Assembly: GCA_017431465.1 (NCBI GenBank)
Contig: JAFRLA010000025.1
Coordinates: 1-37,795, forward strand
DNA: 37,795 nt
Source of the DNA: Candidatus Saccharimonadota bacterium
GTDB lineage: Bacteria; Patescibacteriota; Saccharimonadia; Saccharimonadales; Saccharimonadaceae
Reading direction: 5' to 3'
The notes under the pieces were generated by a model. That model was given only the letters and a program-made list of their open reading frames with translations. It was not told the DNA's origin and made no database searches. Shown one piece after another: positions 1 to 37,795 of this stretch (position 1 is its first letter; each line of letters starts with the position of its first letter). The translations under genes and the position numbers were made by a program.

Positions 1-91
1 CCACAGCCATAACCAAAATGCAACTATTTTGTCTATCCAGTCCACACGACTACGAAACATCGAATAACTGAGCGCCGCCCGGGCCCTAGTA

Positions 92-490
92 CTAGCTAGC
101 AGCTATGCAGCGTACAGTAAACCCGTACCACTTGCGGTTGCTGCTCTGAGGAGAGACATTGGAGCTATACAGGCTCAGGTTGTAGGCGTTGTTATTATTG
201 TACGCCACAGACGACCAATAGTAGCCGTAGGAGCCCTGATCGAGGGTACTGCCGCCGCCGCGGCTGCCAGACAGGACGAAGGCAGGGCCGCTAGAACTCA
301 TCATGCTGCTTGCACTATTATAGTTGTTATAGAGGGTTTGGAACTCTGAGTTGGTTGGGAGGCGCCAGCCTTTCGGGCAGATACTCGCTGTAGCGGTGCC
401 AGAGGACATACCGTATGTGCCGGTACCAGCAGTAGCAGCATACCAGTTATAGTAGGTGCCGTAGCTAGTGTTACCAGAATCTAAGACCAT
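92..490 (-). pseudogene. C-terminal part of FISUMP-domain secreted protein, cut off by an in-frame TGA
   Basis: This 132-residue reading frame is the direct in-frame continuation of the gene at 503-1765; only a TGA at 503-505 and four codons (D-D-R-S) separate them. It holds the conserved end of a FISUMP (Fibrobacter succinogenes major paralogous) domain: YNWYAAT near residue 15, CPKGWRLPT near residue 38, the YYWSS motif near residue 90 and a terminal FTVRC near residue 125. No Shine-Dalgarno site precedes the ATG at 490, so independent translation looks unlikely. It is either the 3' half of a recently interrupted gene or is reached by UGA readthrough. No further stop occurs in its length, which suggests the lesion is recent or tolerated. 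Confidence 0.7.
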
Positions 491-502
491 AGATCGATCG
501 TC

Positions 503-1765
503 TCAAGATGAGTTGTTACTTGTACACCAAGTACCAGAGTTACTGGCGGTGAGATTAAAGCTCGTCGTAACGTTGGAGTCGGCAGAAGTTAGCGTCTTTG
601 AGCCTACTAGGCGGAGGTTCTGGGTCATCCAGATGTTGCCGTCATTTAGTTTCTTTACGGTATAGGTCTTGTTGTCACGAGAATCGGTCAGAGTCTTGGA
701 AGCGCCGGTAGCGGTCTCTGCGATCGTATCTGGCTCCATGTCTTGCATGTAGGTTAGATCGGAGAGAGGCTTAGCAGTTTTCGCTACAGTAAAGGAGATG
801 GTAGCTGGAGTAGAGCTACCAGTATTGTTTAGGATAGTGATTGTCTGAGCAGCGGCGGAATCTGGGTCAGTTTTGTCTGTAGTGTAGCCAGAGCAGGTAT
901 AATCTGCTGGGCAGGTTACGCCAGAGAGATAGTAGCCGGTAGCTGGGGTAACGGTAATGGTCTTAGAAGCATTTCTCGCAATCTTGAGGCTCATCGGGGA
1001 GATGCTCAAGTTAGAAGTCTCGCTAGCCTGAACTTGGCCTACGTGTGGGTTATCGCCATCGAAGATCGTAGCGGTATAGGTTAAGTTCGTAGCGTAAGTA
1101 CCGGTCGGGGTAGCGCCAGCAGAAACGCCGTATGTGACGCGGGTAGCTTCGCCGCCGCTGGTTTCCTGATCGTAGGATTTAATAGTAGTATCGGTACTAG
1201 AAGCTGCAGTCCAGGAAGTAACAATACCGTTATCGGTCTTATAAGACCAGACGTTCTGGCCACCAGCCACTTCGCCGTTAGATTCGGTGAGGACGCCGGC
1301 TGGGATATTCTTTGTGTTGTCTGATACGTTTACAAGATTAGGCTGAGACGTCTGGAGGGAAACCGCGTACCCGGAAGGGCTGTTTGTATAAACTGTGATA
1401 TCTGAGTAAGTAGAAGTGTAAGTGTTCGGGGTCATGATCGACTTAGCACAAGAAGTATTAGTGTTTACCTCATCTGCTCCGCCAGTTGTCCCATCGAAGG
1501 TGTCTACCTGTTTCGAACCCTCAGAGCCATTACTCGTAGCGTAGCGGTTTACTACGCCATAGGTTACGCCAGATTGAGCGATACAATCTGGATTCGTATC
1601 GTTCGGGCTCTGGATTTTCATGGCGATCGCCGTAGCGACCTCAGCGTTGAGTTGAACTGCGCCGTCCGCGCCTGCCGCGAAACTCGCCGCTAGCGGGATA
1701 GCCGCTAGACCAAGACCGGCAACTATACCAGTCGTTACAATTGTTTTCTTTGTGGTATAAGACAT
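503..1765 (-). CDS. Secreted FISUMP-domain surface protein, N-terminal part
   Basis: The 420-residue product starts with a signal peptide (basic TTKK, hydrophobic segment about residues 10-31, likely cleavage after the SFAAG region). A Thr/Ser/Asn-rich exported region follows, with about six cysteines, consistent with beta-sandwich or disulfide-bonded folds. From about residue 335 it enters a FISUMP domain (LTYMQDM, then NIWMTQNLRL), which is interrupted by the TGA at 503-505 shortly after the WCTSNNSS region. The start is supported by AGGAGGT about 7 nt upstream and by a strong promoter at 1834-1862. Proteins of this kind are recurrent surface proteins in Saccharibacteria; the function is unknown, and a host-contact role is inference. 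Confidence 0.75.
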   Translation of the reverse strand: MSYTTKKTIVTTGIVAGLGLAAIPLAASFAAGADGAVQLNAEVATAIAMKIQSPNDTNPDCIAQSGVTYGVVNRYATSNGSEGSKQVDTFDGTTGGADEVNTNTSCAKSIMTPNTYTSTYSDITVYTNSPSGYAVSLQTSQPNLVNVSDNTKNIPAGVLTESNGEVAGGQNVWSYKTDNGIVTSWTAASSTDTTIKSYDQETSGGEATRVTYGVSAGATPTGTYATNLTYTATIFDGDNPHVGQVQASETSNLSISPMSLKIARNASKTITVTPATGYYLSGVTCPADYTCSGYTTDKTDPDSAAAQTITILNNTGSSTPATISFTVAKTAKPLSDLTYMQDMEPDTIAETATGASKTLTDSRDNKTYTVKKLNDGNIWMTQNLRLVGSKTLTSADSNVTTSFNLTASNSGTWCTSNNSS

Positions 1766-1833
1766 CTGTCCTACCTCCTGCTTACTTTAACTTTTAACTT
1801 TAATATAACCGGTCTATGACCTTTATGCTTACT

Positions 1834-1862
1834 ATTTTACACAACCATTTTGGCTTTGTCAA
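1834..1862 (-). promoter_or_regulatory. Sigma70-type promoter of the FISUMP gene
   Basis: On the minus strand TTGACA (1857-1862) is separated by exactly 17 nt from TAAAAT (1834-1839). Transcription would start near 1827, giving a leader of about 60 nt that contains the AGGAGGT ribosome site (complement of 1773-1779). Confidence 0.75.
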
Positions 1863-1868
1863 TACATT

Positions 1869-2708
1869 TTATATTATCAATAATTTCAAAATCACATCCT
1901 GCAACACGAACGCCGTCAAAAATCCGACAAACAGAAACGGCCCAAACGGAACTTGTGCCTTCTTCCCTTCTTTTAGCATAATCGGGATAGAACATACGCT
2001 CGCAGAGAAGTTTGCCACAAACAGCGCAATCAGCGCCAAAAACCAATTCGGCAAAAGCAACGCAATCGCTAGCGCCAAAAGCCAATCCCCGCCACCAACC
2101 AACTTCTCTTTCGAAAACGCATATAATATATAATACAGCGCCGGCAACATCCCAACCGCGCCCACAAACCCTAGCCAATCCACCCCCTCGAAAATCGCAA
2201 TCGTCGCAAAATACGCCACCGCAAAAATATTTGCAAACATTAGTCCTAAATTCGGCATCCTTCCCCATTTTGCGTCATACACCACTACTACCCACATCGC
2301 CACGATCGCAAGCAGCGCAAACGTCATTTTTAGTACCGCGACCAGCGGAAACCCACTAAGCCACGGAGCCGCACCTGCGCCCGCCTCAGTGCTGCCGCCA
2401 AAAATCGGCTGATAAAAATATGTTCCAATCAGCACGAATACAATCGCCAGCCCGACTTCGCTCAGAATCTCCGCTTTACCAATCTTCGCCCCACATTTTT
2501 TACACTTACCTCCCTGAAAAATCCACGACAAAATCGGCACATTTTCCCCGACGCTCAATTTTTTTCCGCAACTCATACACACCGACCTTTTCCCCGGGTT
2601 CTCTTTCTTCTGCTCTTTTAGTCTCAGCCGCCACGCCTGGCAACACGCAAAACTCCCAAAAACCGCCCCGAAAACAAACAAAATCGCCAAAAACACTACC
2701 TCATTCAT
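1869..2708 (-). CDS. pilD: Prepilin peptidase / methyltransferase (type IV leader peptidase, A24 family)
   Basis: Integral membrane aspartic protease that cleaves the leader of type IV prepilins and N-methylates the new terminus. The 279-residue product has the N-terminal domain with two CxxC pairs (CMSC, CKKC) on a cytoplasmic loop, then several hydrophobic helices. The two catalytic aspartates lie in YDAKWGRMPN and GGGDWLLA. I chose the ATG at 2708 rather than the farther 2801: family members begin at this first membrane helix, and TATAAT (2715-2720) lies 6 nt upstream, so the upstream codons would not be transcribed. It is divergent from the pilin gene at 2811, its likely substrate. Confidence 0.85.
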   Translation of the reverse strand: MNEVVFLAILFVFGAVFGSFACCQAWRLRLKEQKKENPGKRSVCMSCGKKLSVGENVPILSWIFQGGKCKKCGAKIGKAEILSEVGLAIVFVLIGTYFYQPIFGGSTEAGAGAAPWLSGFPLVAVLKMTFALLAIVAMWVVVVYDAKWGRMPNLGLMFANIFAVAYFATIAIFEGVDWLGFVGAVGMLPALYYILYAFSKEKLVGGGDWLLALAIALLLPNWFLALIALFVANFSASVCSIPIMLKEGKKAQVPFGPFLFVGFLTAFVLQDVILKLLII

Positions 2709-2714
2709 ACTCCC

Positions 2715-2723
2715 ATTATACCA
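2715..2723 (-). promoter_or_regulatory. Extended -10 promoter giving a leaderless prepilin peptidase mRNA
   Basis: TGG-TATAAT on the minus strand, followed by six bases and then the ATG at 2708. The predicted +1 is the A of the start codon. No good -35 is visible at the usual distance. Confidence 0.55.
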
Positions 2724-2747
2724 TACCCATAAAAAGCCAAAAAACAC

Positions 2748-2776
2748 TTGCATTTTATTCGAACTTGCTATATTAT
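2748..2776 (+). promoter_or_regulatory. Promoter of the type IV pilin gene
   Basis: TTGCAT (2748-2753), 17-nt spacer, TATTAT (2771-2776). Transcription would start near 2783, leaving a leader of about 28 nt with an AGAGG ribosome site before the ATG at 2811. Confidence 0.6.
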
Positions 2777-2810
2777 ATACATAAGTGTAATTAATAAGCA
2801 AAGAGGATAT

Positions 2811-3356
2811 ATGTTAAAGAATCATACTAAAGCTAAATCCGGGTTCACAATTATCGAGGTCGTGCTTGTTCTCGCTATTGCTGGTCTTATCTTCTTGATG
2901 GTCTTCTTGGCCTTGCCAGCTCTCCAGCGCTCCCAGCGCGATACCCAGCGCCGCGACGATCTGTCCGGTCTATCTACCCGTATTACCGACTACCAATCTA
3001 ACAACCGCGGCAAAGTCCCTAGCGACACTAAGTGGGCCGACTTCCTTCGCAAATACATGAAACAGTCCGGCGATGACAGCATTAAAAATACCGGAAGCGA
3101 AGAATGGACCGAAAAAATGAACGAAGGTGAATTCGTCGATCCAGACGGCTCCGCCTACGGCATCAAGGTCGAAAGCGGCAACTCCGGGACCCTAAATAGC
3201 GATTTTAAAGAGAACAATCATCTTATCCATGTTTACTACGGCGCTAAATGCGGCGACGACGAAAGCGTCGTCCCGGCGACCGGCGGCTCTTCTCGCCAAA
3301 TTGCCTTCCTCTACCCTCTTGAAGGCGGCGGTGTTTACTGCGGCTCGAACAGCTAA
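2811..3356 (+). CDS. Type IV pilin-like protein (prepilin N-terminal methylation motif)
   Basis: The 181-residue prepilin has a short basic leader ending in KSG, then FTIIE, the classic type III cleavage/methylation signal (cut between G and F, with E at mature position +5). A hydrophobic alpha-1 helix follows (about residues 12-35) and then a soluble C-terminal domain. Two cysteines (in AKCGDD and VYCGS) near the C-terminus could form the D-region disulfide loop. The ATG at 2811 is chosen because it has AGAGG 7 nt upstream and gives a normal leader; the upstream ATG at 2748 lies inside the promoter. Saccharibacteria use type IV pili for twitching and host contact. Whether this is the major or a minor pilin cannot be told. 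Confidence 0.85.
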   Translation: MLKNHTKAKSGFTIIEVVLVLAIAGLIFLMVFLALPALQRSQRDTQRRDDLSGLSTRITDYQSNNRGKVPSDTKWADFLRKYMKQSGDDSIKNTGSEEWTEKMNEGEFVDPDGSAYGIKVESGNSGTLNSDFKENNHLIHVYYGAKCGDDESVVPATGGSSRQIAFLYPLEGGGVYCGSNS

Positions 3357-3375
3357 TTAAGCTAAAGACATTCTT

Positions 3376-3436
3376 AGAAAGCTTCCTCGCGCAGAGGAAG
3401 CTTTCTACATAAGCATTTGACCTCAAAAAGCTTATG
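3376..3436. terminator. Tandem hairpins between convergent pilin and DUF4868 genes
   Basis: A 13-bp perfect inverted repeat (3376-3388 with 3394-3406, 5-nt loop) lies about 20 nt after the pilin stop. A second 7-bp repeat follows (CATAAGC 3408-3414 with GCTTATG 3430-3436). Neither has a good U tract on the plus strand. The position between two convergent genes suggests a bidirectional transcript end or mRNA 3' stabilisation. Confidence 0.5.
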
Positions 3437-3471
3437 GCACTATATTGCGAAATTATTAACTTTTATGCTGT

Positions 3472-4449
3472 CTACCCTCTTGGCGGCTCGCCTTCAGTAT
3501 CCGCAAGTAATTTCTTCGATTTAATCTCGTATCGTTTCCCGTTCACCGGCGAAACATAATAATCTTCATTAATCAAATTAACGAACATCGACAAATCCTT
3601 ATCGTCCATAATAATAATCGACCCGTCATCATCCGTCATCAGCTCAAGCTGCATCTCGTCCGCATAATCGATCAGCTGCTCCTGGCTCATCTCTTCTTCA
3701 ATCGACATCGCCTGGACTTTACGAAGCGCCGGTTTTCGCTCCTGCAAAAGCGCGTCAAGCGTCAGTCCTTCCGCAAACGACAGTTTGTACTTTTCGGTTA
3801 GCTCCTTCGCTTTTTCCTCCGCAATTACCTGCGTCTTGTAGTCATACTGGAACAAAACCTCAAATTTCTTCTGCACAAAAATTACGACGTTGTCGCCAAC
3901 AATCGCAACCTGATTGTCCGCCGGCATTTTAATCGCCACTTCCGCTGAGAACGGCTCAAAACTCTCGCCGTTAAGTTCCCAAGACGAAGCTCCTTTAATC
4001 GCCGACGAAGCCGAAAGCCCCTTCGCAATGTAGAAAAACTTCATATCCCCGGTCGAAGAATCCGGATAGGAAAACTTAGCTAGAATCCCCTTAATCTTTT
4101 TAAATTCGTACTCGTTATCCGAAAAATAATCAATGTCCTTATACTCGTTTTCAATCAAATGCAGCAGCGTCTCCGCTCGTCCTACTTTTGAAAGCTTGGT
4201 CCGATAAATAACCTTCTCTTCCCCATCGCTCTTCTCATATTCGCGACATTCAAGCCCTTTATCCGCCTCGTCAATAATATATTTTATCGCCTCATTCATA
4301 AACAGCGCCTTGACCGAGTTGGTCAAAGACTCCGAATATTTTACCTTGTATGGCGTATAATTTTTGTTGAACAAAAACAGCTCAACCGAAACATTTCCCT
4401 TAATCTCGTCCACCTCGTTCGCCCACTGAAATACATCAAAATCTTTCAT
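3472..4449 (-). CDS. DUF4868 / KwaB-like protein
   Basis: The 325-residue soluble protein has no signal peptide or membrane helix. The second half resembles DUF4868, the family of KwaB from the Kiwa anti-phage system: VVIFVQKKFEVLFQYD near residue 205, a following helix-rich segment, and a closing pattern LINEDYYVSPVNGKRYEIKSKK near the C-terminus. This is recognition by pattern memory, not a search. AAAGGAGGT sits 6 nt before the ATG. It is the last gene of an rnhA-CYTH-DUF4868 operon. The membrane partner KwaA is not encoded nearby, so a complete Kiwa system is not shown. Alternative: a CPR-specific protein of unknown role. Confidence 0.55.
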   Translation of the reverse strand: MKDFDVFQWANEVDEIKGNVSVELFLFNKNYTPYKVKYSESLTNSVKALFMNEAIKYIIDEADKGLECREYEKSDGEEKVIYRTKLSKVGRAETLLHLIENEYKDIDYFSDNEYEFKKIKGILAKFSYPDSSTGDMKFFYIAKGLSASSAIKGASSWELNGESFEPFSAEVAIKMPADNQVAIVGDNVVIFVQKKFEVLFQYDYKTQVIAEEKAKELTEKYKLSFAEGLTLDALLQERKPALRKVQAMSIEEEMSQEQLIDYADEMQLELMTDDDGSIIIMDDKDLSMFVNLINEDYYVSPVNGKRYEIKSKKLLADTEGEPPRG

Positions 4450-4472
4450 GAGATACCTCCTTTATATATTTA

Positions 4473-5012
4473 TTATAACAAATCGAAATATGTATCGTTT
4501 GTGATAGTCTTCTCGTCCTGCGAAAATAGTTTTAGCGTCCGCTTAAGATCGTCCATCACTTCCGAAACCTTATCGTCGTCTTTTAATTTTGTCTCAATCT
4601 TCAAATAATGCCCTGGAACTCGATCAACTTTATCTAGGTACATTACCGCATCGTCACCAATCCGGAGCACTTGCCGTCGGCGCGAAACCTCCGCCGCATT
4701 CCCAAACCCGAGCTGATGAATCAAGTTTACCGTCTCGACATAATCGTTAACTTGCGTCTGGTTAACTACGTCAACGCCCGAGTCGGCAATATGTCGTTTC
4801 AAAATCAAAATGTATTTCGGCGGCTGCTCTACCGACTTCATCTCCGTCCGCATAATCATTCTCGGCATATTCATATTCGGCCGGTATCCCCGCGGCAGAT
4901 AAACTCGATCATGTTGCCACATCACCGGCTCAAACTCCAGCGAGATTTCCTTCATTCGCCGGTCAAGCTCTTCCTTATTCTTGACCTTCGTCTTAATAAT
5001 TGCTCGTTTCAT
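4473..5012 (-). CDS. CYTH-domain protein (CyaB / triphosphate tunnel family), degenerate signature
   Basis: The 179-residue protein has the pattern of CYTH folds: an N-terminal strand, KNKEELDRRM helix, a Q-H-D-R-V-Y segment near residue 34, MRTEM and YILILKR strands, RRRQVLRIGD near residue 111 and MYLDKVDRVPGHYLKIE near residue 125. CYTH enzymes act on triphosphate substrates such as ATP, thiamine triphosphate or polyphosphate. The hallmark ExExK of the first strand reads IIKTK here, so two metal-binding acidic residues appear lost and classic catalysis is doubtful. The start lies 1 nt after the rnhA stop, with GGGAG about 10 nt upstream. The gene sits between rnhA and the KwaB-like gene. 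Confidence 0.6.
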   Translation of the reverse strand: MKRAIIKTKVKNKEELDRRMKEISLEFEPVMWQHDRVYLPRGYRPNMNMPRMIMRTEMKSVEQPPKYILILKRHIADSGVDVVNQTQVNDYVETVNLIHQLGFGNAAEVSRRRQVLRIGDDAVMYLDKVDRVPGHYLKIETKLKDDDKVSEVMDDLKRTLKLFSQDEKTITNDTYFDLL

Positions 5013-5013
5013 A

Positions 5014-5463
5014 TTATTCTTTCTCCCACTCCTCTATTGTTAAACCTTTTCTAGCTTTGTTCGCAAATTCGTCCGCCATTTCATTTCCTTCCGTCCCAAC
5101 ATGGCCTCTCGTCCAAATAATCTCCGGCCGATATTTCCGATAGAGCATATACACTGCCTTGACTAATTCCAAATTCTTAATCGGACCGCCTTTTTTCGTC
5201 CAACCTCGCGCTTCCCAGCCCGGCGCCCATTCCATCAGCACATTCTTCCAAAATTCCGAATCCGTATGGATCTCACAGCCTTCGTCTCCAGCATATTTAA
5301 TCGCCGCACCAATCGCTGAACCCTCCATCCGGATATTCGAAGACTTTTCCTCGCTACCTAGACAGACCGGCACAAACTTGCCGTCCGGGGTCTCCTCAAT
5401 CACGGCGTAACCGCCAGGCCCGGGATTTGGATTTGCGCTCCCGTCCGTCCACAGTATTTTCAT
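5014..5463 (-). CDS. rnhA: Ribonuclease HI
   Basis: Degrades the RNA strand of RNA-DNA hybrids (primers, R-loops). The 149-residue product has the full RNase HI active site: D7 in WTDGS, E47 in RMEGSA, D68 in HTDSE, H121 in TRGHVG and D131 in NEMADEFANK. Length is typical. First gene of a three-gene operon with the CYTH and KwaB-like genes (1-nt and 23-nt gaps). The ATG is 6 nt downstream of TGG-TATAAT, so the mRNA is predicted to be leaderless. Confidence 0.93.
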   Translation of the reverse strand: MKILWTDGSANPNPGPGGYAVIEETPDGKFVPVCLGSEEKSSNIRMEGSAIGAAIKYAGDEGCEIHTDSEFWKNVLMEWAPGWEARGWTKKGGPIKNLELVKAVYMLYRKYRPEIIWTRGHVGTEGNEMADEFANKARKGLTIEEWEKE

Positions 5464-5469
5464 ACTCTA

Positions 5470-5478
5470 ATTATACCA
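5470..5478 (-). promoter_or_regulatory. Extended -10 promoter, leaderless rnhA operon
   Basis: TGG-TATAAT (complement of 5470-5478), then six bases, then the ATG at 5463. The predicted transcript begins at the start codon. Confidence 0.55.
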
Positions 5479-5508
5479 TAACAGGGGCTATTTTCCAAGA
5501 CTGCCTAG

Positions 5509-6948
5509 TTATTTTTTGCCGCGAAGTTGCGCCCTCAACTTATTTCGCGCGTGCGGCGTAATAATCTTATCAAACCACGAATCCCGCGCCATCTGCTTCT
5601 TACTCGTCAGAATTTCTACCATATCTCCGTGCTTTAACCGCGTCGAGAGACTGCTCATTTTTCCATTAATCTTAACCCCTAAAACTCGTTCGCCAATCTC
5701 TGAGTGTAGCCGATACGCAAAGTCTAGCGGCAACGCCCCGACCGGTAAATCAATGATGTCCCCCTTCGGCGTATAAACAAAGATCTTGTCTGCAAACAGA
5801 TTTAACTTCAGTTTTTTCATATCAATTTTCTTCCCCTCGCGCAGCTGCGCCGCTGTCGTCTGAAGCTCAGTAATCCACAAAAGCGACGTCGGCAAATGCT
5901 GAATCTTCCCCGTCCGATAATTCTCGGTCAGTTTTTGCTCATTATAATAAAATGACGCCGCCAACCCTCGCTCCGCATATTCATGCATCTCGTGCGTGCG
6001 AATCTGAAATTCAATAATCTTCTTGTCCGGCGTAATTACCGTCGTATGCAGCGACTGGTAGCCATTCTGCTTCGGCATCGCAATATAATCTTTGATTCGT
6101 CCCGCCATCGGCGTATAAAGCGAGTGGATTAACCCTAAAACCAGATAACAATCCGTGATATCATTAACGATAATTCGAAGCGCCGTCAAATCATAAATCT
6201 CGCCAATGTTCTGATCATGTTTCGCCAACTTTTTATGCAAAGAATAGACTGACTTCACTCGCCCATCAATCGAGAACCGAATCTTCTCCCGACCCAAAAG
6301 TTCCGCGACTTCTTTCCGAATTTTAATCAACGTTTTTTCCGCCGATTTATTGTACTCGTCAATCAATTTCTGCAGCTCGCGAAATCTCCTTGGGTCAACA
6401 TACGAAAATGCGAGATCTGACATCTCTACCCTCAGCCGTCCCATGTTCAATCGGTCTGCCATCGGTGCAAAAACTTCCAAAGATTCTTTCGCAATTTTCT
6501 TTTGTTTGTCTGGCGACAACGCCGACAAAGTCCGAAGATTGTGCATCCGATCCGCTAATTTAATAATCAGAACTCGCACATCCGCACCCGTCGCGACCAA
6601 AAGCCGAAGCAAATTATCCCTTGTCTCCGGCAGATACGTATCGATGTCGCGCATCCCCGACCGCGCTTTCCCGAGCTTCGTTACGCCGTCAACCAAAAAT
6701 GCCACGGTTTCCCCGAACTCGTTCTTAATATCCTCCAGCGTAACATCTGTATCTTCGACCGTATCATGGAGTACCGCTGCAATCACCGTATCTTCATCCA
6801 TTCCCCAATCCTGCACCATCGTCATCACGGCCATCGGATGCACAATGTACGGATCGCCAGATTTTCGCATCTGCCCCTCGTGCGCTTTCGTAGCCAACTT
6901 AACCGCCTTCTCGACCCGGGCGCTATTTTTTCTAACCTTCTCTGCCAT
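5509..6948 (-). CDS. rel: RelA/SpoT-family (p)ppGpp synthetase/hydrolase
   Basis: Stringent-response enzyme making and degrading (p)ppGpp. The 479-residue product has an N-terminal HD hydrolase domain (VHP near residue 37, HDTVED at 61-66, LADRMHNL), a nucleotidyltransferase domain (GRVKSVYSLHKK, EIYDLTALR, NGYQSLHTT) and a TGS domain (VYTPKGDIIDLP). The RIKD before YIAMPK matches the RxKD signature of bifunctional Rel/SpoT enzymes rather than ExDD of RelA. The protein ends after TGS, so the usual C-terminal regulatory and ACT domains (full length about 700 or more) are missing. It starts 3 nt after parB with GGGGTAAGAG upstream, so it is co-transcribed with parAB. Confidence 0.93.
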   Translation of the reverse strand: MAEKVRKNSARVEKAVKLATKAHEGQMRKSGDPYIVHPMAVMTMVQDWGMDEDTVIAAVLHDTVEDTDVTLEDIKNEFGETVAFLVDGVTKLGKARSGMRDIDTYLPETRDNLLRLLVATGADVRVLIIKLADRMHNLRTLSALSPDKQKKIAKESLEVFAPMADRLNMGRLRVEMSDLAFSYVDPRRFRELQKLIDEYNKSAEKTLIKIRKEVAELLGREKIRFSIDGRVKSVYSLHKKLAKHDQNIGEIYDLTALRIIVNDITDCYLVLGLIHSLYTPMAGRIKDYIAMPKQNGYQSLHTTVITPDKKIIEFQIRTHEMHEYAERGLAASFYYNEQKLTENYRTGKIQHLPTSLLWITELQTTAAQLREGKKIDMKKLKLNLFADKIFVYTPKGDIIDLPVGALPLDFAYRLHSEIGERVLGVKINGKMSSLSTRLKHGDMVEILTSKKQMARDSWFDKIITPHARNKLRAQLRGKK

Positions 6949-6951
6949 CTC

Positions 6952-7797
6952 TTACCCCAGTTTTTTCAGGAGCTCTTTCAGCTCGTTTTCATTCTTGCAA
7001 GAGAGCGTTACCGAACGCGCGCTAATCCGCACTTTCGCACCCCACTTCTCCGACAATTTCGCTTCTTCCTTCAAATACGCATCAGTTTTCGTCGCTACAC
7101 TAGACGACTTTTTCTTATTCGTCGCGATAAACTGTTCGACTTTTCGCGCCGACCAACCTTCCGCAACAATCTTCGGCACCGCTTTCTCGACCAATTCCTT
7201 GTCCGCCTTAACCAGCGGTCTCATTACCCCTTCCGAAAGTTTATGTTCCATCATCGCCTTCTTCGCCATATCCGGCAAAGCAAGCAATCTCATCGTATTT
7301 TTGATCGCCGATTCGCTCTTTCCTACACGCTTTGCAATCTCTTTATCAGACAGATTAAACTGCGTCTTTAACTTCGCGTAAGCCGTCGCCAGCTCTATCG
7401 CCGACAAGTCCTCACGCTGTGCATTCTCGATAATCGAAAGTTCTAGCCGATGCTGGGCGTCCAAAGTCCGAATAATCGCCGGGACCTTCAAAAGTCCAGC
7501 CAATTTCGCCGCTCGCCACCTTCGTTCACCCGCCACAATCTTGTATTTATTCTCCTCGCGAACTAAAACTAGCGGCTCCAATACACCATGCTCTTTAATC
7601 GATGCCGCTAATTCGGCGAGTTCCGCCTCGTTGAAACTTTTTCGCGGCTGTTCCTCGTCCCTTATAATCTCCGAAACTTCAATCTCGAGCAAGCTGGAGT
7701 TCGCCAAATCCTCCGAAACCGTCGGGACAAATTCCTCATCGACTAATTCCGTCGGAATTAGACTTTCAAATCCTCGCCCTAAACCTCTTGCGCTCAT
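6952..7797 (-). CDS. parB: Chromosome partitioning protein ParB (Spo0J)
   Basis: CTP-dependent clamp that loads at parS sites and works with ParA in chromosome segregation. The 281-residue product has the ParB N-terminal domain with GERRWRAAKLAGL near residue 90 and ENAQREDLSAIE near residue 125, then a helix-turn-helix (SDKEIAKRVGKSESAIKNT near 155) and a C-terminal dimerisation region. It overlaps parA by one base (TAATG), implying translational coupling. No parS-like palindrome was found in this window. Confidence 0.93.
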   Translation of the reverse strand: MSARGLGRGFESLIPTELVDEEFVPTVSEDLANSSLLEIEVSEIIRDEEQPRKSFNEAELAELAASIKEHGVLEPLVLVREENKYKIVAGERRWRAAKLAGLLKVPAIIRTLDAQHRLELSIIENAQREDLSAIELATAYAKLKTQFNLSDKEIAKRVGKSESAIKNTMRLLALPDMAKKAMMEHKLSEGVMRPLVKADKELVEKAVPKIVAEGWSARKVEQFIATNKKKSSSVATKTDAYLKEEAKLSEKWGAKVRISARSVTLSCKNENELKELLKKLG

Positions 7798-8567
7798 TAT
7801 TTTTTACCCGTCCTTTCCTCTACTTCGCGCGCCAAAGCTTTGTACGCCTTCGCGCCCTTCGAAAACTTATCATAACTCCCTACCGGCGTACCATGGCTCG
7901 GCGCTTCCGCCACGCGCACGTTCCGCGGGATTGTCGTCTCGAACACCTTCGTCTTAAAGTATTTCTTTACTTCTTCTAGAACCTGCGCCGACAAAGTCGT
8001 CCTTTTGTCGTACATCGTCGCTAACACGCCTAAAAGCTTAAGGTTAGGGTTACTGGCCTTCTTTACTAGTTTCATGCTTTCTAGGAGCTGTGCGACGCCC
8101 TCAAGGGCATAAAACTCGGTCTGTACGGGCAGAAGTAGGTATTCCGCCGCGATCATTCCGTTTACGGTCAAAAACGACAGGCTTGGCGGCGAATCAATAA
8201 TAATATAATCATAGTCCCGCATTACCGTCTGAATCGCATCGCGCAATCTTACGAACCTTCGGTCCGCATTCGCCAACTCAACTTCAGTATTCGCGAGCTG
8301 CGGCGTTGTCGGCGCAATGTCCAGATTCTTCGTCTTCGTCGACAAAATTACTCCCGAAAGCTGCGCCCTTCCGGCAATTACTTCAGTCATAGAATTCGCC
8401 ATGTCTTGTTTATCAACTCCCAGCCCGCTCGTCGCGTTTCCCTGCGGATCGAAATCAATAATCAACGTTTTAAACTTATCTTTCGCTAAAAAATATCCAA
8501 GATTAACGGCAGTCGTAGTTTTGCCGACACCTCCTTTTTGGTTAGTTATACAAATAACCGTAGCCAT
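7797..8567 (-). CDS. parA: Chromosome partitioning ATPase ParA (Soj)
   Basis: P-loop ATPase of the ParA/MinD family that drives segregation of ParB-bound origins. The 256-residue product has the deviant Walker A KGGVGKTT at residues 11-18, the switch segment IDFDPQGNAT near 39-48, and IIIDSPPSLS near residue 120. Length is typical for Soj. First gene of the parA-parB-rel unit. The ATG lies 6 nt after TGA-TATAAT, so a leaderless mRNA is predicted. Confidence 0.94.
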   Translation of the reverse strand: MATVICITNQKGGVGKTTTAVNLGYFLAKDKFKTLIIDFDPQGNATSGLGVDKQDMANSMTEVIAGRAQLSGVILSTKTKNLDIAPTTPQLANTEVELANADRRFVRLRDAIQTVMRDYDYIIIDSPPSLSFLTVNGMIAAEYLLLPVQTEFYALEGVAQLLESMKLVKKASNPNLKLLGVLATMYDKRTTLSAQVLEEVKKYFKTKVFETTIPRNVRVAEAPSHGTPVGSYDKFSKGAKAYKALAREVEERTGKK

Positions 8568-8573
8568 GTTCCC

Positions 8574-8582
8574 ATTATATCA
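8574..8582 (-). promoter_or_regulatory. Extended -10 promoter of parA-parB-rel
   Basis: TGA-TATAAT on the minus strand followed by six bases and the parA ATG. It directly abuts the rplU terminator (8584-8611), so the region between the two genes is fully used. Confidence 0.55.
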
Positions 8583-8583
8583 T

Positions 8584-8615
8584 AAAATAAGCCCCTTTTG
8601 GGGCTTATTTTATTT
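8584..8615 (-). terminator. Intrinsic terminator of rplU
   Basis: A 12-bp perfect inverted repeat (8584-8595 with 8600-8611, TTTT loop) with a GCCCC/GGGGC core and A/T ends. The rplU stop codon (8610-8612) lies inside the hairpin arm. Confidence 0.85.
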
Positions 8616-8918
8616 AATCGATACAATTTCGATCAACGAATACTTCTGACGGTGGCCGTTCTCGGTATGGACACGCTTCTTAGAGTGGTAGCGAATCACG
8701 CGAACCTTGTCGCCCTTAACTTCCGCTTCCTTAACCTTAGCCGAAACTTTTACGCCCTTTACCGTAGGAGTACCAACGGTCGTTTTATCGCCGTCGATTA
8801 CGAGCAAAGCGTCAGTCTCGAGCTCTTTCGTGCCTGCCGGGAGGAGGTCCACCCGTAGGGTCTCTTTTTCGGCGACGAGATATTGTTTCCCGCCAACCTT
8901 GATGACTGCTTTCTTCAT
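8610..8918 (-). CDS. rplU: 50S ribosomal protein bL21
   Basis: Large-subunit protein that binds 23S rRNA. The 102-residue product begins AVIKVGGKQYLV and contains VRVIRYHSKKR, both diagnostic of bL21; length is standard. AAAGGAATT precedes the ATG. The usual partner rpmA (bL27) is not next to it; the gene is monocistronic with its own promoter and terminator. A 9-bp inverted repeat covers the -10 (see 8933-8961), so expression may be feedback controlled. Confidence 0.96.
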   Translation of the reverse strand: MKKAVIKVGGKQYLVAEKETLRVDLLPAGTKELETDALLVIDGDKTTVGTPTVKGVKVSAKVKEAEVKGDKVRVIRYHSKKRVHTENGHRQKYSLIEIVSIK

Positions 8919-8932
8919 AACAATTCCTTTAA

Positions 8933-8961
8933 GTTACTCGTACCATTATAGCACGAGTAAC
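8933..8961 (-). promoter_or_regulatory. rplU promoter embedded in a 9-bp inverted repeat
   Basis: GTTACTCGT (8933-8941) and ACGAGTAAC (8953-8961) are perfect inverted arms around an 11-nt centre. That centre carries most of TGC-TATAAT on the minus strand (-10 at 8945-8950). The predicted start is about 8938. An operator over the -10 or a nascent-RNA hairpin are both possible; there is no U tract to make it a terminator. Confidence 0.5.
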
Positions 8962-8982
8962 CGAAAAAGTAAAGTCGTTTGG

Positions 8983-10287
8983 CTACTTATTGATGAAACC
9001 GTCTTTGACGATGTCTGATGGCGATTTCTCTTCGCCCGCGACCTGAGAAGTAGTTTTTCGTACTTTCTGGTAAGACATGAACCAGTAAGTCCCGCCAATA
9101 CCAATAATCAGGATAATTATGCTTGCCGCAATAATCTCGGTTGGGCCAGTCTTTGGTAAAGAATCCGGCAAACAATCATCGCGCGTAACTTTGATTTTAA
9201 CCTTGTCGTATTCCGTACCATTTGGTGATGCTACCGAAGCGTCGTTGTAGATTACCGTATCGCCACAAGCAAACTTTTCTGTGGAATCTGAAAGTTTTGC
9301 CTGGTATGTAATCGTTGCCGTTTCGCCAGCCTGGAAATTGCCAATGTTTAGTCCTGCGTCGAACAAGTATCCGTCTGGCATGCTTTTACCTTCCGGATCG
9401 GCCGTAGTTTTAACAAACGTCGAGCCTGCAACATATTCCAAACCTTCCGGCATATTATCATGGATCGTTACGTTCTCTTGTGCAGTTGTACCGCTATTTG
9501 TATAGTCGATTTGGAAGTTCACCGTATCGCCCGGCTTTGCGTCAATCTCGTCAAGATAACTGTCCGAACTATTGACCGCGGCCTTCTTGTCGATCGTGAA
9601 ATCTGGTTGATCGACTTTCACACGATAAGTGACATATCCAGCATATTCGTTACAGCCTGGTACTAAGCCCCAGTCGCTATTATAATATGCATATCCTGCT
9701 CCTGCGCCAAATAGTGAATCTGCATCCAGGATTTGACCATTTGCTGAACCCGCGTTATGAATCGTCGCTGAGTTCGGCACATAGCGCAGGTAGACCGTAG
9801 AAGTCGCATGCAAGAATGCTGTGTCATAAACACTCTTCGGCTTCGTGTTGTCTGCCGTGATTGTACTTTTAACTACGCCAGCCTCACCCGCCGAAAGTTG
9901 CTTCGGCAGTTCTGCTTTGATCATCACGCCCGAAGCAATGCCTTCGCCACTCGCGTTCAAATTCGCTGCCGCATTGTTGTGAACATAGGTATAGATCTCA
10001 TATTCCTTACCGACTTCAAGATTTACGTTGTCCGAATATTTTTCGTTCGTATCCGCCTCACGCACGCGTACAAAGTTGCGCTCATCGCCAAGCGTTGGGT
10101 TATTCTTCATCGAGTTAAAGGTCGGATAACTTGCTGGACTATCCCAAGTAAAGGTCGCCCGATCCTGTGGCCCCCAGTCATCATTCGCTGCCTGAGTGGT
10201 TTCTATCGGCATCGCCATCGGCACCATCGCCGCCGCCAATACCAATGCTTCTGAGAAAATCGCTAGTTTCTTAAGTTGCGCTTTCAT
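8983..10287 (-). CDS. LPKTG-anchored surface protein with DUF11-like domain
   Basis: The 434-residue exported protein has a signal peptide (about residues 1-33, ending TTQA-A). A novel region of about 200 residues follows, then a DUF11-like repeat (PGDTVNFQIDYTN near 250, HDNMPEGLEYV near 280, ATITYQAKL). The C-terminus carries a sortase-type signal: SLPKTG near 380, a hydrophobic helix (IIAASIIILIIGIGG) and a charged tail. The tail of about 37 residues is longer than in classical Gram-positive sorting signals. Last gene of the operon starting at 12899; it starts 1 nt after the upstream stop, with AAAGGA 9 nt before the ATG. No sortase gene is in the window. Confidence 0.8.
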   Translation of the reverse strand: MKAQLKKLAIFSEALVLAAAMVPMAMPIETTQAANDDWGPQDRATFTWDSPASYPTFNSMKNNPTLGDERNFVRVREADTNEKYSDNVNLEVGKEYEIYTYVHNNAAANLNASGEGIASGVMIKAELPKQLSAGEAGVVKSTITADNTKPKSVYDTAFLHATSTVYLRYVPNSATIHNAGSANGQILDADSLFGAGAGYAYYNSDWGLVPGCNEYAGYVTYRVKVDQPDFTIDKKAAVNSSDSYLDEIDAKPGDTVNFQIDYTNSGTTAQENVTIHDNMPEGLEYVAGSTFVKTTADPEGKSMPDGYLFDAGLNIGNFQAGETATITYQAKLSDSTEKFACGDTVIYNDASVASPNGTEYDKVKIKVTRDDCLPDSLPKTGPTEIIAASIIILIIGIGGTYWFMSYQKVRKTTSQVAGEEKSPSDIVKDGFINK

Positions 10288-10288
10288 T

Positions 10289-12550
10289 TTAGCTATTCCT
10301 TTCTGCCTGTTCGGCTTGTTGCATTCTATCCGCTAAGCTTTGCGCATCACCACCATGCTGCATATTTTCAGTTCTCGAATTTTCGTTTGCCTCGTTTGGC
10401 GCTGGCGTTGTTTCCGTCTGATTCAACCCACCCGGATTGACCGTTTCGGTATTCACGCCCTCAGTGTTCATCCCTTCAACTGCCGAACCTGGCGCCTCAT
10501 TCGGGTCAACATTTCCGCGCTCATCAGCTGTAACTTTCGTATCATCATTATTGGTTTCCGTCGTACCCATTTGCTGTTGATTATCGCCAGCGTGTGCGTC
10601 TGGACCCTTAGGCGTCAAAGTCTCGTCTGGGTTCGGAGTCTCGTCTGGTGTCGGGTCCGGCGTATCTTCTGGAGTCGGGTCTGGCGTATCCTCTGGTGTC
10701 GGAGTTGGTTTCGGTGTATCCTCCGGGGTTGGATCATCAGTATCCTTGTCCGGAGTCGGATCATCAGTATCCTTGTCCGGAGTCGGATCATCAGTATCCT
10801 TGTCCGGGGTCGGATCATCAATATCCTTATCCGGGGTTGGGTTCGAGACAATTAGCTGAATGACAATCTGACCACATCTTGCGCTCCAGCCAGCCGTAAA
10901 GTTCGCCTTTTTAGAAAGACCAAACATCTCGCGAATTCGCGCCTTCGCCTCATCACTGTTAAACATACTGTTGCCATCCGCATCTAGGAAATCAACAACC
11001 TGAACATCGAAATTGTGCGACACGTCCTTGTCGACTCCAATTTCCAAGTTGCCCTCAGTTCCGTAACTATAGGTCGATTGGTAATGATCACCAGCAGAAA
11101 TCACGTCAACTTTCATCTGCCCGCCGTTCACAAAATTATTAATATAGTCCGAAGCCGCCGTCATGAATTTGTCAAAACCCTCCGGACTCTTATTGCGAAG
11201 CTCGTCCGCAAAGTCGTTCAACGCCGACTGCGAATGAATGTTTTCTGCGCCCGGAATGCCCGCCGCCATCGCAATCATACTTGCCATCTCCGGCGAACCC
11301 TTCATCGCGCTCATCAAACCTTCATAACTTTCGAATGCGCTTTCAGTTCCTTTCCATTCGTCTTTGTAGGCCGGGCCCATCATCGAGTGGATCCCATCCT
11401 TATCGTCATCATAGAACGAATCCTGCTCCTTGTTATAGCCGCCGTCATGTTCCTTATTCTCGTACGTAAAGTCTTTGCCATCAATCTTAAACTTCGCCGT
11501 CGACGAAATTTTTTCAGCATTAGCCTCGGCACTATCCTCAATTTTCGCGTCAGACTTCTCCGCGCTCGAGCTATATCGCGACGCCGCCCATTCATTATAT
11601 ATACCGTCGCCGCCTTTAGTTGCCGCTTTCGCAACAGTCTCGCCGGCATCCGCTTCAACTTGTTTGCTTGACTGTTCAGTCGGTTGGAAATTGCTCAAAA
11701 CCAAAGCCGTCAAACCACCGATCGAAGCCGCCGCCATAATTGCGACAACCGCCACTTTCGCCAGCCGTGGATGTTTTCTAAAGAATTTCAGCATCTTCTC
11801 GCCGCGCTTTTTATCTTTCTTGGCTTCCTGCTCAAACTCTTTTTCTAATTTCTCTTCCGCTTTGCTAACTTCGCCTTCCTTTAATTGTTCAATAATCTCA
11901 TCGACTTTCTGGTTAATGATTTCATCCATTTTATCTTCTAATTCTGCTTCTTCCTTTTCGATCTCAGCAGCCTCAACGGCACCTTCGGCAGCTTCCTCGG
12001 CAGCCTTTGGCTCCTCAACCTCGATCTTACCGCTCGCCCATTTATCGAAGCTAACAATCGGCGCGCCTGGCAATTCAATACCTTCGAGTTTCATTCCAGC
12101 CGCCGGCTCAGCTTCAGCCTCCGCCTCAGCTCCAGCCTCCGCCTCGGCCACACCATTCTCAATTTCCGCAACATCTTCAGCCGCCGCCGCTTCCTTTGCA
12201 TTCGCATCAAACTCCGCAACCGTCTCATTGAGCACATTATCGGGCAAATTATCTAGTCCTTGCTGTAAAAGCTCGTTCTCTTTCGCATCCGCCTTCGCAA
12301 GTTCACTCTTTGCTCGTTGATAGTCGGTAAGTTCTTTTTGTGACTCAGCATCGCCCATGTTTGCTTTTTCGACCGTTGCTTCATAATCTTTATCCGACTT
12401 CGCTTCCATCTCTTTTACCAGCTTTATCGCCTCGATAGTTCGTCGCCCAAGTTCTTCTGTAATTTTATCGCGCAGCTGCTCAAGCTGTTCATTGGTCAGA
12501 TCACTAAATTCTGGCACCACACTAGTTGTATGCAATCTTTCCGAGTTCAT
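10289..12550 (-). CDS. Large single-pass membrane protein: cytoplasmic coiled coil, external domain, Asp/Pro/Thr repeats
   Basis: Unrecognised family. The 753-residue protein starts with about 260 residues rich in Glu/Ala/Lys with strong coiled-coil character and no signal peptide. A basic stretch (KFFRKHPRLAK) precedes one transmembrane helix at about residues 263-288 (VAVVAIMAAASIGGLTALVL). The external part has a globular region (about 310-565), then four DPTPDKDTD-type repeats, PTPEDTP repeats and a Thr/Asn/Gln-rich tail. I chose the ATG at 12550: it sits 1 nt after the upstream stop with AAGGAGGAGG before it, whereas the farther 12571 start has none. It may link cytoplasmic and surface structures; that is inference. 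Confidence 0.75.
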   Translation of the reverse strand: MNSERLHTTSVVPEFSDLTNEQLEQLRDKITEELGRRTIEAIKLVKEMEAKSDKDYEATVEKANMGDAESQKELTDYQRAKSELAKADAKENELLQQGLDNLPDNVLNETVAEFDANAKEAAAAEDVAEIENGVAEAEAGAEAEAEAEPAAGMKLEGIELPGAPIVSFDKWASGKIEVEEPKAAEEAAEGAVEAAEIEKEEAELEDKMDEIINQKVDEIIEQLKEGEVSKAEEKLEKEFEQEAKKDKKRGEKMLKFFRKHPRLAKVAVVAIMAAASIGGLTALVLSNFQPTEQSSKQVEADAGETVAKAATKGGDGIYNEWAASRYSSSAEKSDAKIEDSAEANAEKISSTAKFKIDGKDFTYENKEHDGGYNKEQDSFYDDDKDGIHSMMGPAYKDEWKGTESAFESYEGLMSAMKGSPEMASMIAMAAGIPGAENIHSQSALNDFADELRNKSPEGFDKFMTAASDYINNFVNGGQMKVDVISAGDHYQSTYSYGTEGNLEIGVDKDVSHNFDVQVVDFLDADGNSMFNSDEAKARIREMFGLSKKANFTAGWSARCGQIVIQLIVSNPTPDKDIDDPTPDKDTDDPTPDKDTDDPTPDKDTDDPTPEDTPKPTPTPEDTPDPTPEDTPDPTPDETPNPDETLTPKGPDAHAGDNQQQMGTTETNNDDTKVTADERGNVDPNEAPGSAVEGMNTEGVNTETVNPGGLNQTETTPAPNEANENSRTENMQHGGDAQSLADRMQQAEQAERNS
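10625..10846 (-). repeat. In-frame tandem repeats encoding DPTPDKDTD and DPTPEDTP
   Basis: About four copies of a 27-bp unit (10731-10838 plus a partial copy) are followed by imperfect 24-bp units (about 10625-10730). The 27-bp copies are almost identical, so copy number could vary by slippage. Each unit is a whole number of codons, so changes would alter linker length without a frameshift. Confidence 0.85.
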
Positions 12551-12551
12551 C

Positions 12552-12899
12552 TTACGCCTCCTCCTTTTCAAGATCTAGGTCAAGGACTACTTTGCGAAAA
12601 TTCTGAATAACTTCTTCTACAATTTTTTCCGTATCCAGGCCCGCACCCGCTACAATATCTTGCAATTCCTCAAAATCAACATCTTTTTTCTTAGATGCTT
12701 TTTCAAACTCCTCGAACTTGTCGTCCGGAAGTTCCTTTAAAACTGCTAAATTAATTCTTTTTACCAATTGCTCGGAAAGCATCCTGCGAAGCTCCTGCTT
12801 TTGGCCGTCTTGGATCTTGTCCAAGCCTTTTTCCGCAATCAAGTCGTCAACAACCTTGTCGACCACTTCTGCGGTAGTGATAGTAGCATTTTCTTGCAT
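12552..12899 (-). CDS. Small acidic helical protein, DUF5663-like
   Basis: The 115-residue protein is predicted fully helical, with no signal peptide or membrane segment. The pattern LSEQLVKRINLAVLKELPDDKFEEFEK followed by a short second helical block resembles DUF5663, a family I associate with CPR bacteria. A second protein of this type is encoded at 27503-27922. First gene of the three-gene envelope operon, driven by the promoter at 12955-12983. A chaperone- or assembly-like role for the downstream membrane protein is only suggested by position. Confidence 0.6.
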   Translation of the reverse strand: MQENATITTAEVVDKVVDDLIAEKGLDKIQDGQKQELRRMLSEQLVKRINLAVLKELPDDKFEEFEKASKKKDVDFEELQDIVAGAGLDTEKIVEEVIQNFRKVVLDLDLEKEEA

Positions 12900-12954
12900 A
12901 CGGGGCCTTAACCTTTCTTTATTTTGTTTTATTAATATGACCTTTTATGCCCCT

Positions 12955-12983
12955 ATATTAACACTTATGCTTTTTAACGTCAA
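12955..12983 (-). promoter_or_regulatory. Promoter of the DUF5663 / coiled-coil / LPKTG operon
   Basis: TTGACG (complement of 12978-12983), 17-nt spacer, TAATAT (complement of 12955-12960). Transcription would start near 12948, giving a leader of about 49 nt. Confidence 0.65.
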
Positions 12984-13044
12984 GCCTTTTTTCGTATTTT
13001 TTCAAAAAAATAATTCAATTTAACTTCGTTTTCTAAATGCATCA

Positions 13045-13071
13045 AAAAACCGAACAATGTGTTCGGTTTTT
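13045..13071 (-). terminator. Intrinsic terminator after the 65-aa gene
   Basis: A 12-bp perfect hairpin (13045-13056 with 13060-13071, 3-nt loop), with AAAAACCGAACA paired to TGTTCGGTTTTT, gives a T run on either strand. It lies 20 bp after the stop at 13092 and upstream of the next promoter, so it can insulate both sides. Confidence 0.8.
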
Positions 13072-13091
13072 CTCGCAGTTTATCTTATAAT

Positions 13092-13289
13092 TTATGCTTC
13101 TCCGAAAGCGAACAGCGCCGCTTTACCTAATTTTATTTTCTTTTTCTTCACCCAGTTCAAAGCTCTTTCCCTGGACTCTTCGCTTACTTCTTTCTTTGGT
13201 ATGTATTTTGCTTCGCTTAGCTCCGAACCCCCAAAGAGTTCGTATTCTAAGTCTTCTCCTTTCTGTTTATAGTTGATTTTCTCGCTCAT
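13092..13289 (-). CDS. Small conserved-looking hypothetical protein (65 aa)
   Basis: Family not recognised. The 65-residue product is charged and soluble, with a Lys-rich second half (LNWVKKKKIKLGK). The ORF has its own promoter (TTGACT-N17-TACAAT at 13361-13389), an AAGGAG site upstream and a strong terminator downstream, which together support it as a real gene. It sits just after ileS on the same strand but is transcribed separately. Confidence 0.6.
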   Translation of the reverse strand: MSEKINYKQKGEDLEYELFGGSELSEAKYIPKKEVSEESRERALNWVKKKKIKLGKAALFAFGEA

Positions 13290-13360
13290 CTTATGGCTTT
13301 TCTCCTTGTTTTTATTTTGCTGTTAGACATTTTTGTTGTTTTATTATCTAACTTGATTTT

Positions 13361-13389
13361 ATTGTAGCACACTTTGCCAAAAAAGTCAA
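13361..13389 (-). promoter_or_regulatory. Promoter of the 65-aa gene
   Basis: TTGACT (complement of 13384-13389), 17-nt spacer, TACAAT (complement of 13361-13366). It lies between the ileS stop at 13406 and the small gene. Confidence 0.65.
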
Positions 13390-13405
13390 TAGGCTTATGC
13401 TTATT

Positions 13406-16452
<3,047 letters not shown>

Positions 16453-16456
<4 letters not shown>

Positions 16457-17073
16457 TTTGTGCCCTCCTTTTCGAACTTATAATCCCCCGGAATCTTATG
16501 ATAATTCACCTTTGAAAATTCTTCATCAAACAGCTCATAAAGATCCGAAACCCCACATTTCTCCGCAAAATACTGTTTCAGCTCATAAATCCTCCGAAGC
16601 ATCGCCTGCGAATTCGGCGTCGCTTGATGTCGAAGCAAAACATCGCAAGTTCGCCACTCAATCGGCACTACCCCATCCGCACAAGCCATAAAATCCGCCA
16701 GCTGGACTAGAAGATCATAATCATCATACTCAACTTTCTCAATATAATCCGCTACAAAATCGTAAAATTCCTCATCCCTCATGTCGGAAAGCACCGATTT
16801 TACTGGAAACGAGTGCGTCAAACAAATCCGCGCGACTTCCGGCAAATCTTCATTCATCATCTTCTCATAGCCAATCATAATATGCCCCCAGCCCGAATGC
16901 GGCTCCTTGCCTACGTCATGCAAGAGTCCAAAAGTATACGCCTTATCCGCGTCTATCCCGGCGTGTTTAGCAATTTTCTCAGCCACATACGCCACGCCTC
17001 TGCCATGAACCGCGTCAATCCGCTTGGCACATTCGCGCGCAAAAATCTCATCTGCTCTTTTTCTTAGCTCCAT
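16453..17073 (-). CDS. HD-domain phosphohydrolase
   Basis: The 206-residue protein has the HD metal site: H23 in HGRGVAYVAEKIA, LLHDVGK near residues 50-56, HIMIGYEKM near 64, and a later D in LLVQLADFMACADG. Substrate is unknown; relatives hydrolyse nucleotides or phosphoesters. The upstream TATAAT (17083-17088) is 9 nt from the ATG, so the leader would be about 3 nt. It overlaps ileS by 4 nt, so it is the first gene of an HD-ileS unit. A link to tRNA or nucleotide quality control is speculation. Confidence 0.8.
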
Positions 17074-17091
17074 ATCCCTTATATTATACCA

Positions 17092-17358
17092 CTAATTGTT
17101 TAAATAATAAATCACTTCACCCATCGGCGGAAGCGGCAACCCAATCCAATCCTGAACCACCGAGCCATTATTGTCTACCGCTAAAATCGCCGGATAGCGC
17201 ACAATGTCTCGCGCCTGCGCAAATATTTCTCCATCTACCGACTCCGGGTCTAAGACTTCAATTTCATCCCGCGTCGACGACCGCGCAATTTCGCTAAGAT
17301 ACTCCTCGACCTCTCGTCCATAGTCCGTTTCCCTCTTGTAAAGACAGACCACCCTCAT
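17092..17358 (-). CDS. Thioredoxin-fold small protein without CxxC
   Basis: The 88-residue protein begins with a beta strand (MRVVCLYKRE) and later shows YPAILAVDNNGSVVQDW, the cis-Pro strand pattern of thioredoxin/glutaredoxin folds. Only one cysteine (C5) is present and no CxxC, so ordinary disulfide exchange is unlikely. GGAGG lies 8 nt before the ATG, and the gene starts 2 nt after the nrdR stop, so it is co-transcribed with nrdR and ftsZ. Its role is unknown; a glutaredoxin-like partner of ribonucleotide reduction would fit the neighbour but is unproven. Confidence 0.6.
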   Translation of the reverse strand: MRVVCLYKRETDYGREVEEYLSEIARSSTRDEIEVLDPESVDGEIFAQARDIVRYPAILAVDNNGSVVQDWIGLPLPPMGEVIYYLNN

Positions 17359-17360
17359 TT

Positions 17361-17822
17361 TTAAGCCTCCCTTTCCTTCTTTTCTTTCTGCGCCGCAATG
17401 ATTTTTTCAAACTCATCCAGCGTTTTAAATTCGCGAAATACGCTTGCAAATCGCACATAAGCCACCTCGTTAATATCGGCCAAAACATCCAAAATCGTCT
17501 CGCCAATTTGTTTCGAAGTCACTTCTTCCTCGCCCAACTCGTGGAGCCTGCGCTCAACTTTATTGACTACTTCTTCAACCTCAAGGTCCGAGTCGAAAAA
17601 CTTGCCAACGCTCCGCCGAACTCCAGTCTGAAGTTTGTCGCGGTCAAATGTTTCAATTTTCCCACTACTTTTCCTAACCATCAAAGTCGGCATCTCAATG
17701 CGTTCGTAAGTCGTAAATCGGTGTTTCCCATCTGACGACACGCGTCGCCTTCGAATCATCGTCCCGTCTGGAGACTCTCGACTCTCTAAAACTTTGCTAT
17801 CACCAATCTTGAACTTATTCAT
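17361..17822 (-). CDS. nrdR: NrdR-like ATP-cone regulator lacking the zinc-ribbon cysteines
   Basis: NrdR represses ribonucleotide reductase genes; its N-terminal zinc ribbon binds DNA and its ATP-cone senses dATP/ATP. The 153-residue protein keeps the NrdR hallmarks (VLESRESPDG, IRRRR, HRFTTYERIE) and a complete ATP-cone (VRKSSGKIETFDRDKL, VAYVRFASVFREF). The four zinc ligands are absent: the start reads MNKFKIGDSK where CPxC is expected, and RRRRVSSDGKHRF stands where RRRRxCxxCxxRF is expected. An upstream in-frame stop (TAA, nine bases before the ATG) rules out a missed N-terminus. It lies 17 nt after ftsZ with a G-rich ribosome site. Confidence 0.85.
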   Translation of the reverse strand: MNKFKIGDSKVLESRESPDGTMIRRRRVSSDGKHRFTTYERIEMPTLMVRKSSGKIETFDRDKLQTGVRRSVGKFFDSDLEVEEVVNKVERRLHELGEEEVTSKQIGETILDVLADINEVAYVRFASVFREFKTLDEFEKIIAAQKEKKEREA

Positions 17823-17839
17823 CCCGCCCCCTTAAAAAA

Positions 17840-19069
17840 CTATTTCTTGCGGAGTTTGCCACGAAGAGATGGCGGAACATCCAAATCGTCGTCATCATCA
17901 GCCGCCGAAGATTCCTCTTTAGTCGTTTCTTCGGTCGTCTTAATCGAATCCCACATATTGACCTTGTTCTCAGCCGCAAAGTCTTCCGAGGAAACCTGTG
18001 GCTTACCATCGTCTTTCTTTTCCTCTTCTTTTGCGGAAACGATAGCCGCCGGGCGCGGAGCTACCGGCTCTGCTGGGCGAGTTTCCTCAAAACTTGGCTG
18101 GTGAAGGTCTAAGTTGCGATAATAATCTGAATCAAATCCAGTCGCCACGACCGTAATCACTACCTCGTCCTCGAGATCTGGACGAATCGCCGCACCAAAG
18201 ATAATATTTGCATCCGGTGAAACTGCGCTAGTAATCACTTCTGCCGCTTCCTGAATCTCAGACATGCTCATATCATAACCACCAGCTACCGAGAAGAGCA
18301 CGCCACGCGCACCTTCAATCTTGACCTCAATCAGCGGACTCTCAATCGCCTGCTGAGCGGCCAAAACTGCACGGTTCTCACCAGAAGCCCGACCAATCCC
18401 CATCAGCGCCGAACCAGCGTTCTTCATAATTGCCTTTACGTCAGCAAAGTCAAGGTTAATCAAAGCATGCTCAGTAATAAGTTCAGAGATACCCTGGACG
18501 CCCTGACGAAGCACATCGTCCGCAATCTTAAAGGTCTCAAGAAGCGGAGTCCGCGGGTCAATCGTCTGAAGCAAACGATCGTTTGGAATCGTAATTAAAG
18601 CGTCAACTTCGTGCGAAAGCTCATCGATCGCAATATCTGCATTCTCTTTACGTTTCGCACCCTCGAAAGTAAACGGCTTCGTTGCCACGCCAACAGTCAA
18701 GATATCGCGCTCACGCGCCTCTTTTGCAATGATCGGACCAGCGCCAGAACCAGTACCACCACCTGCGCCAAGCGTAATAAAGACCATGTCGGCCCCGTCG
18801 AGCGCTTTACCAATGTTCTCCTTGCTCTCTTCCGCCGCCTCACGACCTTTTTCTGGATCGCCACCGGCGCCAAGACCCTTACCAATATGAACTTTTGTAT
18901 CTGCATCAGAATGGTGTAAAGCCTGCGCATCTGTATTGATCGCGATAAATTCAACGTTAGACAGACCGACTTCTTTCATTCGATCCACCGCCGAACCACC
19001 GGCACCGCCGACCCCGACGACCTTAATGCTTGCTGCGCTTTCTACCTCTGTTGGCTTAATTTCTGGCAT
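17840..19069 (-). CDS. ftsZ: Cell division GTPase FtsZ
   Basis: Tubulin-like GTPase forming the division ring. From the chosen ATG at 19069 the product is 409 residues: GVGGAGGSAVDRM near residue 19, the GTP-binding GAGGGTGSGAGP near residue 103, NDRLLQ, an acidic variable linker, and a C-terminal peptide (LDVPPSLRGKLRKK) of the kind that binds FtsA. The farther start at 19135 is rejected because the promoter TATAAT (19101-19106) would lie inside it; the ATG at 19069 has AGAGAGG about 8 nt upstream. nrdR and the thioredoxin-fold gene follow closely. ftsA lies upstream but is transcribed from its own promoter. Confidence 0.97.
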   Translation of the reverse strand: MPEIKPTEVESAASIKVVGVGGAGGSAVDRMKEVGLSNVEFIAINTDAQALHHSDADTKVHIGKGLGAGGDPEKGREAAEESKENIGKALDGADMVFITLGAGGGTGSGAGPIIAKEARERDILTVGVATKPFTFEGAKRKENADIAIDELSHEVDALITIPNDRLLQTIDPRTPLLETFKIADDVLRQGVQGISELITEHALINLDFADVKAIMKNAGSALMGIGRASGENRAVLAAQQAIESPLIEVKIEGARGVLFSVAGGYDMSMSEIQEAAEVITSAVSPDANIIFGAAIRPDLEDEVVITVVATGFDSDYYRNLDLHQPSFEETRPAEPVAPRPAAIVSAKEEEKKDDGKPQVSSEDFAAENKVNMWDSIKTTEETTKEESSAADDDDDLDVPPSLRGKLRKK

Positions 19070-19100
19070 TATATTTTCCTCTCTTATAATATTTGTACTC

Positions 19101-19129
19101 ATTATAATACAGCACAAAAAAAATAGCAA
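19101..19129 (-). promoter_or_regulatory. ftsZ promoter
   Basis: TTGCTA (complement of 19124-19129), 17-nt spacer, TATAAT (complement of 19101-19106). The leader is about 25-30 nt and includes AGAGAGG. It is located in the ftsA-ftsZ gap. Confidence 0.6.
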
Positions 19130-19156
19130 CCCCAAAAGCCAATTTTCTTTAACGTT

Positions 19157-20380
19157 TTAAAACTTTTTTATCCAGCCGAAAAGCCCACCAGACTTTTTCT
19201 TGTTCAAGCCAGCCTTCTTTTTGTTCGGCACTGTTCTCACTGCACCACCCCCACGAATCGCCATAATCGCCAGCCCTACCGCCGCTGCATATTCCGGCCG
19301 TTCAATCGCTTCACCAACGCCGCCCAGTCCCGATGGCTTCCCGATCTTAATCGACGCCTGGAGCTGTTCTTTCGCGAACAAATCAATTTCCGACATCTTC
19401 GCACCGCCACCAACTAATACAATTCCCTCCGGTAAACGATGGTCGTACTTCGCCGTCTTCAATTCTTTCCTAACTCGATCAAAAATCTCCGTCAAGCGAT
19501 CTCGAACTACCTGTTCTACGCTCTCGCGCGGGAAAATCATTTCTTGTTTATCTTTCTTCACTACGATATCATCTCCACCCCTAAAACCAGCCGTGATAAA
19601 CCGCTGTTTAATATCCTCAGCTATCTCAGTGTCTATCTCAAGTACAATCGCCAGGTCATTTGTAATATTATTTGCGCCTACCGGTACTACCCCGACGTAT
19701 TGCAAATCGCCTTCCTCAAACACCGCAACGCTCGTCGTCGCTGCACCTAAGTCCACGACCGCAACCCCGTTCTCCATCTGTTTCTCAGACAAAACCGCTC
19801 GCGCCGCCGCTACTACGCTCGGCACAACCTTATCCGCCGTTACCTTCGCGCCTTCAGTCGCTTTCTTCAGATTCAATTCATTCGGCGCCAGGGTCGAAAT
19901 TACGCTCGCTTTGAGCTCTAACCTCGAGCCAGTCATCCCTAGCGGATCCTTTATTCCGCCCTGTCCATCCAGGGTATAAGACAACGGTAAGACATCTAGG
20001 ACTGCCCGGTTCGCCGGGATTCGCCCGACTACCGCCGCGTCCTCGACTCGATTCATATCGTCATCGGTAATTTCGTGGTCCTCTGCCCCCACTACAATCA
20101 TGCCTTCAGCTTTTAAGGACATCACATTTGCCCCGTTGATCGAAACGTAGGCCGAGTCCACTTCATACCCACTCATTCGTTCGACCTCGCCCAGCATTCG
20201 GTCAATCGCCTCGCCTGGGCCCGTCAGATTAGCAACGACCCCTTTACGCATCCCTGCGTTCGGGCCCTCGTTGTATCCCACGACCGACAAAGTGCCGTCT
20301 TTATTCACGGTCATCACTACCGCCCGCACATTCTCTGTGCCGACATCTAGTCCGACTGCAAATTTCGACGCATTGTCCAT
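19157..20380 (-). CDS. ftsA: Cell division protein FtsA
   Basis: Actin-like ATPase that tethers FtsZ to the membrane. The 407-residue product has the phosphate-1 motif GLDVGTENVRAVV near residue 10, the 1C SHS2 domain, the phosphate-2 motif VVDLGAATTSVAVF near residue 218, and the adenosine motif IVLVGGGAKMSEID near residue 330. A C-terminal amphipathic tail (SGGLFGWIKKF) fits the membrane-targeting sequence. The ATG lies 6 nt after TGA-TATAAT, so a leaderless mRNA is predicted. Its proximity to ftsZ is the classical dcw order. Confidence 0.96.
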   Translation of the reverse strand: MDNASKFAVGLDVGTENVRAVVMTVNKDGTLSVVGYNEGPNAGMRKGVVANLTGPGEAIDRMLGEVERMSGYEVDSAYVSINGANVMSLKAEGMIVVGAEDHEITDDDMNRVEDAAVVGRIPANRAVLDVLPLSYTLDGQGGIKDPLGMTGSRLELKASVISTLAPNELNLKKATEGAKVTADKVVPSVVAAARAVLSEKQMENGVAVVDLGAATTSVAVFEEGDLQYVGVVPVGANNITNDLAIVLEIDTEIAEDIKQRFITAGFRGGDDIVVKKDKQEMIFPRESVEQVVRDRLTEIFDRVRKELKTAKYDHRLPEGIVLVGGGAKMSEIDLFAKEQLQASIKIGKPSGLGGVGEAIERPEYAAAVGLAIMAIRGGGAVRTVPNKKKAGLNKKKSGGLFGWIKKF

Positions 20381-20386
20381 ATCTGC

Positions 20387-20395
20387 ATTATATCA
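20387..20395 (-). promoter_or_regulatory. Extended -10 promoter of ftsA (leaderless)
   Basis: TGA-TATAAT (complement of 20387-20395) followed by six bases and the ftsA ATG at 20380. Confidence 0.55.
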
Positions 20396-20429
20396 CATTA
20401 AACCATAAACGGCAAGAAGAAAAGTCTCG

Positions 20430-21197
20430 CTATTTCCAAGGCGTCAATATTTCATGCCCATCTTCGGTGACCAAAATCGTATATTCACAGTGGCAAGCGC
20501 AGGATCCGTCTTTTAGTACCACTGTCCATCCGCTCCCATCTTCCATAATCCGGTTCTTCGGACTGCCCAGAGACGACATCGGCTCAATACACAATGTATC
20601 GCCAGCCTGCAAAACATAACCCCTCCCCCGTTTACCATAATTTGGCACCGCCGGCTCTTCGTGCATCTCGCGCCCGATAAAATGCCCGACATAATTCTCA
20701 ACTACCCCTAAATGCCCTCGCCGCAAAACCTGCTCTACCGCATAGCCAATATCTCCCAACGTCGCCCCTGGCCGCACCTCGTTCACCCCTGCCTCTAGCG
20801 CATTCTTCGTCACCGCGATCATCTCCTTAACCGCCGGCGACCCCTTGGCCTTCCCGCCAGCAACAGCTGGTACGATCATCGTAAACGCCGCATCGGTATA
20901 ATACCCCTCATACCGAATCACCATATCAAACGACACTTTATCCCCCTCCTCTAAAACATAGTCAGACGGCGCCCCATGAACCAACTGTTCATTCGTCGAA
21001 ATACAAATCGCCCCCGGAAACTTCTCCGGCAGAAAGTCATACGCAACTTCCGCCCCTCGTCGGACGACTTCGTCTCGAACCCACTTATCGATCTCTTTCT
21101 CAGACATCCCTGCCTGGACATAACCCCTTAAATCGGTCAGAAGCTCCGCCAAAATCTTCCCCCCTTCGCGCATTGCTTGAATCTTTTTCTCGTCCAT
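20430..21197 (-). CDS. map: Methionine aminopeptidase, type I
   Basis: Removes the initiator Met from nascent proteins after deformylation. The 255-residue product shows the metal-site pattern: D in VSFDMVI, D in YYTDAAFTM, H in GHFIGREMHEEP, E in TLCIEPMSS and E in CEYTILVTEDG. The start at 21197 is preferred over 21209: GGAG lies 6 nt before it, it follows the adk stop in TAAAATG, and the longer start has no ribosome site. It forms an operon with adk. def and fmt, the other N-terminal processing genes, are on the opposite strand at 26149-27499. Confidence 0.93.
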   Translation of the reverse strand: MDEKKIQAMREGGKILAELLTDLRGYVQAGMSEKEIDKWVRDEVVRRGAEVAYDFLPEKFPGAICISTNEQLVHGAPSDYVLEEGDKVSFDMVIRYEGYYTDAAFTMIVPAVAGGKAKGSPAVKEMIAVTKNALEAGVNEVRPGATLGDIGYAVEQVLRRGHLGVVENYVGHFIGREMHEEPAVPNYGKRGRGYVLQAGDTLCIEPMSSLGSPKNRIMEDGSGWTVVLKDGSCACHCEYTILVTEDGHEILTPWK

Positions 21198-21198
21198 T

Positions 21199-21822
21199 TT
21201 ATTCTCCATAACTCTTTTCTAAAATATTAGCATCATTTTCAATTACCTTCGCGTCCGTATTGTTAAATACTTCTTTTAGCTCCGGCATATATTTTCGCGC
21301 CATCATGTCAATGCGATCGAACACTTCGTCGTATGTCCCAACTCCGTCGATATGTTCAACCGCGATATTTCGTCCCTCCAACAGGGGTAAAATTGAACAA
21401 ATATTTTGTTCAAAGACCGAAATCCGCCACGCAATCACTTGTTCAGTATCGTCCGCCCGACCACGCAAATTTATTCGCGCAATTAGCTCGTCTTCCGGAA
21501 CGTCTAAAACCATCGCGAGATCAATTCGATCGAAAAACTCCGATTCATCATCCGCCAACATAATTTCCGTCTGCTTCTTATCTCGCGGATAACCGTCTAA
21601 AACCACGTCCAGCCCGTCAGCATTTGCTCGCGCAATCGCTCGGTTCATTAAGCTCACTACGGTTTCGTCGTCCACCAATTCCCCGTTCTTCAAGGTTTCG
21701 TTAAACTTCCCAGTTTCTCTTAAAATCTGCCCCACAGAAAGCCACGAAAGCCCATATTTATCGGCGAGCGCTCGCCCCTGCGTAGATTTTCCTGACCCCG
21801 GAGGCCCAAATAGTATAATCAT
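21199..21822 (-). CDS. adk: Adenylate kinase
   Basis: Interconverts 2 ADP and ATP plus AMP. The 207-residue product has the P-loop GPPGSGKSTQG at residues 6-16, LSVGQILRE, the AMP-site DGYPRDKKQ near residue 75, and LRGRADDTEQVIAWRI near residue 119. The LID is the short form without zinc cysteines. The terminal region extends about 20 residues past the usual end. It precedes map, a common pairing. The ATG lies 6 nt after TGA-TATAAT, so the mRNA is predicted to be leaderless. Confidence 0.92.
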   Translation of the reverse strand: MIILFGPPGSGKSTQGRALADKYGLSWLSVGQILRETGKFNETLKNGELVDDETVVSLMNRAIARANADGLDVVLDGYPRDKKQTEIMLADDESEFFDRIDLAMVLDVPEDELIARINLRGRADDTEQVIAWRISVFEQNICSILPLLEGRNIAVEHIDGVGTYDEVFDRIDMMARKYMPELKEVFNNTDAKVIENDANILEKSYGE

Positions 21823-21828
21823 ACCCTT

Positions 21829-21837
21829 ATTATATCA
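21829..21837 (-). promoter_or_regulatory. Extended -10 promoter of adk-map (leaderless)
   Basis: TGA-TATAAT (complement of 21829-21837), then six bases, then the adk ATG. It is divergent from the rpsU promoter, which lies 26 nt away. Confidence 0.55.
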
Positions 21838-21862
21838 CAAATCAGGACGCGAAAAATCCCCC

Positions 21863-21891
21863 TTGAAACTTTTGAAAGTATCTGATATAAT
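21863..21891 (+). promoter_or_regulatory. rpsU promoter
   Basis: TTGAAA (21863-21868), 17-nt spacer, TATAAT (21886-21891) preceded by TGA. The start would be near 21898, only about 4 nt before the ATG at 21902. Confidence 0.65.
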
Positions 21892-21901
21892 GAATACCAA
21901 T

Positions 21902-22120
21902 ATGGCTATTAAAGTAACAAGAAAAGACCAGAACGAGGCGAACGAGAACATTATTCGCCGCTTTAATCGCAAGGTTTTACAGAGTGGTGTTTTGCCTCTC
22001 GCGAAGTCCCAGACTCGTTTTTCGAAGCCAATCTCTAAGCGCGAACGCCGCCAGAAGGCGATCATGCGCGAAATCAGAAAAGCCGAGAAAACCGAAAAGA
22101 TTAAACTCGGTCTGAAATAA
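21902..22120 (+). CDS. rpsU: 30S ribosomal protein bS21
   Basis: Small-subunit protein near the anti-Shine-Dalgarno region, involved in initiation. The 72-residue product is very basic and has the bS21 pattern (NIIRRFNRKV near residue 18, RFSKPISKRERRQKA near 40). The ATG at 21902 is used because the farther 21863 start coincides with the -35 element. No Shine-Dalgarno is present and the leader is about 4 nt. Monocistronic, closed by a strong terminator. Confidence 0.9.
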   Translation: MAIKVTRKDQNEANENIIRRFNRKVLQSGVLPLAKSQTRFSKPISKRERRQKAIMREIRKAEKTEKIKLGLK

Positions 22121-22121
22121 T

Positions 22122-22150
22122 AATAGCCCCCGAAAGGGGGTTATTTTTTC
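22122..22150. terminator. Bidirectional terminator for rpsU and recJ
   Basis: Inverted repeat 22122-22131 with 22136-22145 (AATAGCCCCC / GGGGGTTATT, GAAA tetraloop), followed by a T run on the plus strand. The recJ stop codon (22141-22143) lies in the arm, as with rplU. Confidence 0.85.
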
Positions 22151-23772
22151 ATATCCCCAATCCGCAAAATTCGCCCCTCAACGCTGACCGACCCGTTCCA
22201 CTCATTCTTCATTACGCTAACCCAGATATCAGCTCTTTCTCCCGGCATAACCTCAAACCAACTTGGCCGTGCAAAAAATGCCACTAACTTCATCATCGTT
22301 CCGAGCCCATCTTTTACAGTCAGTCGCAAGTGTTTTTCATCCGCCCCCATTTTTCGGACTTCCATTATCGTTACCCCTGGCAGCAAGAACACTGGCTCTG
22401 GGTTCCCATTTCCAAACGGCTCTAGAAGCGCTAGCTCCTCTATAAAATCTAACGTGAACTCTGAGATCGCCTCAACTTCTAAATCCTCACTAGCCTCTAA
22501 AAACCGCCCCTGATCCCGCAGACCTAGCCCCTTATAATACTCGTTTATATGCCCCTTAAACGCCTCTAAAGTCCCCTCTTTGACGCGAAGACCGCAAGCC
22601 ACCGCATGACCGCCCCCCGACTCTAAATCATCAGAGACAGCCTCTAAAGCCTTCGAGAGGTCAAATTCGCCAAATGACCGTCCCGACCCCTTATAGCCCC
22701 CTTCCGTAAATTCCGTAAGGACAAACGCTGGTCGCTGGTATCTCTCTGTTAACCGCCCCGCAATAATCCCGAGAATCCCCTCGTGCCACGGCCCTGAAAC
22801 CACAATCACCGGCTCATCGCCTACTCCTGTTTCAGCCACCCCTGAAACCGCTTCATTCTGCTGTCGTCGCCGTTCTTTGTTCAGAGAATCCAACTCTCTC
22901 GCCAACTCTGCCGCCTCTGTTCTTGACTTTGTCCGCAAGAGCCTCAGGGACAGTTCCGCCGTCTCCATTCGCCCCGCCGCATTTAACCTTGGCCCAATCT
23001 GAAACCCGATCGCTTCCGAGTCAAGCGTTTTTGTCCCCGCCACGCGCATCAACTCAGAAAGCCCTACGCGCGCCGTCTTCCCTAGTACAATCAGTCCATA
23101 ATAACAGATAATCCGATTATCCCCCGAGAGCGTCATCGAATCACAGATTGTCCCAATCGCCGCCAGATCCAAGAGCCACTTCTCTCGCCCTTCTGGAATC
23201 GCCCCTTTAGAGACTAGCGCTCTCGCAACATAAAACGCTACCCCCGCTCCACAGAGTTCTCTCAAATCACCACAATCCGCATCCTCACGCTTCGGATTCA
23301 CCACTGCTACTGCATCTTTCGGCACCCCTGATAGCATCTCGTGATGGTCCGTCACGACCACATCTACCCCGGCCGCCGCCAACTCTTTAATCACCTCTCC
23401 AGTCCCACTCCCGCAGTCCACCGTCACTACCAGAGAAAAACCGCCCTCTTTAGCCCGAGAAACCACTCGCTTGCTCATCCCATAACCATCAATAAACCGA
23501 TCCGGCAGCATAATCTCCACCTCGGGGACACCGATCAATTCCAGAGTCTCCGCCATAATCGTCGCCGCCGTCACCCCATCGACGTCGTAATCCCCATAAA
23601 CTAACACCTTTTCCCCCTCAGTAGCCGCTTTCAGCAGCCTGGAAACCGCCTTATCCATATCTGGCAACAAAAACGGGTCCGAAAGCCCTTCATAACTAGG
23701 GTGCAAAAACGAAGAGGCCTTGTCCGAAGCAAGCCCTCTCGCCTCTAATAACCTATCAAACAACCGGCTCAA
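22141..23772 (-). CDS. recJ: Single-stranded-DNA-specific exonuclease RecJ
   Basis: 5'-3' ssDNA exonuclease of recombination and mismatch repair. The 543-residue product has the DHH-family motifs DYDVDG at 61-66, VTVDCGSG near 117, TDHHE at 141-145, the DHHA1 domain (SGGGHAVACGLRV near 398) and a C-terminal OB-like part. It starts at TTG, with AGGGG 5 nt upstream, 8 nt after the wHTH stop. Co-transcription with the wHTH gene is likely. Confidence 0.93.
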   Translation of the reverse strand: MSRLFDRLLEARGLASDKASSFLHPSYEGLSDPFLLPDMDKAVSRLLKAATEGEKVLVYGDYDVDGVTAATIMAETLELIGVPEVEIMLPDRFIDGYGMSKRVVSRAKEGGFSLVVTVDCGSGTGEVIKELAAAGVDVVVTDHHEMLSGVPKDAVAVVNPKREDADCGDLRELCGAGVAFYVARALVSKGAIPEGREKWLLDLAAIGTICDSMTLSGDNRIICYYGLIVLGKTARVGLSELMRVAGTKTLDSEAIGFQIGPRLNAAGRMETAELSLRLLRTKSRTEAAELARELDSLNKERRRQQNEAVSGVAETGVGDEPVIVVSGPWHEGILGIIAGRLTERYQRPAFVLTEFTEGGYKGSGRSFGEFDLSKALEAVSDDLESGGGHAVACGLRVKEGTLEAFKGHINEYYKGLGLRDQGRFLEASEDLEVEAISEFTLDFIEELALLEPFGNGNPEPVFLLPGVTIMEVRKMGADEKHLRLTVKDGLGTMMKLVAFFARPSWFEVMPGERADIWVSVMKNEWNGSVSVEGRILRIGDMKK

Positions 23773-23780
23773 GATAGCCC

Positions 23781-24095
23781 CTAACCGATGTTGGTATTAT
23801 TAATCGACTTCTGTGCTTTTTTGCGTTTCCGCAATTGCTCGCTCTTGATCACTATGCTCTGTAATTCCTTCAGGAGCGGAAATTGTTTATTCGTCTGATA
23901 GACTGTCGTATTCCCTTTTTTCGTCGAAATCAGAAACTTACCGCTCTCTAGCCGCCGCAATTCCCTCTGAATATTCCCCGGGTCCTCTTTAATCAACTTA
24001 GACAACCCCCGGACGTGCGTCTTGAAATCTGGGTATTTCGCGAACACTGTCAAAACTTTTCGCCGAACTCTCGATGTGATGAATACGTCCAACAT
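23781..24095 (-). CDS. Winged helix-turn-helix DNA-binding protein (ArsR-like)
   Basis: The 104-residue protein has the layout of a small winged-helix regulator: KVLTVFAKYPDF, recognition helix NIQRELRRLESGKFL near residue 40, wing strands STKKGNTTVYQTN near 57, and a basic C-terminal helix (RKRKKAQK). No metal-binding cysteines are present. GGGAGGAAAT precedes the ATG, and TGG-TATAAT lies at 24117-24125. It is the first gene of a unit with recJ and is divergent from priA; the two promoters are about 40 nt apart, so it could regulate either side, though its targets are unknown. Confidence 0.7.
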   Translation of the reverse strand: MLDVFITSRVRRKVLTVFAKYPDFKTHVRGLSKLIKEDPGNIQRELRRLESGKFLISTKKGNTTVYQTNKQFPLLKELQSIVIKSEQLRKRKKAQKSINNTNIG

Positions 24096-24158
24096 ATTTC
24101 CTCCCTTTCTTGCCCCATTATACCACAGAAAATGTCAAAACCACAACATTTTTTCGCG

Positions 24159-24167
24159 TGGTATAAT
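24159..24167 (+). promoter_or_regulatory. Extended -10 promoter of priA (leaderless)
   Basis: TGG-TATAAT (24159-24167), six bases, then the priA ATG at 24174. The divergent wHTH promoter lies at 24117-24125. Confidence 0.55.
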
Positions 24168-24173
24168 TACTGT

Positions 24174-26135
24174 ATGTATTATGAGGTGATACCGACCAAG
24201 GTTTTTCGTGCTGGGGCAGATGTTCTGACCTATTCTTCGGAAGTACCTCTAAAAATTGGACAAATCGTGGAAATCCCTCTCGGCAGAAGCAAGATTCCCG
24301 GCATCGTTAAAACGGAGGTAGAAAAGCCAGAATTCACAACCAAACCAATCCTCCGCACAGTTTATGACGAACCTTTGCCGGCGCATCTTCTTAGCGCCGT
24401 CTCTTGGCTTTCAGACTATTACCTCTGCCCGCTACCCATCGCCGCCAACCTGTTCTTGCCGACAGGGGTTTTAAAAACGCGTAGGCAGAACTTGGCTAGC
24501 GACAGAGCTACTGTGCGCGGCAGCTCTGTCGCTAGTCAAATCCCTCTTAACGCAGCTCAAAAACGTGCCCTAGAAGCCCTAGAACACGCCCAAACTGCCA
24601 CTAAACTCCTCCACGGCGTAACCGGCAGTGGTAAAACGAATATCTATCTTAAACTGGCGGAAAACGCCCTAAAAGCCGGAAAATCGGTTATCTTGCTCGT
24701 CCCAGAGATCGCCCTAACTTCCCAGCTCGTCGAGATCTTTGAAAACACCTTTAAGACTACCGAAATCCTAAAAATTCACTCTCGCCAGACTGAAGCTGAA
24801 CGCCATCTCATCTGGGAAAAAATCCTCAAAAACGACACAGAAACCGCCGCTCCCCAGATCGTCATCGGCCCTCGTTCTGCCCTGCTCACCCCTGTTAAAA
24901 ACCTCGGCCTAATCCTAATCGACGAGGCCCACGAGCAAACTTATTTCCAGGAAAGTCCGCCAAAATATTCCGCTCTCCGTCTAGCCAGCTTCATAGCGAA
25001 AACCCTCGATATCCCCTGTGTCGAAGGTACCGCTACTCCCCTAATCCAAGATTATTACTTAGCCGATCAAAACAACGCTGTCGTCACCCTGACAGAAAAA
25101 GCCAAACAGACCGCAAAAAAGCCCAACATCCAGATTATCGACTTAAAAAAGCGCGAAAATTTCAGCAAAAATCGCTATTTTAGCACACCGCTACTCAACG
25201 CTATTAAAACCAATCTAGAGAACGGCGACCAAACCCTAATTTTCCATAATCGCCGTGGCTCCGCACCTCTGACAATCTGCGAAAACTGCGGCTGGCAAGC
25301 CCTCTGCCCAAACTGTTTCCTACCTCTGACGCTCCACGCCGATTCTTACGAACTCATCTGCCATACCTGCGGAAATCGCCAAAAAGTACCTAAATCCTGT
25401 CCAGATTGCGGCCATCCCGAGATCATTCACAAAGGCTTCGGCACTAAGCTCCTAGAAAATGAACTGAAAAAACTCTTTAAGACTGCCAAAATTGCCCGTT
25501 TTGACGCCGATAACACAAAACAAAACTCTCTCGATACTCTCTACGATCAGGTTAAGGCTGGCGAAATCGACATCATCATCGGAACCCAAACCGTCGCTAA
25601 AGGGCTCGATCTCCCGAGACTTAAAACCGTCGGTGTAGTCCAGGCCGACGCAGGACTAAGTCTTCCTGATTACAGTGCCGAAGAGAAAACTTTTCACCTA
25701 CTGTCTCAAGTTCTCGGGCGCGTCGGCCGCGGCCATCAAGAAGCCACCGAAGCCTTTATCCAGACTTTCCAGCCAGACCACCCCTTAGTGCTCGCCGCTA
25801 TCGCCGAAAGCTATGCCGACGCCTACGATTACCTCATCAAAAAACGCCAAAAATCCGGATTCCCGCCTTTTTATTATCTTGCGAAATTGACTCTCACTTA
25901 TAAAACTGAAGCCACCGTCTTGAAACACTTGAAAATTTACTATTCCCTGTTAAGAAAAAACTCAAATCTACGCGTTTTGACCCCGACTCCAGCCTTCCAT
26001 GAACGTACTCCGCGCGGATATTCCTGGCAAATCATCATCAAAGCCAAATCGCGCAAAAAACTCCTCGAAGCCCTGAAGAATCTCCCCGAGAATAATGGCG
26101 CCCACCTTACAATTGACCCACCGTCTTTAATCTAG
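24174..26135 (+). CDS. priA: Primosomal helicase PriA
   Basis: 3'-5' superfamily 2 helicase that restarts stalled replication forks. From the chosen ATG at 24174 the product is 653 residues. It has the 3'-DNA-binding domain (YYEVIPTKVF at the start), Walker A GVTGSGKT at 138-145, Walker B LILIDEAHEQ, and the zinc region with CENC, CPNC, CHTC and CPDC pairs, followed by GTQTVAKGLD. The start is set by TGG-TATAAT six bases upstream and by the family N-terminus; the farther 24015 start lies inside the divergent gene. def follows 13 nt after the stop. Confidence 0.94.
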   Translation: MYYEVIPTKVFRAGADVLTYSSEVPLKIGQIVEIPLGRSKIPGIVKTEVEKPEFTTKPILRTVYDEPLPAHLLSAVSWLSDYYLCPLPIAANLFLPTGVLKTRRQNLASDRATVRGSSVASQIPLNAAQKRALEALEHAQTATKLLHGVTGSGKTNIYLKLAENALKAGKSVILLVPEIALTSQLVEIFENTFKTTEILKIHSRQTEAERHLIWEKILKNDTETAAPQIVIGPRSALLTPVKNLGLILIDEAHEQTYFQESPPKYSALRLASFIAKTLDIPCVEGTATPLIQDYYLADQNNAVVTLTEKAKQTAKKPNIQIIDLKKRENFSKNRYFSTPLLNAIKTNLENGDQTLIFHNRRGSAPLTICENCGWQALCPNCFLPLTLHADSYELICHTCGNRQKVPKSCPDCGHPEIIHKGFGTKLLENELKKLFKTAKIARFDADNTKQNSLDTLYDQVKAGEIDIIIGTQTVAKGLDLPRLKTVGVVQADAGLSLPDYSAEEKTFHLLSQVLGRVGRGHQEATEAFIQTFQPDHPLVLAAIAESYADAYDYLIKKRQKSGFPPFYYLAKLTLTYKTEATVLKHLKIYYSLLRKNSNLRVLTPTPAFHERTPRGYSWQIIIKAKSRKKLLEALKNLPENNGAHLTIDPPSLI

Positions 26136-26141
26136 TATAAT
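26113..26141 (+). promoter_or_regulatory. Promoter of def-fmt inside the end of priA
   Basis: TTGACC (26113-26118), 17-nt spacer, TATAAT (26136-26141). The priA stop codon ends at 26135. The start falls 1 nt before or at the def ATG (26149), so the transcript is essentially leaderless. Confidence 0.6.
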
Positions 26142-26148
26142 ATCTCTT

Positions 26149-26721
26149 ATGGAAATAGTAACGACCCCAGACCCACGCTTGCGCCAAAAATCGACCAAGG
26201 CGAACCCGGGTGACCCAGAAATCGCCGCCATAATCAAGGCGATGAAGCAGGATTGCTTAGAATGGGAAAAAGAGCATATTCATGAGCTTTCTGCCGCGAT
26301 GGCCGCGCCTCAACTTGGCGCAAATAAACGCATAATCATCGTCCGCAATGATTTCGATAACAAAGAGAATAATGAATTTACTGCCCTCTTAAATCCTGAA
26401 GTCATTAAAACTGACGGCAAGATCATCACAGATTTTGAAGGTTGTCTTTCTGTCCCCTATTATTACGGCAAAGTCCCCCGTCCCGAAAAAGCCAAAATTA
26501 AGGCCGAACTCGAAGACGGCACGCCGGTCCGCATCAAAGCCGACGGCTTTCTCGCCAGAACCCTGCTCCACGAAATTGACCACTTAAACGGCGTCCTCTT
26601 TATTGACCACATCAAAGACCAAAAAGACGCTTTCTATAAGATGAACGACGAGGGCGACCTCGAGCCAGTCGACTACGACGCAGAGATTAAAAACAACAAG
26701 GACCTCTTTCCCGATGACTAA
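26149..26721 (+). CDS. def: Peptide deformylase
   Basis: Removes the formyl group from nascent N-termini using a metal ion. The 190-residue product has the three family motifs: SAAMAAPQLG (motif 1, with S/A where GxG is usual), EGCLSVP (motif 2, Cys ligand) and LLHEIDHLNG (motif 3, HExxH). Length is slightly above average. It overlaps fmt by 8 nt, pairing the enzyme that adds the formyl group with the one that removes it. Confidence 0.94.
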   Translation: MEIVTTPDPRLRQKSTKANPGDPEIAAIIKAMKQDCLEWEKEHIHELSAAMAAPQLGANKRIIIVRNDFDNKENNEFTALLNPEVIKTDGKIITDFEGCLSVPYYYGKVPRPEKAKIKAELEDGTPVRIKADGFLARTLLHEIDHLNGVLFIDHIKDQKDAFYKMNDEGDLEPVDYDAEIKNNKDLFPDD

Positions 26722-27499
26722 GCCAAAAGTCATCTTTTTTGGCAACGGTCCCCTCGCCGATAATGCTCTAGAAATCCTAGCGCCAAATACCGACATTATT
26801 TTTCATGCCCGAAAAAAGGAAGATTTAGAGACTGTCAAAAAACTAAAAGCAAAAAATCCCGACGCTTTTGGCATTCTCGCCTCTTTCGGCGTCATCATCA
26901 AAAAAGACCTGCTAGATTTATTCGACGCAACCGGCGGAATCCTAAATATCCACCCATCTTTGCTCCCAAAATATCGCGGCCCATCTCCGATCGAAACCGC
27001 CATTTTAAACGGCGACAAAACCTTCGGCGCCAGTATCATGAAACTCGCCGAAAAAATGGACGCCGGCCCGATTTACTACCAAACTACTCTGAATTTCGAT
27101 CATAAAGCTCCTAAATCTGAAATTTACGAAGGCTTAGCCAAAACCGCCGCTGACTGGCTAGTAAAAAATCTAGAAAATCTGCCAGAACCAAAACCCCAGG
27201 ACGACGCAGCCGCAACTTATACAGAGAAACTTGATACTTCCATGTCAAAACTAAAACCGTCCGAAAAAGCCGCCGACGAACTCCTAAACGAATTCCGCGC
27301 CTTTACAATTTTCCCAAAATCTCGCTACGATTTTAACGGCATCGACTGTATCATTAAGGCCGCCCACGCCTCCGGCGCCGCAGAAAATGCGCTAAGCTTA
27401 GAATGCAAAGACGGTCGTTACTTCTGTATTGATCGCCTCCAGCCCGCAGGCAAAAAAGAGATGGACGTAAAATCCTTTATCAATGGCTATATGAAATAG
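26714..27499 (+). CDS. fmt: Methionyl-tRNA formyltransferase
   Basis: Formylates initiator Met-tRNA using 10-formyl-THF. The 261-residue product has the formyltransferase core: FFGNGPLADNALEIL, the catalytic NIHPSLLPKYRGPSPI near residue 77 (Asn-His pair), and MDAGPIYYQ near residue 115, then a short C-terminal domain. It is about 50 residues shorter than typical Fmt, mostly in the N-terminal fold. It overlaps def by 8 nt; its 3' end lies 3 bp from a convergent gene with no terminator between. Confidence 0.93.
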   Translation: MTKPKVIFFGNGPLADNALEILAPNTDIIFHARKKEDLETVKKLKAKNPDAFGILASFGVIIKKDLLDLFDATGGILNIHPSLLPKYRGPSPIETAILNGDKTFGASIMKLAEKMDAGPIYYQTTLNFDHKAPKSEIYEGLAKTAADWLVKNLENLPEPKPQDDAAATYTEKLDTSMSKLKPSEKAADELLNEFRAFTIFPKSRYDFNGIDCIIKAAHASGAAENALSLECKDGRYFCIDRLQPAGKKEMDVKSFINGYMK

Positions 27500-27502
27500 T
27501 GC

Positions 27503-27922
27503 TTACGCTGCCGCTAAAATCTGCGGCGCACTCTCGCGAATTTCGTTTTTCAGATTTTCCATCACGCCTGCGACAATTTCGCGATAATCTGGCCGATTAT
27601 TTTGAATCCATTTCACCGAAAGATACTCGCCCAAGATAGCCCAATCGCCTTGAGCAACGCCGTGTTTCTTCAAAATCTTTTGATAAATCTCGTCCTCACG
27701 AAAATCCTTCTTCATATCGAGGATCAACTTCCGAATCACTTCTTGGTCGTTTTTCATAATTCCTTCGAACTCGGTCATCTGCTCAACAGACAGACCTTCG
27801 CTCATTTTCTCCCCCACCCGCATCTCTAACTCATCTTGCGTATGAGCAAGAAAGGCGTTTTTCTGCTCCTCAGGCATTCCCTGAAGACCCACTTCTGTCA
27901 GAAAACTCTCATCTATATCCAT
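27503..27922 (-). CDS. Small acidic helical protein, DUF5663-like
   Basis: The 139-residue protein is helical, acidic and cytoplasmic. MPEEQKNAFLAHTQDELEMR followed by VGEKMSEGLSVEQMTEFE near residues 16-52 is the pattern I associate with DUF5663. It resembles the product of 12552-12899 in layout. The ATG lies 6 nt after TATACT, with a perfect TTGACA 17 nt further upstream (27929-27957), so expression should be strong and leaderless. Function unknown. Confidence 0.65.
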   Translation of the reverse strand: MDIDESFLTEVGLQGMPEEQKNAFLAHTQDELEMRVGEKMSEGLSVEQMTEFEGIMKNDQEVIRKLILDMKKDFREDEIYQKILKKHGVAQGDWAILGEYLSVKWIQNNRPDYREIVAGVMENLKNEIRESAPQILAAA

Positions 27923-27928
27923 AGCCTA

Positions 27929-27957
27929 AGTATAAGCGATTTGGGACCGATTGTCAA
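27929..27957 (-). promoter_or_regulatory. Strong promoter of the 139-aa DUF5663-like gene
   Basis: TTGACA (complement of 27952-27957), 17-nt spacer, TATACT (complement of 27929-27934), then six bases to the ATG at 27922. This is the only leaderless-type gene here with a perfect -35. Confidence 0.7.
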
Positions 27958-27971
27958 CACCAAAATTCGTC

Positions 27972-29762
27972 TTAACTTATCGTCTTCTGGACTTTTTCCC
28001 TAGTAAAGAATTCTAATTTATCCCCAACTTCAAGCTGGATCTTATGCTCAGTCGATAATGCCAGACCACCAACTTCCCCGGCCTCCAGTTTATCAACCTT
28101 AATCTTCTCTTTCTGAACACTCTCGACTTTAACCTCGCCAAGCAGCTCTTTCTTACGGTAAGCTCGCGCCAACATCCCGGCCGAAACCGAGCCATCCGTA
28201 ACCTCACCCCCAGCAATAATCGAAGTTTTCTCGGTCCGGAAAACGCCCTGTACTTTCAAAGCCCCGGTCGGAGTTTCGATAATCTCCGCATCCAAAAGCT
28301 CGCTCATCGCCGCTTTAGCGTCGTCTAACAGTTCGTAAATAACTTTATAACATCGAATTGGCACATTATCGCGCGCCGCCATCTTCGCAATATTCGTCGG
28401 CACAGTCACATTAAACCCGTAAATCACCGTGTTTTCGCCATTCGCCATATAGACATCGTTTTCCGTTACGTCACCCACACCCGTCGCGACGATATTCAGC
28501 GTAATTTCGCCCTTCGTATCAATCATTTTTAACGAATCCACGACCGAAGTTACCGAGCCTAAGACATCGCCCTTAATTAAGACATTAAACATCTTCGAAT
28601 TATCCGCTGTATTCATCATTCGAAGTAGGTCCGAAGATGTCACGTTCGACGAAGCTGAAGCATCCGCCGCACCTTGGGCATTAAGTAGCGCCATCTTCCG
28701 CGCGGTTTTCTCGTCAGCAACTTCAATAAACTGATCACCAAAATTCGGCAGTTCCTTAAAACCAGTTACTGTTACCGGGGTCGACGGCGTCGCCTTGCCC
28801 TTCGGCTTTCCCCGGAAGTCCAACATTGTTCGCACTTTTGCATATGACGAGCCAGCAACAATGAATTCGCCGACTTTTAATTCACCGCCCGTAACCAGCA
28901 AGTTCACGACCGACCCTTTCCCGACCTCCATATGACTCTCAATCACTAGACCTTCAGACGGGATATCGACGTCGGCTTTTAAGTCCTCGACATCAGCCGT
29001 CAAAAGAATCATATCCAGCAATTTATCCAAATTCTCCCCAGTTTTTGCCGAAATCGGCACCATCACAACATCGCCGCCCCATTCCTCTGGCTGAAGTCCA
29101 TGTTGCGACAAATCCGCCATCGTCCGCGGCACATCTGCGCCCTCGCGGTCAATTTTATTAATCGCGACAATAATTTTCGCATTCGCACCCTGTGCAAATT
29201 TAATCGCCTCAACCGTCTGCGGCTTAACGCCATCATCCGCCGCCACCACAATCACTACAATATCAGTCAGCATCGCGCCATGCTGACGAATCGCCGCAAA
29301 GGCCTCGTGACCTGGCGTATCCAAAAACGTAATAATTCGATCATCATGTTTTAGTTGATAAGCTGAGATATGCTGCGTAATTCCTCCAGCCTCACCTTCG
29401 ACAGTTTTCTTATGCAGGAGCGTGTCCAGCAACGTCGTCTTACCATGATCGACATGGCCCATCACCGCCACAACCGGCGGACGCGAAACCGCTTTGTCCG
29501 AAAGCTCATGCTGAATATTACCAATCTTCGTCGCCGAATTCTTTTTCTCAAGTCGCACGCCCTCAATCCCCAGCTCCTCAATAATCAAAGAAGCCGTATC
29601 AAAATCCAACCGCTGGTTAATCGTCGCAACAACCCCCTCCTTAAAGAGCTCGCCAATCAGCGTCGTAACCGAAAGCCCGAGCTCATTTGCTAGCTCGTCA
29701 ACAGTAATCGACCCAGCAATCTGGATCACCTTTTCTGGCTCTTGGTTTTCTTTTGCACTCAT
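27972..29762 (-). CDS. infB: Translation initiation factor IF-2
   Basis: GTPase that places initiator tRNA on the 30S subunit. The 596-residue product has one IF2_N domain (VDELANELGLSVTTLIGELF, residues 21-40), the G domain (GHVDHGKT at 102-109, DTPGHEAF, NKID, SAKTGENLD), then domains II, III and IV (KVQGVFRTEK). The long N-terminal extension found in many bacteria is absent. TAAAAT (29771-29776, preceded by TGG) is 8 nt from the ATG, so the leader is about 2 nt without a Shine-Dalgarno. nusA and rbfA, its usual neighbours, are not here. Confidence 0.95.
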   Translation of the reverse strand: MSAKENQEPEKVIQIAGSITVDELANELGLSVTTLIGELFKEGVVATINQRLDFDTASLIIEELGIEGVRLEKKNSATKIGNIQHELSDKAVSRPPVVAVMGHVDHGKTTLLDTLLHKKTVEGEAGGITQHISAYQLKHDDRIITFLDTPGHEAFAAIRQHGAMLTDIVVIVVAADDGVKPQTVEAIKFAQGANAKIIVAINKIDREGADVPRTMADLSQHGLQPEEWGGDVVMVPISAKTGENLDKLLDMILLTADVEDLKADVDIPSEGLVIESHMEVGKGSVVNLLVTGGELKVGEFIVAGSSYAKVRTMLDFRGKPKGKATPSTPVTVTGFKELPNFGDQFIEVADEKTARKMALLNAQGAADASASSNVTSSDLLRMMNTADNSKMFNVLIKGDVLGSVTSVVDSLKMIDTKGEITLNIVATGVGDVTENDVYMANGENTVIYGFNVTVPTNIAKMAARDNVPIRCYKVIYELLDDAKAAMSELLDAEIIETPTGALKVQGVFRTEKTSIIAGGEVTDGSVSAGMLARAYRKKELLGEVKVESVQKEKIKVDKLEAGEVGGLALSTEHKIQLEVGDKLEFFTREKVQKTIS

Positions 29763-29820
29763 ATCTTTTTATTTTACCACATTCTCTAGGTTTTTGAAAA
29801 TGCCCATACTTTTTTGAACC

Positions 29821-29855
29821 AATAAAAAGCGGCCCGGAGCATAAACTCCAGGCCG
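29821..29855 (-). terminator. Intrinsic terminator of the large RNA
   Basis: On the minus strand CGGCCTGGAG and CTCCGGGCCG form a 10-bp stem (one U-G wobble) with a 6-nt loop, followed by CTTTTTATT. It lies about 60 nt upstream of infB. Confidence 0.8.
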
Positions 29856-30183
29856 TGAACACATATATATGTAAAACAGACGTCCATGTCTGTCGTTCAA
29901 AGTGTTCACTTTAATGTACTTTATGGGGGGTCGAGTTTTCAGGCAATGTTGGAATTGTTCCAGTCCGGCGTGCAATCTTAAAGAGCGGTTTTCGAAAACT
30001 AGTATTTTACTTAATTCAATGCGGTATGGTATTTTGCACCATATGATTCAGAACACAACTGGTTTTATTTACGGGTTACAATAAGAGCGAGGCTTTATTT
30101 ACTCTTATTGTAGATTACTAATTCCCTCCCCTCTTAAAGTGCCGCCAGCGATCTGGCGCTCGCCTGATTCTCGACCTACCCTT
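29822..30183 (-). ncRNA. Large structured RNA of unknown family (~360 nt)
   Basis: This coding-free stretch has its own minus-strand promoter (TGA-TATAAT, 30190-30198; start near 30183) and an intrinsic terminator (29830-29855 plus U tract). A closing helix pairs GGTCGAG (30170-30176) with CTCGACC (29929-29935); inside it CAGGC (30162-30166) pairs with GCCTG (29940-29944). Local hairpins lie at 30143-30158, 30077-30112 (11 bp) and 30025-30043, and a 3' domain is closed by 29855-29862 with 29902-29909. The terminator contains a U-G wobble that would be a C-A mismatch on the other strand, supporting the minus orientation. I could not match RNase P, tmRNA, SRP, 6S or T-box signatures. Confidence 0.65.
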
Positions 30184-30189
30184 TTGTTT

Positions 30190-30198
30190 ATTATATCA
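30190..30198 (-). promoter_or_regulatory. Promoter of the large RNA
   Basis: TGA-TATAAT on the minus strand. The predicted start (about 30183) is 2 nt before the closing helix of the RNA begins, which supports the RNA boundary. Confidence 0.6.
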
Positions 30199-30223
30199 CA
30201 CTTCATAATAAAAATAAATACCC

Positions 30224-30252
30224 TTGCAAGTTTTTTTGCCTTGCGTTATAAT
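30224..30252 (+). promoter_or_regulatory. tRNA-Asn promoter
   Basis: TTGCAA (30224-30229), 17-nt spacer, TATAAT (30247-30252). The start would be about 5 nt before the mature tRNA. Confidence 0.65.
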
Positions 30253-30263
30253 AGTAAACATAT

Positions 30264-30338
30264 TCCCGGGTAGCTCAATGGTGGAGCAAGAAGCTGTTAA
30301 CTTCGAGGTTGCCGGTTCGAGCCCGGCCCCGGGAGCCA
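30264..30338 (+). tRNA. tRNA-Asn (GTT)
   Basis: Cloverleaf with acceptor TCCCGGG/CCCGGGA, D-arm AGCTC...GGAGC, anticodon loop CTGTTAA (anticodon GTT), T-arm GCCGG-TTCGAGC-CCGGC, discriminator G and an encoded CCA. Confidence 0.95.
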
Positions 30339-30340
30339 CA

Positions 30341-30369
30341 AAAAAATGACCCCGTAGGGTCATATTTTT
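30341..30369. terminator. Bidirectional terminator between tRNA-Asn and the 184-aa gene
   Basis: A 7-bp stem ATGACCC/GGGTCAT (30346-30352 with 30357-30363, CGTA loop) is flanked by an A run and a T run, so it can end transcription in both directions. Confidence 0.8.
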
Positions 30370-30378
30370 GTGAAGAAA

Positions 30379-30933
30379 TTATTCTTCAGTTTCAGCTGAC
30401 TGAGCCTGAGAAGCTTGTTCCATAGCAGCAGCAGTTGCTCTGATGTCGGTCGCAGTAACGCTCTGATACATCGATTCTGGCATAGTGACAATGAGATACT
30501 TGCCCTCAACTTTGTGATCAACATACTTACCAGTTTGCATTCCCTCTTCCACCTCCGGCTTAGCATCAGCGGCCTTTGCAGATTCCTCAGAATCAAACTC
30601 GCTATAGACCTTTAAGCCAGTGATTGTATCGCCATCAACGGTGTAAACCTGATGAACTTTTAAGGCTACAGATGAGTCAGCGGCATTGTTAGAGGCAGTA
30701 CTGATGACAATTTTATCATCAGTAGTCTCGAAGAAGTCATCACTCAAAGTCTCTTCGTTGCTACCTTCATTATTGTTTTCGCTAGTATTCTCGCTAGTAT
30801 TATTGTCACCATTATCGTTGTTCTTATTGTTATTATTGATGATAATAACGGTAGTAACCGCAGCGGCGATTACGAGAACAACCGCGACGATAATTGCAAT
30901 TATTTTCTTATTTACGCCAGTTTCTTTGGCCAT
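30379..30933 (-). CDS. Membrane-anchored protein with Asn-rich linker and external domain
   Basis: Family not recognised. The 184-residue product has one N-terminal transmembrane helix (about residues 10-31, IIAIIVAVVLVIAAAVTTVI) without a clear cleavage or lipobox site, so it is probably an N-in anchor. A low-complexity Asn/Asp/Glu/Ser linker (about 32-65) follows, then a compact domain of about 110 residues (KIVISTASN, VYTVDGDTITGLKVYSEF, KYLIVTMPESMY). AAAGGAGAT precedes the ATG, and TGT-TATAAT lies at 30960-30968. A surface sensor or binding role is only a guess. Confidence 0.7.
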   Translation of the reverse strand: MAKETGVNKKIIAIIVAVVLVIAAAVTTVIIINNNNKNNDNGDNNTSENTSENNNEGSNEETLSDDFFETTDDKIVISTASNNAADSSVALKVHQVYTVDGDTITGLKVYSEFDSEESAKAADAKPEVEEGMQTGKYVDHKVEGKYLIVTMPESMYQSVTATDIRATAAAMEQASQAQSAETEE

Positions 30934-30970
30934 AAAAATCTCCTTTATTTATTGCTTTTATTATAACACA

Positions 30971-31285
30971 CTATTTCAGCTTCACTGCAGTCCCGTAGGC
31001 TAGCATTTCCGAAGCGCCGCCCATGATAGTAGAAGAAGCATAGCGCATCCCAACGATCGCATCTGCGCCCATCTTTTCCGCCTGTTTGACCATGCGCTTA
31101 GCAGATTCTGCGCGAGATTTTTCCATCATATCGGTGTAGCTTTTAACCTCGCCACCAACAATGTTTCGAAGCCCGGCCGCGAAATCGCTACCAAGATGTT
31201 TGGACATCACGACCCCACCCTCAACGATACCGAGGGTCTCTTTGATAGTTTTGCCTGAAATAGTTTCAGTAGTTGATATGATCAT
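30971..31285 (-). CDS. YbjQ-family (UPF0145) protein
   Basis: The 104-residue protein matches the YbjQ/DUF74 layout: IISTTETISGKTIKETLGIV at the start, GGEVKSYTDMM near residue 44, and the GADAIVGMRY motif near 73. Members form pentamers of unknown function, sometimes annotated as heavy-metal binding. Length is typical. AAGGAG precedes the ATG, and TGA-TATAAT lies at 31311-31319. Confidence 0.88.
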   Translation of the reverse strand: MIISTTETISGKTIKETLGIVEGGVVMSKHLGSDFAAGLRNIVGGEVKSYTDMMEKSRAESAKRMVKQAEKMGADAIVGMRYASSTIMGGASEMLAYGTAVKLK

Positions 31286-31351
31286 AAAAACTCCTTTTTT
31301 ACTTACCTAAATTATATCACAAATAAAGTGTAGCGATACAAGCATGAGCAA

Positions 31352-31381
31352 TTGACAATCACCCCTTTTCCGTGGTAAAAT
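31352..31381 (+). promoter_or_regulatory. Promoter of the beta-helix surface protein
   Basis: TTGACA (31352-31357), 18-nt spacer, TGG-TAAAAT (-10 at 31376-31381). AAGGAG follows at about 31395, 9 nt before the ATG at 31410. Confidence 0.65.
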
Positions 31382-31409
31382 TAAGGCATAAATTAAGGAG
31401 ATGTTTTCT

Positions 31410-32594
31410 ATGAAGAAACTATCTATTTTGGCAGCCGCCCCGCTCGCAGCAGTAGGAATCGGCCTCGCCGCTTACACCGCCCCGACTTATGCCGCCGGCG
31501 CAACCACATTAACCCAAGCCGACGTCACCGCCGCGCTCGCTGACATCGACGGCGAAGCCCATAACGGCGTCACCTGTTTTACAGGCGATATTTGTGTCCT
31601 CGCCGCTAACGAGTACACGCTCGGCGAAGACTTAAACTTCGGCGATTCAACGCTGTTCATCAGAAACAACGCTACTGTCGATTTAGGTGGTAAAACTATC
31701 ACTAGCGATACTCAGACGATGTTTGTTAGCGACGCAACCGTTACCTTGAAAAACGGGACCATCGCTAGCACCGTTGACTACGCAGAAGCTTTGGGCGCCG
31801 GTAACGATACTGGTACAACTAACTTGACCCTAAATGGTATTACTATTGGCGACAACAACCGAGTCATGTTCGGCGAAAGCGCTACTGTTACGCTAAATGG
31901 CAGTTCTATCGGAATCATGAAGGCCGAGAGCAACGTAAATCTGACTATCAACAGCGGTAGCTACGGCAGTATCAACCTAGACAATGTTACTGCCACCATC
32001 AACGGCGGCACCTTTACTGGCGCTGGTGGAGCTAGTCCCGTCTATGTTGGCATCGACGCCGACATGACCGGCATTGCCGACACTACTAAACTAACCATCA
32101 ACGATGGTACTTTCACCAGCGCCGGCGATAAAGGCTTAGAAGCTCTTCACTACGGCTCCATCGCCATCAACGGCGGCACCTTTACTGGCGCAGTCGCTGG
32201 CTTCGGCATTGGTGACTATCAGGGCAACATTACTATCAGCGGCGGCACTTTCAAATCCACCGGCAGCGCTGACAACACCGCCGCCATCACAATAATTGGT
32301 GCTACTGACACTAGTATCGCCGACCGCCTACTCGCGGCTAACCATCGTTACACTAACCCATCCGTTAAGGCGGTTTCTCTCCCTGGCCTAGGGGGTGGTG
32401 ATTACCTCTTTATCGGTGGCACCGAAACCAGTGTTACTTCCGGCGCAGCCGAAGAAGACAGCATCTCCGCACCAAAATCCGGTGTGATGACTTCCGAAGC
32501 TGGCTCTGCCGCCGCGACCCTCGCCCCAGCTGCAATCGTCGCGCTCGGTGGTGCAGTTGCCTTCGCAAAAGCCAAAAGCAAAAAAGAAAGCTAA
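31410..32594 (+). CDS. Secreted beta-helix surface protein with C-terminal anchor
   Basis: The 394-residue product has a signal peptide (KKLSILAAAPLAAVGIGLAA, cleavage near TYA-A). Repeated beta-strand rungs follow, with Asn ladders (TVDLGGKTIT, LTLNGITIGD, INGGTFTGA twice, ISGGTFKSTG), typical of right-handed beta-helix or carbohydrate-active folds. A hydrophobic C-terminal helix (AAATLAPAAIVALGGAVAF) and a basic tail (KAKSKKES) suggest membrane anchoring; there is no LPxTG. The ATG at 31410 is chosen because AAGGAG lies 9 nt upstream; the earlier ATG at 31401 directly abuts that site. Likely a host-facing surface protein. Confidence 0.75.
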   Translation: MKKLSILAAAPLAAVGIGLAAYTAPTYAAGATTLTQADVTAALADIDGEAHNGVTCFTGDICVLAANEYTLGEDLNFGDSTLFIRNNATVDLGGKTITSDTQTMFVSDATVTLKNGTIASTVDYAEALGAGNDTGTTNLTLNGITIGDNNRVMFGESATVTLNGSSIGIMKAESNVNLTINSGSYGSINLDNVTATINGGTFTGAGGASPVYVGIDADMTGIADTTKLTINDGTFTSAGDKGLEALHYGSIAINGGTFTGAVAGFGIGDYQGNITISGGTFKSTGSADNTAAITIIGATDTSIADRLLAANHRYTNPSVKAVSLPGLGGGDYLFIGGTETSVTSGAAEEDSISAPKSGVMTSEAGSAAATLAPAAIVALGGAVAFAKAKSKKES

Positions 32595-32618
32595 TCTCGC
32601 GCTAGCCGCGAATTAACC

Positions 32619-32650
32619 AAAAATCCCCGCTGCTAAAACGGGGATTTTTG
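32619..32650 (+). terminator. Intrinsic terminator of the beta-helix gene
   Basis: An 11-bp stem AAAAATCCCCG / CGGGGATTTTT (32619-32629 with 32639-32649) with a 9-nt loop and a T run. Confidence 0.85.
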
Positions 32651-32704
32651 TCGGCCACCCTAACCTCCCTGGCCATTTCGTCAGCCCGCGCCAAACCGCG
32701 CCGC

Positions 32705-33850
32705 TTAAAACACGCCGTATTCTTTATACTTCGCCCTTAAAGCATAGGCCTTTCCTAGCGCCGTAATCGGCAGCTGGTGCGTCCCGACCAGTTCCTCGAT
32801 CTCTCCGCGAAAACCCGCCTTGAAATTATAGACGCTGTTCCCCGCGACCGGCTTCACGCCATAAAAATCATACCGCGAAAAACCATTTTCATAGGCGTAC
32901 TTAATCAGCTCCCAGCGAATCAAATGCGAACATCCGCCCACGTTTTTATATTTCCGCGTCACGCCCGAAAATAGCGAAATCACCTCTGGGCCATATAGCA
33001 TATACATCACCGCCGAAATCGGCACATACTCGCCCGAAAGCTTGACACCCTCCGGCATTTTATCTAGCCGCTCAACCTTCCCCTCCGCAATTTCCTTCGG
33101 CACTTCCGCGACTACGAACTTAACTTTGTCGCCGAACGCCTCCCACATCTCCTGGTAATATTTCAAGTCTTTATCGTGGAAATTATGCGCCGCGACCGCC
33201 TCATCTGTCATATCTTTCATAACCGACAGCTCGTCGAACTCCAGATCGCGGATCCTCACCCCGTATCGCTCCGGCGCCTGTTTAATCCTCGTCCGAATAT
33301 CTTTCCGAAACCCACCAAAAATCTCGTCCAAAGATTTCCGCGCCTTCCCCTTCCCGAATTCTATAATATATTCCCATTTGATCTGCCCAACTTCGCCAAG
33401 GTCCTTGTACCCTAGCCGAGAAAGCTCCGGCTTTATTTCCGGAAAAACCTCGCATATGGGCTGATTCTCATAGTCGCGCCTTGACACTGCCGCGTGCGGC
33501 GTAATTTGTACCGCAAAAGCTTTTTTCGGTTTCAAAAACTCGCGCATCCCCTCTGTAAAAACGGCCAAAACCTCGCGCCAATCTTTCGCTGAAAAATCCA
33601 TCAAAGGCCCCATCGCTATCCCAAAAATCTTGCCCAGCCCCCGACGAGTACCCATATTCATCAAAATCCCCGCGGCCAGAACCTTCCCGCGAGCACCACT
33701 TTTCCCGACGCTCTTCACGCCAACAAGATACGCCTCGCGTCCATTTTTCAAGAACCGCTCATACATCTCGCGACTTTGCATAAAATTCGCACCGGGCGCT
33801 TTTAAAACAAACCGCGAAAACTCAGAAACTGAAAGTTCAGAAAATTCCAT
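32705..33850 (-). CDS. FemAB-family peptidoglycan cross-bridge aminoacyltransferase
   Basis: FemX/MurM-type enzymes add amino acids from aminoacyl-tRNA to lipid II or peptidoglycan stems. The 381-residue product has the two GNAT-like halves: MQSREMYERFLKNGREAYLV near residue 25, KWEYIIEFGKG near 160, IRTRIKQAPERYGV near 185, then HFHDKDLKYYQEMWEAFGDK-like and KYAYENGFSRYDFYGV segments. I chose the ATG at 33850; the ATG at 33856 lies only 2 nt from TGT-TATAAT (33859-33867), upstream of the expected transcription start. The leader is about 2 nt. Confidence 0.88.
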   Translation of the reverse strand: MEFSELSVSEFSRFVLKAPGANFMQSREMYERFLKNGREAYLVGVKSVGKSGARGKVLAAGILMNMGTRRGLGKIFGIAMGPLMDFSAKDWREVLAVFTEGMREFLKPKKAFAVQITPHAAVSRRDYENQPICEVFPEIKPELSRLGYKDLGEVGQIKWEYIIEFGKGKARKSLDEIFGGFRKDIRTRIKQAPERYGVRIRDLEFDELSVMKDMTDEAVAAHNFHDKDLKYYQEMWEAFGDKVKFVVAEVPKEIAEGKVERLDKMPEGVKLSGEYVPISAVMYMLYGPEVISLFSGVTRKYKNVGGCSHLIRWELIKYAYENGFSRYDFYGVKPVAGNSVYNFKAGFRGEIEELVGTHQLPITALGKAYALRAKYKEYGVF

Positions 33851-33878
33851 ATACATATATTATAACAAAAAACCGCCA

Positions 33879-34000
33879 CTTAGGGCGGCAAGATTACCGT
33901 TTTCTCGCCACGTCGCGCGACTATTCGTCGACCGCCCCTTGGGACGCGGAAAGCCGAAGGCTTAGCAAGTGGCGAAAAACGATAAGATTGCCGTCCTAAG
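33879..34000 (-). ncRNA. 3'-UTR RNA element, copy 1 (after S1 gene)
   Basis: Imperfect inverted repeat of about 33 nt per arm (33879-33911 with 33969-34000) enclosing 57 nt. It begins at the S1 stop codon (33996-33998). On the minus strand it shares with the copy at 36973-37079 the segments ATCTTnnCGTTTTTC, TTGCT and GAGAAAACGnnAATCT, while the 5-bp apical stem differs compensatorily (GCCAC/GTGGC here). A GGCGG-TTTTTT terminator-like hairpin using CCGCC (minus strand of 33867-33889) overlaps its 3' arm. Confidence 0.6.
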
Positions 34001-35057
34001 CGACTGTTAGACTGATTTTACGCGCTTCGCGGTCGATATCCAAGACCTTAAAGCTCTTCCGCTCATTGAGCGTAAAAATCTTCTCAGGGTCAACTTCGCT
34101 ACCTTCGCCAAGCTCAGAAACGTGAACTAGCGCCTCAACCGCTGGTGAAATCTGCACAAAGGCGCCAAACGGAGTAATACGAGTTACTGTACCCTCGACT
34201 TTTGAGCCTTTCTTCAGCCCCTCGACCTCAGATAGCCATGGATCTTCCTTGAGTTGTTTCATCGAAAGAGATAGTCGCTCCTTATCGATTGCAATAATCT
34301 TCGCTTCGATCGTATCGCCAACCTTGACATAATCGGCCGGATTGTTCACACGCTCCCAAGAAATCTCGGAAATATGGACCAAACCTTCGATACCATCGAC
34401 ATTTACGAATACGCCGAAATCGACTACGCCTGTGACCAGGCCTTTAACGACATCACCGACTTTCATCTCCGAGAATCGCTCTGCGAGCGCGCCTTTGATG
34501 GCTTCCTTTTCAGAGAAGATCAACTTATTGTCTTTCTTAGACGCATCCAAAATGCGTACCTTGATCTTCTGACCAACCAACGAGTTGAGCCGCTGTAGAA
34601 TCTCATCTTTATCTGCCGAACCAACACGCGGGTAGTGTTCTGCCGAAAGTTGCGAAACTGGCAAGAACCCGCGAATCCCCTCGTACTCAACGAGCAGACC
34701 GCCGCGGTTTGCATCAAACGGAGTAATCTCGACCGTTTCGTCCGCATCGACCTTTTCCATAATCTCGTCCCAGCCCTTGTCTTTGACTGCTTTGCGCATA
34801 GACAGAAGAACTGTTCCGTCTGGCATTTCCGCGTCAATTACCGAAGCCGCGACCTTCTCGCCAACTTCCAAATTGCGCGCATACGCCGCTTCCCGACGAG
34901 GGATCATCCCTACGCCATTTGCTCCAAGATCAATCAAGATCTCGTGTTTCTTTACCGACATTACGACCCCTTCAACAGTATCGCCTGCGGTAAGTTGTTT
35001 GATGTCCCCTGCACTTGCTAGGAGCTCATCCATTGTTACTTTTTTGGCTGTTGCCAT
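33996..35057 (-). CDS. rpsA: Ribosomal protein bS1 (four S1 domains)
   Basis: RNA-binding ribosomal protein that helps recruit mRNA. From the ATG at 35057 the 353-residue product has four S1/OB domains: GDTVEGVVMSVKKHEILIDL near residue 25, a divergent second domain (GGLLVEYEGIRGFLPVSQL), GDVVKGLVTGVVDFGVFVNV near 205 and GSKVEGTVTRITPFGAFVQI near 290. Proteobacterial S1 has six domains. The start is chosen by the GGAAGG ribosome site and the normal MATAKK beginning. A structured leader of about 105 nt precedes it, and a conserved hairpin element begins at its stop codon. Confidence 0.92.
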   Translation of the reverse strand: MATAKKVTMDELLASAGDIKQLTAGDTVEGVVMSVKKHEILIDLGANGVGMIPRREAAYARNLEVGEKVAASVIDAEMPDGTVLLSMRKAVKDKGWDEIMEKVDADETVEITPFDANRGGLLVEYEGIRGFLPVSQLSAEHYPRVGSADKDEILQRLNSLVGQKIKVRILDASKKDNKLIFSEKEAIKGALAERFSEMKVGDVVKGLVTGVVDFGVFVNVDGIEGLVHISEISWERVNNPADYVKVGDTIEAKIIAIDKERLSLSMKQLKEDPWLSEVEGLKKGSKVEGTVTRITPFGAFVQISPAVEALVHVSELGEGSEVDPEKIFTLNERKSFKVLDIDREARKISLTVA

Positions 35058-35162
35058 AAATATTTTCCTTCCTTCGGGCCCGTTCAGCAACGCTAGAACT
35101 CCGCGCGCCGCAACTAATTTCGCGTCGCCTCAAGCCTAGCCCTCCTGAACGAGTCCGAAACT
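35058..35162 (-). promoter_or_regulatory. Structured 5' leader of the S1 gene
   Basis: About 105 nt from the predicted start (35162) to the ATG. CGTTCAG (35081-35087) pairs with CTGAACG (35145-35151), and inside it GCTAG (35092-35096) pairs with CTAGC (35136-35140), giving a long hairpin next to the ribosome site. Autoregulation by S1 is a plausible reading. Confidence 0.45.
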
Positions 35163-35168
35163 CCTTCT

Positions 35169-35197
35169 ATTTTATCATACTCACCCCCTAAAATCAA
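35169..35197 (-). promoter_or_regulatory. S1 gene promoter
   Basis: TTGATT (complement of 35192-35197), 17-nt spacer, TAAAAT (complement of 35169-35174) preceded by TGA. Confidence 0.6.
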
Positions 35198-35228
35198 GCC
35201 AATTTTCTCTTGTAAATCTCTCCAAAAG

Positions 35229-35237
35229 TGCTAAAAT
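35229..35237 (+). promoter_or_regulatory. Extended -10 promoter of the ROK kinase gene (leaderless)
   Basis: TGC-TAAAAT (35229-35237), six bases, then the ATG at 35244. A TTGTAA at 35210-35215 could be a -35. Confidence 0.5.
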
Positions 35238-35243
35238 GAAATT

Positions 35244-36071
35244 ATGTACTTAACGATCGATATCGGCGGCACAAAAACCTTAATCGCGCTCTTTTCCGAA
35301 CGTGGCCGAATTTTACGCGAAAAAAGGTTTCTTACCCCTGAAAAATTACCTGATTTTTTGAACAAATTATTTGTACAACTTCAGGAATTCACAGACGAAA
35401 AGCCGAAATCCGTAGTCGTTGCCATCCCTGGGATGGTTGAGAGCAACCGTCCAACTTGGTTCGGTAATCGCAACTGGAAAAACCCGCCAATTTATGAAGA
35501 AATTCGCAAAATCTGGCCAAAAACCCCTGTTTATTTCAAAAACGATTCCGACCTCGCCGCGCTCTATGAAACTGGCTTTTATCCCAAAAACCATGCGATG
35601 TTTCTGACTTTCGGCACCGGCATTGGCGGTTCCCTAGCGAAAAATGGCGTCCTAACTAAAGACTCTGCCGATTTTGAGCCTGGGCATAGTATCGTTATCT
35701 GGGACAAACGACCGATGGAGTGGGAGGATGTCGCTTCTTCAAAAGCGATCCGAAGGGCTAATCATAATCTCGATATTCTAGACATTAAAGAAAAACACGC
35801 TTGTGATCTAACCGCCGCCCGTCTTGCGATTGGACTTGTTCCTCTGTTGATCGAAAAACACCCTGAAGTTGTAATTATTGGCGGTCCGCTCGGCGAAACC
35901 TTTAAATACTACCGAAAAACTCTAGAACGCCTAGTTAAAATCGGTCTGAACGGCACATCCGCCCCTGTTCCAAAACTCGTTAAAGCCAAAAAACCGCGCC
36001 GCTCAGTCAATTATGGCGCCTATTATTACGCTAAAAAATTTGATAAAACTATTCGCGGAGGTCGTTCGTGA
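35244..36071 (+). CDS. ROK-family sugar kinase
   Basis: ATP-dependent sugar kinase of the ROK family (glucokinase or N-acetylhexosamine kinase type). The 275-residue product has the phosphate-1 loop DIGGTKTLIAL at residues 6-16, VAIPGMVES near 60, FKNDSDLAALYE near 98, LTFGTGIGGSL near 121, and EPGHSIV near 143, where the ROK EGH motif reads EPGH. The ROK zinc-binding CxCGxxGC motif is missing. The GTG start of the next gene overlaps its TGA by 4 nt. Substrate cannot be assigned; peptidoglycan sugar salvage is possible. Confidence 0.85.
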   Translation: MYLTIDIGGTKTLIALFSERGRILREKRFLTPEKLPDFLNKLFVQLQEFTDEKPKSVVVAIPGMVESNRPTWFGNRNWKNPPIYEEIRKIWPKTPVYFKNDSDLAALYETGFYPKNHAMFLTFGTGIGGSLAKNGVLTKDSADFEPGHSIVIWDKRPMEWEDVASSKAIRRANHNLDILDIKEKHACDLTAARLAIGLVPLLIEKHPEVVIIGGPLGETFKYYRKTLERLVKIGLNGTSAPVPKLVKAKKPRRSVNYGAYYYAKKFDKTIRGGRS

Positions 36072-36544
36072 CCGTCGCATCAAGCGCCGTCGAACCGACT
36101 AGAAACAGCCTCGTAAACCTCTTAAACTACCTCGAAACCGCTTACCCTAATTTCCGCTTTAAAGTCGGGAATCGTTTCAAATTCTGCTACCCGAATCAAA
36201 TTTCCCTCGAAAACCCTGAAAATTCAGCTATTCCCCCCGCATTTTTTGCCCTTCAGACGCTCCACGAGCTCGGCCACGCCCTATGTAAGCATAAAGACTA
36301 TAATACAGACGTTTCTAGGCTAAAAATCGAACGTGCGGCCTGGGAGGCGGCAAAAACAGCATATGAAAAACTGCCCGACGACCTTAGAAATACTTTCAAA
36401 TGGGATAAAGATTACGTCGAAGATAGCCTCGACACTTACCGCGACTGGCTCCATAAAAAATCGACTTGCAAAACTTGCGGTCTAACCTGTTACCAAACTC
36501 CAGATGGCAAGTGGCACTGCCCCCGTTGTGAGAACTTTATCTAG
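36068..36544 (+). CDS. Zinc metallopeptidase-like protein with C-terminal zinc ribbon
   Basis: The 158-residue protein contains LHELGHALCKH near residue 67, an HExxH zincin motif, followed by IERAAWEAA about 20 residues on, which can supply the third ligand as in ImmA/IrrE (DUF955) peptidases. The C-terminus carries a zinc ribbon (CKTCGLTC and CPRC). The start is GTG overlapping the ROK-kinase stop (GTGA), so it is translationally coupled. Target unknown. No adjacent HTH repressor is present, so an ImmA-type switch is not evident. Confidence 0.7.
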   Translation: MTVASSAVEPTRNSLVNLLNYLETAYPNFRFKVGNRFKFCYPNQISLENPENSAIPPAFFALQTLHELGHALCKHKDYNTDVSRLKIERAAWEAAKTAYEKLPDDLRNTFKWDKDYVEDSLDTYRDWLHKKSTCKTCGLTCYQTPDGKWHCPRCENFI

Positions 36545-36593
36545 CGATTGTCGCCCTAAAGCGCAGAAGCCGTGCTAGCGATTATCGCCCTTA
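36541..36593. repeat. Short direct repeat spanning two convergent stop codons
   Basis: CTAGCGATTGTCGCCCT (36541-36557) recurs as CTAGCGATTATCGCCCT (36575-36591), one mismatch in 17 bp, 34 bp apart. The first copy contains the peptidase stop on the plus strand; the second contains the mazG stop on the minus strand. Confidence 0.75.
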
Positions 36594-36916
36594 CCGTGAA
36601 TCGTCCCTCGCTCGAGTCGCCCTGACAACTTCTCGATGTTCCCCTCTGCCACCTCTGAAAACGGCACACCCATATACCGCGAAATCGTCGCAAGATACCA
36701 AAGCACATCCCCCATCTCCTTGACGATCTCCCGCTTCGAGTCTTCAGTCAGCTTCCCATTTCCATCCCGAATTACCTTCTTAAACTTCTCCGTCACCTCG
36801 CCGGCCTCTCCTGAAAGCCCCAAAATCTTCACTACAAACGCCGGATCAACCGGATCGCTAGACTGCTCGAAAGCGTCAAACTTCTCTATTTCCCTCTGAT
36901 ATTCATCGAAATTCAT
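36575..36916 (-). CDS. MazG-like nucleotide pyrophosphohydrolase
   Basis: The 113-residue all-alpha NTP-PPase has the EExxE/ExxD metal motif: LSGEAGEVTEKFKK near residue 34 and EMGDVLWYLATI near residue 68. Single-domain MazG proteins hydrolyse (d)NTPs to monophosphates, cleaning the nucleotide pool. The ATG at 36916 is chosen over 36943 because TGG-TATAAT (36923-36931) lies six bases before it and would sit inside the longer form. Leaderless mRNA predicted. Confidence 0.85.
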   Translation of the reverse strand: MNFDEYQREIEKFDAFEQSSDPVDPAFVVKILGLSGEAGEVTEKFKKVIRDGNGKLTEDSKREIVKEMGDVLWYLATISRYMGVPFSEVAEGNIEKLSGRLERGTIHGKGDNR

Positions 36917-36922
36917 ACCATT

Positions 36923-36931
36923 ATTATACCA
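36923..36931 (-). promoter_or_regulatory. Extended -10 promoter of mazG-like gene (leaderless)
   Basis: TGG-TATAAT on the minus strand, six bases, then the ATG at 36916. Confidence 0.55.
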
Positions 36932-36972
36932 TGCAGACATCAAAAAGACGCAAGAAGCGCCAAGTAAATTTA

Positions 36973-37079
36973 AAGAAAGCCTAAAAGGTGGTTAGATTGG
37001 CGTTTTCTCCGGACGAAGCGCGCCTTTTCGGCGAGCAAGTCCGGAAAAACGTCAAGATAGTCACCTATTAGGCTTTCTT
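36973..37079 (-). ncRNA. 3'-UTR RNA element, copy 2 (after the 66-aa gene)
   Basis: Imperfect inverted repeat of about 41 nt per arm (36973-37014 with 37039-37079) around a 24-nt apex that itself contains a CGCC/GGCG hairpin. The stop codon of the 66-aa gene (37068-37070) lies in the first arm as read on the minus strand. It shares the conserved internal segments with 33879-34000 but has a different 5-bp apical stem (CGGAC/GTCCG). Confidence 0.6.
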
Positions 37080-37268
37080 AGCTGGGCCACGACGAGAGAT
37101 GCGACCACCTTTAGCCCCAGCGATACGAGCTAAAGCTTTATTTGCGGCAAAGCCGCCAGTATGACCATTACGGCCACCTTTTTGACCAATGCGTGCGTAA
37201 AATTCTTTACCGTATTTTGCGCGATTTGTTTCAGCAGCTTTGATGCCGCCGGCTTTGGTTCCTGCCAT
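37068..37268 (-). CDS. Small basic Gly/Lys-rich protein (KGG-like)
   Basis: The 66-residue protein is rich in Gly, Ala, Lys and Arg, with repeated GGI, KGGR and GGF elements (GQKGGRNGHTGGFAANKALA, then AGAKGGRISRRG). The look is that of small conserved KGG-type or nucleic-acid-binding proteins, but I cannot name the function. AAGGAT precedes the ATG. A strong promoter (37333-37361) gives a leader of about 55 nt with a small CCTCT/AGAGG hairpin. Its stop codon is embedded in the long 3' hairpin element, suggesting post-transcriptional control. Confidence 0.75.
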   Translation of the reverse strand: MAGTKAGGIKAAETNRAKYGKEFYARIGQKGGRNGHTGGFAANKALARIAGAKGGRISRRGPAKKA

Positions 37269-37332
37269 TGTTCATCCTTCTGCCCACCAATTAACTAATA
37301 AAATTCCCTCTCATCAAAGAGGTAATACTTAC

Positions 37333-37361
37333 ATTATAGCACAAACGCCTTAAAAAGTCAA
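37333..37361 (-). promoter_or_regulatory. Strong promoter of the 66-aa gene
   Basis: TTGACT (complement of 37356-37361), 17-nt spacer, TATAAT (complement of 37333-37338) preceded by TGC. Both a consensus -35 and an extended -10 are present. Confidence 0.7.
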
Positions 37362-37452
37362 TACCCTAATGGCAAAAATAAAACCGAACACCGGGGTCTA
37401 AAAATGTTGCATAATAATAAAAAATTTCCCGAACAATTTTTGTAAAAAATGC

Positions 37453-37481
37453 TTGACTTTATTCACCACGTGATATATAAT
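37453..37481 (+). promoter_or_regulatory. Promoter of the candidate small RNA
   Basis: TTGACT (37453-37458), 17-nt spacer, TATAAT (37476-37481). The predicted start is 37488, 1 nt before the first RNA helix. Confidence 0.7.
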
Positions 37482-37487
37482 GGTATT

Positions 37488-37588
37488 AAGTTTGAGTGAG
37501 TGTGGAAACTCCACAGATCAAACTGCGAGTTCACTCAAGCCTTATATGACCTACGTCGCCGCCCAAAATAGACGGCGACATCTTTTTT
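37488..37588 (+). ncRNA. Candidate small RNA with two competing helices
   Basis: A promoter-terminator unit of about 101 nt without an ORF. Helix A pairs AGTTTGA (37489-37495) with TCAAACT (37518-37524). Helix B pairs TTGAGTGA (37492-37499) with TCACTCAA (37531-37538). The two share bases 37492-37495 and cannot coexist. A TGTGGA/TCCACA hairpin (37501-37515) fits in both. The terminator stem is GTCGCCG/CGGCGAC (37555-37561 with 37573-37579), followed by ATCTTTTTT. No known family recognised. Confidence 0.6.
37555..37588 (+). terminator. Intrinsic terminator of the small RNA
   Basis: A 7-bp GC-rich stem with an 11-nt loop followed by six T residues, 13 nt upstream of the tRNA-Ala promoter. Confidence 0.8.
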
Positions 37589-37600
37589 ACCAGAAAAATC

Positions 37601-37629
37601 TTTACATCTCATGGCTTTTTTGCTATAAT
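37601..37629 (+). promoter_or_regulatory. tRNA-Ala/tRNA-Ile promoter
   Basis: TTTACA (37601-37606), 17-nt spacer, TGC-TATAAT (-10 at 37624-37629). The start would be near 37636, 3 nt before the mature tRNA. Confidence 0.65.
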
Positions 37630-37638
37630 TACACAGAT

Positions 37639-37715
37639 GGGGCAATAGCTCAGTTGATTAGAGCGCTGCCTTTGCAAGGCAGAGGTCCAGGGTTTGAATC
37701 CCTGTTGCTCCACCA
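37639..37715 (+). tRNA. tRNA-Ala (TGC)
   Basis: Acceptor GGGGCAA/TTGCTCC, D-arm AGCTCAGTTGATTAGAGC, anticodon loop TTTGCAA (anticodon TGC), T-arm CAGGG-TTTGAAT-CCCTG, discriminator A and encoded CCA. Confidence 0.96.
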
Positions 37716-37725
37716 CGAACATTAA

Positions 37726-37795
37726 GGGGATATAGCTCAGCTGGTTAGAGCGCTAAACTGATAATTTAGAGGTCTGTGGTTCAAGTCCACATATC
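37726..37795 (+). tRNA. tRNA-Ile (GAT), 3' end cut by the window
   Basis: Acceptor 5' strand GGGGATA, D-arm AGCTCAGCTGGTTAGAGC, anticodon stem CTAAA/TTTAG with loop CTGATAA (anticodon GAT), T-arm TGTGG-TTCAAGT-CCACA. The acceptor 3' strand is incomplete at the edge. It lies 10 nt after tRNA-Ala and is probably co-transcribed. Confidence 0.93.

Follow-up and report, generated by a model that had tools for sequence, protein, structure and literature searches.

The bacterial RNAs most comparable in size to the RNA described here are class A RNase P RNA (RF00010), which also shares its closed multi-helix layout, and tmRNA (RF00023), which is likewise encoded by a stand-alone gene. 6S RNA (RF00013), an RNA polymerase ligand that serves as a template for short product RNAs, is also rod shaped and stand-alone and has a closing stem, a likeness that extends only to how the two RNAs might work, and SRP RNA (RF00169 and RF01854) resembles it in rod shape. 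Some mRNA leaders, such as the greA leader (RF01769), contain a terminator and give off a small RNA; in these, a promoter, a structure and a terminator precede a gene that is read from the same strand. The genomes of Saccharibacteria are very small, and the bacterium that carries the present locus is a tiny parasitic one; little has been described about the small RNAs of this group, and we found no catalogue of them in the literature.

The RNA encoded between infB and tRNA-Asn in this genome departs from each of these systems. It gave no match to the RNase P RNA model and contains neither the tRNA-like domain nor the tag frame of tmRNA. Compared with 6S RNA, it is twice as long, carries an extra 3′ three-way junction, lacks a model match and is present in only two species. 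It also lacks an SRP RNA model match and, as judged by eye, the apical GGAA/helix-8 core, and its distribution is too narrow for an SRP RNA. A scan of the block against all Rfam families gave nothing at the gathering level and only chance matches at E-values up to 10, the best being the greA leader (16.9 bits, where the cut-off is 60; E = 1.5, a chance-level score); the locus also differs from that leader in the separate infB promoter located after the terminator. The copy in the sister species similarly matched no Rfam model.

Identification of the block as RNase P RNA or tmRNA was rejected, as it gave no RF00010, RF00023 or ARAGORN match and the genuine genes are found elsewhere in this genome, on contig C6, where canonical RNase P RNA (G000:C6:19210-19549) scored 245 bits and canonical tmRNA (G000:C6:14622-14976) 90 bits. 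Since both of these RNAs are ordinary and located on that contig, the block RNA cannot be a missing copy of either. The preliminary description had proposed a stand-alone structured RNA of no known family, representing either a strongly diverged housekeeping RNA or a new large RNA class. The stand-alone RNA is supported by the Rfam result, by its own promoter and terminator and by conservation with compensatory changes in a sister species. Conversely, a strongly diverged housekeeping RNA is not supported, given the canonical RNase P RNA and tmRNA genes elsewhere and the failure to find the RNA in 172 other genomes of the genus, and a new large class is an overstatement for an RNA carried by two sister species only.

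The RNA lies in a gene-free block of the window (the whole stretch of DNA analysed, 37,795 nucleotides) in which the ORF list contains no ORF of at least 80 amino acids. The following elements frame it:

29763-30263: gene-free block flanked by the divergent genes infB (27972-29762, minus strand) and tRNA-Asn (30264-30338, plus strand)
30224-30252, plus strand: divergent tRNA-Asn promoter, TTGCAA-17-TATAAT, identified by promoter scoring
30190-30198, minus strand: extended −10 promoter of the RNA gene, TGATATAAT, read from the sequence and with a counterpart in the sister species
29771-29779, minus strand: separate infB promoter, TGGTAAAAT, an extended −10 element 8 bases before the infB start codon at 29762

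The promoter of the RNA gene reads TG-A-TATAAT on the minus strand (TG at 30198-30197 and TATAAT at 30195-30190) and is followed by AAACAAAAGGGU and then by a long foldback. The predicted unit of about 360 nt starts near 30183 and ends near 29824. All of the elements named in the preliminary description (the gene-free block between infB and tRNA-Asn, the extended −10 promoter, the start, the closing helix, further helices and a terminator about 360 nt downstream) were recovered on the minus strand. A plus-strand reading was rejected because neither a promoter nor a terminator is present on that strand. The neighbours are infB, tRNA-Asn, a small protein without a Pfam match, YbjQ, FemAB and an S1-domain protein; no reverse transcriptase, such as would adjoin a retron ncRNA, was recognised at the locus from the neighbouring genes and the ORF list.

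We searched 174 genomes of the genus (its own genome and 173 congeners) by blastn, and the RNA proved to be conserved, at the orthologous position, in a single congener out of 173, Saccharibacteria isolate RGIG2350 from goat ileum (JAFRBS010000018.1). Neither blastn nor a covariance model built on the 3′ domain found it in the remaining 172 genomes, and the same model revealed no convincing further copy in 393 genomes sampled from the order. Phages and plasmids yielded no relevant homologue and viral contigs no match, exact-pattern scans included. The gene is present as a single copy in its own genome. The two RNA-bearing genomes are sisters in a tree of the IF-2 N-terminus (support 85/98) and share the placement of the RNA between tRNA-Asn and infB, with FemAB and S1-domain genes nearby. 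In most other congeners examined in which tRNA-Asn adjoins infB, the tRNA lies less than 200 bases from infB and the RNA is absent. The simplest history is that the RNA was gained once, in an ancestor common to both species. The RNA of the sister species is about 330 nt long; its promoter region has TATAATARAYAAAAGGGU in common with that of the window, and a complete TTTACA-17-TATAAT promoter was scored at the equivalent position. A BLAST match in another congener, G018 (89% over 34 nt), was a chance match inside a polysaccharide deacetylase-like gene, and weak covariance matches in G013 and G087, which in context were a terminator and a coding sequence, were dropped; a weak covariance match in G108 was marginal.

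At the 3′ end of the RNA, both sequence and pairing are conserved in the following two elements:

29856-29899, minus strand: compact, sequence-conserved three-way junction, defined by comparison with the sister species
29824-29855, minus strand: intrinsic terminator with an 11-bp stem and a U tract, identified by terminator prediction and kept in the sister species

The junction consists of a closing stem (UGRAC/GUUCA) and two hairpins (GACAGAC..GUCUGUU and ACAU..AUGU), and the terminator, beginning at 29855, comprises the stem-loop CGGCCUGGAGUUUAUGCUCCGGGCCG followed by CUUUUUAUU. The last 81 nt, which cover both elements, are 91% identical to the sister species by blastn. All 27 predicted pairs of this domain are kept in both species; its three stem changes (A-U to G-U, G-C to G-U and U-G to C-G) leave no pair changed on both sides, and the changes in the terminator preserve pairing. 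A constraint on the DNA itself, close to the infB promoter, is a less likely contributor to this conservation. Folded alone, the 3′ part gave a z-score of −5.9.

The remainder of the RNA is predicted to form a rod, in which the following features were distinguished:

29926-30183, minus strand: long imperfect rod of about 258 nt with a branched and variable apex, supported by folding and by an arm-swap test
30170-30176, minus strand: 5′ strand of the closing helix, GGUCGAG, pair probability about 0.9
30134-30165, minus strand: segment of the 5′ arm with residual conservation, AGGCGAGCGCCAGAUCGCUGGCGGCACUUUAA, p = 0.0015 in a local alignment to the sister-species RNA
29950-29964, minus strand: ACYGGAACAAWUCCA, in an asymmetric internal loop of the 3′ arm, 13 of 15 positions identical in the local alignment
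29929-29935, minus strand: 3′ strand of the closing helix, CUCGACC, pairing with 30176-30170 in the fold

The whole RNA had a minimum free energy of −122.6 kcal/mol (z = −6.8), which none of 100 dinucleotide shuffles equalled, and the sister-species RNA a fold z-score of −5.1; the rod folded alone gave z-scores of −4.6 and, at −82.0 kcal/mol, −5.7. In the sister species, the closing helix differs in sequence yet remains complementary (GAGCCAAGC/GCUUGGUUC), so that 30170-30176 and 29929-29935 covary in the one comparison that the two known sequences provide. Conserved segments were CGCUGGC..UUUAA on the 5′ arm and, opposite to it, ACYGGAACAAWUCCA, which lies at an equal distance from the arm end in both species (p = 0.10 when taken alone). 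The local alignments of both arms combined (p = 0.0005) indicate that the rod arms are homologous, while their overall identity was not clearly above that of shuffled sequence. Between the two species, infB agrees at only 54% of third codon positions, so that sequence free of constraint is expected to be close to saturation.

We compared the pairing of native arms with that of arms crossed between the species. The native arm duplexes reached −63.3 and −56.1 kcal/mol (z −6.7 and −7.0), with none of 1000 shuffles as good. In contrast, the crossed arms gave only −25.4 and −34.3 kcal/mol (z −0.6 and −1.1), which is the chance level, so that both arms have changed together. This arm swap is the strongest evidence that selection acts at the RNA level and not merely on the DNA. 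A pair-by-pair alignment of the rod, optimised for identity and thus indicative only, had double-sided changes at 16 of its 47 pairs. In addition, the sense strand of the sister species folds more stably than the antisense strand, as expected if G-U pairs count.

With its own promoter and terminator, a fold beyond chance and pairing conserved in a homologue, the locus has the features of a stand-alone structured RNA gene. The stretch very probably encodes a free-standing folded RNA, and this RNA is probably the product of a real, new and narrowly distributed structured RNA gene rather than a housekeeping RNA or a member of a widespread class. Some function at the RNA level is likely, judging from the sequence comparisons. 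In the mechanism that we propose, the gene would be read in the infB direction from between the divergent tRNA-Asn and infB promoters, transcription being expected from the promoter and terminator visible in the DNA. The product would be stable and would act in trans as an RNA–protein particle. The conserved junction and the internal-loop motif GGAACAAWUCC would provide a specific recognition surface, and the rod, which has kept its shape but hardly its sequence, may serve as a double-stranded scaffold or a decoy. Action as such a putative particle is quite possible, if tentative; a stand-alone, lineage-specific non-coding RNA gene together with this tentative mechanism is the reading that we consider reasonably probable. 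Conceivably, though this is more speculative, the RNA represents a new family of one host-dependent Saccharibacteria sub-lineage, with a constant junction and a rod that exchanges almost all of its sequence yet stays paired; such an RNA might be the RNA component of a particle imitating double-stranded RNA or a bound substrate.

The main rival explanation is that the RNA is a cis-acting 5′ leader of infB, in which termination or read-through tunes the amount of IF-2 (attenuation). The RNA is indeed on the same strand as infB, in both species some 60 nt separate the end of its terminator from the infB start, and the gene order is conserved. However, the infB promoter, which is of the ancestral type seen in the genus, lies between the terminator and the start codon, and many congeners carry the same TGTGGTAAAAT element in front of infB. 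Since only eight bases separate this promoter from the start codon, infB appears to be served separately by a nearly leaderless mRNA, and because infB keeps a promoter of its own, the RNA probably stands alone rather than acting as a leader. Blocking the terminator would cost 10-13 kcal/mol, no antiterminator fold shared by both homologues was found, and most congeners manage without the RNA. A role as a leader is thus rather unlikely.

It is similarly improbable that the rod is a selfish or structural long-hairpin element, functionless as RNA, that lies beside an ordinary terminator. Long hairpins are common in this genus: 260 kb of its DNA contained 122 hairpins against 30 in shuffled sequence, about fourfold, and many of these are long intergenic rods, so that a rod alone says little about function. 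The most negative z-score in a scan of the window (−7.6) was obtained for 36921-37175, a block containing a long intergenic hairpin with 34-nt arms (36973-37079), and larger rods are known, such as the nearly perfect intergenic one beside the tmRNA gene (L112 5190-5450; G000:C6, about 14089-14349; z −10.8). The rod at infB, however, is single copy in its genome, is retained at the same site in the sister species despite the near saturation of infB third positions, and has maintained its pairing through double changes, and its promoter and 3′ domain are conserved. What is distinctive is the combination of promoter, rod, conserved 3′ domain and terminator, retained in a second species.

A diverged 6S or SRP RNA that the Rfam models miss is very unlikely. 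The rod shape would suit it, and these models gave no match in the RNA's own genome and none above cut-off in the relatives sampled (30 for RF00013, 6 for RF00169 and 20 for RF01854). Nevertheless, both functions should be general, whereas the RNA occurs in just 2 of 174 congeners and hence cannot be the genus-wide answer to the missing 6S and SRP RNAs. Furthermore, sequence conservation falls on the 3′ three-way junction instead of an apical GGAA helix or a promoter-like bubble in the centre, and neither species gave an Rfam match to these families even at E-values up to 10. That the conserved 3′ block regulates infB as DNA, with a palindrome (ACATATATATGT) near −100 and an incidental rod, is scarcely credible: the palindrome does fall within 31 identical bases and the block does lie upstream of the infB promoter, but the outer stem survives via a G-U pair, which is no palindrome in DNA, pairing persists through the changes in the terminator, and the rod and its promoter would be left unexplained.

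As a probable stand-alone RNA gene, the locus is a concrete target: an apparently large RNA gene is kept in so reduced a genome, with its rod under structure-only constraint. It also exposes a testable genus-wide question, as standard models find no 6S or SRP RNA. The 6S RNA and both bacterial SRP RNAs of the genus, none of which scored above cut-off, are either strongly diverged or absent. In another family of the order, a below-cut-off 6S candidate of 32 bits (L113 1564-1717; G037:C51) lies some 400 nt away from the gene for RNase P RNA.

Several further observations concern the surroundings of infB and tRNA-Asn and the hairpins of the genus. infB appears to be leaderless in both RNA-bearing species (window 29762-29779; L046, about 1618-1635), and in many congeners it has a leader with a Shine-Dalgarno site. 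In G018, a different rod of about 180 nt is located in the infB 5′ leader, between the promoter and the Shine-Dalgarno site (L033, about 3275-3454). Truncated repeats of the tRNA-Asn 3′ part adjoin the intact gene in several congeners (L023, L025, L026 and L033), a pattern such as elements integrating at tRNA-Asn leave behind. The only Rfam response to the rod beside tmRNA came from a microRNA-precursor model that does no more than detect a long hairpin. On the same contig, a 28-bp hairpin with 96% complementarity (L112 10239-10303; G000:C6) adjoins the RNase P RNA gene and is probably a strong shared terminator.
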